Below are positions 1-64,000 of a stretch of DNA of 64,000 bases, in pieces. The stretch covers positions 269,816 through 333,815 of the forward strand of contig JALIHJ010000007.1 of assembly GCA_022984795.1 (NCBI GenBank), given 5' to 3'. How positions within the stretch are numbered: position 1 is the stretch's first letter; every line of letters starts with the position of its first letter. Source of the stretch: Fabrea salina (Eukaryota > Ciliophora > Heterotrichea > Heterotrichida > Fabreidae). The notes under the pieces are model-generated. The model did no database searches. It was given only the letters and a program-made list of their open reading frames with translations, and had not been told where the DNA came from. The translations under genes were made by a program, and so were the position numbers.

Positions 1-2
1 AC

Positions 3-494
3 AGAAAAAGGAACACTAGGAGTCAACTCAGCTTGCTTTCTAAAGCTACAAACAACCAATTCAGTCAAAAAAAGTCCCCCTTCGAAAACTTAAAAACCTC
101 CTCTACATCCTCAACTCCAAAAACCCTAACATCCAGGGCCACATTTGCGAACTTAGAAAAGTTGACAAAAGAGTGCAACTTAGTAAGCAACAAAGTCAAG
201 AAGTCCATTAAGAAGTGTTCTTCCCAGAAAATAGAACTTTGGAAAAAATACAAGAAGATCGAAGAAGCTCTGGAAAAAGCCAATGAAGAAAAGCACTTTT
301 CAGGAATTCCTCAAGAGTTTTGGGACTGGAAAGACTTACTGAAGAAACAAAGACTTCAAAAAACCAAGAACCAAAATTCCAGAAAGTCTGATGTCGTAAA
401 GGAATACAAGCAAGACCTAAGCAAAAAGGTCTTTTCAAGAACTGGGGACAGGTTTTCCAGGTATATCTATACCTGTGGAACTAATTTCATTTGA
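3..494 (+). CDS. 5'-truncated basic coiled-coil protein, unknown
   Basis: The reading frame is open to the left edge of the window, so the true start lies outside. There is no in-frame ATG near the start and the visible part is about 163 residues. It is Lys/Ser rich with a charged, probably coiled-coil middle section (many E/K, e.g. KKYKKIEEALEKANEEK) and a basic C-terminus. No catalytic motif is visible and no family is recognised. It ends with TGA, which is rare in this window, followed one codon later by TAA. The next gene starts 22 bp downstream on the same strand. A structural or cytoskeletal role would be a guess. Confidence 0.5.
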   Translation, partial: RKRNTRSQLSLLSKATNNQFSQKKSPFENLKTSSTSSTPKTLTSRATFANLEKLTKECNLVSNKVKKSIKKCSSQKIELWKKYKKIEEALEKANEEKHFSGIPQEFWDWKDLLKKQRLQKTKNQNSRKSDVVKEYKQDLSKKVFSRTGDRFSRYIYTCGTNFI

Positions 495-516
495 TATTAA
501 TATGATTAGTATATAA

Positions 517-1230
517 ATGATGGGCAAAAACAAGTTTTTGAAGTTAGGAGAGAAAACTTGGGTGTATATTAATGTATTATCTTTAGTGGTGATCATAGCG
601 TTGATGCTAGGCGGAATGGGAACTAAGTATTGGGTCCGACAAGGAAGAGACCAAGACATCTGGGAAGGAGGAGTCCTCAGGTGCTCAAAAGGCAAGTGGG
701 AAAACCAGCACTACGGAGAGATTGCCCAAGAAATTTGTGATACAGAAGGGACCTACTTTACAGGCCTTTGCAACTTGTTTGAAGACTTAAAAGCTGCAGG
801 CGTATTTTTCTTAGTGTTTGAACTACTTTCTTTACTAGTCACACTTGTTTGGTTTGTAAACTGCATTTATAAGAGCCAAGGGAAACAACTGATTTGGGGT
901 TGGCTGCAGTACTTTATCCCGGTTTTAGGTTTTTTACTGCATGTTTTAGGGATAGTTGTGTGGGCGTTTATAGCTAAGTCAGGATTTGGAGTTGACTGTG
1001 AAGACATTGTGGAAGACGGACAGAGAGGAGACTTGTGTAGCACAGACGGACCCATTATATCAGTTTGCATTGCTGTGATTTACTTTTTGGTCGGCGGAGT
1101 CTATACTTACTTGAGCCTGAAAGTTTGGAATTTTAAGTCTGAACAAGAACTGCCTAATCTTGAGTCAGTTAGAGTTCCTGCTGGAGGGCAGTTTGGGGAC
1201 TTGGAAGAGTCTCGTGAAAATAGGGCTTAA
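517..1230 (+). CDS. four-TM claudin/PMP22-like membrane protein
   Basis: 237 aa. Four hydrophobic segments lie at roughly residues 15-35, 90-112, 125-150 and 180-200, with a large first extracellular loop. That loop carries a W-x-G-x-L-x-x-C pattern (WEGGVLRC) and a second Cys, like the W-GLW-C-C signature of the claudin/PMP22/EMP superfamily. The second loop has three further Cys. The C-terminal tail is short and acidic. The start ATG is fused to a TATAA sequence (TATAAATG at 512-519). The family role is membrane organisation or junction-like contacts; the function in a ciliate is unknown. Topology is clear, family membership is moderately sure. Confidence 0.65.
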   Translation: MMGKNKFLKLGEKTWVYINVLSLVVIIALMLGGMGTKYWVRQGRDQDIWEGGVLRCSKGKWENQHYGEIAQEICDTEGTYFTGLCNLFEDLKAAGVFFLVFELLSLLVTLVWFVNCIYKSQGKQLIWGWLQYFIPVLGFLLHVLGIVVWAFIAKSGFGVDCEDIVEDGQRGDLCSTDGPIISVCIAVIYFLVGGVYTYLSLKVWNFKSEQELPNLESVRVPAGGQFGDLEESRENRA

Positions 1231-1243
1231 TTAAATTAGACAC

Positions 1244-2284
1244 TTAAAATTCCGGAAAGTAGTCCGTTTTAAGGGGCTGTAGAGGTTCTAAGTTCAAACA
1301 TGCAGTTTTTTCTGCCAGGTCTACCAGAGGCTTTATTGGTGGATTTAATTTAAGCTGCGAAACCTCATCCCAGCTAATGCCTTTGAAGAATTCGTGCTGT
1401 TTGACTTCTTCAATGCAAGGTCTATTAGAAGGGGACTTTTGTAGTAAGCTTTCAAGAAGACTTCTGGCGGGTGAAACGATCCAGTTTGGGAGAGACAACT
1501 CTGAGTTGAGTATTCTAAGGTAGAGTTTGTAAGGGTTCCTGTCTGAAAAGGGAACTTTTCCAGTCAAAAGTTCGTGCATAAGGACTCCAAGAGTCCAAAT
1601 ATCCACTTTGAAACTCTGACCGGAGTAGTTTATTATTTCAGGCGCTAAGTACTCTGGAGTTCCACACAAAGAATAGGTGTATTCTTGGTCTGCTAAATGT
1701 TTGCAAAACCCAAAGTCAACTAGCTTGACGTGGCCGTTTGAGTCCAGCAGAACATTTTCGGGTTTGAGGTCTCTGTACACAACTCCTGAGCTGTGCACTG
1801 AGGAGAAGGCACAAACAAGTTCAGCCAAGTAAAACTTAACAGTTTCTTCTTGGAAACTCCTAGCTAACCTTAGTTGTTTGTATAGTTCTCCGCCGGAAAT
1901 AAACTCCTCTACTATGTAAAGTCTACTTGTGTCTTGGAAAGTCCCTATGAGCTTAACTACAAAGGGACTATTAATCTTCATTAAAGCTTTGCGTTCGTCT
2001 TTTACGTGGTCGACTTGGTTGTGCTTTATAATATGGTCTTTGCGCATAATTTTGACGGCATAGTGTTTTTTGGTTTGTTTGTGTTTGGCAAGTGTAACTT
2101 CCGAAAAAGCACCTGTGCCAATTACTCTTGAAAACAAAAAGTTTTCAAAACTCATACTTTTGGATACAAAGGACCTGCGGGCTTTATTGAGTTTCCTGGG
2201 GGTTCTGGAAAGTGGTGGTAGTTTTTGGAACTTAGGAGTAGTTCTTTTCTGAGTTTTTCTTGTTTTTAAGTTATAGTTCAGCAT
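1244..2284 (-). CDS. AGC protein kinase, PKA catalytic-subunit-like
   Basis: 346 aa Ser/Thr kinase. After a basic N-terminal tail of ~45 residues the kinase domain shows the Gly loop GTGAFSEV (56-63), catalytic Lys78 (AVKIM), YRDLKPEN (170-177), DFG (190-192) and the activation segment SLCGTPEYLAPE, where Ser205 takes the place of PKA Thr197. The C-terminus ends in FPEF, matching the FxxF hydrophobic motif that closes PKA catalytic subunits. This supports a cAMP/cGMP-type AGC kinase rather than AKT or S6K, which have longer tails. No cyclic-nucleotide domain is present in the same protein. It is convergent with the 4-TM gene, 13 bp apart. Confidence 0.85.
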   Translation of the reverse strand: MLNYNLKTRKTQKRTTPKFQKLPPLSRTPRKLNKARRSFVSKSMSFENFLFSRVIGTGAFSEVTLAKHKQTKKHYAVKIMRKDHIIKHNQVDHVKDERKALMKINSPFVVKLIGTFQDTSRLYIVEEFISGGELYKQLRLARSFQEETVKFYLAELVCAFSSVHSSGVVYRDLKPENVLLDSNGHVKLVDFGFCKHLADQEYTYSLCGTPEYLAPEIINYSGQSFKVDIWTLGVLMHELLTGKVPFSDRNPYKLYLRILNSELSLPNWIVSPARSLLESLLQKSPSNRPCIEEVKQHEFFKGISWDEVSQLKLNPPIKPLVDLAEKTACLNLEPLQPLKTDYFPEF

Positions 2285-2342
2285 TATTCAAAGTTTATGG
2301 TGAACATAGTTAGTGAAATTATTGATTAGGTACTTGAAGCAT

Positions 2343-4148
2343 TTAAGTGCATAGTGGTTGGAAGGCCATGAACATTTCATGATAATCAGTGTTTTCTACA
2401 AAGCCTTTTTCGTCTTCTTGCTTGTCGCTGATTTCGCTTTCGCTTAAGTAGTCGTTGTCTTCGATGTCGGTGCAGGTAGCAGAACTGGGCATGCGGATGC
2501 CTTCGAAAGAAGGAGTTTCTCCTCTGGCAAGTTTTTCGGAGTTAAGTACTTCTTTTTGTTTTTGGACTAGACTTAGTTCCCAGTACTCCTTTTCGTTCAT
2601 GTAGTAGTCGTAGTTAGAAGGCATGGAGAGCCAAGGGTGCTTGAGGGCTTCTTGGGCAGTGATTCTTTTTTCAGGCTGGTACTCAAGCATGGGCAGCAAG
2701 AAGCTGGACAACGCAGAAGCTTCTTCTTCTTTGATTCGGTACTTTTCCATGAGTACGTTTTTGAGAGGCCAGATGCGCAGTTGTTTGATGCTGCGGAGTT
2801 CGCCTTCTTTGTTGAAGAACTTTTTGCAGTTGGAGCCAGCAGTGGCCATTGACTTGGGAAAGAACCCCAGAGTTTCAATCATTTGTGCAAGGTGGTCGTC
2901 TTCTTTGTCGAACTCAGGGCCTCCTCTGGGCTCGAACAAAAAGTCTCCTGTGACGAGTTCAAAAACCATGCAAGCCAGACTCCAGATGTCGGCAGTGTGG
3001 TTGTAAGTGATTCCCAGCATCACTTCGGGTCCTCTGTACTGTCGGGTTTGGATCTCAGTGGAGAAGTGGTTGTCTACCCAGCAAGCGTTGCCTAGGTCTG
3101 CGATTTTGACGCGAATGTTTTCGTTGACGACAACTTCTTCCTTGGCAGTGGGGGTGTCTTGGGTAGAACCTACAGGGTTGCTTTCGGCGTCGAGTTTGTG
3201 GATTTCTTCAGTGATGCTGGGGTTCTTGTTTTTGCGGTTGCGTTTGCGTTTTTTCTTTTGGGCAGGTTCCTGGGTGGACTCGTCTGCCTGGGCCTTGAAG
3301 GCTTTTTCCTTTTGCTTCTTTCTTTTCTTGTAGCGCTTTTTCTTTTCTTTTTTGCGTTCTTTTTTTTCCTTTTCCCTGAGTTCTTCTTCAGTCAGTTCAG
3401 AGAGTTCTTGTGTGAGCGGAGTGAAGGGAGTGTCCACTGACCTAGCAGGCGGGTGCATGTCTATTTTGTTTTTGAGCATCCCGAACTCAATGATTTCATT
3501 GACCTGGGCTGTGGTGAGCTGCAACAACACGTTCTCAGGCTTGAGGTCAGTGTGGATGACTCCGCAAATGCGGTGCAGGTAGTCCAGTCCAACCAAAACT
3601 TGTTTAGTGATTGAGCGGCAAATTGGCATGGGCACGCCTTTGAAGTTGTAAACCTTAATGATCTCCAACAAGTTAACTCCCAGAATCTCAAACACCATGC
3701 AGATGTGCTTGCCGTTCTGGCCCACGTGGATGAAACTATTGAGCAACTGCACCACATAAGTGTACTCGCGGAGGTGGTCTTCCACAGGACAGTCCATGTA
3801 GGACTTAAGTGACTCCACCCAAAGAGAGTTGTTGTAGTTCTTGCTCACTTTCAACAAAATGTCTATTTCGTCGTAGGCGGCCTCAGTGTAGTTGGGGGCA
3901 CTCTTTTGCACCTTCATTGCAACGTAAGTGTTGAACTTAGTGTCCCTGCAGAGCCACACAGTAGAAAAGTGCCCCCAACCCAACTTCTGAACTACTTGGT
4001 AGCGGTTCAAAAAAACATCCCCTATTTCCACAGGGTGGTAACCCCCCACGCGGTAGTCTTTAGCTGGCTCTTTGTCGTCATCGTAAACTACAGAACTCTC
4101 TTCTTCTTCGTATTCTTCTTCAAAAGCTGAGTCTACTTCGTCACTCAT
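2343..4148 (-). CDS. SR-protein-specific kinase (SRPK family)
   Basis: 601 aa. The kinase domain is split by a spacer, the SRPK hallmark. The first half (about residues 50-215) has the Gly loop LGWGHFSTVW, Lys79 (VAMKVQK) and the SRPK-type catalytic loop IHTDLKPENVLL. A ~130-residue Lys/Glu-rich insert follows, and the second half resumes at ADLGNACW and TRQYRGPEVMLG. The family phosphorylates RS domains of splicing factors and controls their nuclear import; the spacer retains SRPKs in the cytoplasm. The N-terminus is acidic. The start codon lies in TATAAAAATG. In a genome with 15-nt introns this kinase is part of the splicing-control machinery. Confidence 0.93.
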   Translation of the reverse strand: MSDEVDSAFEEEYEEEESSVVYDDDKEPAKDYRVGGYHPVEIGDVFLNRYQVVQKLGWGHFSTVWLCRDTKFNTYVAMKVQKSAPNYTEAAYDEIDILLKVSKNYNNSLWVESLKSYMDCPVEDHLREYTYVVQLLNSFIHVGQNGKHICMVFEILGVNLLEIIKVYNFKGVPMPICRSITKQVLVGLDYLHRICGVIHTDLKPENVLLQLTTAQVNEIIEFGMLKNKIDMHPPARSVDTPFTPLTQELSELTEEELREKEKKERKKEKKKRYKKRKKQKEKAFKAQADESTQEPAQKKKRKRNRKNKNPSITEEIHKLDAESNPVGSTQDTPTAKEEVVVNENIRVKIADLGNACWVDNHFSTEIQTRQYRGPEVMLGITYNHTADIWSLACMVFELVTGDFLFEPRGGPEFDKEDDHLAQMIETLGFFPKSMATAGSNCKKFFNKEGELRSIKQLRIWPLKNVLMEKYRIKEEEASALSSFLLPMLEYQPEKRITAQEALKHPWLSMPSNYDYYMNEKEYWELSLVQKQKEVLNSEKLARGETPSFEGIRMPSSATCTDIEDNDYLSESEISDKQEDEKGFVENTDYHEMFMAFQPLCT

Positions 4149-4288
4149 TTTTATAAGTAACTTTGAAACTTAATTTGAACTTTCGATTAATTAACTAAGA
4201 AGTCCAAATCTAGGTGTACTCTGGAAGTCATTAAATAATAAGTAAGTACCTTACTTCAATTTCATAAAAAACTCATTCCAATAGTAAA
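4149..4288. promoter_or_regulatory. divergent intergenic region, SRPK/DYRK genes
   Basis: 140-bp gap between two divergent start codons, AT-rich with several ATTAA/TTAAT stretches. TATAA abuts the SRPK start. It must hold both promoters; no other conserved element is recognised. Confidence 0.4.
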
Positions 4289-5848
4289 ATGTCCCTAGAA
4301 CCCAAAGTACACTCTCGGACACAGAGAATCAAGTCAATCTACCACGCCTTACCCGTTAAGCTCCCTCTAGAATCCACTAGAAGAATGCATATTCGGAAAA
4401 ACCCAATCCTAGACAGCTCAACCAACACACCCAGAGATAACTTTAAAAAAGAACCCAACTCCAAACAAAAAATCCCTTCTCTCCAACTCAACTCTATCAA
4501 CACTCCCCGTTCCCAGCGCTTTATGAAGTCCATTGTGAGTACAAGGCGTCATAAAAACTCCAATGGCTCTTTTGCGTTTGACTCTTCAAAAGAGTCACTC
4601 AGGTCAGTAAAAGCTAGCCCGCGTAGACTTGAAAACTCCTACTCAAATGCTAACTTTATATCCTATCCCATGTCTCCCAGTGTAGCTTTCATCAAGCTTG
4701 GGGACCAACTCAGTGAGTTTGAAAAAACTGAAATTTACGACTACCAAAAAATATTCTTCGTAAGTCCTAGGCAAAAAAAGATCCACGGGACTCACTTTCA
4801 GAAAAATTGGGGATATGACGACGAAAGAGGCGACTACAACGTAGTCTACGGAGACCATGTTATGTTCAGGTACGAAGTCATCTCTATGCTGGGAAGAGGA
4901 GCTTTTGGTCAGGTTTTGAAGTGTTTAGATCACAAAACCAAAAAACTAGTGGCTGTTAAAATAATCAGAAACAAAAAGCGCTTCCACAAGCAAGGCGCTG
5001 TAGAAGTTAAGATCCTCAACCACCTCAAGAACCACGACTTAAAAGACACCCAAAACGTTGTTAGAATGCAGTCTTACTTTATTTTCCGAAAGCACGTGTG
5101 CATTGCCTTCGAAATGCTTAGTATCAACCTGTTCGAACTGATTAAAATGAACAACTACATAGGACTGCCTGAAGCATTAGTGCGGAGATTTTCCAGACAG
5201 ATTCTGGTATCACTTAAGTACACCAGGAACCACGGAATAATCCACTGCGACCTCAAGCCTGAAAACATCCTTTTGACTGCTTCCAACAAGTCTACCATCA
5301 AAACAATTGACTTCGGGTCTTCTTGTTTCGAAAACGAACGAATTTACACCTACATCCAGTCAAGATTCTACAGGGCCCCTGAGATCATGCTGGGGATTCC
5401 TTACACCACAGCTATTGACATTTGGAGTTTTGGCTGCATAGTAACAGAACTCTTAACAGGGTTTCCTTTGTTCCCTGGAGAAAGCGAACAGGACCAAATG
5501 CTCAGAATCATAGAAGTCCTAGGCCCCCCTCCTCGCAAAGTCCTCGAACAGAGCAGTCGCAAACAAGTTTTCTTCGACGAAAACAAACCCAGAATCGTTC
5601 CTAACAGTAAAGGCAAGTTAAGGTTCCCTTCTACTAAACCTTTGCGGGCTTTTGTTGGGAATGAACCTATACTGCTTGACTTGTTGGTTAAAATACTAGA
5701 CTGGGACCCTGAAGCAAGACTTACACCAGAAGAAGCTTTGCAGCACCCTTGGGTTACTGGGCAGATCGCTCAGAGTTCAAGTTCTCCCAGAAGAACTCAA
5801 GTGTCGGCTAGGAGTCGGTCTCTTGTGCGTGAGTCACTGCAGATGTAA
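4289..5848 (+). CDS. DYRK-family dual-specificity kinase (class II-like)
   Basis: 519 aa. A basic Ser/Thr-rich N-terminus of ~170 residues leads into a DYRK-homology-box-like stretch (WGYDDERGDYNVVYGDH) and a kinase domain with Gly loop GRGAFGQV, AVKIIRNK, catalytic loop IHCDLKPENIL, DFG and the DYRK activation loop YTYIQSRFYRAPE, where the second Tyr is the autophosphorylated residue. The preceding DH box and CMGC insert fit DYRK2/Pom1-like enzymes, which act in cell polarity, growth and protein turnover. The short tail is Ser-rich. A second DYRK-like kinase lies at 9579-10820 and the DYRK partner DCAF7 at 19687-20718. Confidence 0.9.
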   Translation: MSLEPKVHSRTQRIKSIYHALPVKLPLESTRRMHIRKNPILDSSTNTPRDNFKKEPNSKQKIPSLQLNSINTPRSQRFMKSIVSTRRHKNSNGSFAFDSSKESLRSVKASPRRLENSYSNANFISYPMSPSVAFIKLGDQLSEFEKTEIYDYQKIFFVSPRQKKIHGTHFQKNWGYDDERGDYNVVYGDHVMFRYEVISMLGRGAFGQVLKCLDHKTKKLVAVKIIRNKKRFHKQGAVEVKILNHLKNHDLKDTQNVVRMQSYFIFRKHVCIAFEMLSINLFELIKMNNYIGLPEALVRRFSRQILVSLKYTRNHGIIHCDLKPENILLTASNKSTIKTIDFGSSCFENERIYTYIQSRFYRAPEIMLGIPYTTAIDIWSFGCIVTELLTGFPLFPGESEQDQMLRIIEVLGPPPRKVLEQSSRKQVFFDENKPRIVPNSKGKLRFPSTKPLRAFVGNEPILLDLLVKILDWDPEARLTPEEALQHPWVTGQIAQSSSSPRRTQVSARSRSLVRESLQM

Positions 5849-5867
5849 CTACTATTTAATTCATAAC

Positions 5868-6908
5868 TTACAGACTTAAGTTTTTAAGGATCTCTTCTAG
5901 TTCTTTGACTCTTGACTGTGACTTTTCAAGTTGGAGCTGGACTTGTTCTAAGTGTTTGTTTTTGTTTTCTACTACAATTTTGACTTTTTTTTCGACTTCT
6001 TCAAACTTGTAGTTGTAGTCTTGGTGTATTTGGTTAATGGTTTTGTCTAGGTCTTCTATAGTTTGGCATTCAGTGTTTTTTGTAGACTGTTCAACTTGTA
6101 TGAGTTGGTTGGTTTGGTAAGTGAGGGTTTGGGTTATTTGGTCTGAGAAGGTGTTTAGATCTTGAGATTCTACTTGGTGGTCTAGAGTTTGCACACTGGC
6201 TTCTTGGAGGTTTTTCTGGGACTTGAGGTTTCTTATCTGGGTTTTTAGTTCGAGTTCTCTTTGTTTAAGTTGGGACCGAATTTCATCGTAGACTTTAGAA
6301 ATGATTTCTTTTAACTGGGAGTCTCTTTCTTGGTGCATTTTGAGTTTTTCGTTGTGAGTTTCTTGTTTGATTTGTTGAATTTGGTTTGAAAAGTGGCTTT
6401 CTAGATCTTTTTGGAGTTGTTCTTTGGAGACTTGGATTTGGTTGCGGCACCAAAGGTCTTTTTCTTGGAGTTCTTTGGTGTGTTTTTCTTTTAAGAGTTT
6501 AATTTCTGTTTCGTAGTCTTTGAGTTTGTCGTTGAAGTTGTCCATAAGGTTGTCGATGTGGGTTTTGTGGGTTTGTTTCAAAGCACCTATTTCGTCTTTG
6601 AACTGCTTTATTAAACTTTTAGTGTTGGCTTCATGGTGTTCAACTAGGGCTTTCATTCTTTTTTCGTGGGTTTCATTGAGACTTTTGATGGTTTGGTCGT
6701 AGCTGTTTTTTAGTATGAGTTTTTCTTCTTCTTGGCGTTTAAGTTCAGTGTGACTGGAAAACTTGGACCTGGCGTTTTGGAGTTCTAGCTAATTAGAACT
6801 TACGTCTTTAAGTTTGCTTTGGATAAGCAGTTCGTTTAGGTTCTGCGACTCAGTTACTCCAGGAACGTGTTTTTTTGCAGAGGAAGGGCGTGTTTTTCTT
6901 CCTTTCAT
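5868..6908 (-). CDS. coiled-coil protein with one 15-nt intron
   Basis: Exons 6908-6804 and 6788-5868; the spliced product is 341 aa. Without splicing the frame meets TAG inside the intron, so the continuous ORF would begin only at an internal Met (6656). The joined frame (…QSKLKD|LELQNARSK…) is uninterrupted. Almost the whole protein is charged heptad-like coiled coil (E/K/Q rich) after a basic N-terminus of ~15 residues (MKGRKTRPSSAKK). No enzyme motif is present. Ciliary or centriolar scaffolds often look like this, but no family is named with confidence. Its ATG lies only 3 bp after the stop codon of the next gene upstream on the same strand. Confidence 0.75.
6789..6803 (-). other. 15-nt intron (phase 0)
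   Basis: Coding-strand sequence GTAAGTTCTAATTAG. It contains an in-frame TAG if retained; removal restores one frame from ATG 6908 to the stop at 5868. Confidence 0.9.
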
Positions 6909-6911
6909 AAT

Positions 6912-7277
6912 TTATTTAATTGAGTGGTGAGTCAGAGAGGCCCAACTGCTCTGCCTCATTGGTAGGTTAACAGTGCGGGTTTCAAAGTGCAGTTTGGGAG
7001 GCTTGAAGTTGAAGTGCTTGAACTGCTTTTTAGAAGTGGGCAAGTTGCACCTTGAAAGCTGGTAAGTTCTTCCCTGGTCTGAAAGTTTAAAGCTAAGGTC
7101 TTTGTAGTCAAAGGTGTCTTTGGAAAAGTCCCGGCAACTCATAGAACTTAAGTGCAGCCACCTGCCTTTAGGTCTTTTTTTAGGAGGCTTACGTTCGTAC
7201 ACAGACTTCTCTGGAACTGTTGGGTCTGGTTTGTCTGTATAATAAGTAGTTTGAAACCCTACTTTGCGAATAGCCAT
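6912..7277 (-). CDS. small basic protein, unknown
   Basis: 121 aa, complete ORF from an ATG preceded by AT-rich sequence. It is Lys/Arg/Pro and aromatic rich, with a KKRPKGRW stretch, and has no TM segment, signal peptide or catalytic motif. The short repeated sequence-and-aromatic style resembles axonemal or microtubule-associated small proteins, but this is only an impression. It sits between a RING gene (39 bp upstream) and a coiled-coil gene whose ATG is 3 bp after this stop, so the two may share a transcript or have overlapping UTRs. Confidence 0.65.
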   Translation of the reverse strand: MAIRKVGFQTTYYTDKPDPTVPEKSVYERKPPKKRPKGRWLHLSSMSCRDFSKDTFDYKDLSFKLSDQGRTYQLSRCNLPTSKKQFKHFNFKPPKLHFETRTVNLPMRQSSWASLTHHSIK

Positions 7278-7316
7278 TTAGTGTTAAGAACATACTAAGT
7301 AAAATGGCATTATAAT

Positions 7317-7910
7317 CTAAAGTATTAGTGCTCTGCAGTCAGGACAAGTGTTCTTGAACTGGAGCCAAGGAAGTAAACAGTCAATATGGAATCTGTGCTT
7401 GCAGCTGAGTTCGTTAAGGCTTTCTTGGGGTAGCATTTCTTCGTAGCAGATGCTGCAGGTTGAGCTCTGCAAACCACTCACTACTGGAATTCTTTGAATT
7501 ACTTCAGAAGGAGTGGGCCTTACCATCAGGGTTTCAATGTCGCCTTCATCACTTTCAGCCCAGTCGTTGAGAGCTTTGATGACTCGGTTCATTATTTTTT
7601 CACAGCCTCTGCGGTTCTTGACAAGTTTAGACACGTTATCAAGTAAGGTTTTTAACTCAAAAAAAAGCATGTCCAAGACCTTTTGCGACTCTGAAGAGAC
7701 TGACTGAACTACTGGAGAAGCTTCTCTGGTTCTGGACCTTTTTCTGGTGCGCTGGTTTGTGTTTGTGGAGTCAGTTTCTACCTTAGTGTAATGCAACTTT
7801 TCCGAGCAGTTCGGGCAAAATTTCGTTCTCGTGGGCTTTCGAAAGAACTTGTGCTGGCAGGCGTTGCAGACATACCGGGGGCTTTTTGCACTTCCAAACC
7901 TTATTTCCAT
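7317..7910 (-). CDS. RING-H2 E3 ubiquitin ligase, RNF115/126-like layout
   Basis: 197 aa. The N-terminus has a zinc-ribbon-like pair of CxxC motifs (CNACQHKFF … FCPNC, ~residues 16-38). The C-terminus carries a RING-H2 finger (CSICYEEM … CKHRFHIDCLLPW … CPDC, ~residues 150-192). The same order, N-terminal zinc ribbon and C-terminal RING, occurs in the RNF115/RNF126 ubiquitin ligases, where the ribbon binds ubiquitin or cargo. The middle region is Ser/Arg rich. It ends with TAG. E3 activity is inferred from the complete set of metal ligands. Confidence 0.8.
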   Translation of the reverse strand: MEIRFGSAKSPRYVCNACQHKFFRKPTRTKFCPNCSEKLHYTKVETDSTNTNQRTRKRSRTREASPVVQSVSSESQKVLDMLFFELKTLLDNVSKLVKNRRGCEKIMNRVIKALNDWAESDEGDIETLMVRPTPSEVIQRIPVVSGLQSSTCSICYEEMLPQESLNELSCKHRFHIDCLLPWLQFKNTCPDCRALIL

Positions 7911-8132
7911 TATTTCACAAATTTATTAAATATATTTAAATCAAGCTTGTGGATTTTAGGGATATTAATATGGTTTCTTGCGTTTAAGTTTACGAACCGG
8001 AAGTAATTAGTTCTTTTGAAAACAATTTGTGTAAAGTTTAAGTAACTAAACTTTTTAATTCTAAGGTGGTTTTTGCACTATCAAAAAGCAATTACAAATA
8101 AATTTGCCTGATTAAATGGTAAATATTACTTA
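7911..8132. promoter_or_regulatory. divergent intergenic region
   Basis: 222-bp AT-rich gap between the divergent RING and SNF1-like genes. It presumably holds both promoters. No tRNA, ORF or clear motif is seen. Confidence 0.3.
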
Positions 8133-9569
8133 ATGTCCCATTTAACAAATTACTCCTTGGAAAGAACCATCGGTTCAGGAACTTTTGGTAAAGTCCGACT
8201 TGCTGTGCACAAAGCAACTCAGCTGAAAGTTGCTGTAAAGATTCTAAGTCGTCGCAAAGTCAGATCAGAAGACCTAATCAGTAGGAGCAAACGAGCATGC
8301 AAATTCCTCAAAACGTTCAGAAATCCCCACATAATTCGCCTTTACGAAGTCATAGAATCCAGTACTCACTACTACGTAGTCATGGAGTACGTGCCTAATG
8401 GAGACCTTTACTCGCTTATCGAGAAGAAAGGCCGTCTTTCGGAACCAGAAGCGAGAAGTTACTTCCAACAACTCATAGCAGCTGTGAAGTACTGCCACAA
8501 ACGCAAAGTGATTCACAGAGACATTAAGCCCGAAAACTTACTTTTAGACCAGAATTACAAACTTAAGCTAGGGGACTTTGGGCTTAGTGGAGTTTCCAAA
8601 GACGGAGAGTTCATGAGAACTGCTTGTGGATCTCCCAATTACGCTGCTCCAGAAGTTATTTCTGGCACTCCTTACTGCGGCCAAGAAGCAGACGTTTGGA
8701 GTTGTGGAGTTATGCTGTTTGCTTTGTTAGCTGGTTATCTTCCCTTTGACGAAAACAACCTTAGCACGCTCTTCAAAAAGATCAAAGCTGCTAAGTTCAA
8801 GGTGCCTTACGACATTTCCAGACAAAGCAAAGACCTTTTGCACCGGATGCTGAACCCTGACCCAGTTGCTAGAATCAGTATTGAAGAAATAATGGCACAT
8901 CCTTGGTTCAAACCTGAGTTTCCTAGTTACTTAAGTAGTGACTTTTCTGAGATCAAAAAACTCGGCTGGAGCATGCACCCAAGCATAGACCAAGAAGTTT
9001 TTGAAAAGACTCTGGAGATCACTGGCTTCAAAGACTTAAATGTTTCCCACTCAGTCTTGAGAAGCAGAATCGCAGACAGAAAGCAAGATACTTTTTCTGT
9101 TGCTTACGAGTTACTTTTCGACCAACAAATCAATCGTTTGCTTGCTGAGTTCAAAAGCTCCCCTGGGCGTCCTCAGCTGCTGTCTCGTTTCAACAGCTTC
9201 CACAAAAAAGTTAACCGCAAAAAACTAAGTGACCTTGAGTTTGACTCCACTGACGAAGAAGAGGTTTCTTACAGCCACCCTACCGACTGGGTGTGTGGAG
9301 TTCCTTGTTTCTCAGGCCCCAGGAAGTTAGCTCTTAACTTGTACAACGCACTGATAACTTCGGACTTGCTGTGGAAAAACTTAGAACAAATGAAGTTAAA
9401 AGTAAAAAACAAACTTAGCACAGTCAAGTTCGTAATAACTGTTTATTCCTGTCAAGAAGCATACACGCTTGACTTCTGTCTTAAGAAAGGAAACCCTATC
9501 GAGTTTTTCGAGATTTGTTTCACTCTACGCCAAAGCATGCCTAAAGTACTAGAGACTCTCAGTTACTAA
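8133..9569 (+). CDS. SNF1/AMPK alpha-like protein kinase, copy 1
   Basis: 478 aa. The kinase domain fills residues ~8-265: Gly loop GSGTFGKV, AVKIL, IHRDIKPENLLL, DFGLSG and the T-loop RTACGSPNYAAPEV, with the LKB1-type phospho-Thr before CGSPNYAAPE, diagnostic of SNF1/AMPK/SnRK1. It continues into an autoinhibitory/UBA-like region (EVFEKTLEITGFKDL…). The C-terminal ~100 residues start at TDWVCGVPC and resemble the AMPK alpha regulatory domain. The expected role is energy-stress signalling as the catalytic subunit of a heterotrimer. A paralogue lies at 41742-43226. Convergent with the next gene, 9 bp apart. Confidence 0.9.
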   Translation: MSHLTNYSLERTIGSGTFGKVRLAVHKATQLKVAVKILSRRKVRSEDLISRSKRACKFLKTFRNPHIIRLYEVIESSTHYYVVMEYVPNGDLYSLIEKKGRLSEPEARSYFQQLIAAVKYCHKRKVIHRDIKPENLLLDQNYKLKLGDFGLSGVSKDGEFMRTACGSPNYAAPEVISGTPYCGQEADVWSCGVMLFALLAGYLPFDENNLSTLFKKIKAAKFKVPYDISRQSKDLLHRMLNPDPVARISIEEIMAHPWFKPEFPSYLSSDFSEIKKLGWSMHPSIDQEVFEKTLEITGFKDLNVSHSVLRSRIADRKQDTFSVAYELLFDQQINRLLAEFKSSPGRPQLLSRFNSFHKKVNRKKLSDLEFDSTDEEEVSYSHPTDWVCGVPCFSGPRKLALNLYNALITSDLLWKNLEQMKLKVKNKLSTVKFVITVYSCQEAYTLDFCLKKGNPIEFFEICFTLRQSMPKVLETLSY

Positions 9570-9578
9570 TAATTAATC

Positions 9579-10820
9579 TTACATGGAATGTACATTGGTT
9601 TCTTGAGAAGAAGGCCTGTTGAAGTAGGTCTTTCTCTGCAAAGAGTTTTGGTAAGAAATACAGGAATTTTGCCTTGGAGGCTGGAAGTGAGAACTGTCCA
9701 TTGCAGTTGAAAGCTTCGAGTAAGGAGAGTAGTCTTCTTTCGTCTCACGCAGGTTCTCTTCGGTGCTTTTGTAGGAAGTAAGTACTTTTCCTTCTAAAGA
9801 AGAATTTAAGTCGCTAAAAAAGGGGTGTCTCAAGGCCTCTTGCGGAGTAACTCTGTGTTTGGGATCGTAAACTAGCATCTTTTCTAAGAGGTCCAAAAAG
9901 CTCTTGAACTCAAAGGGGTCTTCTACCCAACTAGAGTTCTTTTCAATCAACTCAGCTACAGAGTTGTGCTTGGGAGTATTTACAGTCAGCAGTTGAAAAT
10001 TGCGCAGGTCAAAAATCTGAAAAGCTTTAAGACTCTTTTTGATCATGCTGTGAGGCGGAGTGCCTTTCAGTTCTACTATTTTGGCAAGTTGGTCTGAAGA
10101 GTCCGTTCCGTAAAACAAAGGACGCCCAGTGTGGAGCTCTGCAAGGATACAACCTACACTCCAAATGTCCACAGCTGAGTCGTAAGGCAGTTCCAGCAAA
10201 ACTTCAGGGGCTCGGTAGTACCTGCTTTGCACATACCTGCAGAGTCTTTCAGTGGCTTTGGAGGAACTTCCGAAGTCTATGAGTTTGATTCCAGCCATGC
10301 CTGGGTTCTTCAGCATAATGTTTTCAGGCTTCAAGTCGCAGTGAATGAGTCCTGGGACTTCCAAAAGCGAAAGTGCCATTAGTAACTGCCAGCCAAACAT
10401 CTTGACACAAGCTAAACTAAGGCCTTTGTGTCCAGTTTCCCGCAAAACTTGGTAAAGGTTCTTGCTAAGGTACTCCATAACGATGCAAATGCGTCCTTGC
10501 CATTCAAAGTGGTCCAGGATCTTCACTACAAAGCCGTTTTCAAGTGCCTGAAGTTCCTTTAAAGACTGGATTTCTCTTTTGGCGTTGCGCTGCAAAGAGG
10601 ACTTGCTGATTTTAATAGCAACTGTTTCCTTGGAGTGTTTGTCCCAAGCTTCAAACACCTTCCCAAAAGCCCCTTTACCTAAAGACCGCTTTATTAAGTA
10701 CCTGTTCTGCAGTAAGGTGTTTTGGTCCACTGGGGCTCTTGGGGAGAAAACCACTGAGTCCGAGCTCTCACTTTCGCTACTGGAGGATTCGTGGCTCATC
10801 TTTCTTGGTAGGTTCAACAT
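9579..10820 (-). CDS. DYRK/HIPK-type CMGC protein kinase
   Basis: 413 aa. The short N-terminus is Ser/acidic. The kinase domain (~40-345) has GKGAFGKV, AIKI, IHCDLKPENIML, DFGSSS and the activation loop RYVQSRYYRAPEVLL, with the YxQSRYYR pattern of DYRK/HIPK kinases. The C-terminal ~70 residues are Ser/Tyr/Gln rich and probably disordered. It lacks the DH box seen in the other DYRK-like kinase of this window. Family: autophosphorylated Tyr/Ser/Thr kinases in growth and differentiation. The start is preceded by GTTATAATG. Confidence 0.85.
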   Translation of the reverse strand: MLNLPRKMSHESSSSESESSDSVVFSPRAPVDQNTLLQNRYLIKRSLGKGAFGKVFEAWDKHSKETVAIKISKSSLQRNAKREIQSLKELQALENGFVVKILDHFEWQGRICIVMEYLSKNLYQVLRETGHKGLSLACVKMFGWQLLMALSLLEVPGLIHCDLKPENIMLKNPGMAGIKLIDFGSSSKATERLCRYVQSRYYRAPEVLLELPYDSAVDIWSVGCILAELHTGRPLFYGTDSSDQLAKIVELKGTPPHSMIKKSLKAFQIFDLRNFQLLTVNTPKHNSVAELIEKNSSWVEDPFEFKSFLDLLEKMLVYDPKHRVTPQEALRHPFFSDLNSSLEGKVLTSYKSTEENLRETKEDYSPYSKLSTAMDSSHFQPPRQNSCISYQNSLQRKTYFNRPSSQETNVHSM

Positions 10821-10897
10821 TATAACTATATGATTATAAACCCTAACTAATGACTTGACAAAACATTTATTTAGAGAAAGCTAGAAAAACCTAAGTT

Positions 10898-10970
10898 GCC
10901 TCCTTAGCTCAGTTGGCAGAGCATGCGCTTAGTAAGCGTAAGGTCAGTGGTTCGATCCCGCTAGGGGGCT
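10898..10970 (+). tRNA. tRNA-Thr (AGU)
   Basis: 73-nt cloverleaf: acceptor GCCTCCT/AGGGGGC with one G-T pair, D-arm GCTC…GAGC, anticodon stem TGCGC/GCGTA with loop TTAGTAA giving anticodon AGT, and T-arm AGTGG-TTCGATC-CCGCT. The B box GGTTCGATCCC is at 10949-10959. The discriminator is T, as in other eukaryotic tRNA-Thr. No intron. Confidence 0.95.
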
Positions 10971-10971
10971 G

Positions 10972-10976
10972 TTTTT
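10972..10976 (+). terminator. Pol III terminator
   Basis: Run of five T one base after the tRNA-Thr, the usual RNA polymerase III stop. Confidence 0.75.
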
Positions 10977-10990
10977 AGCATTACTTACTT

Positions 10991-12010
10991 TTACTCAAAA
11001 AGCTCTGCACAGGTTTCAGTGTTGTAAGCACCTCTTGCTAAATACTCCAAGTAGCCTTTTTCGAAGTCCCTTAGTCTCAAAAGTCCCATTCCTAGCATGT
11101 CAACAGAATCGTGTGACTCGGTGTAGAGTGCCAAGCACCAAACCCCCCAGAAGTAGTTAACTGCTATTAGCAAGCACTTTACTTCCACCCACATGCTAGG
11201 GCCTTCTTGGTAGCCTTTGACGTAGTCTGCGACTAACTTATCGCTAGCACTAAAACTCGGGTCATACTCAAAGAAAGGGTATTCTGGGTAGTTGTAGTCA
11301 TACTTAAGGTCTTCCAGAAGCATTGCTATGTCAAACCCTCTAAAAGCGTAGTCTGAGTAGTCGTAGTCTATCAAGCAAACTTGATCTTCGGCTTCTTTGT
11401 ACAGAATGTTTAAGTAAGAAGTGTCAAGGTGGGAAAACACCACTGGCGAAGAGCAAGGCTGGAGCTTCAAAAAGTTCTCTAAGTGTTCAGGTTCTAAGAA
11501 CTTCAGGGCTTCTCGGATCTCTTCAGACCGCGAGTGGCTGCTGCTAAGGTTGGCAAGTGCTTTTTCTCGCCACTGCTTAGCAAGTTTAGAAGGAGCTGAC
11601 TCTGAGTTGCTTAAAACTCCACTCATGTCAATACTGTGGAAATTCTTGACCACAGTCCCAATTTTGTAAGCAAAGTGTTCACTAAAGAGTTCCTCCCTAG
11701 CAATGTTTCTTGTGTTTTCAAGGAACTCCTCTATTCTTTCAAAGGGGGTTTCCTTATAGATCTTAGGAGCTAAGTTTTGGAATGACAACTCCCTAAACAC
11801 CCTAGAAGTTTTTTCTAAGTCAATCACAGACTCAGAACCAAAAACTCTGTAAATCACCCTTTTGGGAACAACATGTTGTTCAGTTTCTAACAAGTACACG
11901 TAGTTAGAACTCCCTACAAGCCTCCTCAGCCTGCAAGAACTTCTTTGAACTGAACTCCAAGACTCCAAACTTTCCTTGCAAAGCTCCAAGGCTTTAGTTA
12001 GCTCTTCCAT
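10991..12010 (-). CDS. choline/ethanolamine kinase
   Basis: 339 aa. The family phosphorylates choline or ethanolamine with ATP, the first step of the Kennedy pathway for phospholipids, in the cytosol. The C-terminal half carries the catalytic elements: SHLDTSYLNIL (~residues 193-203), corresponding to the HxD…N Brenner motif, and LIDYDYSDYAFRGFDIA (~213-229), the choline-kinase DYE/RGFDI motif. The Brenner motif reads H-L-D where the family usually has H-N-D. A PKIYKETPFERIEEFLE stretch matches the family's FGRVE-type region. The start codon is only 10 bp from the divergent MAPKKK start. Confidence 0.85.
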   Translation of the reverse strand: MEELTKALELCKESLESWSSVQRSSCRLRRLVGSSNYVYLLETEQHVVPKRVIYRVFGSESVIDLEKTSRVFRELSFQNLAPKIYKETPFERIEEFLENTRNIAREELFSEHFAYKIGTVVKNFHSIDMSGVLSNSESAPSKLAKQWREKALANLSSSHSRSEEIREALKFLEPEHLENFLKLQPCSSPVVFSHLDTSYLNILYKEAEDQVCLIDYDYSDYAFRGFDIAMLLEDLKYDYNYPEYPFFEYDPSFSASDKLVADYVKGYQEGPSMWVEVKCLLIAVNYFWGVWCLALYTESHDSVDMLGMGLLRLRDFEKGYLEYLARGAYNTETCAELFE

Positions 12011-12020
12011 TTATAATACA
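12011..12020. promoter_or_regulatory. 10-bp divergent promoter gap
   Basis: Only TTATAATACA separates the choline-kinase and MAPKKK start codons. It contains TATAA on the minus strand directly before the ATG. Core promoter signals must lie here or inside the opposing coding regions. Confidence 0.5.
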
Positions 12021-13007
12021 ATGAGTTCAGAAATTCCTTCGTTCACTAGCCTTGAAAAACGACTTTCTAGGAAGACCTCGACTGCCAGTACTTCTTTAGA
12101 CGCTTCGCCTGAGCTTTCAAGAGAGGAAAACGGAATGACTCTTTCTTTAGGCCACAATCCCTTGGGACCCCGAACAAGGCCTTACCAAGGCACCTGGGAC
12201 ATAATAATTGACACTCCCATTGGCCAAGGAGCCTACGGCCAGGTTTTCCGTGCCTTGAACAGAAACACAGGCAGGTTCCTTGCTGTGAAAACTATCCAAA
12301 TTGACTTGTCGAAAGATAACTGGCAAGATAAACTCAGCACCCTTGAAAGAGAAATAGCACTGCTACGCAGTTTCGAGCACCCGCATATAGTTAAGTACTT
12401 AGACAGCGAAAGGGAACAACAGGGCTTTGTGCATATTTACTTGGAGTATATGCCTGGTGGGTCCTTGTCCACTATGCTCAAGCAATACGGTTCCTTTCCG
12501 GAAAACTTAATATCCAAGTTCACCAAGCAAATTCTTCTAGGACTGCACTACTTGCACGTGCATGGAGTGGTCCACAGGGACTTGAAGGGCGGCAACATAC
12601 TTGCGTCAGCTGACGGCACTGTGAAAATAGCTGACTTTGGGGCTTCCAAGTACATTAAAGGGTTGCCTCTGATTTCAAACAACTCGGAACTCTGCAAGTC
12701 AATTAAGGGGTCCTTGTTTTGGATGGCTCCAGAAGTGCTTCGGGAAGAGGGCTACGGAAGGAAAGTAGACATTTGGTCTTTAGGATGCGTGGTAGTTGAA
12801 ATGGCTACAGGAACTCACCCTTGGGCAGGCGTGAAGACCTACTATGAACTTTGCTCTGCAATGGCTCAGGGTAAGACTCCTGAGGTGCCTCAGCACTTGT
12901 CGCTTGACTGCCAGAACTTCTTGGCAGTTTGCTTGCAGCAGGACAAAAAACTCAGGCCTACTACTGGGGTTCTACTAAAACACCCCTTTGTTTCTAAAAT
13001 AGCTTAA
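12021..13007 (+). CDS. STE11/MEKK-type MAP kinase kinase kinase
   Basis: 328 aa. The start is the ATG at 12021 (MSSEIPSF…); the frame is open further upstream but without a better ATG. A Ser-rich N-terminus of ~60 residues is followed by a kinase domain filling the rest: GQGAYGQV, AVKTIQ, VHRDLKGGNIL (the KGxN form typical of STE kinases), ADFGASK, and the activation segment KGSLFWMAPEV typical of MEKK/ANP kinases. Expected to head a MAP-kinase cascade. No regulatory domain is visible. Convergent with PIN4, 9 bp apart. Confidence 0.88.
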   Translation: MSSEIPSFTSLEKRLSRKTSTASTSLDASPELSREENGMTLSLGHNPLGPRTRPYQGTWDIIIDTPIGQGAYGQVFRALNRNTGRFLAVKTIQIDLSKDNWQDKLSTLEREIALLRSFEHPHIVKYLDSEREQQGFVHIYLEYMPGGSLSTMLKQYGSFPENLISKFTKQILLGLHYLHVHGVVHRDLKGGNILASADGTVKIADFGASKYIKGLPLISNNSELCKSIKGSLFWMAPEVLREEGYGRKVDIWSLGCVVVEMATGTHPWAGVKTYYELCSAMAQGKTPEVPQHLSLDCQNFLAVCLQQDKKLRPTTGVLLKHPFVSKIA

Positions 13008-13016
13008 GTTATGTAA

Positions 13017-13394
13017 TTAAGCTCTTCTGTTTTCGACAAGAACTATGTGGTACCCCTCTGAAGTTCTGAAGGGCGCACTCATAGTTCCAGGTTCTGTGCT
13101 AAAAGCTACTTCTTGGAAAGCACCTATCATCCTTCCTCGGGGGAACCACCCCAAGTCGCCTCCTCTTCGAGCAGTTGAACACTCTGAGTACTGTTCAGCA
13201 ATCCTTGCGAACTCGTTTGCAGGGGGTCTGTCTCCGAACTGTTGTTGGAGTTGGTTGTAGGCTTCCATGGCTTTACTGTGCTTCTCACAAAGGATGTGTC
13301 TTGCTTTAACGTGGTTGGCAGCTTTGAGTTTGCCAGACTTCTTTTCTTCTTCAGGTTGTTTTCCAGATTTGCCTCCTTTTTTACCCTTGGGCAT
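13017..13394 (-). CDS. PIN4: parvulin-type peptidyl-prolyl isomerase (Par14/PIN4)
   Basis: 125 aa, the usual PIN4 length. A Lys/Gly-rich N-terminal tail (MPKGKKGGKSGK), as in Par14 where it binds DNA/pre-ribosomes, precedes a single parvulin domain: KARHILCEK, FARIAEQYSECSTARRGGDLGWFPRG, VAFSTEPGTMSAPFRTSEGYHIVLV. There is no WW domain, so it is PIN4 rather than PIN1/Ess1. Role: cis-trans isomerisation of prolyl bonds, linked to ribosome biogenesis. The family match is strong over the full length. Confidence 0.93.
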   Translation of the reverse strand: MPKGKKGGKSGKQPEEEKKSGKLKAANHVKARHILCEKHSKAMEAYNQLQQQFGDRPPANEFARIAEQYSECSTARRGGDLGWFPRGRMIGAFQEVAFSTEPGTMSAPFRTSEGYHIVLVENRRA

Positions 13395-13414
13395 TATGTA
13401 TTAATTTACTTAGC

Positions 13415-14758
13415 CTATTTTCCTCTGCCTCTGCCTTTCTTCTTTTTGCGGTTTTTAGGGTTGGGAGTTTTGTTTTCTTCAGGTTTGGTTTTTTCGGACT
13501 GGGCTTTTTCGGACTGGGTTTCTTCGGACTGGGTTTCCTCAGTTTGGAACTCTTCAGTTTTGGTTTCTTCGTAACTTTCAGCTTCTTCTACTTGGCGTTT
13601 GAGTTCTTCGTTTTGTTCAGTGAGTTCTCGGAGTTCTTTTTCAAGTTGGTTTTTTTGTTCTTTAGAGGTTTCTTCTTTTTCCTTGAGTTGTTGGATGCTT
13701 TTTTTCATCTGGTCAATGAGTTCTTGGTTTTGAGAAGTTATGTTTTCTATTTCGTTTTCAGATTGTTGGATTTCTCCTTTAAGAAGCTGTTCTCCTTGTT
13801 CCAGGGCTTCGAGGCTTTTTTCTTGGATTTCTTGTTCGAGTTCTTGTAGTTTGTCTTGTTTTTTCTGGACTTTTAAGGCGAGTTCTGAAGTGTCTTTTTC
13901 TAGACTTTCCTCGTCAGAGCTTCCAATTTCAGACTTGAGGTTTTCGATTTGGGCTTTTAGTTGTTGTTTTTGGGTTTTGAGTTTTTCAAGTTGGGTTTCA
14001 AAGCCTTCTTTTTGGACTTTTAGTTCTTCCCAAACACTGGGGTAGTTTTGGGCTTCAAATTCTCTTAGAACGACATTAGAAGAGACCAGTTTTTCTTCTA
14101 AACGCAAGTTTTTTTCTTTGAGTTCTTCTAGTTTGCTTTCCATTTCTTCGAAGTTTTCGGCTGTTTGGATCATTTCTAGTTCTTCTGCTAGTTGCTTGAC
14201 TTCGTGTTTTTTATGGCTTTTGGAGTGCTTTAAGTCTCTATGGAGTTCTTTAAGCTTTTCAAGGGTTTCTTGAGGGTTGTCTTTTTGGATGTTTTCATTG
14301 AGTTGTTTGAAATTCTCAAGAGCAGACTGGTTTTTTTCTTCGAGGTCCTTTAATTCCTCTTTTTTGTCTTCCAAGCTTTTGTTCTTTGACTGGATTTTTT
14401 CAGAAATGAGTTTATAGTGGTCTTCACTCGCTTGGATTTCTTTGAGTGTGTTGTCTACTCTTTCTTTGAAATCTTTAATCTTTAATTCTGTCTCAGCCGT
14501 TCCGTTTTCTTTCGAGTTCAAACTCACTGTAAGCGAGTTAAGCAAGTCTTGGGCGTCTTTAAGTTCCATAAGGAGTCTTTCGTTCTCTGATTGGGCTTCT
14601 TTTATGTCCTCAGAATTCAAGTCTTCTTCGGAATTCCTCTCTGCAATCTTTAATGAATTTATTTCAGTTTGCAGTTCGTTGCGTGCTTTCTGGAGGTCTT
14701 TGATCTCGTCCACGTAACTTTTGAACTCAGGGTCGTTGGTACTAGCTCCGCATCCCAT
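13415..14758 (-). CDS. lipid-anchored coiled-coil protein
   Basis: 447 aa. It begins MGCGAS: Gly2 for N-myristoylation and Cys3 for palmitoylation, so membrane attachment is likely. From residue ~15 to ~395 it is almost continuous coiled coil (E/K/Q/L heptads, no Pro). The tail has a short degenerate repeat (TQSEE/AQSEK units) and ends in a very basic NRKKKKGRGRGK. No enzymatic motif and no named family. It may link membrane (pellicle or ciliary) to filaments; that is inference. Stop is TAG. Confidence 0.75.
   Translation of the reverse strand: MGCGASTNDPEFKSYVDEIKDLQKARNELQTEINSLKIAERNSEEDLNSEDIKEAQSENERLLMELKDAQDLLNSLTVSLNSKENGTAETELKIKDFKERVDNTLKEIQASEDHYKLISEKIQSKNKSLEDKKEELKDLEEKNQSALENFKQLNENIQKDNPQETLEKLKELHRDLKHSKSHKKHEVKQLAEELEMIQTAENFEEMESKLEELKEKNLRLEEKLVSSNVVLREFEAQNYPSVWEELKVQKEGFETQLEKLKTQKQQLKAQIENLKSEIGSSDEESLEKDTSELALKVQKKQDKLQELEQEIQEKSLEALEQGEQLLKGEIQQSENEIENITSQNQELIDQMKKSIQQLKEKEETSKEQKNQLEKELRELTEQNEELKRQVEEAESYEETKTEEFQTEETQSEETQSEKAQSEKTKPEENKTPNPKNRKKKKGRGRGK
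13491..13535 (-). repeat. three 15-bp coding tandem repeats
   Basis: Units TTTTCGGACTGGGCT / TTTTCGGACTGGGTT / TCTTCGGACTGGGTT on the plus strand, with a fourth degraded copy at 13536-13550. They encode the TQSEE/AQSEK-type pentapeptides in the tail of the coiled-coil protein. Confidence 0.85.
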
Positions 14759-14767
14759 TTTAGATTA

Positions 14768-17137
14768 TTAATGGTGGCCTAAAAGCCCAAAAGAACTTGG
14801 TTGCTTTGACTCAAACCAACTAACTACAGTCGAAGTGTCAGCTACACTAAAGGGACCTAAAGGCAGCACTCCAAGTCTAACTGCTGCTCGTAGGAAAGCG
14901 TACTGACTCACTCCTGTGGCAAAATTGGACAGTGACACTACTTCTTTGTAGATAGTTTCATAGTGAGTGTGCTCAAGCCCAGGAACTAACCACTCAAGTA
15001 TTTGGTAGATTTTCTGACGTGTGAGTTCGCCTTTTTTCTGAATGAACTGAGCTAGCATTGCTGTTTCTAGAGTCTGTTTGCTTTGGAACACACTAGCTAT
15101 GCTTGAAAAAAGCTCAGATACTGTGAGGCTGTAAGGCTGGCAGTCAAGTGAACTCAAAAAGACTTGTCTTAAAAGTCCTCTTTTGGCAGGATCGAGTTCT
15201 AGGTAAGCTTGAGACACCTCTGCTGAGGTCACTAAAAGCTGCAAATAATTCTTGACTGCAAACTTGTACTGGGCTTCGCTGATTGTTCCTGAGTTTTGTG
15301 TGTCAAGCATTTCGAAAAACTCGTGTTTTTCTTGGTTTAGCTTAGTTAGCTTGAGGGATATTCTGAGTCCAATGTACTTAGACACCTTCATTGACTGTTT
15401 TTTAAGCATCTTCATAAGTAGCCTTCCGCTTTTAGGGTCTGTTTGGAACTGAGTTTCAATTATAGGAATTAAGTCTGCTAAGTCAATAGTTCCTCCGTCT
15501 TGAGTTTGGTCTTGGAAGTTTACGTAGTGCTTGACTTGGTCCCAGAGTTTCACTATAAACAAAGAAAGCAAAAAGGGCACTGGTTCGGAATGGTAGACCT
15601 GCAGTAGTCTGCAAACTAACGTCCCAAGTGGGTTGTTTTGTCTGGTTAGGGTGTTTAATGTTTGGATCAAGTCAGCAGTGAACCTTGTGCAAGAACCTTT
15701 TTCAGGGAACTTAACAGTGGTGTAGTTCAAGAAGTAGTTGGGGAACTCACAAGGCTTGTTGCCAGCCCTTAGGTCTTCTAAGTCTTTGAAGTGCTTGCTC
15801 TCCATAAGGTCTCTGAAGAACTCAAGGAGCTGAGTTGTGGTGAAGATCTGGCCTGTAGTTTGGTGTCTGTACCTTTCTAAAGACATGTTTCGGTCAGGCT
15901 TTTCTGAAGCAACTACTTCTTTGGCTGAGTAGTAGTCCAGTTCTTCTTTGAGTTTTTTAGTTGAAATGATTCTAGAAGGGTCAAACGAGACAGCTGTTTT
16001 CAAAGAGCCTACTGAGGTGTTGACTCTGGAGTTTGAAGCAAAACTGGGTTCGGGTTTTTGGTGTTTTTTCCACCTTTTAAAAGCTTCTTTGGTTTTAAAC
16101 CTAAAGACAAGGGTGGTCTTCACACTCAATGCTCTAAGTAGCACATATTTGATTTTGCTTTGTGACTGGTTTTTGGCTTCTTTAAGGTCAATAGTTTTAT
16201 CAGAGTCTTGTTGAAGAGCAGTTAAGTTTTGTCTGATGAAGTTAACTTCTTTTTCCCAGTCTTTAAGTTTTTTTTGGTCAACTAAGTTCCTTTCGTGTTC
16301 TTGTTCAAGTTCTTTCACTTGTTGTTCGAACTTTTCGATTTGGGCTTCTAAAACTTGTTTTTCTTTAAGCTGTTCTTTTAGGTAGGAGTTTTCTTTCCTG
16401 AGACTTTGGAGTTCTTGGGAGTAGCTTGCTTGCTGTTTTTGGGTTTTGCTGAGTTCTTGTAAAGCGTTGTACTCACTTGACGGAATCACTTTTAAAGACT
16501 CCTTGCAGAGAATGATTTCTTGGAGTTCTTCAAAAAGAGTCATTTGCTTCCTCATCAACAAAGGACCGTAGTCAGAGACCTCAGTGGCAATTAAGCCCTT
16601 TGCGCACTCTAACAAGTTGCAGTGTGGGTTGTAGTCTACAAGTACTTTGGAAGTTTGTCTCAAAAGGTGGTTGAATCCAAAGTTTAGCTTTTTCTGGAAG
16701 TTTTTTTGGTTTTGCAGAGTGCTGTTTAAGTCTGAGTTTTTTTGGATTTTGCTTTCTAAGTTGAGTATTTTTTGTTTCTGGTCAGATACTACTTTTTCGA
16801 GTTGCTCTATTTTTTGTTTGGACTTTTGAATTTCTTCTTCGAAAGACTCTTTGCTTCCTTGTAGTTTAGTTTCTAGCTCCAGTGTAGAGTTAACTACTGC
16901 TTGAGTGTAACCTTGGAGTTTGTCAAACAGACTCCCAAAATCTTGGTTGGGTTCTAAAGGAGCATAATCAATTTTTTCAAACACCTGGTTTAATTGACCT
17001 ACAAAGTCAAGGAAAATCTGCGAAAAATTCTCTGACTCACTAGGTTCAGAGTCCCTCACAAAGGACTCTTGGTAAGCCACTGGAATCATGTATTCTTCCA
17101 ACTGGTCTATCAAGGAACTTTTCTTACTGTGGGCCAT
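14768..17137 (-). CDS. large coiled-coil protein with C-terminal EF-hand-like region
   Basis: 789 aa, intronless. Residues ~45-330 are mostly coiled coil. A Trp/Arg/Lys segment (KEAFKRWKKHQ) follows. The C-terminal half is globular and helical, with an EF-hand-like loop (FEMLDTQNSGTISEAQYKF: D-x-Q-x-S-G-T-I-x-E) near residue 645 and a second degenerate one (LELDPAKRGLL). This suggests a Ca2+-responsive cytoskeletal protein. No closer family is recognised. The stop lies 9 bp before the start of the coiled-coil gene downstream and its own start is 6 bp from the gene upstream, so this is a run of tightly packed minus-strand genes. Confidence 0.75.
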   Translation of the reverse strand: MAHSKKSSLIDQLEEYMIPVAYQESFVRDSEPSESENFSQIFLDFVGQLNQVFEKIDYAPLEPNQDFGSLFDKLQGYTQAVVNSTLELETKLQGSKESFEEEIQKSKQKIEQLEKVVSDQKQKILNLESKIQKNSDLNSTLQNQKNFQKKLNFGFNHLLRQTSKVLVDYNPHCNLLECAKGLIATEVSDYGPLLMRKQMTLFEELQEIILCKESLKVIPSSEYNALQELSKTQKQQASYSQELQSLRKENSYLKEQLKEKQVLEAQIEKFEQQVKELEQEHERNLVDQKKLKDWEKEVNFIRQNLTALQQDSDKTIDLKEAKNQSQSKIKYVLLRALSVKTTLVFRFKTKEAFKRWKKHQKPEPSFASNSRVNTSVGSLKTAVSFDPSRIISTKKLKEELDYYSAKEVVASEKPDRNMSLERYRHQTTGQIFTTTQLLEFFRDLMESKHFKDLEDLRAGNKPCEFPNYFLNYTTVKFPEKGSCTRFTADLIQTLNTLTRQNNPLGTLVCRLLQVYHSEPVPFLLSLFIVKLWDQVKHYVNFQDQTQDGGTIDLADLIPIIETQFQTDPKSGRLLMKMLKKQSMKVSKYIGLRISLKLTKLNQEKHEFFEMLDTQNSGTISEAQYKFAVKNYLQLLVTSAEVSQAYLELDPAKRGLLRQVFLSSLDCQPYSLTVSELFSSIASVFQSKQTLETAMLAQFIQKKGELTRQKIYQILEWLVPGLEHTHYETIYKEVVSLSNFATGVSQYAFLRAAVRLGVLPLGPFSVADTSTVVSWFESKQPSSFGLLGHH

Positions 17138-17143
17138 ATTAGA

Positions 17144-17875
17144 TTATATTTGGTTATTGAATCCAAGGTGTTCTTGGAATATGGGGAGTTGGCTTATATA
17201 GTTCTTAGCAGACTCACTAAAGTCTTCTGAGATTTCTAAGATCTCAGCTAAGTGTTCTTTACTGCACTTCCTTTGGAGTTTTTCGTTTAAAAAAGGGTCA
17301 TCCTTAAAAAGCTTTAACATAATATCACCTATCAGTCTCTTCATAAAAGGTTCATTGTTTTTAAAAATCCTAAAAACAGTATTAAAAGTAATTTTTTGTT
17401 TTATTTCAACTTTGAGTTCAGGTATTTCCAAAAGCTGGTCTAAGGTGTGGAGTCCCCAAAAGGTTTCTTCTTTAGTCCCTTGGATACTGTTTACTACTGA
17501 GTTGAATATTTTAGGTTCCATAATTACCCCTTGCTTGAGACTCTCACACCAGAAGTATAAAGTAGCACAGAACAGACTTCTTCTAGTAATTGGGTAAGGC
17601 CAAGCCTTTTGCCTCAGCATAGTTCCTAAGTCCTCTTCAGACACTAAGTTGTCGTAAACGTACTGCTGAGTAATGTACTTCCTTGTTTTCAAACTCAAGG
17701 CGTCTTGGAAAGACTCATCAGAGTTGCTGTACCTCTCCGAAATAGTTTCTAAGCTTGAAGAGTACCTAACCAACAAAGCTTCTTTTTTCAAAGAGTGCAC
17801 TAGAAGTCCTTTGTTCCTGGTTGGCTTGTTAAACCGAGTGCTGGTGTCCCTTTCTTTACAACAATGGTTACCCAT
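17144..17875 (-). CDS. lipid-anchored protein, unknown
   Basis: 243 aa from ATG 17875. This start is preferred over the in-frame ATG at 17893 because it gives MGNHCC, a strong myristoylation plus dual-palmitoylation signal, and follows an AT-rich TATATTAATG context. The body is predicted helical without TM segments or catalytic motifs (TLYFWCESLKQG, FWGLHTLDQLLEIP). No family is recognised; an armadillo-like helical domain is possible. A perfect 15-nt intron consensus lies in phase 1 at 17244-17258 (GTAAAGAACACTTAG on the coding strand), so the true product may be 5 residues shorter. Confidence 0.65.
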   Translation of the reverse strand: MGNHCCKERDTSTRFNKPTRNKGLLVHSLKKEALLVRYSSSLETISERYSNSDESFQDALSLKTRKYITQQYVYDNLVSEEDLGTMLRQKAWPYPITRRSLFCATLYFWCESLKQGVIMEPKIFNSVVNSIQGTKEETFWGLHTLDQLLEIPELKVEIKQKITFNTVFRIFKNNEPFMKRLIGDIMLKLFKDDPFLNEKLQRKCSKEHLAEILEISEDFSESAKNYISQLPIFQEHLGFNNQI

Positions 17876-17902
17876 TAATATAAAGTACATCATAATGTTT
17901 AA

Positions 17903-18148
17903 TTACCAATTAGACAAAGGGTGGAGTTTTGTGGGAGCTTTGAGGAGTTCAAACTTAAACCAAGGCTCCACTGAGGGCAGTTCTTTGCAAGGAGGCCCTG
18001 AGTACTCTATGTAGGACAAAAACATAAAAAGTGCAGAATTGAATATTTCTTCTAGCGGTTTGTTTGACCTGCACCTTGCACAGCTTGACCTGAAGCACAA
18101 GTTCAAAAGTCCACACAGTCTGCAGATCCAGTCATTCAAGTCTGCCAT
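17903..18148 (-). CDS. small RanBP2-type zinc-finger protein
   Basis: 81 aa. The N-terminus has a single zinc-ribbon pattern W-x-C-x2-C-x10-C-x2-C (DWICRLC … SCARC, residues 7-26), like RanBP2/NZF fingers that bind ubiquitin or single-stranded RNA. The asparagine typical of the class is present (LLNLC). The remaining ~50 residues are hydrophobic/aromatic and of unknown fold. It ends 27 bp before the next minus-strand start. Confidence 0.6.
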   Translation of the reverse strand: MADLNDWICRLCGLLNLCFRSSCARCRSNKPLEEIFNSALFMFLSYIEYSGPPCKELPSVEPWFKFELLKAPTKLHPLSNW

Positions 18149-18193
18149 AAATTAAATATACCCCCTAGCAAAGGTTACATCATTGTTGAAAAA

Positions 18194-19663
18194 ATGGTTT
18201 ACCTTTCTAAAGGCTTTTTGAAGTTAGGCCCTAAGTTAAACCTGGCGTACTTGATTACAGTTAACATGATCATTTACGTGGACAGGGGAGTAGTTTCTGG
18301 AATTCTTTCGATACTCAAAGAATCGAAGGACGGCGGACTGAATCTGAATGACTTGGAAGCTGGAGTCCTCGGGTCTATATTTATGCTTGGATACATGGTA
18401 GCAAGTCCTATTTTCGCCAACAGTGCACAGAAAGTCCATCCTATTTCTTTGATGGCCATAGGCCTGATGATTTGGTCAGGTGCAGTAATTGTAGCGGGGA
18501 CTACTGGTGAGTACTACTCACTAACTGTGGCAAGGGCTTTTACTGGTGTAGGAGAGGCTTCTTTTGTGTCACTTGCGCCTCCTGTGATTCTTGACTCTTC
18601 TCCTCCAGGGAAGTCAACCACTTGGCTTTCGATGTTTTATGCTTGTGTGCCTGTAGGTTACGCCATTGGGTTTGTCTACGGAGACGCAGTTACTTCAGCC
18701 ATGGGGGACTGGAGATGGGCTTTTGTCTTTGAAGCTATAGTAATGGCTCCTTTGATTGTGATTGCGTGGATTATGTACAAAGACCCTTCTTTAGTCAAAA
18801 CTAAAGAAAACTCCGAAGAACAACTTATAGAGGGAGAAAAGCAGTACGTGAGTCTTTCGGAACAAATAGTGACACTGCTCAAGAACCCTACTTTTGTCTT
18901 TTTAAGTTTAGGCTACGGAGCTTATACCTTTACAATTGGAGGGTTGGCCTTTTGGGGACCTGACTTTATTCACGAACAGTATGGGTTCAGCAACGCCTCT
19001 TCTACAGTAATAATGGGGGCTATTACTATATTTTCTGGAGTAGTTGCTACCTTAATAGGAGCTACTGTTGCTGATAAAATAGTTAAGCCCTACCAAACTC
19101 AGTTTGACCAAGGCATTATTACCAAAAGGGAACTAGAAACTACCAAAACTGAAAAAGAATGCTTGCTCCTAATCATAGTTACTTTTATAGGGAGTCTTTT
19201 GGGCCTAGCAGGAGCAATCATTTCAACGAAAGTTCCTTTTATAATACTTATAGGCTTGTCTGAGTTCTCAATATTCATGTAAGTGTTACTTAGGGGCACA
19301 GGTCCAGTTGGAATAGCTTTGATGAACTGTGTGACTGAAGAAAACAGAGGGCAAGCCAACGCTATTGCAATATTCGTGATGCATTTAACAGGGGACTTCC
19401 CTTCTCCCTTTGTAATTGGAGCTTTGTTTGGCACCATCGGAAGAACCAACGGAATGATCTTTTGCATGGGGTGGTTGTTGTTCTGCGTGACCTTTTGGGC
19501 TATTGCTTGGAACTGTTCAGTAAGTTTTACTTAGCGTTTCCCCGGAGAAACCTTTAAGTTCGTAGTGAAGAACTTTTGCAAACCTACTTCAAAGAGAGTC
19601 GAATACGAAACCAGAGACTCCGAGAAGTCTGAAGACACTGAATACTCAAATGGTAAGCTTTAG
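18194..19663 (+). CDS. spinster-type MFS transporter with two 15-nt introns
   Basis: Exons 18194-19278, 19294-19519 and 19535-19663; 479 aa after splicing. Both breaks fall exactly in GT…AG 15-mers and the joined frame is continuous (SIF-M-GTGPVG; WNCS-RFPGE). The protein has ~12 hydrophobic segments and MFS signatures: NMIIYVDRGVVSG in TM1, the TM2-3 loop, and ARAFTGVGEASFVSLAPPVI in TM4-5, as in Spns/spinster carriers. Family members export lysophospholipid, sphingosine-1-phosphate or sugars from lysosomes or the cell surface; the substrate here is unknown. The cytosolic tail, mostly from exon 3, is hydrophilic (~40 aa). Confidence 0.85.
19279..19293 (+). other. 15-nt intron (phase 2)
   Basis: GTAAGTGTTACTTAG, identical to the intron in the SERRATE gene at 28276. 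It splits an ATG codon (AT|G). Retention gives an immediate TAA. Confidence 0.95.
19520..19534 (+). other. 15-nt intron (phase 0)
   Basis: GTAAGTTTTACTTAG. Retention ends the frame at its own TAG; removal adds 42 residues of hydrophilic tail. Confidence 0.9.
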
Positions 19664-19686
19664 GGTAATTAACACTAAACTATTAC

Positions 19687-20718
19687 TTAAAGTTTCAGTA
19701 GTTGCAAAGATTTGTCGTAAGTAATGGCAACCCAATCTTGCTGCACAGCAGACCAGTTTAGCATGATGATTTCTGCCTCTGCTTTGTACATCATCATAGG
19801 TGCGTTTACTTGTCCTGTGCTTTGTTTCAAGTCCCATATTAACGCCTGGCAGTCGTCTCCTGCTGTGCAAATGTAACAGTTGGAGTTCGGTGCCCACGCA
19901 ATGGAATTGGCATACTGGGAGTGCCCACTGAGTTGCACTATAGGAACTCCAGGGTGGCGGGTGTCCAAAATAGTGACCAGGGGCGACTCCATAGAAATCA
20001 CTGCTAAGAAGTGAGGGTCAATTTTGTTCCAGGAGACCCGCATAATGGGGGTGCAATCTCTGTTTTCGTACATGATGGTGCACTGATTGAGGTCCCTTAA
20101 GTCAAACATCCTCACAGAGCCGTCCGCAGAAACACTTGTGAAGACACTTGAATCGTGGCCGAAAGCAATGTCGTTCACCTCTTTGGTGTGGGTGAGGATT
20201 TGCTTAAGCATGGTTTCACTTTCAATGTCCCAAATAGTGCAGGTGTTGTCTATGCTAGCTGTGCCTACCATGCTTAAGTTGTTGGGGTTCCAGTCGAAAC
20301 TTGTAAGGGGTCCTGAGTACTGAGTGTTGCGGGTGTTAACCAAATTAGCTACGTTCTTAATGCCGCCATTGCACTTCCAAATTCGCAAGCAGTCACTAGT
20401 GGTGGCAAACAAGTCCTCAGTGGTTCCCTGGAAGTCCGGAACCCACATTATTTTGGTAGGGGCGTAAGTGTGATTTGCCTCCCCAATGAGTTCAAATTTG
20501 TTTTGTTCTGGGTGGAGTTGTATGATTCGTAAGTAGTTGTCAGGGTGCTCTAGAAAGGACCCCATTGCAAGTCGGAAGTTTTGATTGGGGTGGTTCGAGA
20601 AATTAAAAGCATACACGTTCCAAGGAGCCGTGTACGTGTAAATTTCATTAGAGGTTTTCTCTTCTGGGTTAGCTTCTCCGTTGAGGTTTTCTTCGTCTTG
20701 GAGTTTGTGAGTGCTCAT
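19687..20718 (-). CDS. DCAF7: WD40 protein DCAF7/WDR68 (HAN11/TTG1 family)
   Basis: 343 aa from the ATG at 20718 (MSTHKLQ…). The frame runs open to 20793, but that would overlap the stop of the upstream gene. The family signature is strong: YTYTAPWNVYAFNFS near the N-terminus, then WD repeats (LTSFDWNPNNLSMVGTASID, NDIAFGHDSSVFTSVSADGS, SNCYICTAGDDCQALIWDL). DCAF7 is a highly conserved seven-bladed propeller that acts as an adaptor, best known for binding DYRK1/HIPK kinases and CUL4-DDB1. Two DYRK-like kinases are encoded in the same window. Confidence 0.93.
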   Translation of the reverse strand: MSTHKLQDEENLNGEANPEEKTSNEIYTYTAPWNVYAFNFSNHPNQNFRLAMGSFLEHPDNYLRIIQLHPEQNKFELIGEANHTYAPTKIMWVPDFQGTTEDLFATTSDCLRIWKCNGGIKNVANLVNTRNTQYSGPLTSFDWNPNNLSMVGTASIDNTCTIWDIESETMLKQILTHTKEVNDIAFGHDSSVFTSVSADGSVRMFDLRDLNQCTIMYENRDCTPIMRVSWNKIDPHFLAVISMESPLVTILDTRHPGVPIVQLSGHSQYANSIAWAPNSNCYICTAGDDCQALIWDLKQSTGQVNAPMMMYKAEAEIIMLNWSAVQQDWVAITYDKSLQLLKL

Positions 20719-20767
20719 CGACCTGTTAATTATAAGACATTTTATATAAGTACTTTGCATTTTAAGC

Positions 20768-22450
20768 TTAGTTATTAGTTGCCAGGGCTTCATTGATTTC
20801 CTCTAAAAACTCCTCAGCGTTTAGTCTGGCAAATGTGTTACTGAAGCAGCACTCCCTAATGATCTCTGTGAACTCTGGGTACTCCCTTTGGTAGAATTGC
20901 TCTAGTTGGTGTTTGTGTGGGTGGGACTTAACTTCTTCAAGTTGTCCTTCCTGAGTTCCTTTCCTTTTTGTCAGTAAATAATGGAGAAATAATCCTAAAG
21001 AATACATGTCGCCTGATTTGCTTGGTTCAGGTTCAGGCGGCTTCCAGTAGTCTCCGTAGCAGTCTAGGTCTAGCTTGGCTTTGCCTCCAATCACAAACAC
21101 GTTTTGGTCACTAATGCAAGAAAGAATTTTGTTTTTAAAGTGGGCGTACTCAACTGCCCTAGCAACTTCCTGGATAAGCGAAAGGTTACTGTTTTTTGGG
21201 TCTTCTTTGAGCCTTTGATTTCTGCTTCCTTGGAGCACAGTGTAGTACTTTCGTTTGTAAGCAAAGACTCCGTAAGTCTTAATGAACGAAGGATGCGTAA
21301 GTGGCAGTCTTTCGCGGTACTGGTGGTGGTTATAAGGAACTAGCCTTACTTGTTCTCCAAGGTAAGAACCTTCTAACTCTGAAAAGTTGTTATTCTTAGT
21401 ATTAACTCTGACTCCTTCTTTTATAGTATCAATCTCTTCAAACGTCTGGGCATTATCTAAGCAGTCTAAAATAAGTCCTGTCAAAAGTTCCTCAAATTCC
21501 TCCTCAAAGTTGTTTTCAAAGTCCAGTTTCAAGTAACTTTGCAATGGGGCCTTTTCAGAAATCCTTATTTCGTCAAACAAAACAAAAGTTGACGGAACCC
21601 TTGTGAACCAAATATTGAACTTCTTAAGTTCCAACTGGATACTTCTGAGCTTCGTGACTACTAAATGAATATTTTCAGCTAGGTAGATTTCATTACTTTT
21701 GTGATGCTCAAACACCTGGAAAGTTATTGAGTTTGTTTCTCGGTCTACTTCAACTGACTCAGATTCCCAGCAGTCTTTGGACCTTGACTTAAAGATTCTG
21801 TCCAAAAACTCCAGCTCTTCTCGGAACTCTTGTTCAGTATTGTAAGTAATGCGCCAAGGCTTCCTGAGTTCCCTGGCAAGTTCCCGCAGCTTTTGAGAAG
21901 AATTCAGCAGTAGAAAAGGTTCGCCTTCGGAAAAAGGCATTCTTTGTTTGCTGAGGTCCAGTAGTTCTTCAACAGAAAGCTGACTGCCTTCAAGAATTTT
22001 GTTGAACCCGTAAGAAAACCTTTTGTAAGAGTTGACTGAGTCACCAACAATGTGCTTGGGAAGGTTCCGGACTTCTACTGAGTTGAGTCCGACTGAGTAG
22101 TACCTAACTAAATACTCTACTTGGTTCTTTTCGTTCCAAGAAAACAAGCCTAGTTTCAGCTCTTTATTGCAAGCATTCATATAGTGACTTGCTTTTTGAA
22201 ACTGCTCTCCAGAAAAAGACCTGGCTACTTCTCTAACCGAAAATAAGAGTTTGAACTCCAAGCAGTTCTCTTTTGCAGAAGCAATTATTGGAAAAGTTCC
22301 CCAAATCCCTTCGCAAGTTTCTCCTTCGTCGTAGATTGCAAACAAGATTGAGTTGTCTTTTCCTGGTGATTCTTTGTACTTGGTGAACCCCATGTCCTTT
22401 ATGCCTGCAACTAGCAATTCATACATTTTATCGCTATTCAAGGATTCCAT
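20768..22450 (-). CDS. YbjN-like domain plus degenerate protein kinase
   Basis: 560 aa from ATG 22450 (MESLNSDK…, preceded by TATAAAA). Residues ~5-130 look like the YbjN / type III chaperone-like fold (AIYDEGETCEGIWGTFPII; ACNKELKLGLFSWNE; VEYLVRYYSVGL). The C-terminal ~180 residues resemble a kinase C-lobe (IQEVARAVEYAHFKNKILSC, SGDMYSLGLFLHYLLTKRKG, an APE/DxWSxG-like stretch), but the HRD Asp and a DFG motif are missing, so it is probably a pseudokinase. Domain calls are by eye. It resembles ciliate pseudokinases used as scaffolds. Confidence 0.6.
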   Translation of the reverse strand: MESLNSDKMYELLVAGIKDMGFTKYKESPGKDNSILFAIYDEGETCEGIWGTFPIIASAKENCLEFKLLFSVREVARSFSGEQFQKASHYMNACNKELKLGLFSWNEKNQVEYLVRYYSVGLNSVEVRNLPKHIVGDSVNSYKRFSYGFNKILEGSQLSVEELLDLSKQRMPFSEGEPFLLLNSSQKLRELARELRKPWRITYNTEQEFREELEFLDRIFKSRSKDCWESESVEVDRETNSITFQVFEHHKSNEIYLAENIHLVVTKLRSIQLELKKFNIWFTRVPSTFVLFDEIRISEKAPLQSYLKLDFENNFEEEFEELLTGLILDCLDNAQTFEEIDTIKEGVRVNTKNNNFSELEGSYLGEQVRLVPYNHHQYRERLPLTHPSFIKTYGVFAYKRKYYTVLQGSRNQRLKEDPKNSNLSLIQEVARAVEYAHFKNKILSCISDQNVFVIGGKAKLDLDCYGDYWKPPEPEPSKSGDMYSLGLFLHYLLTKRKGTQEGQLEEVKSHPHKHQLEQFYQREYPEFTEIIRECCFSNTFARLNAEEFLEEINEALATNN

Positions 22451-22538
22451 TTTTATAGATAAATTGCTTTCCAAATAATTTATCTTTGTGGTAAATGTGA
22501 AGTATTTTATAGATAATAAGTCTGTACAATTTACATTA

Positions 22539-23288
22539 TTATATATAGTTTTTGTGATCTTGAGGGTACTGTAAATTCGAAATACCAAAACGTTGGAAAA
22601 TAACTACTGTGAGATAATACTTCAAGGCCTTCCACTTCATTATACAAGAATAACTGTGAGAGTTGTCGCTGCAACACCTAAACTTAAACGACCTAATCAG
22701 GAAGCTGATGTTGTAATCGACAAAAAGTTCGTCGATAAAGGCCAAATAGAAACTCCTGATTTCGCAGTTATCCAGTAAAGCTCTTACGCACTCACTGTTG
22801 AAGCAAGAAAACTTAGGAACCTCCCTAGGGCGTTCTGTGCGCGGCCACACATCTGAGTCCACCACTCTTTGCAAACTTTCTGGAAAGTGCTGGCACATTC
22901 CTTCCAAAACCCTGAACCTGGTCCGCACAGTTTTCCCCTGGAGCACCTGCTTCATCACTGCTCTGAGTCCTCGGAACACATTCTTCACCAAGGACTCCTT
23001 GAAGTGCCGACCCCTTACTTCCCGGCCCTGCTTCAAAAAAGACCTGAACAAATGCGTCTCAGGGTCGCGTCGCCTTCCTCTGTGAGAAGGCACTGAACCT
23101 GTCTGAGTAAGGGTTTCGAAGGCTTGCTTCTCCGGCATAGAAGAAGAGTTTCCTTCGGAAGAAGTCATGGAATTTTGGGTGCTGAGCAAAGGACTGAAGT
23201 CATCTGGAAGGTTGTAGATGGATAAGTCTGTGTACAAGTTGTTGTAGCAGTGTTCAGGGAATATACTTATTTTGAAATCTTCCGCCAT
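22539..23288 (-). CDS. basic protein, unknown
   Basis: 249 aa, ATG in TATAAATG context. The first ~75 residues are acidic/Ser rich. The middle is strikingly basic (HRGRRRDPETHLFRSFLKQGR, VFRGLRAVMKQVLQGKTVRTR), suggesting nucleic-acid or nuclear interaction. The C-terminus is aromatic and Cys rich. No recognised family. Codon style in the middle is richer in G+C than neighbouring genes. The stop is 88 bp upstream of the YbjN/pseudokinase start. Confidence 0.55.
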   Translation of the reverse strand: MAEDFKISIFPEHCYNNLYTDLSIYNLPDDFSPLLSTQNSMTSSEGNSSSMPEKQAFETLTQTGSVPSHRGRRRDPETHLFRSFLKQGREVRGRHFKESLVKNVFRGLRAVMKQVLQGKTVRTRFRVLEGMCQHFPESLQRVVDSDVWPRTERPREVPKFSCFNSECVRALLDNCEIRSFYLAFIDELFVDYNISFLIRSFKFRCCSDNSHSYSCIMKWKALKYYLTVVIFQRFGISNLQYPQDHKNYI

Positions 23289-23502
23289 TTATAAGCAAAA
23301 GTTCCTAAGTTTTATTTTAGGTCAACTATGCTAGTCTAAGCTAGCAACTCACAGGAATAAGCGAAGCGGGAGTACTTCTGCAGGGATAGCCTGGAAGGCT
23401 GGAATATTCAGTCTAAAAAAACTTTAATTCCATATTGTAAATTCTGGCATATCTGGCATAGTTAATGCTTGTAGGAATAATACTTTAATAAAACGTATAA
23501 AA
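23289..23502. other. 214-bp divergent gap with hairpins and a 9-bp tandem repeat
   Basis: Between divergent genes. It contains an inverted repeat TGCTAG…CTAGCA near 23330-23347, a small AGCC…GGCT hairpin near 23388, and a perfect tandem TCTGGCATA x2 at 23443-23460. The downstream gene has TATAAAAATG. This is either promoter sequence or a small non-coding RNA; nothing decisive is seen. Confidence 0.3.
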
Positions 23503-23934
23503 ATGACAGAACAAGAACACTACTCCAAGTTATTTCAAGAAATATTCGACCCCAAAAACAGGGGATTTTTTAAAACCAGCGAAGTAGAAACTTTACTGAT
23601 CGCAAATGGCTATCTTGAAGAAAAGCAAGGAATCCTAGAACTACTCAGTTACCTCGAAGCTGACTCTGAAGGAAGAATCCGCACTGAAGACGTCAAAGAC
23701 CTCATGGAGCCTGACTTCGTTAGGTTCGACGAAGAAAACAACCTGGCAGATGTTTTTGCACTCTTTGACAAGGATGAGGACCAACAAATCTCTGTGGAGG
23801 ACCTTAAAACGTACGCTGCCGAACTAGGCTACCCTCTAACTGACAAGCAAGCTGCACTCATGATCAAAGCTTACGACTCAGACCGTGACTCTAAGATCAG
23901 TTTAGAAGACTTCATCTCAATCTTCAAAAAGTAA
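23503..23934 (+). CDS. calmodulin-like EF-hand protein
   Basis: 143 aa, close to calmodulin length (149). Four EF-hand units are visible. The two C-terminal loops are canonical (DKDEDQQISVED and DSDRDSKISLED, about residues 89-100 and 126-137). The two N-terminal ones are degenerate (DPKNRGFFKTSE lacks acidic ligands; EADSEGRIRTED starts with Glu). Ca2+ binding is thus expected mainly in the C-lobe, as in centrin/calmodulin-like regulators. The start lies in TATAAAAATG. Convergent with CCT2, 23 bp apart. Confidence 0.85.
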   Translation: MTEQEHYSKLFQEIFDPKNRGFFKTSEVETLLIANGYLEEKQGILELLSYLEADSEGRIRTEDVKDLMEPDFVRFDEENNLADVFALFDKDEDQQISVEDLKTYAAELGYPLTDKQAALMIKAYDSDRDSKISLEDFISIFKK

Positions 23935-23957
23935 CTAAGCAGACCTTAAGTTAGTAA

Positions 23958-25574
23958 TTAGTAACCTTCTCTTTTCCTTGGAGCGCACTTCACAATGTCA
24001 TCCACTCTTAGGATCATTTCAGCCGCTTCAGCAGCAGCCAGAAGAGCAGCTTCTTTGACTCTTAAGCACTCCTTGACTCCAAGCTGTTCCATGTCTCCAA
24101 CCTCGCCTTTGGCCATGTCTATGCCTGCAGAAGTGTTTCCTCCAGCAATTGAAGCTCTTAGTTGAGTAATTAACTCGGCACTGTCGTACCCTCCGTTGTC
24201 TGAAATAATAGTGGGCAAGTTCCTAAGGGCCCTTCCAAAAGACTCTACGGCCAAAGCTGTTTTTCCAGGGATGGTTTTGGCAAGTGAGTCAGTGGCCTCA
24301 GCCATCCTGACTTCAGAGTTGCCTCCTCCGTAAATAACCTTTTTGTTCTTGATGGTTTGTACTAACACACAAAGGGCGTCATGCAGACTCCTTTCAGCCT
24401 CGTCCAGCAAGTGAGAACTGGCTCCTCTCAGCACAATGGTGCTGGCTCTTCCTTCTTGACAGCCTGAAAACCTAATAACTTTGTCTTCTCCGAGCATGAT
24501 CTCGTCAACTAGTTCGCAAGTTCCTAGTGTGGCTGTTTCGGGGGAGTCGAAAGTAGACAAGATGTCTGCTCCCAACACTGCTGAAAGTCTTTCAACGCCT
24601 TCGAAGTCAGCATGTTCTATCACCATGACTCCGTCGTCGACCATCAAACTTTTGGGGTAGTCGTATATGAGTTGTCTGTTAATGAAAACTTGGGGTTTGT
24701 GTGCAAGGATTTTTTCTACTTTCCTCCTCATTTTTTCGCGCTCAGCTGCTTCGATTTCAGCTACTTTTTCGATGGAGTCAGCTTTGACTTTGGACCCGAA
24801 GATTTTAATTTTGTCGTAGTCCATTGGAGTGTTTGCAACCATGATTTTAGGCGAGACTTTGGAGTGCGGGGAGCCTGTAGCAATGGTTTTTTCCAAAATG
24901 AATCCTTCAGCCAGGAAAGAGTCCCTTAAGTTCCCACCAGGTTTCTTAATGATTTGGATGAGTTTCAGGTCGTCACTTCCTCCCAGTTTGAGAACAGCGT
25001 CCACAGCTAAGTTCACAAACAACTCCTTTTCTTGGACCAACAACTTAGAACTCAGAGTAGTCCCTGCAATGCTTTTCAAGTCGTTGCGGAAGTCCTCGTC
25101 AGTCCTTTCTACACCTAACTCCAACAAGACCTTGCGGGCTTCAGCAAGTGCCTGGCGCCAGCCTGCAATGATCACTTGGGGATGTACACGTGCGTGTGTG
25201 AGTCTTTCAGCTTCTCGGAGCAGTTCTCCAGCAAGCACTGCTACAGTGGTGGTGCCGTCGCCTACTTCGGAATCCTGGGTTTTGGAAATGTCAATAAGGA
25301 TCTGGGCAGCGGCGTTGTCCACGTAAACAGAATTCAGGATGGTGGCGCCGTCGTTGGTGACTCGGATGTTGTGGTCGGAAAAGTCCATAGGTTTGAGGAT
25401 CTTGTCCATGCCTTTGGGGCCCAAGGTGGTTTTGACTAAGTCTGCCACAGCAATTGCTCCTACGAAGGACGAAAGTCTGGCCATTTCTCCCCGGCTTTCT
25501 TCTGCTTCTTCATTTAAAATTTGTGGAGTGATGTTTCCTGCTTCGTCAAGTCTTCCTACGTAAGGGCCGCTCAT
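23958..25574 (-). CDS. CCT2: chaperonin CCT subunit beta
   Basis: 538 aa, full length. Group II chaperonin features: [12 protein letters not shown] near residue 50, [22 protein letters not shown] (~95-110), the apical region, and the C-terminal ATPase motif [26 protein letters not shown]. Subunit-specific sequence ([42 protein letters not shown]) matches the beta subunit. The complex folds actin and tubulin in the cytosol, a heavy demand in a ciliated cell. No intron. Ends KREGY. Confidence 0.97.
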
Positions 25575-25629
25575 ATTTATTAGTTACTGAGTTAAGCACT
25601 AAGAATATAAGATTTAAATCCATTTTAAT

Positions 25630-27093
25630 ATGTTTTCGCGTCAATCTAAGAGTGCAGCAGGAAACCGCTCTCAAATGTCTACCTGGGAACCTGAGTCCTC
25701 TAGACTCCAACGTGACATGGAACAAATTATTCAAAAACTCGAACAAGAAAAACGCCAAACCAACTTCCTTGAAGAGCAAATTAAAATATCTGAAAACGAA
25801 ATCAAAGAACAAAAAGAAAGGGCTGACCAGTCATTTGCCACCCCTGAATCCAAACTCCGCTACCAAGTCACCAACTTAACCAAGCAACTCGAACTCCAAG
25901 TTGCCCACCTCAACCAAGCCAGAGCTGAAAACAAGGCTACCAGAGAAAGAATTGACACTTACCGCAAAGAAAAACTCTCTTCACAACGCAAAGTTTCTAG
26001 TCTCCAAGAAGAAGTCAACCACTACAAACGCTTAGCTGAAGAAAGAAACTCCGAACTCTGTGACGACTTAACTTACGACCAAAAACGCCGGGAAAAAATC
26101 CACACTCTCCGAAGCAAAAGTGCCCACCAAAAAAGCAGAATGAGTGCTAAAGTCAACATGCTCAACTCCAAACTCAAAGAAGAAAAACAAAGCAGGTCCA
26201 AAGCTTTCAAAGACTTCCAAGAAAGCTTCATCGAAGCCCTTGCCCAACCCACAGGGACCATTGAGATCACTCGCTTGCTCAAAAACTTACTTAGCTACTG
26301 GCGCCAAAAACTAGGCGAAAAAAAAAGTGACTTAGACTCTTACTTGAAAAACGTCAAACTCCTAGAAGGCGGGTTCAAGCAAATCGAAGCTGCCACTGGC
26401 ATCAACAACAAAGATGACATAGTCACTGCCTTCATTAAGTCCCAGGACCAACAATACGAACTCTACTCCTACATAAACGGACTCAACTCAGAAATCGACT
26501 CTTTAGAAGAGTCCAACAAAAGCTTGCTGTCCACTATTGAAATTTACGAAACCTCCAAAGAAAGCGGCCACGAAAAAATCCGCCAAAGAAGCACTGAGTT
26601 GCAAGAAAAACTAGACAACTACAAATTCAAAATCAACAAAAAAGACAACAAGGCCCAGAAAATCAACCAGGAACTCAAAAACCTAGTTCCACTTATAAAA
26701 GGCATAGTTGAAACCTGCAGAAACATCCGAATCCGAGTGGACTTTCCTTCTGAAATAGAATTAACTGACATAGAAGACCTCACTGAAGAAAACACTTCCC
26801 TCATTCTGGGCGAAGTCGAGGAGTATCTCACTAAGTTCAAACTCTCCAGTAAGAAGTTCCAGTCAGCACTACCCCTTGACTTGCTTTCAGAAAAGCACTT
26901 CAACAGGAAGCTTTGGGACATCTCTGAGGAACTCAAGAACGCCGAAGACTTTGCTGAAGAAGACACCCAAGACCTGAACAAGCCTCTCCCTGTGAATCAA
27001 ATCAGGCACAGAGCTTTTGCTTTCATGCAGAAAAAGTATCCGCAAACCGCTGCTGTCATAGGCAAGTCAGCCACTACCAACTCTAGCTTGTAA
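25630..27093 (+). CDS. outer dynein arm docking-complex-like coiled coil (ODAD1/CCDC114/CCDC63 family)
   Basis: 487 aa. Coiled coil covers most of residues 20-360, followed by a shorter globular tail. The arrangement and sequence (ATPESKLRYQVTNLTKQLEL, YRKEKLSSQRKVSSLQEEV, DQQYELYSYINGLNSEIDSLEE) match the DC2/CCDC114/CCDC63 group, whose QQ-x-Y-x-Y-INxLNxEI segment is characteristic. These proteins anchor outer dynein arms on doublet microtubules. Assignment between CCDC63, CCDC114 and CCDC151 is not certain. Divergent from CCT2 with 55 bp between starts. Confidence 0.7.
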   Translation: MFSRQSKSAAGNRSQMSTWEPESSRLQRDMEQIIQKLEQEKRQTNFLEEQIKISENEIKEQKERADQSFATPESKLRYQVTNLTKQLELQVAHLNQARAENKATRERIDTYRKEKLSSQRKVSSLQEEVNHYKRLAEERNSELCDDLTYDQKRREKIHTLRSKSAHQKSRMSAKVNMLNSKLKEEKQSRSKAFKDFQESFIEALAQPTGTIEITRLLKNLLSYWRQKLGEKKSDLDSYLKNVKLLEGGFKQIEAATGINNKDDIVTAFIKSQDQQYELYSYINGLNSEIDSLEESNKSLLSTIEIYETSKESGHEKIRQRSTELQEKLDNYKFKINKKDNKAQKINQELKNLVPLIKGIVETCRNIRIRVDFPSEIELTDIEDLTEENTSLILGEVEEYLTKFKLSSKKFQSALPLDLLSEKHFNRKLWDISEELKNAEDFAEEDTQDLNKPLPVNQIRHRAFAFMQKKYPQTAAVIGKSATTNSSL

Positions 27094-27135
27094 CTCATAT
27101 ACCATAAACTAATAAAAAGGTATGAACCAACATAG

Positions 27136-28671
27136 ATGGATTGGCCATCAGAGCCTACAGGAGCCCACTTGGGTTCCCCGCCTAAAGCTGAAGAACACTC
27201 AAGGTCCAGGTCGCGTTCTGCTGACAGGTTCAAGCGAAAGCCCCGCAACCTTCCCAGACGCAAAGAAGGGCGGTACCGGGTGTGCAAACCTAGCATGGCG
27301 GGGGGACTGCTTACATTCAAACAGTTCATGGAGCTGCAGCACGACCCCATTCCTCCCTTTGAAGCCCAGCACCACTACGAAGAGTACAAAAAGGACTATG
27401 AAAGGAAGCAACTCGAAACTTTTTTTGGCGAGCACAAAGACGAGCACTGGTTCATAGAGAAGTATGACCCAGTAGTCAGTCAAAAGTGGCAAGAAGAAAG
27501 GCACATGAACGCTAAAGTTTCACATCGCACTTTTATAGAAGGTGCTAGGAGCAGTGCTTTCGAAGGACTTAAACTTAGAGACAACGGGACTACTGTTGAC
27601 AAGATTTCAGGTCCTCCTTACTACGGATTTGACCCAAACTCAATGACTCTTTTTTTAAAAACAATCCCAGTGAACATTTCTCGCTGGGACTTGCTTTCAG
27701 TAGTCAAGACTTCTCCGGGGTTTGTGTCACTTTCGATGTCTGAACCTTTGAAGTCACAGGGCTTTTCTAGGTTTGCTTGGGTTTTGTACGACAGTGAACA
27801 GCGTTGCAACGAAAGTTTAGAGTTACTCACTAACAAAACAGTAGTGGGGGACTTTAAACTTTCGCCTGTGAGAAGCCAAAGTTCTTCCCGGAAAGAAGTA
27901 CACATCCAGCCACCCCAGCCTTTAGAGTCCCTTGAAGCTGACTGGAAGCAGTCAGCCCGACTGATCTCTTGTTTGGACCGAGAAAAAGGAATCCAAGAAA
28001 ACCCTTTGTTAGTTTCTCAAGAGAAGTTTGCTTCAATGAGTGAAGAAGAAAAAGAAAACCAACTGGACTTGCAACTGCTGTACTTAAGGAAAGTCCACGC
28101 TTTCTGCTACTACTGCTTAGAAGAGTACGATGATGAACGCATGCTGGCAGCTAAGTGCGGACCTGCTCACATCCGCAGCCGCTACGACCCCTCAGCCTTG
28201 CGAAGTCCAGAGTTCGACGAACAAGTTGAAACTCGGCTGAACAAAAAAGTCACTTTGCAGAAGTACGACAAAGACGTAAGTGTTACTTAGAGCGACGCCA
28301 AACTAGCAGAGAAGTTACTTGACTTCGAAAACAAAAACGCTATTGAAGAAGAAGAAATGAAGGTAAGGTGTGCAAAGTGCAAAAAGCTCTTCAGAGGAAT
28401 TGAGTTCATGAAAAAACACCTCCACAACAAACACCCTGAAGAAATCGAAAAAGTAGTTGACGAACGGCTTAAAGAAATCATGCTTGAGAACTACTTAAAC
28501 GACCCCGACAAACTAATGAACCAAATCCAGTACGCAGGCGAAGGATTCAGAGGTGCCCGGAGACCTCCTCCTCGCCAAAAGAAGAGTTCCGACTTGCCTT
28601 ACGAAGACTTAGACGACCCTTCTAAGTTCCAAAAGTCTTCACGGAAGGTAATCGACTACTCTGACATATAA
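27136..28671 (+). CDS. SRRT: SERRATE/ARS2 RNA-effector protein with one 15-nt intron
   Basis: Exons 27136-28275 and 28291-28671; 506 aa. N-terminal region after an RS-like basic start: FKQFMELQHDPIPPFEAQHHYEEYKKDY and a charged FFGEHKDEHWF stretch, as in SERRATE/ARS2. A central RRM-like domain carries FLKTIPVNISRWDL. The C-terminal zinc-finger region has HAFCYYCLEEYDDE and, in exon 2, the C2H2 finger VRCAKCKKLFRGIEFMKKHLHNKHPE. ARS2 binds the cap-binding complex and routes nuclear RNAs to processing, export or decay. An ATG at 27122 in another frame precedes the start. Confidence 0.92.
28276..28290 (+). other. 15-nt intron (phase 0)
   Basis: GTAAGTGTTACTTAG, identical to the first intron of the MFS gene. 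Its removal joins the RRM-containing part to the C2H2 part of ARS2. Confidence 0.95.
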
Positions 28672-28690
28672 CTTTAATTAGTTTACCACA

Positions 28691-29656
28691 TTAACTAAAG
28701 TTACTCAGCCAAGTTTCGTTCCTCATCCTCGGAATAGGAGACCCTGTTTTGTTTTGGCGGATAGAAAAGTTAGCTGGGGAAATCGTGAAACTTGAGTTCA
28801 GAGTGGATTTTTCAGAAATCGAGTTGTTTTTTTTGTGGCTTTCAGGGGAGTTGTACCTGGTGTTTAAGCGAGAGTTAGAGATAGTTGGAAGCTTTTTGTC
28901 CCTTCGGTCCTCATAAGAGTCAATTCTGCACTCAGACAAAAAGAAACTTTTAGGAGGCTCAGACACTCTAGGATTGGGGCGGTCTTGCCGGGAGAGTTCT
29001 TGGAGTTCTTTTTTGATTTTGGCGTAGACTTTGTCTTTTTGTTTCTTTTTTTCTATGATTTCGTGGAGGAACTCGTCTTGGAGGTTTTCGGGGCACTCGC
29101 AGTAGAGTTTTTTGCACCTAAAACAAGCTTTGCTTTTAGGGTGTTTTTTAAGTTCAAATAGAATTTTGTGGCACTCAACTCCTAATGCGTGGCCATTGTT
29201 TGTTTTGCGAGGACTAGTCGTGGACTTAGGTCTTTTAACCTTGGTGTGTGGCTTTTTTTCATAGGGTATTTTGATGTAAGCTTCGAAAAGGTTCTGCTTT
29301 TTCTGGAGTTCATCAGTTAGCTTTTCGTCCGGCAAGTAGGAAGCCTGGAACTTAGACGACTCAAGAACTGACTGTTGTTTGAAACTCCAGTGGTCAAACC
29401 TAGCTGCGTCAAAAATACCTGACTTTTCCTGTTCAAGACGGCATTTGGAGTATAAGTGGTGAATGAAGTTTTCAGCCTTAGAATAAGGTTCGAAAAGAGA
29501 CCGTTCAAGAATGGAGTTGTGGGTTTTTTTCTGAGGAGAAGTGGACTTAGTCTTTTTGGGAACAGCAAATGGCTTCCTGACTGGACCTCTTTCGAGGTTG
29601 ATAATGACTTTGCCGGAGTTGTTGGCTTCGTTTTCAGAATCGTTTTTGTCAAACAT
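28691..29656 (-). CDS. basic protein with small Cys cluster, unknown
   Basis: 321 aa, Lys/Ser/Asn rich and mostly predicted disordered. The only compact feature is a cysteine cluster around residues 160-185 (ECHKILFELKKHPKSKACFRCKKLYCECPE), a possible small zinc-binding site, followed by a short charged helix (LHEIIEKKKQKDKVYAKIKKELQEL). No family recognised. Convergent with ARS2, 19 bp apart. Confidence 0.6.
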   Translation of the reverse strand: MFDKNDSENEANNSGKVIINLERGPVRKPFAVPKKTKSTSPQKKTHNSILERSLFEPYSKAENFIHHLYSKCRLEQEKSGIFDAARFDHWSFKQQSVLESSKFQASYLPDEKLTDELQKKQNLFEAYIKIPYEKKPHTKVKRPKSTTSPRKTNNGHALGVECHKILFELKKHPKSKACFRCKKLYCECPENLQDEFLHEIIEKKKQKDKVYAKIKKELQELSRQDRPNPRVSEPPKSFFLSECRIDSYEDRRDKKLPTISNSRLNTRYNSPESHKKNNSISEKSTLNSSFTISPANFSIRQNKTGSPIPRMRNETWLSNFS

Positions 29657-29818
29657 TTTTAACAGATAAAAATATACCCAAGTGCATTTAAGTAAGTTGT
29701 TCCATACTTGATCTTATTTGATCCGTGAGAATACACTCTGTCTGAGTCCTGATGTAAGTGATGAAAGAAGGTGCCTGATCTCTGATCGCACACACCAGGT
29801 TCTGATTTATACATAATT
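29657..29818. promoter_or_regulatory. divergent intergenic region
   Basis: 162-bp gap between divergent starts. It contains an imperfect inverted repeat, TTGATCTTATTTGATC and CTGATCTCTGATCGC, giving four GATC sites within ~70 bp, and ends in ATACATAATTATG. No RNA gene is recognised. Confidence 0.3.
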
Positions 29819-30127
29819 ATGAAACTAATATTGTTTACTGTGCTTGTGTTGAGCCACGTTCTGTTGGCCCAGGACACCCAACTGCCCAAGGCAGTGTTTT
29901 CAAAGAACTCGATGAGACTATCGGACCTAAGCGCCCCTAAAGACCAAGTGGCTTACAACCAGTACGTGCTGGACAGAGAAGGAAGAAGAATTAACTTACA
30001 AAAGCAAGAGAGCCAGCGCCAAGAAAGGTGGCCTTTTTTCCAGCTGACTGGGTACACCTTGTCAGTAGTGATGAGTTTGTTAGGCGGGGGCCTCATCTAC
30101 TACTACTACAAGCACAAACCTAATTAA
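29819..30127 (+). CDS. small single-pass membrane protein with signal peptide
   Basis: 102 aa. The N-terminal signal peptide (MKLILFTVLVLSHVLLAQ, cleavage likely near 17) is followed by a ~55-residue hydrophilic luminal part and a C-terminal TM helix (~74-95, LTGYTLSVVMSLLGGGLIYYYY) with a short basic tail KHKPN. The layout is type I membrane and the KHKPN end could act in early secretory retrieval. No family recognised. The stop is only 4 bp before the next ATG on the same strand. Confidence 0.65.
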   Translation: MKLILFTVLVLSHVLLAQDTQLPKAVFSKNSMRLSDLSAPKDQVAYNQYVLDREGRRINLQKQESQRQERWPFFQLTGYTLSVVMSLLGGGLIYYYYKHKPN

Positions 30128-30131
30128 TAAT

Positions 30132-30404
30132 ATGAAGGATCTCCAGGAACAGAAGCGCAAACGTCAAGAACGCTTTGGCAACCACGAACTCGCCACTGCT
30201 GAGAAAAAGATCCAGCGTGCACAGCGTTTCGGAATAGTGTCCCAAGAACTCGAAGCGCAAAAACGTAAACAGAGAAAAGAGCGCTTCAACAAAGAAGACG
30301 AACAAAAACAGAAGAAACTTGAAAGAGCACGGCGCTTCGGCCTCTACAACCCTGAAGAAGAACGTTCTAAGCGTGAGGCTAGAAAGGAAAGGTTTTCTAA
30401 GTAA
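30132..30404 (+). CDS. SARNP/Tho1-like RNA-export factor (RFG-motif protein)
   Basis: 90 aa, highly charged. It contains repeated R-x-x-RFG motifs: RQERFGN, RAQRFGI, RARRFGL and two RKERF(N/S) variants, each at the end of a basic helix and spaced ~18-20 residues. Such motifs in SARNP (CIP29) and yeast Tho1 clamp UAP56/DDX39 helicases in the TREX mRNA-export complex. The SAP domain that precedes them in SARNP is absent, so this is a motif-only version. The start lies 4 bp after the previous stop. Confidence 0.65.
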   Translation: MKDLQEQKRKRQERFGNHELATAEKKIQRAQRFGIVSQELEAQKRKQRKERFNKEDEQKQKKLERARRFGLYNPEEERSKREARKERFSK

Positions 30405-30444
30405 CTTGATTGGAATAATTCTTTTGTAAATTTAAAAGTAACTT

Positions 30445-31782
30445 ATGTCCTTAAACAGAAGATATAGAAGATCTAAAAAACCCATACTGCGCAGCAGTAG
30501 TTCCAGTGCCCAGTCTCCTTTGAGGCCCCGGCCTCCTGTGCAGGCTAAGCCCAAAATGACTTTTGACAACTACAAGCCCGTCAGGTTCATGGTCAACTTA
30601 GAAGACATGGTGGTGATTGAAAAAGACCTAGCTTTTTTGCTTGAAGACCTAAGCATCCAGTCTCTGTCCGTCTGTGAAGACTTTTGGGATATTACTGACG
30701 AAAACACCCTTAACCAAATAGAACAGCTCTACAGAGACCCTAAAGCCAAAAAGAACTTAAAGATGTGGATGGTACTTGGCAGTTTAGCTGTGGCCTTAAT
30801 CCACCACATGGTGGGCAGTGGTTCTACCCAAAACAAAATCAGCACCATAAAAGAAATAGTTTTTAACCTGCACCAGGGCTTCCTTGTTGTAGTTAAACTC
30901 ATTCTTAAACGCATTTCAGAAGACGTTTCCAACGAGTGGATTCTTAAGTTAAAAAACATAGTCAAGGCAAAACTTGTCCAGAAAAACCAGGAAAAAGTCA
31001 CTGTGCTCAAGAACTGCAACATCAGTGTTAAGAACGGTTTGAAGTCCCTGTGTAGCACTATTGTACAGCAAAAAAGCAACAAAAACCTGATGATCAGTGT
31101 TACTAGGATTCTTGAGATTGCTGAAAAAGCATCTATTAAAAAGTCTAGAGCCTTCATAGAAAAGGCCTTTGGAATAGACTCAAGTGCTATTCCAAGTCAA
31201 AACAAAAACATTCCCCAGGGCCCTTTGCTTAAGTTTGAACCTTTGAAGCCCTACACTCTAGTGCTGGACTTAGACGAAACACTAGTGCACTACGTAGACA
31301 CAGAAGAACCCTACTACGCCATAAGACCCCATACACAAGAGTTCCTCAATCAAGTTTCAGAGTTCTACGAAGTGGTGATATTCACAGCTGGAGTCCAGGA
31401 GTACGCTGACTGGGTCCTCAACGTTCTAGATAAGGACAAAGTCTTCTCAGCCAGACTTTATAGACAACACACGGTGCCTGCTGGCAATGTTTTTGTTAAG
31501 GACTTGTCCCTTCTAGGCAGGGATCTCAAGAAGATGATCATAGTTGACAACGTAGCTGAGAACTTCGAACTCCAAAATGAAAATGGAATACTAATCAGGA
31601 GTTGGTACGGAGACCAGGAAGACAAAGCCCTTTTGGACATTTGTTTTGTGCTTACTGAAATTGCTAAGTGCGAAGTCGAAGACGTACGCAAAGCTTTGAA
31701 AAGCTTAAGAGAGCACTTGCTGGAGCAAATATCTCAGGGAGATACTAAGTACCACTACAACTTTAAATCATTTTTGAGTTAA
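30445..31782 (+). CDS. SCP/FCP1-type HAD phosphatase
   Basis: 445 aa. The C-terminal ~190 residues form an NLI-interacting-factor / CTD-phosphatase domain: catalytic DLDETLVH (DxDxT/V motif), IFTAGVQEYADWVLNVLD, RQHTVPAGNVFVKDLSLLGRDL and IIVDNVAENF. This is the TFIIF/CTD small-phosphatase type that dephosphorylates phospho-Ser/Thr proteins such as RNA polymerase II CTD, in the nucleus. The ~230-residue N-terminal part is helical, with a basic Ser-rich start, and is not recognised. It is followed 7 bp later by a PP2C gene. Confidence 0.88.
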   Translation: MSLNRRYRRSKKPILRSSSSSAQSPLRPRPPVQAKPKMTFDNYKPVRFMVNLEDMVVIEKDLAFLLEDLSIQSLSVCEDFWDITDENTLNQIEQLYRDPKAKKNLKMWMVLGSLAVALIHHMVGSGSTQNKISTIKEIVFNLHQGFLVVVKLILKRISEDVSNEWILKLKNIVKAKLVQKNQEKVTVLKNCNISVKNGLKSLCSTIVQQKSNKNLMISVTRILEIAEKASIKKSRAFIEKAFGIDSSAIPSQNKNIPQGPLLKFEPLKPYTLVLDLDETLVHYVDTEEPYYAIRPHTQEFLNQVSEFYEVVIFTAGVQEYADWVLNVLDKDKVFSARLYRQHTVPAGNVFVKDLSLLGRDLKKMIIVDNVAENFELQNENGILIRSWYGDQEDKALLDICFVLTEIAKCEVEDVRKALKSLREHLLEQISQGDTKYHYNFKSFLS

Positions 31783-31789
31783 TAATAAT

Positions 31790-32857
31790 ATGAAGGGTGA
31801 TGGCAAGCCTAATAGGGTCCGTAAATTGAGCTACAAGATGTTAGCTTTTGGCTCAAGTGACTTGGTGGATTCCCTTAACATTTCGAGGTCTAAGTCAAAA
31901 TCATTAGTCCAAGAAAGCCCAGAAGAGTCAAAACTGACTAGGATCCTAAACGAAGGCTCCAAAATAATCTCAAAAAAGAGAATTGGTAAGATCGGGAGTT
32001 TTGGGGTCTTCACCAGTATGGGTATGTCAAAGACTTCAAATGAAGACAAAGTTACAGTGACTCTTAAGAAGAAAACCCTTGACTCAAAACAACTTAAAGT
32101 CAGCATATTCAGCATATTTGACGGCCATGGAGGGTCAGGGTGTTCAGAATTCCTTAAAGAAAAACTCAACAAGTACATACTGGAAAACAAGAGATTTCCT
32201 GAAGACCCAACTGAAGCCATTCATCTTGCCTTTGAAAAGGTTGAAAAGAAATTTGTTAAGTCCTGCAGAAAAACAGGAGACAGATCAGGCAGTTGTGCAA
32301 TACTGGCAGTAATCATCGGTAAAGAAGTGTTTATAGCTAATCTAGGAGACTCAAGAGCAGTGCTATCCAGTAACTCCGGTAGGACTGTAACTCAAATAAC
32401 AACTGACCACAAACCTTCTTTGAAGTCTGAAAGTCAAAGAATAATTCAAGCGGGAGGCAAACTCATTCAAGCTTCTCGAAACGGAATAGTTGGTCCGGTG
32501 AGGATAGTTCCCGGGAGAATAGCAGTTAGTCGTGCTATTGGAGACATTGCTATAAAACAAAGAAAACTAGGAGGAATCCCTAACCTCTTAAGTCCTGAAC
32601 CTGAAGTCTTCAGTTTCAAAATATCAAAGAAAACTGACTTCCTCTTTTTAGGATGCGATGGAGTTTTTGACTCATTGAGCAACGAAGAAGTGTGCAGTGA
32701 AGTTTGGAACACCTTTTGGGAGCACAAAACTCAAAACTTGCACGATACAACTGGACTCGCAGTCAAAAGAGTTGTAGCTAGAGCTGCACTGAAGGAAAGT
32801 TTAGATAACCTTACAGGTGTTCTGATTACCTTTCCTAATGGAGGGAGATTAAACTAA
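31790..32857 (+). CDS. PP2C/PPM-family protein phosphatase
   Basis: 355 aa. After a ~75-residue basic Ser-rich N-terminus the PP2C core has all main metal-binding motifs: SNED (in SKTSNEDKV), FDGHGGSG, NLGDSRAVL, AVSRAIGD, GCDGVFD and DNLTGVLI. It should be an active Mg2+/Mn2+-dependent Ser/Thr phosphatase. It follows the CTD-type phosphatase in the same direction with a 7-bp gap, so two unrelated phosphatases are adjacent. Confidence 0.93.
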   Translation: MKGDGKPNRVRKLSYKMLAFGSSDLVDSLNISRSKSKSLVQESPEESKLTRILNEGSKIISKKRIGKIGSFGVFTSMGMSKTSNEDKVTVTLKKKTLDSKQLKVSIFSIFDGHGGSGCSEFLKEKLNKYILENKRFPEDPTEAIHLAFEKVEKKFVKSCRKTGDRSGSCAILAVIIGKEVFIANLGDSRAVLSSNSGRTVTQITTDHKPSLKSESQRIIQAGGKLIQASRNGIVGPVRIVPGRIAVSRAIGDIAIKQRKLGGIPNLLSPEPEVFSFKISKKTDFLFLGCDGVFDSLSNEEVCSEVWNTFWEHKTQNLHDTTGLAVKRVVARAALKESLDNLTGVLITFPNGGRLN

Positions 32858-32916
32858 GTATTGAGAATAACTAAGTATAATAGTTACTAACTGAGAACTA
32901 TGACTTATAAAAAATA

Positions 32917-33357
32917 ATGCACCAAGGAGGTTCTGGTTTGCTCCTAAAAAAAGAAAAATTGCCTAAAGTTAGACAGCCTTTGATTTCGGAGTCTAGCTCA
33001 GCCCAGTGTCCCTTTTGCAGTTTAATGTTTCGTGATCAAGCTGAACTTAATGAACACCTAAGCTTTGGAATAGAGGGTTGGAGTGAGAGCTTCAGTTATA
33101 GCTGTGGAACTTGTTATACAAAGTTTAAGTCCTACAAAGGCTACCGACAGCACTTAGGCAAAATCCACGACGTCTCCCCAAAAGAAGTTCAGTGCACAGT
33201 TTGTCCCAAAAGGTTCAAAAATAAGTACGCAGTTAAATTCCATATGCAGCAAGTCCACTTTAAGTCTACCAGAGTGAAGTGCCCAAGGTGCTCTAAACTC
33301 ATGTATAACAAGTACCTTTTGCCCGACCATTTGGGTAAATGCTTAATAAGAACTTAG
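32917..33357 (+). CDS. C2H2 zinc-finger protein
   Basis: 146 aa with four finger-like units in the C-terminal 110 residues: CPFCSLMFRDQAELNEHL (incomplete), CGTCYTKFKSYKGYRQHLGKIH, CTVCPKRFKNKYAVKFHMQQVH and CPRCSKLMYNKYLLPDHLGKC (the last with Cys as fourth ligand). Fingers 2 and 3 are canonical. A nucleic-acid-binding role is expected. The start is in TATAAAAAATAATG. Stop is TAG. Confidence 0.8.
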   Translation: MHQGGSGLLLKKEKLPKVRQPLISESSSAQCPFCSLMFRDQAELNEHLSFGIEGWSESFSYSCGTCYTKFKSYKGYRQHLGKIHDVSPKEVQCTVCPKRFKNKYAVKFHMQQVHFKSTRVKCPRCSKLMYNKYLLPDHLGKCLIRT

Positions 33358-33401
33358 ATTCTGGAATTAAGTAGTGTTTGGTATTTGATCATAAACTTAA
33401 A

Positions 33402-36400
33402 ATGGATGTTGCAGCGCAACGAAAGTACCAAAGTAATTGTAACTTAGGCCTAAAAAAGCGACTTGACTCTCTACACTATTGCTTACCTTTGAGTTTGGAG
33501 TCTTCGCCCTTAGTAGAAAGACTGCTTAACGACTTGCTTAAGACTGTAGAAGGCTTCCAGCAGTTGAAAAAAACTAATGCGGGACTTTCCAAAGAAGCCC
33601 AAGAAACTAAGTCCCAGTTAGAACCCCTCCAAGCCGAAATAGTGCGGCTCAGAAAAGAAAACAACGACTTGCACCTCCACCTTATGCAAACCAAAGACCA
33701 AACCCACTCTTCAAGTTCCAAATGGCGCGATTCTTACAAAACCTTAGAAAGCGAAAACACAGACTTGAAGTTCTTAGTAGAGAAACTCAAAGGTGACTAC
33801 AACAAACTAGAGTCCCAAAACTTGCACCTCAAACAAAAACTCGACAGTGCCCTTTCCAAAACTTACCTGCCTTCTGCCCAAAAAGGGCTCACTGAGGGAT
33901 CTCTAAGTTCTTCAACCAACATCCAAGGCAGAACTCAGGGATTCGAAGTCAGTGCTCCCCTCCAAGGCCGCCAAACCTCCAGTTTCCAAAAACCCAATCA
34001 AGAATGGGCCCGGGAACTCAGGTCAGCTGACGAAAGAGCTCGCAAGTTCCAAGAAGAGTACGAACAACTCGCGAAACTCAAACAGCTCTCTGACGACGAG
34101 ATCAAGCGCCTGCAAAGCAAGTTAGAAACCCGGGAACAAGAGATTTCCAGAATCTCAGCCCTGATAGGTGAGTCTGTGGATCCGCAAAAAGTGAAAGTTA
34201 GTTACGAAGTCCAAACTAAAGACCAAAGCATCCAGCAACTCAACCAAAGGATAGACTACCTCTACTCCGAGAACACGCGCATGGAAAAAGAACTTGAAGA
34301 AGCCAACTCCAAAATCAGGCAGTTTTTGAACATGGACAAAGAAAACAAGCACATGTCTGAAAGTTTGGCCCAAATACGGACTCAGAACCAAGACTTAAAG
34401 AAAAAGCTTGCTGAGTTAGAAGCTTTGGGAACTAAACTTGAAAAACCCAATTTTGAAGAAACAGCTAAATTTTCTCTGGAAAACGAAAACCTAAAAAACC
34501 AACTCCAGAGTCTCCACTTGGAAAACAAACAACTCAAAGAAGAAGCTAGCAGAGCAGACTCCCTCAAAGCTGCCTACAACTCAGACAAAACTGCTTACTC
34601 ACAAGCAGTCCAAAAACTAGACAACGAAAGAGAAAAACTCCAAACAAAAATTAACGAGTTCCAAACCCAAATTAAGAACCTTGAGTCCGAACTTAAGTCT
34701 GCAAACTCCCAAAAAGAACAGTACTACAACCAAAGCAACAACTTAAGAAGGGAACTAGAAAACCTCCAAGAGTCCTATACTCGCGCTAACAAAGACCATT
34801 TGTCAACTACTGAAGAGTCCTACGGCCTCAGACACCAAATTTCTTCTTTAGAAAGCAAAAACAACCTTCTCCAGTCCCAGATCGACAACCTCAACTTCGA
34901 ACTTGAAAGAGCCAATAAGTTCCGCCGAGCTGCTGAAGAAGAGCTCGAGAACCTTCGTGAAGTCTCCTTCAAAGCTAAAACTGAAGTTGACTCTAGTTCA
35001 GCTGCCAAGCAAAAACTCCAAGTACTCTACGAAAGCTCCCAAAAAGAAGTTGCAAACTTAAAAGAAGAAATAGCCCATCTAGGCAAGTTGCGCGAAAAAG
35101 ACAAAGAAGCACTTTTGGACAGCGAAGCAAGAAACAGAGACTTAAACTCCCAGTTAGCTTCTGCTCAGTACAGCATTTCAGAAGTCCAACGCAACCACTC
35201 TGAAGTTTCGGAAGAACTCAAAGCTAAACTAGAAGAACTCAGAAAGCAGGAAAAACTCAAGTCCTCAATTGAACAAGAGTTAGCTGAGTTGCGGCCACTT
35301 AAACTCAAGTGCGACCGCTTAACTCAAGAAAACGAGAAACTCAAAGAAAACTCAGGCAAAGTGTACTCTCAAGAAACTCAGTTCCAAAGACAGCTCTATG
35401 ACTTGCAAGACTCTCTTCGCAGCAAAGACTACCAAATTGAACAACTCAAAACTGACATCCAAAGTGCTGAAGAAGATAAACAACAACTTTTACAAGAAAT
35501 CGAAAAACTCGAGTCCAGAGTGTACTACTTAAGTGAGAACCAAAAACAAACCCAGTACTTAGGCCAAGAAAGTTCTTCTCTCAAAAAACAACTTGAAGAA
35601 ACCAGAGAACGCGAACACTCCTGCATTCGCGAAATCGAACAACTCAAGTCAGAAGTGCGCAAAGCCCAGGACGCCCAAAAGAACTCACAAAAACAACTCC
35701 AAAGAGCAGCAGACCAAAAAGAAGCCCTGGAACTCCAAGTAGAAAAACTCCAAGAAAACATAGAAAACCTCCAAAACCAAGGCACTTACACCCACAGTGA
35801 AAAACTCAAGCTAGAAGAAAGGGCTTTCCAAGCCGAAATGGAAGCCGAAGAGATGAAAAGACAACTAAGTCAGGAACAACACAGCAAGTACCGACTTGAA
35901 GACGAACTTAAAAGTCTCAAAAGCAAACTGGAGTCAGAAAAGTCCCACTCTGGCCGCTTGGAAGAACAAAACACACAGCTGAAAAGCCTGATTGAAAACT
36001 TAGAAAGCGTAAGGGAAGACCTACTTAAGAAACTCCAAGGAGTCAACAGAAAGAAAAACGTAGACGAAGAACAAAGAACCCAACTTCTTTCTGAAACTAA
36101 CTCTTTAAGGAAACAAATTGCAGCCAAAGACGACGAAATCCTCCAAATCCAAGAAGCCCTTAAAAACCTAGACGAAGAAAGGGACTACGTACAAAGTTTA
36201 CTTGACCAAAAAACTGAAGAACTTTCAAGCATCGAAACTGAACTCAGTAAACAACACCAAGAAAATGCCAAACTCAAAGACTCTTTGCAGCAACTAGAGT
36301 CCAAAGAGTCAACTGCTTCCAAAAGGATCGACGAAAAGGAACGCCAAATCCAAAGACTCACTGAAAAGCTGGAGTACCTCGAAAGAGAACTTGAAGAAAC

Positions 36401-37361
36401 CAAAGGAGGCAACTCACAACAAGCCAGAGAAAACCACGAACTCCAAGAACAAGTTTACGCAATCACAAAAGAAAACCAACTAGTCAACGAACAACTCATG
36501 AAAGTAACTCAAGAAAAAGACTCACTCAAACAAAAGAACGACGAAGTCACCCGTAACGAAAGAATGACTCAACAAATGATCAGAAGTGTAGAAAGGGAAA
36601 AAGAAGACCTCTCCCTCACCTACAGAAAAGCCTGTGAAGAAAACGAACGCCTTTCCCGGTCACTGAACGTGCTTAACTCCCAGCACAAAGACCTGTACTC
36701 TAAGTTGCAAGAGTGCGAACAAGAACTAGTTAACGCCCAGAACTACATAGCCCAACAAGAACAAGGCATCAGTGCTTACTACCAAGAAATCAACACCCTT
36801 GAAAAACAAGTGTCCCACCTGACCTACCAACTCGAAGTTTCTGAAAAGAAAGTCCAAGAAGCTGTTGAAAGCAAAGAAGCCGCACTCAGAGACATGACTA
36901 GTGTACGCCACTTAACTGTTGGCTTAGAAACTTCCAAAGAAGAACTTCAGCGCCAAATAGCCAAAGCCGAAAACGAAGCCCTTATAGCACAAAGCAAACT
37001 CAGGTCTACGCAAAGTGAACTCCAAGCACTTAAGTCACAACTTGAGTACGAAAAACAAAGAAGCCAAGACCTCGAAAACCTACTGTCTAAAGAACGCGAA
37101 AACTTGTACACCACCCAAAAAGAATTAAACGCAGCTTCACAAGAAAAGTTCACAAGTTCTTTATCCAGCCAGGACCAGTTCCAACTCCAGAAAACAAGGG
37201 ACGAAGTACTTAACTTGGAAATGGAAGTCATGAAGCTCCGAGAAGAAAACTCCAAGTACAAACACCAACTCTACAAAGCAGAAACCAAAGTTGAGGACCT
37301 TGAGTACCAAATCGGAAGAACTCGCAAAAGGTACACTGAAGAGTCCTGGAGTCACGAGTAA
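33402..37361 (+). CDS. giant coiled-coil protein (1,319 aa)
   Basis: Starts at ATG 33402 (MDVAAQRK). About 4 kb without intron or break. From residue ~50 to the end it is nearly unbroken coiled coil of E/K/Q/L/S heptads, with one low-complexity Ser/Gln/Gly stretch at ~170-205. No motor or kinase domain. Rootletin, centrosomal CEP-type and filament proteins look like this; a structural role in basal-body rootlets or fibres is likely but the exact family cannot be named by eye. Only 4 bp separate its stop from the ammonium-transporter start. Confidence 0.85.
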   Translation: MDVAAQRKYQSNCNLGLKKRLDSLHYCLPLSLESSPLVERLLNDLLKTVEGFQQLKKTNAGLSKEAQETKSQLEPLQAEIVRLRKENNDLHLHLMQTKDQTHSSSSKWRDSYKTLESENTDLKFLVEKLKGDYNKLESQNLHLKQKLDSALSKTYLPSAQKGLTEGSLSSSTNIQGRTQGFEVSAPLQGRQTSSFQKPNQEWARELRSADERARKFQEEYEQLAKLKQLSDDEIKRLQSKLETREQEISRISALIGESVDPQKVKVSYEVQTKDQSIQQLNQRIDYLYSENTRMEKELEEANSKIRQFLNMDKENKHMSESLAQIRTQNQDLKKKLAELEALGTKLEKPNFEETAKFSLENENLKNQLQSLHLENKQLKEEASRADSLKAAYNSDKTAYSQAVQKLDNEREKLQTKINEFQTQIKNLESELKSANSQKEQYYNQSNNLRRELENLQESYTRANKDHLSTTEESYGLRHQISSLESKNNLLQSQIDNLNFELERANKFRRAAEEELENLREVSFKAKTEVDSSSAAKQKLQVLYESSQKEVANLKEEIAHLGKLREKDKEALLDSEARNRDLNSQLASAQYSISEVQRNHSEVSEELKAKLEELRKQEKLKSSIEQELAELRPLKLKCDRLTQENEKLKENSGKVYSQETQFQRQLYDLQDSLRSKDYQIEQLKTDIQSAEEDKQQLLQEIEKLESRVYYLSENQKQTQYLGQESSSLKKQLEETREREHSCIREIEQLKSEVRKAQDAQKNSQKQLQRAADQKEALELQVEKLQENIENLQNQGTYTHSEKLKLEERAFQAEMEAEEMKRQLSQEQHSKYRLEDELKSLKSKLESEKSHSGRLEEQNTQLKSLIENLESVREDLLKKLQGVNRKKNVDEEQRTQLLSETNSLRKQIAAKDDEILQIQEALKNLDEERDYVQSLLDQKTEELSSIETELSKQHQENAKLKDSLQQLESKESTASKRIDEKERQIQRLTEKLEYLERELEETKGGNSQQARENHELQEQVYAITKENQLVNEQLMKVTQEKDSLKQKNDEVTRNERMTQQMIRSVEREKEDLSLTYRKACEENERLSRSLNVLNSQHKDLYSKLQECEQELVNAQNYIAQQEQGISAYYQEINTLEKQVSHLTYQLEVSEKKVQEAVESKEAALRDMTSVRHLTVGLETSKEELQRQIAKAENEALIAQSKLRSTQSELQALKSQLEYEKQRSQDLENLLSKERENLYTTQKELNAASQEKFTSSLSSQDQFQLQKTRDEVLNLEMEVMKLREENSKYKHQLYKAETKVEDLEYQIGRTRKRYTEESWSHE

Positions 37362-37365
37362 GTAA

Positions 37366-38718
37366 ATGGCAGTTTTAGTGTCCAGTATAAATATGAGGTC
37401 CAAAGTTTTTATTTGGGCAGTGGTTTTCATAGAAGCTGTTTTGGTGCTTTTCTACAGCTTGTTTGTCCGCTTCGAAGACGCAGCCAACCTTGAAACTTAC
37501 GGCAAACAAGAATTTGAGGACAGAGCCAACCACCAACTGGACCTCTACCCACTTTTCCAACACATAAGTGTTATGATTTTTGTGGGCTTTGCGTTCAACA
37601 TGTCTTTCCTCAAGTACCACAACTGGAACAGCATTTCCTTAAACTTCTTAGTGGGAGCTTTTGGACTCCAACTCTACATCGTGTTTTACGGGTTTTGGTT
37701 TGCACTAATTAAGGATGACTGGGAGACCTACGTGGAAATCAGCATTTCTAAGCTGGTGGGGGCCCAGTACTGCGTGGCAGGAATCCTCATCTCCTTCGGA
37801 GCTCTTTTGGGGAAAGTCAATGCCTTGCAAATGCTCGTGCTCACTGTGGTGGAGTCCTTAGTTTACACTCTAAACGAAGTAATAGTAGTCCAGGAACTAA
37901 AGGCCATTGACTACGGAGGGAGTTTTGTTTTCCATGCTTTTGGGGCCTTTTTTGGAGTAGCAGCAGCCTGGATAGTTTCTCCTCCCAACACCAAAAATCA
38001 CCCGCACAACCAAACTTCCCATAAGGGAATGGTTTACACTGCTATTGGAACTATGTTTCTTTGGATGTTTTGGCCCTCTGCCAACACAGCTGGAATCCAA
38101 AACCCACAAGAACGCTACTTAGGCATTTTAAACACTATTTTGGCTCTTACAGGCAGCACTATGACTACTTTTGCTACTTCGGCTGCTTTGAACTCTGGCA
38201 AATTCAAAATGCAAAACATCCTAAATGCTTCGCTAGCTGGAGGAGTTTTGGTGGGAAGCAGTTGCAACTTTATACTCTACCCGGGAGTGTCGTTGGCAAT
38301 AGGAATTCTTGCAGGGTGCATTACTACTGTTGGCTTTGAAAGAGTCAACCTTTACTTTGTGGAGAAATTCAAACTCTACGACACTTGTGGAGTGCTTTAC
38401 TTGCATGGGTTTCCAGGAGTGCTGAGTGGAGTCATTTCTTCGCTGGTCATTGCTACTCGGGAAAACACTGACCTAGAAGAAGCAACTTTTGGAATCGAAG
38501 ATTCCTTTAACGAACAAGCAGTTAACCAGTTGTTGGCTGTTTTAGTTACTTTTGGTATTTCAGTAGTATTTGGAGCAGTTTCTGCCTACATTATCAAGGC
38601 TCAGGTATTTTCTGAGGAAAAGCTCTTTGTGGACGACCCAGACTGGACTGAAGCTAAGAGTCCTAAGCCTGAAGGCTATGAGCTTCCAGTCACGGCAACC
38701 GAGAAGAACAGAGCTTAG
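37366..38718 (+). CDS. Rh-type ammonium transporter
   Basis: 450 aa with about 12 TM segments. It shows Rh glycoprotein signatures: the first channel His in GGSFVFHAFGAFFG (~186-199) and the second in GVLYLHGFPGVLSG (~344-357), the twin-His pair that conducts NH3/NH4+, plus the Rh-specific PLFQHISVMIFVGFAF and MLWMFWPS-like region (MFLWMFWPSANTA). Closer to Rh (RhAG/RhCG) than to AMT/Mep proteins. Likely plasma-membrane or contractile-vacuole ammonia export. Tail ~50 aa, cytosolic. Stop is TAG. Confidence 0.93.
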   Translation: MAVLVSSINMRSKVFIWAVVFIEAVLVLFYSLFVRFEDAANLETYGKQEFEDRANHQLDLYPLFQHISVMIFVGFAFNMSFLKYHNWNSISLNFLVGAFGLQLYIVFYGFWFALIKDDWETYVEISISKLVGAQYCVAGILISFGALLGKVNALQMLVLTVVESLVYTLNEVIVVQELKAIDYGGSFVFHAFGAFFGVAAAWIVSPPNTKNHPHNQTSHKGMVYTAIGTMFLWMFWPSANTAGIQNPQERYLGILNTILALTGSTMTTFATSAALNSGKFKMQNILNASLAGGVLVGSSCNFILYPGVSLAIGILAGCITTVGFERVNLYFVEKFKLYDTCGVLYLHGFPGVLSGVISSLVIATRENTDLEEATFGIEDSFNEQAVNQLLAVLVTFGISVVFGAVSAYIIKAQVFSEEKLFVDDPDWTEAKSPKPEGYELPVTATEKNRA

Positions 38719-38731
38719 TAACTCATAATAA

Positions 38732-39430
38732 ATGAATTCACAAAAAACAGTTTGGATAATAATATTGGGGTTTAGCTTGATAAGGGCAATTATAGATTAC
38801 TACAAACAAGAAAGCGAGTGGGAGGACTGTCCCTACCCCATTTCTCTTTGGTACACAGTGCAGAACATAGGCTTTGTATCTTCTATTCTGATAAGTCTTT
38901 TGGGGTTTACTTTAATTACGGAAGAAAGGTTTCCTCTCAAGTGGGTGTTTGTAACACTGCCTGCTTTACTCCAGGTCCTCAACTTGGGCTGGACTGTTTT
39001 AGGAACTTTTTGGGCCTACAAAGTAATTCACGAGTCTAAAGAATGCGTAATTCATAGGTAGCTCCCCGAACCAGCTTACGAATTAGTGATCCAGGTAGTG
39101 GTGAGTTACTTCTATTGGCTGGTAACTAGCTTTGTAGTGTGCATGCTGATTTTGGTGATTTTCTTGCGTGAAGGGTTTATGAACCCTCCTTTGGCTTTAG
39201 AAGCAGAGGGACTTCCTGACCACCTGCTTACTAAACTGCCCACTAAAACCCTCACAGAAGAAATCACTTGTGGAATCTGTTTAGAAAACGCTGTTTCTGG
39301 GGAACAAGTTAAAGTTCTTCCAGTTTGTGAGCACAAGTTTCACCCCGAGTGCATTGACAACTGGCTCCGGAGGAGTCCTGCTTGTCCTTACTGCAGAAGG
39401 CCAGTATCTCCCCAAGATTTAAGTTTCTAA
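38732..39430 (+). CDS. multi-pass membrane RING-H2 protein with one 15-nt intron
   Basis: Exons 38732-39046 and 39062-39430; 227 aa. Three hydrophobic segments lie in exon 1 (~5-22, 38-60, 70-93) and one in exon 2 (~115-140), followed by a cytosolic RING-H2 finger CGICLENAVSG … CEHKFHPECIDNWLRRSPACPYC at the C-terminus. Probably a membrane-anchored E3 ubiquitin ligase. Without the intron the two halves would look like separate small ORFs. It follows the Rh gene by 13 bp. Confidence 0.85.
39047..39061 (+). other. 15-nt intron (phase 0)
   Basis: GTAATTCATAGGTAG. The shorter GTAATTCATAG (11 nt) would break the frame, so the 15-nt form is chosen. It fits the GTAA-N5-A-NN-TAG consensus. Confidence 0.88.
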
Positions 39431-39437
39431 TGTAAAA

Positions 39438-40115
39438 ATGCGCAGGTTTTCAGATGTCATCAAACCTAAAGACAAGGTAGTGAGGGTTTCTCCCAAAAAG
39501 TTCCAGTCAATGGCAGAAACAGGGTACTTCACCAACAAAGCAGTGTCTTTAGATACAAAAAACAACACCTTAGCACAAAGAGTTTTGGACTCAGGAAGTA
39601 TCTCTGTCAAAGACAAAGACTTGAAGTTCGTGCAAACTGACATCTCCACTGCAAAGGCCTTGGACTTGGACTCCAGCTTTGTGAAAACTGACTTGGGGGA
39701 AATCAAAGTTTACTCCAAAAACCAAATGCTCCTTGAAGACATCGACCCCTACAACTTGCCCCCAGACAAAGACATCATCTTGTTTGGAAAAAGGGCCCAA
39801 CTCACAGCTGTAGGCAGACTTGTGCCAGGAGAAGGTGAAGAAGGCTCCGGCAAGGTTGACTCTAAAATTTTTTATGAAGAAAAACAGAAGCACGGAGTCA
39901 ATGTTACCTGGAAGACTTACTTGAAGTTGATGCCCCTTCTTCCATTTGGGTTGTTTTTGGTTACTTACTTAGGAGTAGTTAAGGAGTACTACAGAGTGAG
40001 GGGGTTTTACGTAGCTTTGGACAGAGAAAACAAAGAACTACTTGACACAGTTAAAGAAATCCCCAAAAACATTCCCAAAGCCAACGAACGCCTTGAAGTC
40101 CTGTACCCAAGTTAA
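39438..40115 (+). CDS. single-TM protein, unknown
   Basis: 225 aa. A long hydrophilic N-terminal region of ~155 residues (rich in Asp/Lys, predicted beta-like) is followed by one hydrophobic helix (LKLMPLLPFGLFLVTYLGVV, ~162-181) and a ~45-residue charged C-terminal helix. No signal peptide. Family not recognised; mitochondrial or ER membrane is possible. It starts 7 bp after the RING gene. Confidence 0.65.
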   Translation: MRRFSDVIKPKDKVVRVSPKKFQSMAETGYFTNKAVSLDTKNNTLAQRVLDSGSISVKDKDLKFVQTDISTAKALDLDSSFVKTDLGEIKVYSKNQMLLEDIDPYNLPPDKDIILFGKRAQLTAVGRLVPGEGEEGSGKVDSKIFYEEKQKHGVNVTWKTYLKLMPLLPFGLFLVTYLGVVKEYYRVRGFYVALDRENKELLDTVKEIPKNIPKANERLEVLYPS

Positions 40116-40150
40116 GGTATTTAATTAAGTTTGTCTAGGAGTCTCTAAGA

Positions 40151-40221
40151 GCATCAGTAGTTTAGGGGTAGAATGCGACGTTGCCATCGTTGCGACCCGG
40201 GTTCGAATCCCGGCTGATGCA
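40151..40221 (+). tRNA. tRNA-Gly (GCC)
   Basis: 71-nt cloverleaf: acceptor GCATCAG/CTGATGC with discriminator A, D-loop TTTAGGGGTAGAA, anticodon stem CGACG/CGTTG with loop TTGCCAT (anticodon GCC), and T-arm with B box GGTTCGAATCC at 40200-40210. Very close to the eukaryotic tRNA-Gly(GCC) consensus. No intron. Confidence 0.95.
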
Positions 40222-40226
40222 TTTTT
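40222..40226 (+). terminator. Pol III terminator
   Basis: Five T immediately after the tRNA-Gly. It lies 1 bp before the stop codon of the convergent CDPK gene. Confidence 0.75.
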
Positions 40227-40227
40227 A

Positions 40228-41718
40228 TTATTTACAAAGTTCTAAGTAACTTGTGAAGTTGGTGTACTGAACAGGGTTCATAGGAGAGTTCACAAGGCTT
40301 TGGCAGTCTGCAATCATTCTTTTGAATTCCTGGAAGTCAATTTGGCTGTCCTGGTTAGTGTCGAATTCAGAAATCATCTCCTTAAGCACACTTGTAGGAA
40401 GGGGGTTCCCAATGCGTTCCATAGCTTCTCCCAAACTCTCAGCTGTGATTCTTCCGTTTTCTTCGAAGTTTCTGAAAGCCTCAAAAAGCAGTTCTTCATT
40501 AAGTAACTTCTTTTTGTCAATGGTCGCTAGAAGGAAGTCTGTGTAGTTAAACCAGGCTTTGTCCAAACACTCCACACTGTCCACAATCCTTTGCATGTCT
40601 TCAAAAGCAACCGGGAAGTTGGACTTTTGGAGTGCAAAAAGAATATCTCCTGCAAACACGCATCCTGACTTTGTGTGGTCTAAAGAAGCAAACGCCTCGT
40701 TGAGGTCAGCTATTTCTACCAAGTTGAGTCTTTTGACCAGAACTTTCATGGCTTCTTGCTGAAACTTTTTGGGGGCTTTGAAGTCCCTTAGTTTCTGGAG
40801 AATCTTAGTCGGTATTTTGGGAGTTTGGGCATTGGAAGTGAACCACTTGTGCCTAAGTGCCTTTGAAGCAGTGATTCTTTTGGAAGGCCTTGCAACTAGC
40901 ATTTTAAACACTAAGTCTTTGGCCTCCCTTGAAACCTTTTTCCAAACCTTAAGGTCTAGTTCTAGTCTGACTTCAACGATTTTCTGGAAAATCGACTCCT
41001 GGGACTTGCCGTTGAAAGGAGGTCTTCCAGACAAAAACAAGTACAAAATAACTCCTAAACTCCAAACGTCGCATTCCTTTCCGTACTTGCCCTTAATTAC
41101 TTCAGGGGCTACGTAGTAAGGAGTGCCTACAAAGGTCTTCAAGTCAGTTTCTTCAAACTTCTTAGCTAAACCAAAGTCTATAAGTTTGACTTCTGCAGAG
41201 GAGTCTTGTGAAGTTAACAGAAAGTTCTCAGGCTTAAGGTCTCTGTGGCAGATGTTGTTGGAGTGCAAGTAGTTTACAGCCGAAAGCATTTTAGTCATGA
41301 GCTGGGCTACTTCCAACTCAGTTAAGTTCTTGTTTTTAGTGAAGTAGTCCAGAACGTCCCCTCCAGTGCAGTACTCCATAACTAAGTGCAAGTACTTAAA
41401 GTCTTCATAGATCTCGTAGAGGTTTATAATGTTGGGGTGGTCAGCTGTGCGCAGCAGTTCTACTTCTGCCCTTAACAAGTCAATATGCTTTCCTACCTTT
41501 GCTTTGTTAATCGACTTAATTGCAAAGTAAATTCCAGGTTTGGTTTTGCGTTGGGCTTGCCTCACAGTGCCAAAATGTCCATGACCAATTACTTTCAAAA
41601 ACTCAAAGTTGTCTTGGATCTTGTTTAAGTTGATTCCGTCTGAAATCGCAGACTCTTTGAGGTTCTTTGCAAAGGAAGGTGCCACTACTTTAGAATGTTT
41701 CTTTACACAGTTTCCCAT
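40228..41718 (-). CDS. calcium-dependent protein kinase (CDPK), lipid-anchored
   Basis: 496 aa. Begins MGNCVKKHSK, a myristoylation/palmitoylation signal. Kinase domain ~38-300: GHGHFGTV, AIKSINKAK, CHRDLKPENFLL, DFGLAKKFEE, VGTPYYVAPEVI. A junction helix and a C-terminal four-EF-hand lobe follow. Only the last hand is canonical (DTNQDSQIDFQEF); the first (DHTKSGCVFAGD) is partial and the second and third have lost most ligands. Ca2+ activation is expected but with few sites. CDPKs of ciliates act in secretion and motility. The start lies in TATAAATG. Confidence 0.9.
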   Translation of the reverse strand: MGNCVKKHSKVVAPSFAKNLKESAISDGINLNKIQDNFEFLKVIGHGHFGTVRQAQRKTKPGIYFAIKSINKAKVGKHIDLLRAEVELLRTADHPNIINLYEIYEDFKYLHLVMEYCTGGDVLDYFTKNKNLTELEVAQLMTKMLSAVNYLHSNNICHRDLKPENFLLTSQDSSAEVKLIDFGLAKKFEETDLKTFVGTPYYVAPEVIKGKYGKECDVWSLGVILYLFLSGRPPFNGKSQESIFQKIVEVRLELDLKVWKKVSREAKDLVFKMLVARPSKRITASKALRHKWFTSNAQTPKIPTKILQKLRDFKAPKKFQQEAMKVLVKRLNLVEIADLNEAFASLDHTKSGCVFAGDILFALQKSNFPVAFEDMQRIVDSVECLDKAWFNYTDFLLATIDKKKLLNEELLFEAFRNFEENGRITAESLGEAMERIGNPLPTSVLKEMISEFDTNQDSQIDFQEFKRMIADCQSLVNSPMNPVQYTNFTSYLELCK

Positions 41719-41741
41719 TTATAGTTAATTAATTAATTGGT

Positions 41742-43226
41742 CTAGCAGTGAGTTACTTTATGCAGTGAGTCATACACCCTATGTAAAGTAGAGAAAAATA
41801 CCATCGTGTTTCCTTTTTTTAGTTTAAAGTCAAGCACAAAAATCTCTAAGTATTTATAAATGTTCACCTGGAACTTAAGCATTGGAACCCATTGACTTCT
41901 AACCAGCAAACAAAAGTTGTTTAGGATTTTCCACTCCAAACCAGCTCCACGCAAACTCTCGAAAAGTTTCACCATAAACAAGTAAGGCTTCAAAATACAC
42001 CTGAACCCGTAAACCCAATTATTGGGAACTACTGGGTGCACTGAGTTGAGTTCTAGGTTTTCCTCAGAGTCTTTTCGCGAACTAGCTTCTGTGGAGTCTT
42101 CAATCAGCATACTTTCTAAAGATATTTGCTTGAACAAAGGAACAATTGAGCATAACTTTTTGTCCAACTGGTCCCTGTACCTACCTAGTTTTTCGTCAAG
42201 CATTATTTCGTAGCAAACGCACAGGTCTGTGTTTTCCTTGTTGGTGATGGACTCTTTAAGGGACTCAAGGCTAACCTGGACTTTTTTGAATTCCGGGAGA
42301 CTAAGCACTTGGTAAAGAACCTCTTCGTCAACCTGTCTAGCAGAGTCTCCTTTCCGAAGTCTGTTCAAAGAGTTCACTTCTCCGGTAAACATTGCTGCTT
42401 CTGAGAACTTAATGTGGGGTGGAATGTTGATTTTGAACCAGGGGTGCTTCATGATTTGCTTGATAGTGATGCGGGCTAGGGGGTCTGGGTTGAGCATTCT
42501 GAAGATCAAGTCTTTCACTGGCTCGGAGAAGTGATAGGGCATCTGGAACTTAGCTGCTTTTATTTTGGAAAACAAAACAGGAATGCTTCCTTCATCAAAA
42601 GGGAGGAAGCCTGCAAGAAGGGCATACAAAACCACCCCCAAACTCCAAACGTCCACTTCAGGACCACAGTACTTGTTTCCACTGATGACTTCGGGAGCAG
42701 CATAGTTAGGAGACCCGCAAGAAGTTTTCAGAAACTCTCCGTCTTTCAAGAAATTGCTCAGTCCAAAGTCTGCAATCTTAACGTTCCCGTTTTGGTCCAG
42801 AAGTAGGTTTTCTGGCTTAATGTCCCGATGGACTACTCTGTGGAAGTGGCAGTACTCAATTCCTGAAACTATTTGTTGCAAGTAGTACCTGCCTAGTTCT
42901 TCACAAAGTCTCCCATTTCTTTCGATTAGCGAGTACAACTCACCTCCAGGCAAGTACTCCATCACCAAAAGCAAGTGGTTGTGTGTACTGATCACTTCGT
43001 AAAGTCTGATGATGTGTGGGTGCTGAAAAAACTTCAGTAGATTTATTTCCCTTGTCACTTTCTGCGCAAACTGTTTTTCCCTAATGTTTTTTTTGCTCAA
43101 AACTTTTATAGCAACGTAGGTCTTAGTGATTTCGTGTTGTGCCACTAAATATAACTTACACTTCACTTTCCCGAAAGTACCTCCTCCCAAAGCTCTAATT
43201 ATTCGATAATTTCCGAGTTGCGACAT
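41742..43226 (-). CDS. SNF1/AMPK alpha-like protein kinase, copy 2, with hidden intron
   Basis: 489 aa after removal of a 15-nt phase-1 intron (43159-43145); unspliced it would be 494 aa with CKLYL inserted in beta-strand 2, where spliced VKLAQHEITK matches the family exactly. Kinase: GGGTFGKV, AIKVLSKK, VHRDIKPENLLL, DFGLSNFL, T-loop KTSCGSPNYAAPEV. The C-terminal regulatory region includes NWVYGFRC (AMPK-like) near 395. Paralogue of the 8133-9569 gene, with clear divergence. Stop is TAG. The AMPK alpha role (energy sensing) is expected. Confidence 0.92.
   Translation of the reverse strand: MSQLGNYRIIRALGGGTFGKVKCKLYLVAQHEITKTYVAIKVLSKKNIREKQFAQKVTREINLLKFFQHPHIIRLYEVISTHNHLLLVMEYLPGGELYSLIERNGRLCEELGRYYLQQIVSGIEYCHFHRVVHRDIKPENLLLDQNGNVKIADFGLSNFLKDGEFLKTSCGSPNYAAPEVISGNKYCGPEVDVWSLGVVLYALLAGFLPFDEGSIPVLFSKIKAAKFQMPYHFSEPVKDLIFRMLNPDPLARITIKQIMKHPWFKINIPPHIKFSEAAMFTGEVNSLNRLRKGDSARQVDEEVLYQVLSLPEFKKVQVSLESLKESITNKENTDLCVCYEIMLDEKLGRYRDQLDKKLCSIVPLFKQISLESMLIEDSTEASSRKDSEENLELNSVHPVVPNNWVYGFRCILKPYLFMVKLFESLRGAGLEWKILNNFCLLVRSQWVPMLKFQVNIYKYLEIFVLDFKLKKGNTMVFFSTLHRVYDSLHKVTHC
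43145..43159 (-). other. 15-nt phase-1 intron without stop codon
   Basis: Coding-strand GTAAGTTATATTTAG. Phase 1 gives codons xGT AAG TTA TAT TTA Gxx, so the ORF stays open. Its removal restores the universally aligned kinase sequence FGKVKLAQHEITK. Confidence 0.92.
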
Positions 43227-43484
43227 TTTAATAATGGCAGTTTATGGATTTGGATTCATTAACAACTTCTAATATGGAATTTAACTCACTACACAGATTA
43301 TGGAATTAGGTTAGTTTTAATAATTCTTAAACTTAAACCCATATTTCTAGTCAGTATCTTAAAGTATGAAAAACAGAACTCGGTTTGCCGCGAAACAAGG
43401 GCTTCCCTCCATCTTTATGAAACTCCCGCGGTTTCTTAAAAAAGGCTCCATTTGGGGTTTTGGCGCCTAGAGAACTGGTAATAA
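43227..43484 (+). promoter_or_regulatory. RB promoter region with E2F-consensus sites
   Basis: 258-bp gap between divergent SNF1-like and RB genes. Two sites match the E2F/DP consensus TTTSSCGC: TTTGCCGC at 43384-43391 (within TTTGCCGCGAAA) and TTTGGCGC at 43459-43466 (in TTTTGGCGCC), 18 bp before the RB ATG. This local stretch is richer in CG than other intergenic regions. Confidence 0.6.
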
Positions 43485-45803
43485 ATGCAGTGTGACCGCG
43501 TAAGTGGAGATTCCCCAACGAAGGCAGTTTTGCAGGAAGTGTGTGCCAAACTCAAAGCAGACCCAGTTGTCCAACAAGAAGCCTCTAGACTTTACTTAGA
43601 AGTCCAGAAAAATGATGAGCATTGGGACAACTACAAGTCAAGGTCTATGATTAGGTGTGCCATTTTGGCGGCTTCCAAAGCCAAGGGCTGTCCCGAGTTC
43701 ACTATTTCTGAACTGCTGACAGGACCTAATTCTTTGAAACTCAGTACCTTCATTTACCACTTGAAGGAATTCATACACATAGTCCACCTGGAACCTCCTG
43801 TGCTTTTCCAACTCAAAAAAGTCATCAAAAGCTTTGCCACTAGTCTTTTGCTCTTCAAAAAGTTCGAAGAGATCTGGGAAGGCTTGAACTTAGAAGGCAG
43901 AGAAAGGTCCATAGCACTGGCCAAAGACTTTGTGTGGCACTTGTTCATCAGTGCAAAGGCCAAAGTGATGAACAGAACAGAGGAAATTTTTGAGTGCGGG
44001 TGTTTGCTCATAGGAGTATTGAGTGTATTTTTGACCCATCCTCCTAAAGAAGTCTCACTCTCACTACCCGCTCCTCCCCTCCAGCACCTCTGTGGGGTTC
44101 TTAAAACTCTCCCCCACCAGGCCCTTCCTGTTACTGAAGAAGTTAAAACCTTTATTTTCACCTTAACAAAGCAAGGCAACTTAGTGCCAACTGAAGGGCC
44201 TCTTGGATCCATTTTTCAAGCAGAAAACCTACCAACTAACCTAGAAAAGATCAAGGAGTTCTACAGCGGAACTATCGGGAACAACCAAATTGACGAAAGA
44301 GAACTAGCCAAACCTGACGACAGAATAACCACTCCTGTCAAACGCAAGTCCCTGAATATTGGCAGAAGCCAAATTAACGGACGCGTCCTGAACTGGGAAG
44401 ACCATAAAGTAAGCATGCACTCCAAACTCAACGAAATACAAGTGCCAGCTTCTCCACAAGTAGTGCCTCCTACTCCAATGAGCATGGCTATGGAACTCAA
44501 CCACTGGTTGCAAGTAGTGCTTGAAGAAAACCCTGACCTTTCTGTGTGTGGTTCTTACCGTCATGAAATATTAGTGAGACTAACTGCTTTGCTCCAAGAC
44601 TTGGAAGGACTGTTTAAAACCCACGGCATAGGCAGTGTCACAGGAAACGACACTGAGTTTTTAAGTCAGGTGTTTGCAGTGCCAGCCACACCAGGTTCTT
44701 CAAGGAAAACCAACAAAAAGATAGAAGAAGTTTCCAAACTTTACAAACTCTCACTTGTGGCTCTTTACCGCAAAGAAAAGTCAGCAGACACAAGCATTCT
44801 AGCAAACGAGGCCTTTCACAGAGCCTTGTTTGCTTGTTGTGTAGAAAGTCTGTTGTTGGTGCAAAACATCACTACTGTTGCTTTTGAAGAAGTGCTTAAG
44901 GTGTGCCAAACGTCCTCTTTCGAGTTTTGGAAACTAATCAGTAACTATGCCCAGTTCGACCCAAACATGCCAATGCACCTCAAAAGGCACTTTAGGGAGA
45001 TAGAAATCAAGATCCTTACACACTTAGCTTGGAACAGATCCAGTCAAGTCCACTCTTTCATCAAAAAACTGCTCCAAAACTACGAACAAAACATGCACCC
45101 TTCCTACAATATATTTTTCAAAAGAGTACTTGCACTGGCTGCCACTAGGACGTCCGACATCTGCAACTCACTTAACTTGTCAAGTAGTGTGCAGGAAAAC
45201 ATCTGGGCTGCCATCAAGTTCAACTTAAGCGAAAAAACCGAAATGCTCATGGACAGGCACCTAGACCACTTAATCCTCTGCTGTATATACGCAGTGTGCA
45301 AGTGCACTTCTGAAGTAACCTTCAAAAACCTTGTTGATAAGCACAGGAACTTGTTTGGAGACGAAAACGAAGTGCACAAAGACATTTTGCTGGAGAATGG
45401 AACCACTGGAGACATAATTCAGTTCTACAACAACGTGTTTTTAGTTACCATGAAAGGCTACATCATGGGAAGTCTTCCAGAAAGCAAACCCCGCATTGAA
45501 GCACTGAACCCCAAAAGTCCTTTGCACAAAAGTGTGATTCCTGGAATGCATTCAGTGTCTGCTTTGTCACCTGCGATCCGCACTCGTTCACCCTTTTTGA
45601 CTCCCAGGACCAAACGGCTTTGGGCTTTTGGCGAATCGCCTGCCCAAGACTTTAAAAGCATCAACAACTTCTTCAAGTCTTCAATGCAGAGAAGAATCAA
45701 CTTTGACAACGAAACTCCACAGCCCTACAAAAAGGCCAAACACGTTATGCAGCTCCTTGAAGACGACCAGTCCTCACACCCTGAACCACAACTCAAGAAG
45801 TAA
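43485..45803 (+). CDS. retinoblastoma-family protein (pRB/RBR)
   Basis: 772 aa. N-terminal helical domain (~residues 25-170; LEVQKNDEHWDNYKSRSMIRCAI), RB-A pocket around 320-490 (MAMELNHWLQVVLEENPDLS, VSKLYKLSLVALYRKE), RB-B cyclin-fold around 500-650 (ILTHLAWNRSSQVHSF, LDHLILCCIYAVCKCT), and a C-terminal tail with Ser-Pro/Thr-Pro CDK sites (SPLHKS, SPAIRTRSPFLTPRTKR). It represses E2F targets until phosphorylated by CDKs. Its promoter has E2F-like sites. Spacing and domain order fit plant/animal RBR proteins. Confidence 0.88.
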   Translation: MQCDRVSGDSPTKAVLQEVCAKLKADPVVQQEASRLYLEVQKNDEHWDNYKSRSMIRCAILAASKAKGCPEFTISELLTGPNSLKLSTFIYHLKEFIHIVHLEPPVLFQLKKVIKSFATSLLLFKKFEEIWEGLNLEGRERSIALAKDFVWHLFISAKAKVMNRTEEIFECGCLLIGVLSVFLTHPPKEVSLSLPAPPLQHLCGVLKTLPHQALPVTEEVKTFIFTLTKQGNLVPTEGPLGSIFQAENLPTNLEKIKEFYSGTIGNNQIDERELAKPDDRITTPVKRKSLNIGRSQINGRVLNWEDHKVSMHSKLNEIQVPASPQVVPPTPMSMAMELNHWLQVVLEENPDLSVCGSYRHEILVRLTALLQDLEGLFKTHGIGSVTGNDTEFLSQVFAVPATPGSSRKTNKKIEEVSKLYKLSLVALYRKEKSADTSILANEAFHRALFACCVESLLLVQNITTVAFEEVLKVCQTSSFEFWKLISNYAQFDPNMPMHLKRHFREIEIKILTHLAWNRSSQVHSFIKKLLQNYEQNMHPSYNIFFKRVLALAATRTSDICNSLNLSSSVQENIWAAIKFNLSEKTEMLMDRHLDHLILCCIYAVCKCTSEVTFKNLVDKHRNLFGDENEVHKDILLENGTTGDIIQFYNNVFLVTMKGYIMGSLPESKPRIEALNPKSPLHKSVIPGMHSVSALSPAIRTRSPFLTPRTKRLWAFGESPAQDFKSINNFFKSSMQRRINFDNETPQPYKKAKHVMQLLEDDQSSHPEPQLKK

Positions 45804-45845
45804 CTGCTTCACTAATTAATTGCAATTTTAATTTATTAACCTAAG

Positions 45846-47060
45846 TTACACATTACTGCTTAAAGAAAAGTTCTCTTTGTCTTCAATAGGGTCTCCAGTC
45901 AATGGGTCTATGACTACATTGAGTTCAGGAGAAGAAGGAGGAGGCAAACACTTTTCACTGCAGTACCACCCCCCTTCCCCCAACACTCCCTCGCCCTTCA
46001 AGAACTTCTCTCCGCAACTGCAAGCTACTTGTCTTTCAGATAAGAACTTGTCCAAACACTCAAAGGAACAGAACTCCTTTCCGTGACCCTTGACGCCCTG
46101 GTCTTTGCAGAAGATTTTAAAGCAACTCCAACAACTCTTTTTGTCGTTCATAATGGGCATCGACCCGTTGGGCTCCGTTCCTTCTTCCGAGGTTTCTTTA
46201 GCAACAACTGCTTCTGAAGGGTTCCATGCTCCGTCGTAAAGTATATTTTGGGTCTTAGGAAGCATTTCGGGCGTAATGGGGTCTGTGAACCTTACTTTTT
46301 TGAATTCTTTCTCTTCTATGCTTTTTTCAGAGGGTTTGTGTTGTGTTGCACTTCCACTTTTCCGGAAGTTGTCAAGTGCTTCCCTGAACATTTGGTAATT
46401 CTCTCCATCGTTGAACTCAGACTCAGACACAGAAACTCCCACTCCAGTCTCGGTGGTGGCTGAAGGAGCTGGCAGGGGCTCATAGTGTTCTGAACCCATT
46501 TCAGTTGTGCTTTCCTTTGTGGGTTCTTTGGGAAGTTCTTTAGGGGCTTGGTTGGGCTGTTTAGGCTCCTTGTTGGTTTCTCTGACCCTTTTCAAGATTT
46601 TGAGTCTGTGCCCCAATGGAACTCCCAAGTTGCTTAGGTGCTCTTCGTTGAGTTCCATGACGATTTCCATGTCGTCTATTCCGTTTTCGATGAAGAGGGA
46701 GTGGTACTTCTGCATTCCACACGAGTTCAGGAACTCGAGTACTTGGTTATTGGATTCTTGGGGAATCAGTGAGTTAGTAGGCACGTACTCTTGTTTGGGC
46801 TTTTGGGACTTTTTGCTGTTGGGACGCGGTTTGTAACTCATAACTAGCTCGGAGTACCCCGAGATGGGTTTTTGGGTTGTGCCTGACCGCCATCTGGAAC
46901 CATCTTTCTGGCGAGGAGCGTTATCTCTGGCTTGTTTTTGCAGTTGCATGAATTCTCTGAGTTCAGAGAGTTTCTGCTCCATCCTTTTGGCCTCTTGTTC
47001 CAGCACGTCGCTCCCTGGTCCTACTTTTTTTTTCAAAATGCCAACTTTGGACTTTTTCAT
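45846..47060 (-). CDS. SAM-domain protein with C-terminal cysteine cluster
   Basis: 404 aa. N-terminal coiled coil (~20-45), then a SAM domain at ~103-163 (VLEFLNSCGMQKYHSLFIENGI … LGVPLGHRLKILKRV), an acidic/Pro-rich linker, and a C-terminal Cys-rich module (~310-370: CWSCFKIFC, FCSFECLDKFL, CSCGEKFL, YCSEKC) probably binding zinc. SAM domains oligomerise or bind RNA/proteins. The combination is not one I recognise as a named family. Stop is TAA. Confidence 0.75.
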   Translation of the reverse strand: MKKSKVGILKKKVGPGSDVLEQEAKRMEQKLSELREFMQLQKQARDNAPRQKDGSRWRSGTTQKPISGYSELVMSYKPRPNSKKSQKPKQEYVPTNSLIPQESNNQVLEFLNSCGMQKYHSLFIENGIDDMEIVMELNEEHLSNLGVPLGHRLKILKRVRETNKEPKQPNQAPKELPKEPTKESTTEMGSEHYEPLPAPSATTETGVGVSVSESEFNDGENYQMFREALDNFRKSGSATQHKPSEKSIEEKEFKKVRFTDPITPEMLPKTQNILYDGAWNPSEAVVAKETSEEGTEPNGSMPIMNDKKSCWSCFKIFCKDQGVKGHGKEFCSFECLDKFLSERQVACSCGEKFLKGEGVLGEGGWYCSEKCLPPPSSPELNVVIDPLTGDPIEDKENFSLSSNV

Positions 47061-47150
47061 CTTCGAATTTTGACTAATATGCTATGGAACTAATAACTCA
47101 ACAAAGCCTCATGTTTACTTATGACATACTTTAAGTCCACTGCATAATAA

Positions 47151-48065
47151 ATGGGCGAAAACTTAGGGTTCCAAGGAAAGGTTGCAGTTGTCACTGGAGC
47201 TGGAGGCGGACTTGGCAAAGCTTATGCACTTGAGTTGGCCCAAAGAGGAGCTAAAGTAGTTGTTAACGACTTGGGCTGCTCAACCAAAGGAGAAGGCCAC
47301 TCCAAAGAACTCGTTGATGCTGTCGTCAATGAAATAAAGCAAGCCGGTGGAACTGCTGTGCCCAGTTACGACTCAGTTGAGTTTGGCGAAAAAGTCATTG
47401 AAACTGCAATAAGCAACTTTGGCAAAGTAGACATTGTCATCAACAACGCAGGAATCCTGCTCGACTCAAGTTTCCTTAAGATGACTCCTGAAAACTGGGA
47501 CAAGGTGCTCAAAGCACACCTTTACGGAACTTTTGCAGTGACCAGAGCTGCTTGGGCTAAAATGCGTGAACAAAACTTTGGGAGGATCGTAAACACTGCC
47601 TCAGGGTCAGGACTCTTTGGGAACTTTGGGCAGGCAAACTACTCAGCTGCTAAGTTAGGAATCCACGGTTTGACTCAGACCCTTGCACGTGAAGGTGAGA
47701 AGTACAACATCAAAGTCAACACTATTGCTCCCATAGCTGGTTCACGGATGACCAGTTCTATGTTTGCTCCTGAAATTCTAGAAATGCTGAGTCCTGAAAA
47801 AGTAGTTCCTTTGGTAATGTGCTTGTGTCACGACAACTGGAGTACCAACGGAGGAGTCTTTGAAGTAGCTGGAGGCTGGATAGCACCTCTTAGGTGGCAG
47901 AGAGGACCGGGAGTCTACTTAAATGGCAAGTTCTCAGCTGAAGACGTGATGAAGAACCTCAGCCAAGTCCAAAACTTCGAAAAAGACACTGACTACCCTA
48001 CTTCACTTACTGACACTTTGCAAAAAGTAATGAAGTACGTGGAAGAAAACAAGCCCAAGCTTTAA
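47151..48065 (+). CDS. MFE-2-type (HSD17B4-like) short-chain dehydrogenase
   Basis: 304 aa. Rossmann fold with TGAGGGLGKAYALELAQRGAKVVVNDLG, NNAG and the catalytic Ser-Tyr-Lys (NTASGSGLFGNFGQANYSAAK; YSAAK). The subfamily sequence (VVVNDLGC…, FEVAGGWIAPLRWQR) matches the 3-hydroxyacyl-CoA dehydrogenase half of peroxisomal multifunctional enzyme type 2. The hydratase-2 and SCP-2 domains of animal MFE-2 are absent, so it is stand-alone. The C-terminus PKL resembles a weak PTS1 signal, consistent with peroxisomal beta-oxidation. Confidence 0.88.
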   Translation: MGENLGFQGKVAVVTGAGGGLGKAYALELAQRGAKVVVNDLGCSTKGEGHSKELVDAVVNEIKQAGGTAVPSYDSVEFGEKVIETAISNFGKVDIVINNAGILLDSSFLKMTPENWDKVLKAHLYGTFAVTRAAWAKMREQNFGRIVNTASGSGLFGNFGQANYSAAKLGIHGLTQTLAREGEKYNIKVNTIAPIAGSRMTSSMFAPEILEMLSPEKVVPLVMCLCHDNWSTNGGVFEVAGGWIAPLRWQRGPGVYLNGKFSAEDVMKNLSQVQNFEKDTDYPTSLTDTLQKVMKYVEENKPKL

Positions 48066-48079
48066 GTAACACTATAATA

Positions 48080-49072
48080 ATGGAAGACTGCGGAGATGCT
48101 CAAAGGAGTTTGTTTTACTTTATTTCAGGAGGAGTTTGGGGTTTGTTTGAAGTGTTTTGGATGGTCAATACCCTAGCAACCAACCAGCAACACACCAAAC
48201 CCCTACAACGTATAATGGGGTTCGTGCTTTTTTTCAAGTTCCTTCACAACATGTTTTTGGGGAGTCTGACAAGTTCGTGTCCTGACTCCGGGGCTTATCC
48301 CTACTGGGGACTAGCTACCACTTCCACCTACACTCTATACAACACCTTTATTTATACCACCTTAATACTTATAAGCAAAGGTTTTGGAATTACCAGAGAC
48401 ATTTTAGAACGGGGCGAGGTCACTGTAGTGGCCATGACAATGGGGGCAGTTTACCTTGGGTTCAGTGCTTACATGATTCAGCAACTCCAACTGAGTCCTT
48501 TATTGGTCATAATTTTGGGCGTGCTTTTTTACCTCTGCCAGAAGTTCTGTTCTTCAAACATCAGGGCACTTAAACTTAGGTACAACTTCCTTGTCTCAAC
48601 CAACGTCAGGGCAATGCTTCCTCCAATTAGAGAAAAACTCCGAATGATGAAGGTCTTCCAGGCCTGCATTTACTTTTACTACATCGAACAGTTGTTCACA
48701 CTTATCTTTTTAGAAATTGGAGCTGAGTTGGTAGCAAGTCCAGGTAAACCGTACTGGCTTGGCATTACAGTGTGGGGAGATTCAGCCGAGTTCCTAACTC
48801 TGTTTTTGATCTACTGGACTTTTAGGTCTAGAGACCACGGTCAGTACTTCAACTTGTCAGAAGTTGTAGACGACCAGCCTGTTTTGAATTACGTTCCTTT
48901 TTACAAAGCCCAGTCAAAACTTAGTCCTGGTTCCCCCAACCGCGAGTTGCCTTTGTTGTTGCTGCCCCCAGAATCCTCTTCACTTAAGATCTGTCTTCCT
49001 CTTCGCCAAAACCCTAGCAACTCCTTCCATTGGGGTGACTCACTAAACGTGCCTTTGCTTGCTTTCCAATAA
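48080..49072 (+). CDS. seven-TM membrane protein, GOST/ITR-like
   Basis: 330 aa with seven predicted TM segments from ~10 to 270. Sequence such as FFKFLHNMFLGSL, ATTSTYTLYNTFIYTTLILISKGFGITR resembles the 7-TM core of the GOST / intimal-thickness-receptor superfamily (GPR107/108, TMEM87, TMEM145), which acts in Golgi trafficking. The usual N-terminal luminal beta domain is missing. The C-terminal ~60 residues are Pro/Leu/Ser rich and cytosolic. Assigned to the 7-TM class with moderate confidence and to GOST with lower confidence. Confidence 0.55.
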   Translation: MEDCGDAQRSLFYFISGGVWGLFEVFWMVNTLATNQQHTKPLQRIMGFVLFFKFLHNMFLGSLTSSCPDSGAYPYWGLATTSTYTLYNTFIYTTLILISKGFGITRDILERGEVTVVAMTMGAVYLGFSAYMIQQLQLSPLLVIILGVLFYLCQKFCSSNIRALKLRYNFLVSTNVRAMLPPIREKLRMMKVFQACIYFYYIEQLFTLIFLEIGAELVASPGKPYWLGITVWGDSAEFLTLFLIYWTFRSRDHGQYFNLSEVVDDQPVLNYVPFYKAQSKLSPGSPNRELPLLLLPPESSSLKICLPLRQNPSNSFHWGDSLNVPLLAFQ

Positions 49073-49084
49073 CTAAGTGTATTA

Positions 49085-50560
49085 TTAATTACTTTTACAT
49101 GTTTGCTTTTGGAGCTGCTTTAGTTTTTGTTTAGCAGTAAAAGTCCTCAGAAAACACTGAATAACAACTACTTGCTCAACTTGAGCTTTGGGGATCTTCC
49201 GGGAAAATTTGTTCCTTAAAAGGATTTCTTTGTTTTTGTGTCTGGTAAATAGTCTAGTGCGCCTCAGTAGGTTCTGAGCTAAAAGGGTTTTAAGTTTTCT
49301 CTGAATGAGTTTTAGTGAGTTTATTCTTTTGAGGAACTTAAGTCTTGGAGCAGCCCAGATAAAAAACTGTTGGATTCTAGTAGCAGCGAAAGACCTCTTT
49401 GCAATCCACTTTGCTGCGTAGTTTTCAATTGTAACAACAGCCCTGGAGGCTTCTATTTCTTGGTGGTATTCTTTTATGGGTTTACACTTTTCTGAAAACT
49501 CGTGTATTTTGTTCTGCAAGTCGTTTAGTTTAAGGGTGATCTTATTTATTCTCTTTTTGCAAGTCTCAGAGAGTCCCTGCTTCAAAGAGGAGTCTTGCCT
49601 TTGAGGACTTGCGTACAAGTTATGTCTGAAGTTTTTGGGCTTAACTGAACCAAAGTAAGACTCAGAAATGTCAAAGGATTGGTTGGGCTTCTGTTCTTCG
49701 TTGAACATTGGTTGCATCCTTTCTCCAGTCAAGAACCTGGAGTTGTTTGTGGTGTTCCGGGAATTGGGTCTGATTTTTCTGTACTTTTGTATGTTCCGGA
49801 CCCAAGTATCCTGGGGCTTGATGCAGTGTTCTGTTTGGCCATTGATTTTCATCTCACTTGAAGAAGAGTTGTAGGGAGAACTCTTAATCGAAGATGACTT
49901 TTTGTGGGTGGACTGCGGAGTCCTGGTTTTTCTGGAACGCGAGTTCTTAGAAAGTCTTGGCTTTATTTGCAACTCAGGCCGAAGAGCCATTAGTTTGCTT
50001 TGCACCGGAGTTTTGGCTTTTGAACTAATAACCCGAGATATTGAGTGCAAGACACCTAGTTTGGAACTTGAAGTGTCTAGGGCCTTTTTGAGGTAGTTTT
50101 GGGATAACTCTGGTTGGTCCAGTGCCTCATACTCCAAACACACATTAAAGTAAGCAGCAGCTAAGGAAGGCACGTGGGCTTCTTGGTTTGTTTCGAGAAT
50201 CTTGACTGCCTGCAATCCGCAGTTAAGGGCGTCTTGGTGGTAGTTGAGTTGTGAGTGCAGTGCACACATATTAAGCAAAATAGCACTTGAAAAAGAAGGG
50301 TTCTCTGAAAACTCAAAAGCTTGGGACAAAAACTTAAGAGCTTTAGAAAGGTTGCCTGAGACTTTGTGGAACAAAGCAATGTTATTGAGGGTCATGCACT
50401 TTAGGCTTTTACTACTTCGTTCGTTTAGAATTTCAAGTGCCTTTTCGAAAAGACTCAAGCTCTTGGAGTTTTTGCTTTGGATTGCTTCGACTCCCAACTT
50501 GTTGTATTTAAGTACTATATCTTCAACCTACTTGGCTTTTACTGTTTTGGCTTCTGTCAT
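49085..50560 (-). CDS. TPR and IQ-motif protein with six-codon first exon
   Basis: Exons 50560-50543 (18 nt, MTEAKT) and 50527-49085; 486 aa. TPR-like helical repeats lie at ~20-160 (ALEILNERSSKSLKCMTLNNIALFHK; AYFNVCLEYEALDQPELSQNY). A Ser/Lys-rich disordered middle is followed by IQ-like calmodulin-binding stretches near the C-terminus (KRSFAATRIQQFFIW, LIQRKLKTLLAQ, VVVIQCFLRTFTAKQKL). The combination is seen in ciliary and cytoskeletal adaptor proteins. The protein is likely regulated by calmodulin/Ca2+. Confidence 0.78.
50528..50542 (-). other. 15-nt intron (phase 0)
   Basis: Coding-strand GTAAAAGCCAAGTAG. It follows an 18-nt first exon. Without it the TPR ORF has no ATG start. Confidence 0.85.
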
Positions 50561-50666
50561 GTTTAAATATTAATATTCACTAGAACCTGCTTGAAACCAG
50601 TTGTTTAGGCAGTACTTACAATTAAGCATTAATCCGAGAGCTCGAGATAGTAATTTTGCATTGAAA

Positions 50667-53549
50667 ATGTCATTTAAGAAAAGAACTGAAGTCCGGAGCT
50701 ACTCTTCACCAGCAGAAAAACAAGAAACTAGTCCGAGTTCCTCTCCAATTTGCAGCAACATCAAAGTAGTCTGCAGAATCCGGCCTTTTCTTGAGTTCGA
50801 GTTGGACTTCCACAGCAAAGAAAAAACTTATAGCGTAAACTCAGGAAACAGTGTTTCATTCAGCCCAGCGAAAAACTCACGGAGTTTTGTTTTCGACAAA
50901 GCATTCGACACAGACGCTACCCAAGAAGAAATATACCAGTTTGTGGGCAAATCTACAATACAAGACGTGATTTATGGTTTCAATGGCACCATTATAGCTT
51001 ACGGCCAAACTGGTTCAGGGAAAACCTTCACAATGATGGGCGAAAGTCTCTATGACACAAACTCAAGTGGAGTAATTCCCCGGGCTGCTTTCCAGATTTT
51101 TGCTTCCCTCAACAACCCCGAAGTGGAGTACACTCTTAAGTGCTCAATGATCGAAATTTACAAAGAAAGACTGCGTGACTTGCTAGAAACTGAAGGAAGC
51201 AACCTGCGCATCAAGGAATGTCCTAAAAGAGGAGTCCATGTAGAGGGCCTTTCTGAAGTGTGCTTGACTTCTGAAGAAGAAATGCTTGAGCTACTCTCTA
51301 TTGGCGAACAAATGCGCACAGTTGCTGCTACTAAACTCAACAAAACCTCCTCGCGTTCCCACTTACTTTTCGTTTTGCAAGTAATTCAGAAGTTCCCGAG
51401 TGGCTCAGAAAAAAGAGGAAAGCTCAACTTGGTGGACTTAGCTGGGAGTGAAAAGGTCAACCACTCAGGAGTAACTGGCAACAAACTTGAAGAAGCTAAA
51501 AAAATTAACCTTTCGCTTTCTGCTTTAGGAAACGTAATTCACGCCCTGACTTCCAATTCTGAGCATGTGCCTTACAGAGACTCCAAACTCACCAGGCTGC
51601 TCCAAGAGTCTTTGGGAGGCAACTACAAAACAACCTTGATTGTGACTTGTTCCCCTTCTTCCAGAAACATCGAAGAAACCATCCGAACTATGAAGTTCGC
51701 TGCAAGGGCCAAAACAATCCAAAACAAAGTCAGAGTCAACGTTTCTGCTTCTCCCCAAAACTACATCCAAGTCATACAACAACTAAAAACTGAATTAAAA
51801 CTTGCTAGGAACGAAATCCTCATGCTTAAAGGAGATAAAGAGTCCACTTACTGCACAGACACAAGATCCAACGTTTCCTCAAGCAGGCACTCCCCCAAAC
51901 CCTTGAGGGGCAAAAGCGGGTACACCAACCGGTCCAGTAGGTTTCCTTCTGGAGAAATTAAAGACATTGCTTCTTTGGAAGACTTTAAACTCCCAGAAGA
52001 AAACTCCCCCAAGGAGAAAAAACTCCACTCGCTTTTCGAGTCTGAGTCTTTAAGCTGCAGTTTCCAACTACTCCCACAAGCCTTTGACTACCTTTCTGAC
52101 TCTAAAATCACAGAGCAACTCAAAGTCATCCAAGAAACCTACCAACAAAAGGTTGAAAAGTACAAAACCAAAGCAAACCTACTCAAAAGCGAAAACCAAA
52201 GTTTAAAAGAACAAGTGTTTGACTTGCAGTCCAAACTCAAAATTTCCAAAAACAAACAACTTCAACTAGAACTAAAAGCCCACGAGTACTACCAGTCCTA
52301 CAACAAAACCCTCCACCTAATCAATAAGGACGCTTCTGAAAATGCCAAACTCAAGTACCAAACTAAGTCACTCCACAGACAAGTCCAAACTCTTACACAG
52401 AACTTGGAAAACTTAGACTTGAAGTTCAAAAAGTTCATAGAGAACTACAAAAACATGGGTGGCTCCACCTACATTGAGTTCGAAGACACAGAAAGCCACT
52501 TCTCCATAGACTCTGTGGACTTGTCGGACGACAGTGAGTCTGAGTCCCCGGATGCTTCTGAATTGCGGATATCTACCAAAAGACTTAGTTTCGATAGAGT
52601 CAACTTGCCTATGTCCAACTACTCAGAAGAGCTCCAAAAGGCTCTTATGGACAACGCTTCACTCAACAAAGACGTTTTAATTTTCCAGTTAAAGAACCAG
52701 TTAACCCAAGCAGGAATCATCAACGAAAACTTAAGCAGGTCCCTCAACAATGCTATTTGGAAGATAGGGGTGGTCAAAGACAAGTACAAAATGAAGCAGT
52801 TTCTGTGCAGACAACAACATCACCAAATAAAAGCACTTGAAGAGATGGTAGACTACTTGCACGACTCCTACAATCACATAGTAAAACTTTACGAGCAAAC
52901 TGAACCTGGGAATTCAAGTGTTTTAAAAGAATCTGTGCGCAAAAAGTCCCACTTAGTAAGATCCTTCCACAAAAAAGGTTCTGAGTCAGTGAGTCATGCC
53001 CGCAGCAGACATGGCTCTATGTGCTCCATCAAGTCTGAAAACACTGAGGGGTTCCACAGCAAGTTCAAATCCCTAGAAACGTCACTGCACCTTCAACAAC
53101 TCTACAACTTCCAACTAAAACAAGCCTGTGAAGAATACAGGTACCAAACCGAGCACCTTAAAAAAGTACTCCAGGACCAAGAAAGTGAAGTCTTCAAAGC
53201 CCACAAAGCTGAAAGAGGTCGCTGGTACTTCTTTTTCGAAGAACTCAAGAAAAACTGCGAAGCTGAACTTTTAAGGAAGCAACAGGAGTGCTTGAAACTC
53301 CAAGAAGCCCTAGGAGACTGGATCCAGAACTACATGCAACTCCAGGAACAGGTTGGTTCCCCAGACGCTGGGTGCTTCCAAGAACTGAAGTTCCTTATTT
53401 CTCTGACTAAACAAGCTTGCCAGAACAGAGACTCAATGTCCGAAATCAAAAGCTACTTCAGCAAGTCTCCCTTCAGCGCCTCTCCTCCAAACCCTTCTGG
53501 TGTCTCAGTCAAGAAAGAACTTTCTACTGGAGATAAGACTCCAATCTAA
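50667..53549 (+). CDS. kinesin with N-terminal motor (kinesin-1-like)
   Basis: 960 aa from ATG 50667. Motor domain ~30-365: VVCRIRPF, P-loop GQTGSGKTFTM, switch I NKTSSRSH, switch II DLAGSEK, and the neck region after AARAKTIQNKVRVN, which is kinesin-1/KHC-like. Two Ser-rich linkers separate coiled-coil stalks (~500-620, 675-760, 800-900) and the tail is short and Ser/Pro rich. Plus-end microtubule motor by family; cargo unknown. Starting upstream at 50601 would add non-conserved residues with no ATG. Confidence 0.92.
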   Translation: MSFKKRTEVRSYSSPAEKQETSPSSSPICSNIKVVCRIRPFLEFELDFHSKEKTYSVNSGNSVSFSPAKNSRSFVFDKAFDTDATQEEIYQFVGKSTIQDVIYGFNGTIIAYGQTGSGKTFTMMGESLYDTNSSGVIPRAAFQIFASLNNPEVEYTLKCSMIEIYKERLRDLLETEGSNLRIKECPKRGVHVEGLSEVCLTSEEEMLELLSIGEQMRTVAATKLNKTSSRSHLLFVLQVIQKFPSGSEKRGKLNLVDLAGSEKVNHSGVTGNKLEEAKKINLSLSALGNVIHALTSNSEHVPYRDSKLTRLLQESLGGNYKTTLIVTCSPSSRNIEETIRTMKFAARAKTIQNKVRVNVSASPQNYIQVIQQLKTELKLARNEILMLKGDKESTYCTDTRSNVSSSRHSPKPLRGKSGYTNRSSRFPSGEIKDIASLEDFKLPEENSPKEKKLHSLFESESLSCSFQLLPQAFDYLSDSKITEQLKVIQETYQQKVEKYKTKANLLKSENQSLKEQVFDLQSKLKISKNKQLQLELKAHEYYQSYNKTLHLINKDASENAKLKYQTKSLHRQVQTLTQNLENLDLKFKKFIENYKNMGGSTYIEFEDTESHFSIDSVDLSDDSESESPDASELRISTKRLSFDRVNLPMSNYSEELQKALMDNASLNKDVLIFQLKNQLTQAGIINENLSRSLNNAIWKIGVVKDKYKMKQFLCRQQHHQIKALEEMVDYLHDSYNHIVKLYEQTEPGNSSVLKESVRKKSHLVRSFHKKGSESVSHARSRHGSMCSIKSENTEGFHSKFKSLETSLHLQQLYNFQLKQACEEYRYQTEHLKKVLQDQESEVFKAHKAERGRWYFFFEELKKNCEAELLRKQQECLKLQEALGDWIQNYMQLQEQVGSPDAGCFQELKFLISLTKQACQNRDSMSEIKSYFSKSPFSASPPNPSGVSVKKELSTGDKTPI

Positions 53550-53620
53550 ACAATGGAATTGTTTTGACTTAATGTTCAGTAACTTATAATAAAAAGATGA
53601 CTTTATATTATATGCTCCAG

Positions 53621-53881
53621 CTAAGAAATCACTCCGTGCCTTTTTTGGCAGTTCACTAAGGAGTCCATGTAAACTTGGCACTTGGAAATGTCATTCGAAG
53701 CCAAGTCAACGCACTTCCCAAAATCATAGGCTTCTTTCTGGCAAGGAGCACTTTGGGCTGCTTGTTGGGGAGGTGGACTATGCTGCTGGCCTCCTCCAAG
53801 GATACTTCTGATGATAGCGTGGCCTGCAAACACTCCTATAAAGCTTCCTCCTAAAAGAATTGCAATCTGCCCTAAAGACAT
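53621..53881 (-). CDS. CHCHD2/CHCHD10-like twin-CX9C protein
   Basis: 86 aa. N-terminal Gly-rich hydrophobic segment (~5-28, IAILLGGSFIGVFAGHAII), a Gln/Pro-rich linker, then a CHCH domain with two CX9C motifs (CQKEAYDFGKC and CQVYMDSLVNC) that form two disulfides. This order matches CHCHD2/CHCHD10/Mix17 of the mitochondrial intermembrane space, imported through Mia40. It is shorter than human CHCHD2 (151 aa). The start is in TATAAATG; stop is TAG. Confidence 0.82.
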   Translation of the reverse strand: MSLGQIAILLGGSFIGVFAGHAIIRSILGGGQQHSPPPQQAAQSAPCQKEAYDFGKCVDLASNDISKCQVYMDSLVNCQKRHGVIS

Positions 53882-54139
53882 TTATAAGTATAGTTTAATC
53901 AGCTTTAAATTGCGTCAATCCAAACTTCTATGAATCATGCACCAGAAACAACTTGGTGGACTTTACCAGAGTTAGGAAAAGAGTCTTTGGCAAAGCACAG
54001 TACTGGAGAACTTCTGATTAACAAGGCTTGCTAAAGAGTTGGCTGCAGTTATCCAGAAAGCCACCAGTGACTTAATTGGTCGTACTGGAGGTTCCGAACC
54101 AGTTGAGTAGGGTACTAGTTTGAATAAGCAATAAAGAAA
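53882..54139. other. 258-bp divergent gap with coding-like composition
   Basis: Between the CHCHD2-like and RPT5 starts. The middle (~53930-54110) is less AT-rich than other gaps and holds a 34-codon ORF from ATG 53930 to TAA 54034 and a second short open frame 54018-54110 ending in TAG. No 15-nt intron joins them and no tRNA fold is visible. It could be promoter, a small RNA or a decayed gene. Confidence 0.25.
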
Positions 54140-55369
54140 ATGGCAGATCCCGAAATAGAAGCAGAAGTGGCCGACTTATCCAACGAACAAATCAGCAACA
54201 GAATCAATAACACCGAAAGCAGCATTCGTGCCCTAAAAAGAGAGCTAACTCGGAACCAACAAGAAAATCGAAAGCTGAGTGCCCAAATAAAAGAGAACAG
54301 CGAAAAAATCAAAGTTAGCAAGCAGCTGCCTTACTTAGTCAGTAACGTAGTGGAGATTTTGGAGCAGGGAGACGAAGACGAAGAAGAGACAGAGTCACTC
54401 AACCCTGCTTGCACCATCAAAACCACAACACGCCAGACAGTGTTTTTGCCGGTACCAGGGCTAGTGGACGTCAAGACACTCAAGCCAGGAGATTTGGTAG
54501 GGGTGAACAAAGACTCCTACCTCATCCTAGACACCTTGCCTCCTGAGTATGACTCCCGCGTAAAGGCCATGGAACTCGACGAACGCCCTACTGAGGAGTA
54601 TTCTGACATTGGAGGCCTTGACAAACAAATTGAAGAACTGATAGAAGCTATCGTGCTTCCAATGACCCACAAAGAAAGGTTCGACTCCATAGGCATAAAG
54701 CCTCCCAAAGGCTGCTTGCTGCACGGGCCTCCAGGCACAGGAAAAACTCTTATGGCAAGAGCATGTGCTGCACAAACCAACGCTACATTCCTTAAACTTG
54801 CAGGTCCTCAACTAGTCCAGATGTTCATAGGCGATGGTGCCAAGATGGTGCGTGACGCCTTTGCTTTGGCCAGGGAAAAATCCCCAGCCATAATCTTTAT
54901 TGACGAATTAGATGCAGTTGGTGCCAGACGTCACGACGCTGACTCAGCAGGCGGAAGGGAAGTCCAGCGCACTATGCTTGAGCTCTTGAGTCAATTAGAT
55001 GGGTTCAGTAGTGACGACACTATTAAAGTAATAGCCGCTACAAACAGACCTGACATTTTGGACCCAGCACTACTGAGATCAGGAAGACTTGACAGGAAAA
55101 TAGAGTTCCCCCACCCCAACCTTGAAGCCCGGAAAAGGATCATGCAAATCCACTCCCGCAAAATGAACTACGACGAAACCACAGTGAACTTTGAAGAGTT
55201 GGCCAGGAGCACTGACGACTTCAACGGGGCCATGCTCAAAGCAGTTTGTGTAGAAGCAGGAATGCTTGCTCTCAAACGTGGTGCTACTCAAATTGGGCAT
55301 GAAGACTACGTGGAAGGCATCGCCCAAGTCCAGGCCAAAAAGAAAGCCAACCTTAACTATTATGCTTAA
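54140..55369 (+). CDS. PSMC3: 26S proteasome ATPase RPT5
   Basis: 409 aa. N-terminal coiled coil (~15-60), OB-domain region ([25 protein letters not shown]), AAA+ domain with Walker A GPPGTGKT (~199-206), Walker [10 protein letters not shown], second-region [26 protein letters not shown]. The C-terminus ends NYYA, the HbYX-type tail that opens the 20S gate and is specific for RPT5/PSMC3. Unfolds ubiquitinated substrates for the 20S core. Confidence 0.97.
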
Positions 55370-55391
55370 CTTCATCCACTAGTTTCCATAA

Positions 55392-56522
55392 ATGGCAAAA
55401 CTCTGGGTAGTCGCTATATTAGTTGGAGTTTCTGTACCTTTGATTGAAGTCCTTCTACTTAGGAGCCCTAACTACGAAAAACTGACTTCGGACGTGTAAT
55501 GGTTAGTTAGTCCCCAACTGCTGGTGAAAGAAGACTCAGAAGTTTTAACAAAAGAAGGCAAACTGGCCCAGTCAGGCTACTCAAAGTTCCAAAATGTGCA
55601 TTGGGACTCCCAACCCTTAGCTTCTTCTTACAAGGTACTTAGGTACAAAAAGTGGGACTTTTACGGAGTTTTTGCAGAAAATGTTACACTCTGCATGGCT
55701 GTGGCAGACCTATACTTTGCAGGCAACGTGTTTGTCACAGTGTTTGAAAAGGGCAAAACCCCCTTTACTGTTGAAAAACTCGTGCTGCCTTGGGAAGAAC
55801 TCCAACTTTCGCCACTTTCTGAAAGTGGCTTGACTTTGTACAACTCAACTCACTTTAGTTTGTCTTTTAACTCGACAAACAAACACTCAAAAAGAATAAG
55901 AGTCCACAAAGACGAAGAATTCAACATTGACTTAGTGTTTGAAAAGTCGCCGAATCAAGAAGGAATGGTTTTATTAAGTCCTATGAGTAACGACATGTCT
56001 CAGTTTTTCTTCACCCACAAGCAGTTCAACTACCAAGTCGAAGGAACAGCCCGCATCAAAAACAAGGAATTCGTTTTTCAGGGAGAAAAAGGAATGATGG
56101 ACTGGGGACGTGGAGTTTGGCCTTACTTTAGCACTTGGATTTGGGGTTCAGGAATGCGTGGAGAAGTTGCCCTGAACTTAGGTGAACATCTACACTCTCC
56201 AAACGTCACCAACGCTACTGATGACCATATCTTAATTGGTGAAAAGCTAATAAAGTTAGGTGCAATGCACGTATCTAAACCAGGGGTTCTTAAAGATCCC
56301 TGGGAATTTAAAACCTTCAACTCCAAACCTACAGCTGAGTACGCAGCAGCAAACATTACTTTTTACCCAGAAGAGTTCTTTTTCAAGACTGTGAACTTTT
56401 GGCTTGTGCAGTCAGACATGAAACAAATATTTGGAGAGTACGTAGGACAAGTGGCTTTTGAAGGAAACATCCACAACATCCAAGTAAGGGGTTTGCTTGA
56501 AGTCCACGAAGCAAGATGGTAA
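55392..56522 (+). CDS. DUF2804 protein with N-terminal membrane anchor and one 15-nt intron
   Basis: Exons 55392-55495 and 55511-56522; 371 aa. Exon 1 gives an N-terminal hydrophobic helix (MAKLWVVAILVGVSVPLIEVL), a signal anchor. The rest matches the DUF2804 family (YKKWDFYGVFAENVTLCMAVADL; GEKGMMDWGRGVWPYFSTWIWGSG; AEYAAANITFYPEEFFFKTVNFW). DUF2804 proteins have no established reaction but look like a lipocalin-type beta-sandwich domain. The intron hides the anchor from ORF-only annotation. It starts 22 bp after RPT5. Confidence 0.82.
55496..55510 (+). other. 15-nt intron (phase 2)
   Basis: GTAATGGTTAGTTAG, splitting codon GT|T. Retention gives an immediate TAA after 35 codons. Confidence 0.9.
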
Positions 56523-56543
56523 CTCTTAATAATTCATATTTGA

Positions 56544-57191
56544 ATGAAAAGTTTAAAAGAAGAAACTAGTTTGCTAAAGCAACTTTCTGACACTCTTAAG
56601 AAACTGACTGAGTACGCCAATGCTTTAGGCACAGAAAAAGAAACCCCCGACACATACATTCAAATTACAATTGCGAAAGGGACAGCTAATGAACTCATCA
56701 AGAACCTAAACTCTTCTTTGAAGAACTGGAGTAGTCACTCCCATCAGACTGAAAAACAAAAAATCATCAAAGAAACAAACTTCCTTTTAAACAAGTACCA
56801 AGAAACCAGTGAAGTTTTGAAGAGAAAAGAGTCCCAAGAAGACCTTGTTGAAAGTGTTGAGAACTCACAACTCAAACAGTTCCAAACAGTCGGGGACATG
56901 GAAACCATTGTAATCCAAGAAAAAAACCAAGAGTACCACGAAATACAAAAAGACATGCAAGAACTCCGGGAAATGATGCTCGACGTTAACCAACTAGTTG
57001 AATCTCAAGGAAAACAACTACTCAACGTCGAAAAAGACCAAGAGTTAGGAATCAGAGTCACCACTGCTGCTAACGAGCAACTCGAACAAGCACGTTACTA
57101 CAACAACTCTTTTTTGAAAAAAGTTTTGTGCATCATTGCTATGGCAACACTTGTCCCTTCGGCAATAGTTTTTGCTTTGTTTCATTTGTAA
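56544..57191 (+). CDS. syntaxin-like Qa-SNARE
   Basis: 215 aa. N-terminal helical region (~1-120), a SNARE motif at ~126-188 (EKNQEYHEIQKDMQELREMMLDVNQL, zero-layer Gln in ESQGKQLLNVE), and a C-terminal TM anchor (~195-215, VLCIIAMATLVPSAIVFALF). Length and layout match t-SNARE syntaxins acting on endosomal or plasma-membrane fusion. The subfamily (Syntaxin 7/12/16 or 6) cannot be decided by eye. Confidence 0.82.
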   Translation: MKSLKEETSLLKQLSDTLKKLTEYANALGTEKETPDTYIQITIAKGTANELIKNLNSSLKNWSSHSHQTEKQKIIKETNFLLNKYQETSEVLKRKESQEDLVESVENSQLKQFQTVGDMETIVIQEKNQEYHEIQKDMQELREMMLDVNQLVESQGKQLLNVEKDQELGIRVTTAANEQLEQARYYNNSFLKKVLCIIAMATLVPSAIVFALFHL

Positions 57192-57198
57192 AATAATT

Positions 57199-57906
57199 AT
57201 GGAGCTTTTACTGGACTCTTCAATCAGAGACTGGGTTTTAATTCCGATTTTGCTGGTGGTGTTTCTTTCAGGAATGCTTCGGTCTGTGCTTTCCCAAATG
57301 ACTTCTGCGGGAAAGGACCCCGAAAAAGACGAAACCATGATCAACCAAGCCACTACTAGAACTGGGAGACTCAAAGCAAACTACAAGTATTTGCCTGAAC
57401 TAGCCTTTAGGAAAAGACGCAGTTTCTTCTGCACAGAAAAAACAGGGTTTCTTTACAAAGAAGTAGACTCAGGAGGAATGCCTGCTATGATGGACCCCAC
57501 TAGCCAACTTGGAATGCTCAAAAAGAACGCAGCCACTGGAATCACTACAATGCTCCTTCTCACCTGGGTCGGGCACTTCTGTTCAGGGTTCATTTTAGCA
57601 CGAGTGCCTTTTCCACTGACTCAGAAGTTTAGAAGCATGCTCCAAAGAGGCGTGGAACTCAATGCCCTTGACGTGACTTATGTGTCTTCTTCCTCTTTGT
57701 ACTTCCTTGCTTTGTTTGGAATGAACGGAGTGCTTAACTTAGTCATGGGCGACAGAAAAGAGTCCCTGAGTAACCTTGCAATGCCCCAAATGGCGCCTGG
57801 AGGAAAAAACTTAGAAAAAATCATGAGCTCCGAACGGGAGAATCTCGAGTTAATTGACTACAAATTTGCTCTTGAACAAGTAGAAGATTACTTCATTAAC
57901 ACATAA
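57199..57906 (+). CDS. EMC3: ER membrane protein complex subunit 3
   Basis: 235 aa from ATG 57199 (MELLLDSSIRDWVLIPI). Three TM segments: ~10-30, ~118-140 and ~170-190. Conserved EMC3/TMEM111 features are present: DSSIRDWVLIPI, KDPEKDETMINQATTRTGRLKANYKYLP, and PFPLTQKFRSMLQRGVELNALDVTYVSSSSLYFLALFG. An Oxa1/YidC-related insertase subunit of the EMC that inserts TM helices at the ER. It starts 7 bp after the syntaxin stop. Confidence 0.96.
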   Translation: MELLLDSSIRDWVLIPILLVVFLSGMLRSVLSQMTSAGKDPEKDETMINQATTRTGRLKANYKYLPELAFRKRRSFFCTEKTGFLYKEVDSGGMPAMMDPTSQLGMLKKNAATGITTMLLLTWVGHFCSGFILARVPFPLTQKFRSMLQRGVELNALDVTYVSSSSLYFLALFGMNGVLNLVMGDRKESLSNLAMPQMAPGGKNLEKIMSSERENLELIDYKFALEQVEDYFINT

Positions 57907-57921
57907 GTTAGTCAGTTTAAT

Positions 57922-58497
57922 ATGGAAAAGTACGAATTTCCCGACTACACTCACTTGGCAAAACCAAACGCAAGGTATGCTATGATTGGAAACATCCACG
58001 GGTTCTTTTTCAACTCACAAGGAGTTCCCTTAGTCACTGTAGGGCCTCATTGGACTTTTTTTGCAGGGTTGAACTGCTTTATTTTCTTTTTAGCTCTGAT
58101 TTTTATCTTTGCGATAAGTCCCTCCGTGTCCAACTTAAACACTGTAATCGGCACTGTTGTTTTCGGGTTCCTGCTGACAAACTACGTCTTAGCAGGACTC
58201 TCCAACCCAGGAATACCCAAAAGCAGGGTTCCTGACGAAGGAGACTTAGACCCTATAGACTCCGAATTTCAAGAAAACTACTGCAAAGTTTGTGACGTAC
58301 TAATGGAGGAAGGCACTAAGCACTGCGAAGACTGTGGAGTGTGCATTGAGGAACTAGACCACCACTGTCCCTGGACCAGCAAGTGTGTAGGCAAGGGGAA
58401 CTTATCTTACTTCTACGGATTCTTACTTGGTATCCTTTTCACTTTCATTTACATAGTGGTCACACTAGGACTAAAAACTAAATATGAACATCAGTAA
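57922..58497 (+). CDS. DHHC palmitoyltransferase, short form
   Basis: 191 aa. Two TM segments (~40-62, 73-95), a DHHC cysteine-rich domain (YCKVCDVLMEEGTKHCEDCGVCIEELDHHCPWTSKCVG, ~118-155) and one more TM helix (~160-182). S-acylates cysteines of membrane proteins via the DHHC Cys. The fourth TM and the TTxE/PaCCT tail of typical DHHC enzymes are missing: the frame stops at TAA and no 15-nt intron extends it, so it is a shortened enzyme. Confidence 0.85.
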   Translation: MEKYEFPDYTHLAKPNARYAMIGNIHGFFFNSQGVPLVTVGPHWTFFAGLNCFIFFLALIFIFAISPSVSNLNTVIGTVVFGFLLTNYVLAGLSNPGIPKSRVPDEGDLDPIDSEFQENYCKVCDVLMEEGTKHCEDCGVCIEELDHHCPWTSKCVGKGNLSYFYGFLLGILFTFIYIVVTLGLKTKYEHQ

Positions 58498-58507
58498 TTA
58501 TTTACAC

Positions 58508-58870
58508 TCACTCAGGAGGTTGGTAGCCGTAGTGGGACTGGTTGAGTGGGTTGTTGCTCAGAATAATGTCTAGTCTTGAAAGAGTTTTGTTTGCAGGCTT
58601 TTGTCCTTCTTGCAAGTTCGCATAGTTAGTGCTCACGCTCTCTGTTGAAGTTTCGCTTTGCTGGTGCAGAGAAGGAACTCTTTTCTTGACCATTTCTGCC
58701 AGAGTCACAGCTTTAGGTGCAGCATTTCCGAGCGACCTTATCAGCACTTGTCCTTCACTTTCTAAGGTGCTCAATGCTAAGTTGAGGAGTGAACTTACTT
58801 GGGAATGAGCCGACACTCCCACCACGCCTGGTGGAAAACGTGACCTGGTCTCTTCATTTTCTTCTGTCAT
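58508..58870 (-). CDS. Alba-domain DNA/RNA-binding protein
   Basis: 120 aa. After ~20 residues comes an Alba-type sequence: SSLLNLALSTLESEGQVLIRSLGNAAPKAVTLAEMVKKRVPSLHQ with the G-x-A-x-x-K-A-V motif. Alba proteins bind RNA or chromatin; the Rpp20/Rpp25 relatives are subunits of RNase P/MRP. The C-terminus is Asn/Tyr rich. Stop is TGA, followed by GTG and TAA. Its start codon is 9 bp from the divergent EMG1 start. Confidence 0.72.
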   Translation of the reverse strand: MTEENEETRSRFPPGVVGVSAHSQVSSLLNLALSTLESEGQVLIRSLGNAAPKAVTLAEMVKKRVPSLHQQSETSTESVSTNYANLQEGQKPANKTLSRLDIILSNNPLNQSHYGYQPPE

Positions 58871-58879
58871 TCAGTAATT
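58871..58879. promoter_or_regulatory. 9-bp divergent promoter gap
   Basis: TCAGTAATT is all that lies between the ATGs of Alba and EMG1. Initiation signals must overlap coding sequence. Confidence 0.5.
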
Positions 58880-59566
58880 ATGGAAGAACAGAAAGTTGTT
58901 TTTGTGCTGGAAAGTGCGTAAGTTCCAATTAGGACACTAGAAACAGCAAAGTTCCGCAAGTCTAACGAGTACCAACTTCTGACTTCTGAGGAGCATTCCA
59001 ACTTTATTTCCAAAGCAGGCAAGGACCCTGCTGACTACAGGCCAGACATCACACACCAAATGCTCCTTTCGATTTTAGACTCTCCCCTTGCAAAGGCTGG
59101 CAAGGCACAGATCTACATTCACACCTCAAGCAACGTTTTAATTTACGTTTCACCACAAATAAGGATTCCAAGGACCTTCAAAAGATTCTGTGGCTTAATG
59201 ACACAACTCCTCCACACACGCAAAATCAAAGCCTCTGACAACAACAAAGTCCTTATGCGAGTTATCAAAAACCCCATCACAGACCACCTTCCACCTGGCA
59301 GCATGAAAATAGGCACTTCAGTTGAGGGCGAACTAGTGAACATCTACGACTTTGTGAAAGACCCCTCTAAAAAGTTCACTGTGAGTGACCCTAATGAAGA
59401 CCCTGTAGTTCCTGTCTTCGTGATAGGAGCATGTCCCCACGGACACCCAGGTAAAGAGTCTGACTACATCGACACTTGCATTTCCATTTCAAGTTACCAC
59501 TTATCAGGTGCAGCAGTCTCGAACAGAATTGCAGGAGCCTTCGAGTCATTGTGGAACATAGTTTAA
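58880..59566 (+). CDS. EMG1: 18S rRNA N1-methyltransferase EMG1/NEP1 with one 15-nt intron
   Basis: Exons 58880-58917 and 58933-59566; 223 aa, normal family length. Joined N-terminus MEEQKVVFVLESATLETAK aligns with EMG1; then YRPDITHQMLLSILDSPLAKAG, IYIHTSSNVLIYVSPQIRIPRTFKRFCGLM, VIKNPITDHLPPGSMKIGTS, and the C-terminal SPOUT knot FVIGACPHGHP … CISISSYHLSGAAVSNRIAGAFESLW. Methylates a pseudouridine in small-subunit rRNA and is needed for 40S assembly. Without splicing the N-terminal strand would be lost. Confidence 0.96.
58918..58932 (+). other. 15-nt intron (phase 2)
   Basis: GTAAGTTCCAATTAG after a 38-nt first exon. Retention meets TAA after 13 codons. The protein alignment proves the join. 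Confidence 0.95.
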
Positions 59567-59587
59567 CTAAACTTATAATCTTGCATA

Positions 59588-60166
59588 ATGTGGAACTTGT
59601 ACTCGTGCAACTCTGTTTACAGTCAGTTCTTAGCAAAAAAAGAACAAGAACGAAGGAAACTTTCCTTAAGGAGAGTAAAAGCCCAGGTAGACAACAAAAA
59701 GCCAGCAAGGTTCACCCAACAAAGCATTTCTACTTACCGCGGAGGAATCAAACAGGATCGTTACGATCAGATCGAAAAAGAAAACCATATCCTTTTAAAC
59801 AAAATGCTTAACATTGACAAAAAACCATCTAACTTAAACCCTAGAGTTTGCGCCCCCAAAACCAGAAACATTTCTTCAAACAGCAAAAAGAAGCGTGCTC
59901 AAAGCATTTCGAGAATTTCCAGAGAAAACCAGGTAACCCCTACTTAGAAACTCTACCAAAGACTCAGAAATACAAAGTCTGTTTATTCAATTGACAAGTG
60001 GGAAGAGCAAAACCAGTACAGAACCTACATACGTGACAACATCTCTAGGAACTCTTCCCGCTGTGACTCAAGACCCCACACAAGTTCTGACTGGGAAGAA
60101 AACTTTATTAGAAGAATCAAAAGCATCAAGAAAAACAAATCAACAAACTATGAACCTGTAGACTAA
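59588..60166 (+). CDS. CFAP97-like ciliary protein with one 15-nt intron
   Basis: Exons 59588-59932 and 59948-60166; 187 aa. A basic N-terminal half with the REREIxxEN-type motif (RYDQIEKENHILLNKMLNI) resembles the KIAA1430/CFAP97/Hemingway domain. The rest is Ser/Lys/Asn rich (SSNSKKKRAQSIS…). CFAP97-family proteins are axonemal. Exon 2 is basic with several Ser/Thr. The call rests on the short EN-x-LL motif only. Confidence 0.55.
59933..59947 (+). other. 15-nt intron (phase 0)
   Basis: GTAACCCCTACTTAG. The unspliced frame would stop at its TAG; removal adds 72 residues. Confidence 0.88.
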
Positions 60167-60177
60167 GTAGTTAAGTC

Positions 60178-61623
60178 TTAATTGTAATGCCACTCAGGGT
60201 CAGCTTCAATGAACAAGTAGCCGTCCATCACTGAAACTGTTCCGTCGTTGTAAGTGGCGTGTTTGGAGTTGGGCAGAGGAATCCCTTGTTGCAGTAGCTT
60301 CTTGTCAATAGTAGGCAAGGCAGCCTCAATAATAAAGTTGAGTGTTAGTTCAAGGTCTTTAACATCGATGTTAGTGTTTAGGGTGTTTTCCACTACCTTT
60401 ATTGACTCTACCTCCAAGTCGTCTAAGTCGTAGTTCAGAACCCAGTCCTTTACTATTGCTGTGGTGTTGAACTGTATTGAGTTTTGGAAAATAGCAACAG
60501 TGTTGACTCCCTCGACTTGCACTGCACAGTTCAAGTCAATGGTTCCTTGAATGAGGCCTTTGCCCTGGCCTACAGAGCCAAAGCACTGGATGTTGGGCTG
60601 GGCGTTGGCGTTGCAGTAAAGGTTGCAAGGCTTGTCTTTTCCGTACTTAGCAGACATTCCAGGTATAACGTTGTCCAGCGAAGTAGTGTCTAGGTGCACT
60701 GGAGAACTAGAAGGAATCATTTGGTCAGTAATGTTGTAGGTGATTATGTCTATTTTGTAAGCTGCGTATAAACCTGTGTTCAGGGTGTAATCAGTCAGCA
60801 TGATCTGGATTTGTTTCCCTTTGCTTTCAAAGCCCGGCAAGTTAGTAGGTGCTTTTACAGGCGGGTTGTAGTCAGGGTCGTTGGTGTCTATGAATATTCC
60901 CAGAGCTTGGATTTCAGTGTAGTCGTTTGTGACAATGGGGTCAGAAGTAAGTGAGTAGTCAATGGCTATTGGGTAGTTGTCGAACTTCGAGTAAAGGGTG
61001 ATTGAAGACAAGGACTCGTCAATCGACTTCTGGAGTGACCCCTGGATTGACTTGTTCATGTCGTTTTGTATGTCTCCCTTGAGCTTGTTGTTGAAGAGAC
61101 TAGTGATCCAGTTCGAAATGTCGCCTATCAAACTGTGGTCAAACTTAATGTCTAGTTTTTCAACGTAGACACTGGAGTTGTCGATGGTCACTACTGGTTT
61201 TCCGTTCCTTTCAGATATCGTCATTTGTACTTCGCAGTTAGTTTGCGAAATCTCGATGTTTCCAGACCCGTCTCCGTGGCCTATTGGGAAGCTGTAGTGG
61301 TACTTGAAGTCAGTTTTGGCGTACATTCCTTCGATTTTCAGAATGTACTTGTTGGGAGTGCTGAACAAGAACGCAGAGTCACTGACACTGAAGTTTATTC
61401 CGTAAAGCACTATGTCGTACACTTCAACTTTGATTTCGTACCAGTCCTTGCCGATTTGGCCTTGTTGGTCAGGAATTTGAATGTTGCCTATTCCTTTGAT
61501 CACTCCTGGCAGAGCTGCTGTTTTAAGTGACTCAAGCATTGCCTCAGTGAAACCCAGTTCCATTCCTACGTTTGAGCTCATTGCCACTCCTAGTAGGCCT
61601 AGATACACAAGCACCAGTTTCAT
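60178..61623 (-). CDS. secreted BPI/LBP-family lipid-binding protein
   Basis: 481 aa. Signal peptide (MKLVLVYLGLLGVAMSS). N-terminal BPI1-like domain (GFTEAMLESLKTAALPGVIKGIGNIQIPDQQGQ … ISERNGKPVVTIDN … ITSLFNNKLKGDIQNDMNKSI) and a second, BPI2-like, half (LGIFIDTNDP … IEAALPTIDKKLLQQGIPLPN). Several predicted N-glycosylation sites. The family binds lipids/LPS in secreted or luminal compartments; in protists the role is unclear (defence or food-vacuole lipid binding). Three Cys near 335-350. Confidence 0.82.
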   Translation of the reverse strand: MKLVLVYLGLLGVAMSSNVGMELGFTEAMLESLKTAALPGVIKGIGNIQIPDQQGQIGKDWYEIKVEVYDIVLYGINFSVSDSAFLFSTPNKYILKIEGMYAKTDFKYHYSFPIGHGDGSGNIEISQTNCEVQMTISERNGKPVVTIDNSSVYVEKLDIKFDHSLIGDISNWITSLFNNKLKGDIQNDMNKSIQGSLQKSIDESLSSITLYSKFDNYPIAIDYSLTSDPIVTNDYTEIQALGIFIDTNDPDYNPPVKAPTNLPGFESKGKQIQIMLTDYTLNTGLYAAYKIDIITYNITDQMIPSSSPVHLDTTSLDNVIPGMSAKYGKDKPCNLYCNANAQPNIQCFGSVGQGKGLIQGTIDLNCAVQVEGVNTVAIFQNSIQFNTTAIVKDWVLNYDLDDLEVESIKVVENTLNTNIDVKDLELTLNFIIEAALPTIDKKLLQQGIPLPNSKHATYNDGTVSVMDGYLFIEADPEWHYN

Positions 61624-62460
61624 TTTTTATTCACCAGCTTTTAATCTAGTGCTTTTGTTCAAGAATCACGAACTACACTCCTTAGTTTAGACTGTGTTTC
61701 TGACAACTTAGTTTTTCACTGTTGTAGGGCCTCTTTCTACTAGTTACACTTGTTTATTGTTGTCTCTGATTATCTATGCCTAATTCCAATTAATTCACAA
61801 AATAGCTAGACAATTCTTTGGTAACTCTAATTGCAAGTAACAAAGCAAGGTTGGCTGGACTCCAATAAACTGGTTAAAATCTAAGCTTTCTAAGAACTGA
61901 TTCTTGTTCCTTTAAATTTTCCAGACCTTTTCTGGTACTGCCTGATAAATGGAGCCTGGCTTGATTGCAAGTGGAAGTGGTGATAGCACCATCATGATTT
62001 AGAGGAAACCCAGAAAATTATTTAACTTTACAGAAGTGAGTGACCTGAGTCCCATTCTAGAGGTATTTAAGTTTCTACAGAGAAGTAACTATTCGTCTTC
62101 TCGGATCAATCTGTTTAAGTTCTGTTAGGTGAGACTCAGAGTTGTCTTCGTTGATTTCTTGCTTTGTTTGTACTGTGCATGAACATTGTGATGACTAGCT
62201 TAGTATGCAGATGCTCTAATTACTTATTCACAGCTATGTTGTCTTCAGACTTCTCTCTGATGGGTGTCCACTCATAACTTTCCAAGTTTACTCACTGCCT
62301 CCAGCCTTCTATGTCCTAGACTTTAACTTAGTAAACTCACATTGCTAATCAGAATCCCGTAGACTCTAAGATGATCTTTCAGACATCACCCTAACCCATT
62401 GATTAATTCAACCAAGTCCTAGTTGCTATAACCCAGTCAAACTCATATCCCCCTAATTCA
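61624..62460. other. 837-bp gene-free subtelomeric stretch
   Basis: The longest gap in the window. No ORF, tRNA or repeat array is seen. A weak C/D snoRNA-like pair (GTGATGA at 62188-62194, CTGA at 62257-62260, 73 nt) was noted but lacks a convincing stem. It ends in AT-rich sequence before the next ATG. Confidence 0.5.
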
Positions 62461-63372
62461 ATGGCTAATAAAATGTTCAGTCGAGTCGTCCGCAACTTCC
62501 ACAAGCTCAGAGTTCCCCAGGGATACTCCGGAGACTTGAGACTTTACAAGTTCAGATTCGAAAGGTTCACCCAGGGAGAGAATATCGCTGAAATAGGCGG
62601 AAAGTCCTTATTAGCAAATACTGACGGCATTGTGTGGAAAAAGCTCAAGCAAGACAACCTCACTGTTGAGGAAGGCACAGAAATCTACGAAGTCGTCAAC
62701 TTCCCTCCTTGGCTAAGAATGATTCCTCCGAATGCACTTATATCCTTCCTCGCACTCTTTGTGGCCTACCTGGCCTACATAAACCAAAAGAAATTCAACA
62801 AAGAACAACTTCAAAACAATAATATAGAGATCGGACTTAAAGACCCCCAATTCAGCGTCCAAAAAATCAAAGAGACCTTGACTCAGCCCAAGCTAGCACC
62901 TAGAGTTAAAGGGACTTTGATTGAAAACCCTGAACTTACTCGTTGGTGGATTGAACACCTTGAAGAGCCCATTGAGAGAGGAGTGGACGTGGTCTACGGA
63001 CCCAAAGGCATAGGCAAGTCTACCTTTATGGAGAGACTTTGCCATGTGCTTAGCAACCCTGGCACGCTCAAAAAGTACTCAGACACTAAGACCCAGTTCG
63101 TTTCTTTTTACCTGGACTTGGAAGCCAGAAAAGACACTCTATGGAAGAACTTATATTCCAGACTGGGAGTTAAGGGGTACTCAACCAACGACGAAGTTCT
63201 GTTTGAAGAGTGCCTAGAAGAACTGGTCAAGGAGCGCAAAAAACCCGTTCTAATCTTTGACAACGTCCAGCATATTCTACTTGAAGTCGATAACTATTCA
63301 GAAGGTGCCAACTTCATCAGAAAGCTTATACTCAACTTTAGTGCAAAGGGTGTTAGGGTGTTAGGGTGTTAG
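62461..63372 (+). CDS. P-loop NTPase gene truncated by telomere addition
   Basis: About 296 native residues (62461-63347), then VRVLGC and a TAG stop encoded by telomere repeats. N-terminus is basic and amphipathic (MANKMFSRVVRNFHKLRV), like a mitochondrial targeting sequence, and one TM helix lies at ~95-112. The NTPase domain (~170-296) has Walker A GPKGIGKST and Walker B PVLIFDNVQHI, as in STAND/archaeal-type ATPases. The domain is cut before the sensor and lid regions, so the encoded protein here would be incomplete. Confidence 0.8.
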   Translation: MANKMFSRVVRNFHKLRVPQGYSGDLRLYKFRFERFTQGENIAEIGGKSLLANTDGIVWKKLKQDNLTVEEGTEIYEVVNFPPWLRMIPPNALISFLALFVAYLAYINQKKFNKEQLQNNNIEIGLKDPQFSVQKIKETLTQPKLAPRVKGTLIENPELTRWWIEHLEEPIERGVDVVYGPKGIGKSTFMERLCHVLSNPGTLKKYSDTKTQFVSFYLDLEARKDTLWKNLYSRLGVKGYSTNDEVLFEECLEELVKERKKPVLIFDNVQHILLEVDNYSEGANFIRKLILNFSAKGVRVLGC

Positions 63373-64000
63373 GGTGTTAGGGTGTTAGGGTGTTAGGGTG
63401 TTAGGGTGTTAGGGTGTTAGGGTGTTAGGGGGTTAGGGTGTTAGGGTGTTAGGGTGTTAGGGTGTTAGGGTGTTAGGGTGTTAGGGTGTTAGGGTGTTAG
63501 GGTGTTAGGGTGTTAGGGTGTTAGGGTGTTAGGGTGTTAGGGTGTTAGGGTGTTAGGGTGTTAGGGTGTTGGGGTGTTAGGGTGGGGGGGGGTGTTAGGG
63601 TGTTAGTGTTAGGGTGTTAGGGGTTAGGGTGGGGAGGGTGTTAGGGTGTTAGGGTGTTAGGGTGTTAGGGTGTTAGGGTGTTAGGGTGTTAGGGTGTTAG
63701 GGTGTTAGGGTGTTAGGGTGTTAGGGTGTTAGGGTGTTAGGGGTGTTAGGGTGTTAGGGTGTTAGGGTGTTAGGGTGTTAGGGTGTTAGGGTGTTAGGGT
63801 GTTAGGGTGTTAGGGTGTTAGGGTGTTAGGGGTGTTAGGGTGTTAGGGTGTTAGGGTGTTAGGGTGTTAGGGTGTTAGGGTGTTAGGGTGTTAGGGTGTT
63901 AGGGTGTTAGGGTGTTAGGGTGTTAGGGGTGTTAGGGTGTTAGGGTGTTAGGGGTGTTAGGGTGTTAGGGTGTTAGGGTGTTAGGGTGTTAGGGTGTTAG
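63348..64000 (+). repeat. telomere, (GGGTGTTA)n
   Basis: About 653 bases of the 8-mer GGGTGTTA in G-strand orientation, running to the window end. Most units are perfect. Variants include a 9-mer GGGGTGTTA (near 63740, 63830, 63930, 63955), a missing TGT (GGGGGTTAGGG near 63427) and a scrambled patch with runs of G at ~63570-63640. This is the heterotrich-type repeat (CCCTAACA on the C-strand). Confidence 0.97.

What the first reader, a model, noticed from the sequence alone, without database searches (positions are those of the whole stretch)
62461..64000. Telomere added inside an open reading frame
The P-loop NTPase frame runs without break into the telomere at 63348 (…TTTAGTGCAAA|GGGTGTTAGGG). 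The junction needs no filler and the repeats supply the stop TAG. Either the macronuclear chromosome is fragmented at alternative telomere addition sites, or this gene exists intact only on longer versions. In ciliates, telomere addition within genes would create truncated proteins from a fraction of the ~many chromosome copies.
Basis: partly seen in the sequence, partly recalled or inferred. Interest (0 to 1): 0.75.

Follow-up and report, generated by a model that had tools for sequence, protein, structure and literature searches.

The report
Telomere capping a cut subtelomeric gene
In this ciliate-like genome a chromosome end has been sealed with telomere repeats in the middle of a gene; the gene is one of dozens of similar copies near chromosome ends, many of them intact, so this is a real but ordinary case of a telomere landing a little further in than usual.

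Summary
An open frame (62461-63372) runs into a 654-bp GGGTGTTA array that ends the contig; the array is in phase from 63347, without filler, and the repeats supply the stop at 63370-63372. The genome (18.3 Mb, 103 contigs) is probably the macronuclear genome of the heterotrich Fabrea salina (inferred).

The gene belongs to a P-loop NTPase family seen at 52 contig ends, plus 7 likely ones, pointing outward. Of 28 distinct copies read, 23 are full (466-491 codons), with median dN/dS 0.31. The closest copy (C43 right end, 97.7%) runs through the joint and has 1,855 bp more before its own telomere.

Many ends share this block, and telomeres cap it at scattered points, from 2.3 kb beyond the gene to 0.6 kb inside it; the window is the innermost of 19 mapped ends. 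Two of 29 telomere joints read lie in long ORFs: this one and minichromosome C5.

No longer version of this end was found in the assembly; reads were not available, so coexisting versions remain untested. Telomeres inside genes are known from Paramecium bursaria and Plasmodium. A new member of a known kind.

The parts
62461..63346 (+). 5' part (codons 1-295 and the first base of codon 296) of a subtelomeric P-loop NTPase gene; Walker A GPKGIGKST and Walker B-like VLIFDN kept (motif names recalled), about 195 C-terminal residues missing relative to the intact 491-aa paralog
63347..63350 (+). AGGG fitting both gene and telomere repeat at the joint (4-nt overlap)
63347..64000 (+). terminal telomere array (GGGTGTTA)n, 654 bp, end of contig C70
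63370..63372 (+). TAG stop supplied by the telomere repeat
62077..62460 (+). upstream non-coding part of the shared subtelomeric block (homologous to C43 right end and others)
60178..61623 (-). neighbouring subtelomeric gene, BPI/LBP/CETP-like; 97% identical copy near the other end of the same contig

Best explanation
The end of chromosome C70 was formed by de novo telomere addition to a broken or cut end that lay inside the last subtelomeric gene. SHOWN: many chromosome ends share a subtelomeric block with an outward-pointing P-loop NTPase gene, and telomeres cap that block at many different points. About half of the mapped caps (9 of 19) lie 1.8-2.3 kb beyond the gene, others lie nearer or just behind it, and in C70 the cap lies at codon 296. 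INFERRED: telomerase started on a 3' end finishing in ...AAAGGG, which already matched the repeat, and the cap became the stable end. The truncated copy then encodes at most a 303-residue protein without the end of the ATPase core and the C-terminal part, very likely inactive, which would matter little because dozens of intact copies remain. Whether the cut arose in the germline or during macronuclear development is not decided; the first two rivals below are the two sub-cases of this explanation.
For: The telomere is clean from its first repeat. Paralog C43R is 99.5% identical over the 400 bp before the joint and goes on for 1,855 bp to its own telomere. Cap positions relative to the gene's 3' end on the shared block: C70R -587, C10R about +40, C83L +50, C18L about +370, C91L +380, C36L about +584 (weak match), C20R +649, C9L +956, C29R +1230, C43R +1268, and nine left ends (C7, C11, C1, C10, C8, C15, C14, C12, C13) from +1816 to +2271. 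C5 carries telomeres at both ends; C39 continues past its left joint, and C76 ends where C5 runs on. Four-base overlap at the C70R joint, 1.0% by chance with random phase. The 295 whole codons left carry no stop or frameshift, and dN/dS against C43R is 0.40, within the family range of 0.20-0.49, so the cut looks recent.
Against: No reads, so the depth of the joint is unknown. No germline sequence, so the pre-break sequence is taken from paralogs. Overlap at the other joints looks small (read by eye: 0-3 nt; C5L 1 nt), so priming by repeat-like sequence is not a general rule here. If ends were cut at random most joints would lie in genes (coding fraction 0.925 in the window up to 61623), whereas 27 of 29 do not: a simple random-break model fails, and either cutting is targeted to non-coding sequence or in-gene caps are selected against.
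Confidence: 0.8

Rival explanations
1. Coexisting versions: in the polyploid macronucleus some copies of this chromosome end at 63347 and others run on through an intact gene.
For: Alternative telomere addition sites are numerous in the related heterotrich Blepharisma (PMC9942806, section read). In this genome C5, C76 and C39 are overlapping, differently capped fragments of similar sequence.
Against: No contig other than C70 was found with the window flank 59500-60178. C5, C76 and C39 differ by 1-6%, so they may be alleles or paralogs rather than versions of one locus.
Confidence: 0.35
2. Fixed truncation (a sub-case of the best explanation): the germline chromosome itself lost the distal end, all copies end here, and the gene is a pseudogene.
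For: The assembly gives a single clean end and no longer version was found. C70 is a mosaic with other ends (97% to its own left end up to about 61747, C43-like from about 62077), so its end has been rebuilt by exchange before.
Against: The rest of the frame is undamaged, so if fixed it is recent. Cap positions vary widely between chromosomes, which suggests variable end formation.
Confidence: 0.4
3. Assembly artefact: telomere reads were joined to the gene by the assembler.
For: The family is repetitive and the overlap at the joint is only 4 bases.
Against: 29 of 31 contig ends checked carry telomeres (C3 and C17 left do not), and a second in-ORF joint exists on C5. The overlap is in phase and the repeats are clean from the first unit. 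The array length lies within the range at other ends (126-1428 bases read, some of them cut by the fetched piece).
Confidence: 0.07
4. Functional short form: the truncated gene makes a useful protein lacking the C-terminal part.
For: The frame is intact up to the joint.
Against: It loses the strand after Walker B and a C-terminal part that is present in all 23 aligned full copies with many invariant columns and a lower dN/dS than the rest (0.257 against 0.330); the new tail is dictated by the repeat.
Confidence: 0.03

Closest known systems
Alternative telomere addition sites in ciliate macronuclei (Blepharisma stoltei PMC9942806; Paramecium bursaria PMC7702705; review PMC7599177)
   Same: De novo telomeres at scattered positions, including inside coding regions (about 30% of sites in P. 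bursaria, passage seen); same repeat unit CCCTAACA as Blepharisma; two-telomere fragments such as C5.
   Different: There the sites are seen as mixtures of reads; here only the assembled end is visible, and in-gene joints are rare (2 of 29 read; 1 of 18 telomere-bearing left ends of C1-C20).
Telomere healing in Plasmodium falciparum subtelomeres (PMC5550746)
   Same: Telomere repeats inside the coding region of a subtelomeric multigene family, leaving a pseudogene (4 of 28 ends of strain 3D7; passages seen).
   Different: A repair pathway in a haploid parasite's only genome; here probably a polyploid somatic genome made by programmed fragmentation (inferred), and the gene is an NTPase, not a var gene.
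ATPase_2 / AAA_22 P-loop NTPases (Pfam PF01637, PF13401)
   Same: The intact paralog scores 48.3 and 46.1 bits against cut-offs of 33.2 and 27. Foldseek lists the archaeal Walker-type ATPase 2qen first, and ORC proteins among the hits.
   Different: It has an N-terminal region with a probable membrane helix (read from the sequence); the predicted model is of low confidence (mean pLDDT 57.9), so fold matches carry little weight. What the protein does is not known.

Membership tests
Alternative telomere addition site (ciliate macronucleus) | Telomere positions heterogeneous over kilobases of otherwise shared sequence | tested here: met
   19 ends mapped from -587 to +2271 relative to the gene's 3' end; shown between chromosomes, not within one locus
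Alternative telomere addition site (ciliate macronucleus) | Other molecules of the same locus continue past the site | tested here: inconclusive
   Not seen in the assembly: no other contig was found with the C70 flank (40 of 88 candidates scored); reads not available. For C5, C76 and C39 similar sequence continues at 94-99% identity
Alternative telomere addition site (ciliate macronucleus) | Minority of reads at the site carry telomere | not testable with these tools
   no reads
Telomere healing of a subtelomeric break | Telomere repeats fused directly into a coding region with loss of distal subtelomere | tested here: met
   (frame into the repeats); the C43R paralog has 1,855 bp beyond the homologous point
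Telomere healing of a subtelomeric break | Break sequence offers a telomerase primer (repeat-like overlap) | tested here: inconclusive
   4-nt overlap AGGG at this joint, 1.0% by chance with random phase, 7.8% with best phase; other joints 0-3 nt by eye
Breakage at a fixed chromosome breakage sequence (Tetrahymena/Euplotes type) | Joints at a fixed distance from a shared sequence | tested here: not met
   Joints lie at many different points of the same block; no motif search was made, and germline-limited motifs could not be examined
P-loop NTPase, ATPase_2/AAA_22 | Profile score above curated cut-off, Walker A motif | tested here: met
   truncated copy; intact paralog; motif names recalled

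The most novel reading that the evidence does not exclude
The shared subtelomeric block with its outward NTPase gene acts as an expendable buffer. Chromosome ends are re-capped at shifting points through it in the macronucleus, sometimes inside the gene, so that each end carries a mixture of full and truncated copies and family dosage is set by where telomeres land; exchange between ends then restores full blocks.
Probability: 0.2. Interest if true: 0.55.

Novelty: new member of a known kind. Interest (0 to 1): 0.3.

Why it matters
It gives a ladder of natural telomere caps along one homologous block in a very compact ciliate-like genome, so the choice of telomere position can be compared across chromosomes. 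The in-gene cap itself follows patterns known from Paramecium bursaria and Plasmodium.

Tried and rejected
Random breakage as the sole cause of ends was rejected: the coding fraction of the window up to 61623 is 0.925, yet 21 of the 23 joints first tested had no long frame, later 27 of 29.

Microhomology as a general rule was not supported (read by eye).

Structure prediction of the intact paralog gave a low-confidence model (mean pLDDT 57.9); the Foldseek rows shown have TM 0.16-0.27 by query length and are used only as a hint. A search of solved structures by sequence gave no hit better than E 0.012.

The Fabrea genome paper (10.1093/molbev/msac062) is not held, so the species is inferred from size (recalled 18.35 Mb), telomere unit and code. 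Whether that paper describes these ends is unknown. Listings of searches showed no paper on the ends of this genome; absence from print is not claimed.

Dropped rows: duplicates L030, L033, L034 and L035 (the same genes as L011, L017, L009, L010) and copies under 380 codons (L031, L032) were left out; the family dN/dS used the 23 copies of 460 codons or more, so L004 (395), L005 (386) and the truncated L001 were left out of it; 252 of 253 pairs passed the filter (dS above 0.02 and defined). Other copies without a full C-terminal match exist and are not cut by a telomere as far as read: C36L (to residue 394, own stop, telomere about 0.8 kb further); C38L (to 388) and C68L (to 405) were seen without reading their telomere joints.

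Full report
OBSERVATION. The frame 62461-63372 is open from ATG into the terminal array and reads ...LILNFSAKGVRVLGC*. The array is 654 bp long, period 8, and the window's last base is the end of contig C70 of an 18,328,466-base, 103-contig genome. The joint is at 63346/63347, with AGGG (63347-63350) fitting both gene and repeat. The stop TAG at 63370-63372 is inside the repeats. Since the unit is 8 bases long, every frame meets TAG within 24 bases, so the stop itself means nothing.

ORGANISM. The unit GGGTGTTA is the CCCTAACA repeat of Blepharisma (passages; section). The genome size is near the 18.35 Mb that I recall for Fabrea salina; Fabrea is reported to use the canonical code (passages), and the window's ORFs are open under it. 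The assignment is an inference; the genome paper is not held.

THE GENE. Pfam places it among P-loop NTPases: ATPase_2 43.4 bits (cut-off 33.2) and AAA_22 42.8 bits (cut-off 27) for the truncated copy, 48.3 and 46.1 for the intact paralog. The six-frame search of the own genome with the 491-aa paralog gives 95 matches, with 87 of 99 candidates scored. By my count of that table they lie at 39 left contig ends (all on the minus strand, that is, outward) and on 20 contigs on the plus strand. Contig length is known for 13 of these 20, and there the copies end within about 4.1 kb of the right end (outward); for the other 7 (C30, C35, C37, C44, C46, C47, C82) the distance was not checked. One further match, C25:65780-66967 on the minus strand (41% identity), is not near the left end. 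Thirty-seven matches run from residue 5 or earlier to 480 or later without an inner stop. Of 28 distinct copies whose sequence I read, 23 have full frames of 466-491 codons. Among these 23 the median dN/dS is 0.31 (range 0.20-0.49, 252 pairs), so the family is under purifying selection.

WHAT IS MISSING HERE. The closest paralog is the C43 right end (97.7% over 887 bp; 99.5% over the last 400 bp). At the joint the close paralogs read AAAGGGACTAGCC or AAAGGGATTAGCC, and the intact C43R copy continues for about 195 more residues. C70 keeps residues 1-296. Seven nonsynonymous and five synonymous changes fall on the C70 branch with C29R as outgroup, with no stop or frameshift, so the cut looks recent.

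CAPS ON A SHARED BLOCK. In one search, 22 telomere-bearing ends were compared with other fetched ends. For 14 of them the sequence before the telomere matches other ends at 89-99% up to within 25 bases of the joint (12 over about 400 bp; C2L over 77 bp and C18L over 200 bp only); for 8 (C4, C5, C6, C12, C13, C16, C19, C20 left) no such match was found among the fetched sequences. Placed on the block, the telomere starts at these distances from the NTPase 3' end: C70R -587, C83L +50, C91L +380, C20R +649, C9L +956, C29R +1230, C43R +1268, C7L +1816, C11L +1885, C1L +1907, C10L +1969, C8L +2019, C15L +2057, C14L +2059, C12L +2083, C13L +2271 (C12, C13, C14, C29 and C43 from their own gene). C18L (about +370) and C10R (about +40) are placed from their own gene, and C36L (+584) by a weak match. 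C70R is the innermost of these 19. C19L has its gene 5.1 kb from the telomere.

A SECOND CASE. Contig C5 (11,043 bases) has telomeres at both ends. Its left telomere interrupts a frame open for 1,427 codons of a protein with a PKD domain; the tail is VRVLGC, as in the window. The homologous stretch of C39 (94% over 4,991 bp) continues in frame past the joint (L041). C5's other part is 98% identical to C76:62809-66791, and C76 itself ends in telomere at about 66849, where C5 runs on. C76 has 62 kb more on the far side, but the homology right at C5's right joint was not read. These are overlapping fragments of similar sequence with different caps; at 94-99% identity they may be alleles or paralogs.

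HOW COMMON. Of 31 contig ends checked, 29 carry telomeres and 2 (C3 and C17 left) do not. Two of the 29 joints lie in frames of 100 codons or more: C5L and C70R; C76R has 82 codons and the other 26 have at most 54. C70R was chosen because of its joint, and several other ends were chosen for their interest. In the unselected set, the left ends of C1-C20, it is 1 of 18 with telomeres. With a coding fraction of 0.925 in the window, random cuts would give far more (2 or fewer of 23: probability 6e-22). So ends avoid genes, by targeting or by selection, and the window shows an exception.

LONGER VERSIONS. A search with window 59500-62075 finds the full stretch only in C70 itself; positions 59500-60178 match nothing else (40 of 88 first-look candidates were scored). 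The left end of C70 matches at 97% from about 60179 to 61747. So no longer version of this end was found in the assembly. This is evidence against a common longer version, but not proof, because assemblies usually show one version of an end.

COMPARISON. P. bursaria has about 30% of its telomere addition sites in coding regions (passage). In Paramecium sites often scatter over about 1-2 kb, with alternative sites 2-13 kb apart (passage). Blepharisma has many alternative sites (section). In P. falciparum 3D7, 4 of 28 ends have telomere repeats inside a truncated var gene (passage). The finding is therefore a new member of a known kind.

'Most caps at 1.8-2.3 kb' became 9 of 19; C18L became about +370; the coexistence feature became inconclusive, because one search scored 40 of 88 candidates; C76R was read further.

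Noticed in passing
window 1-61623: TGA is nearly unused: 0 of 42 non-overlapping ORFs (150 codons or more) end in TGA (36 TAA, 6 TAG), and reading TGA as sense gives 1 in-frame TGA against 176 TGG. In 200 kb of chromosome ends 9 of 57 ORFs of 200 codons or more end in TGA, and reading through gives 22 in-frame TGA against 352 TGG.
   Followed up: partly
window 60178-61623 (-): A BPI/LBP/CETP-like gene with a 97% copy near the other end of the same contig (C70:2952-4535) and 70-74% matches near other contig ends.
   Followed up: partly
window 61747-62077: Subtelomere mosaic: to about 61747 the right end resembles C70's own left end (97%), from about 62077 it resembles the C43 right end, which suggests exchange between ends.
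   Followed up: partly
L021, L026, L028, L029, L033, L034 (telomere starts of C1, C6, C8, C9, C13, C14 left): Several telomeres begin with one or two repeats, then a few to some tens of bases of other sequence, then the regular array: decayed or re-capped inner repeats. The window's joint is clean.
   Followed up: no
L027 (C7 left end): Three outward NTPase copies in a row at one end.
   Followed up: no
L025, L044 (contig C5) and L047 (C76 right end): An 11-kb contig with telomeres at both ends overlaps C76 and C39 with different caps, three telomere joints in one neighbourhood.
   Followed up: partly
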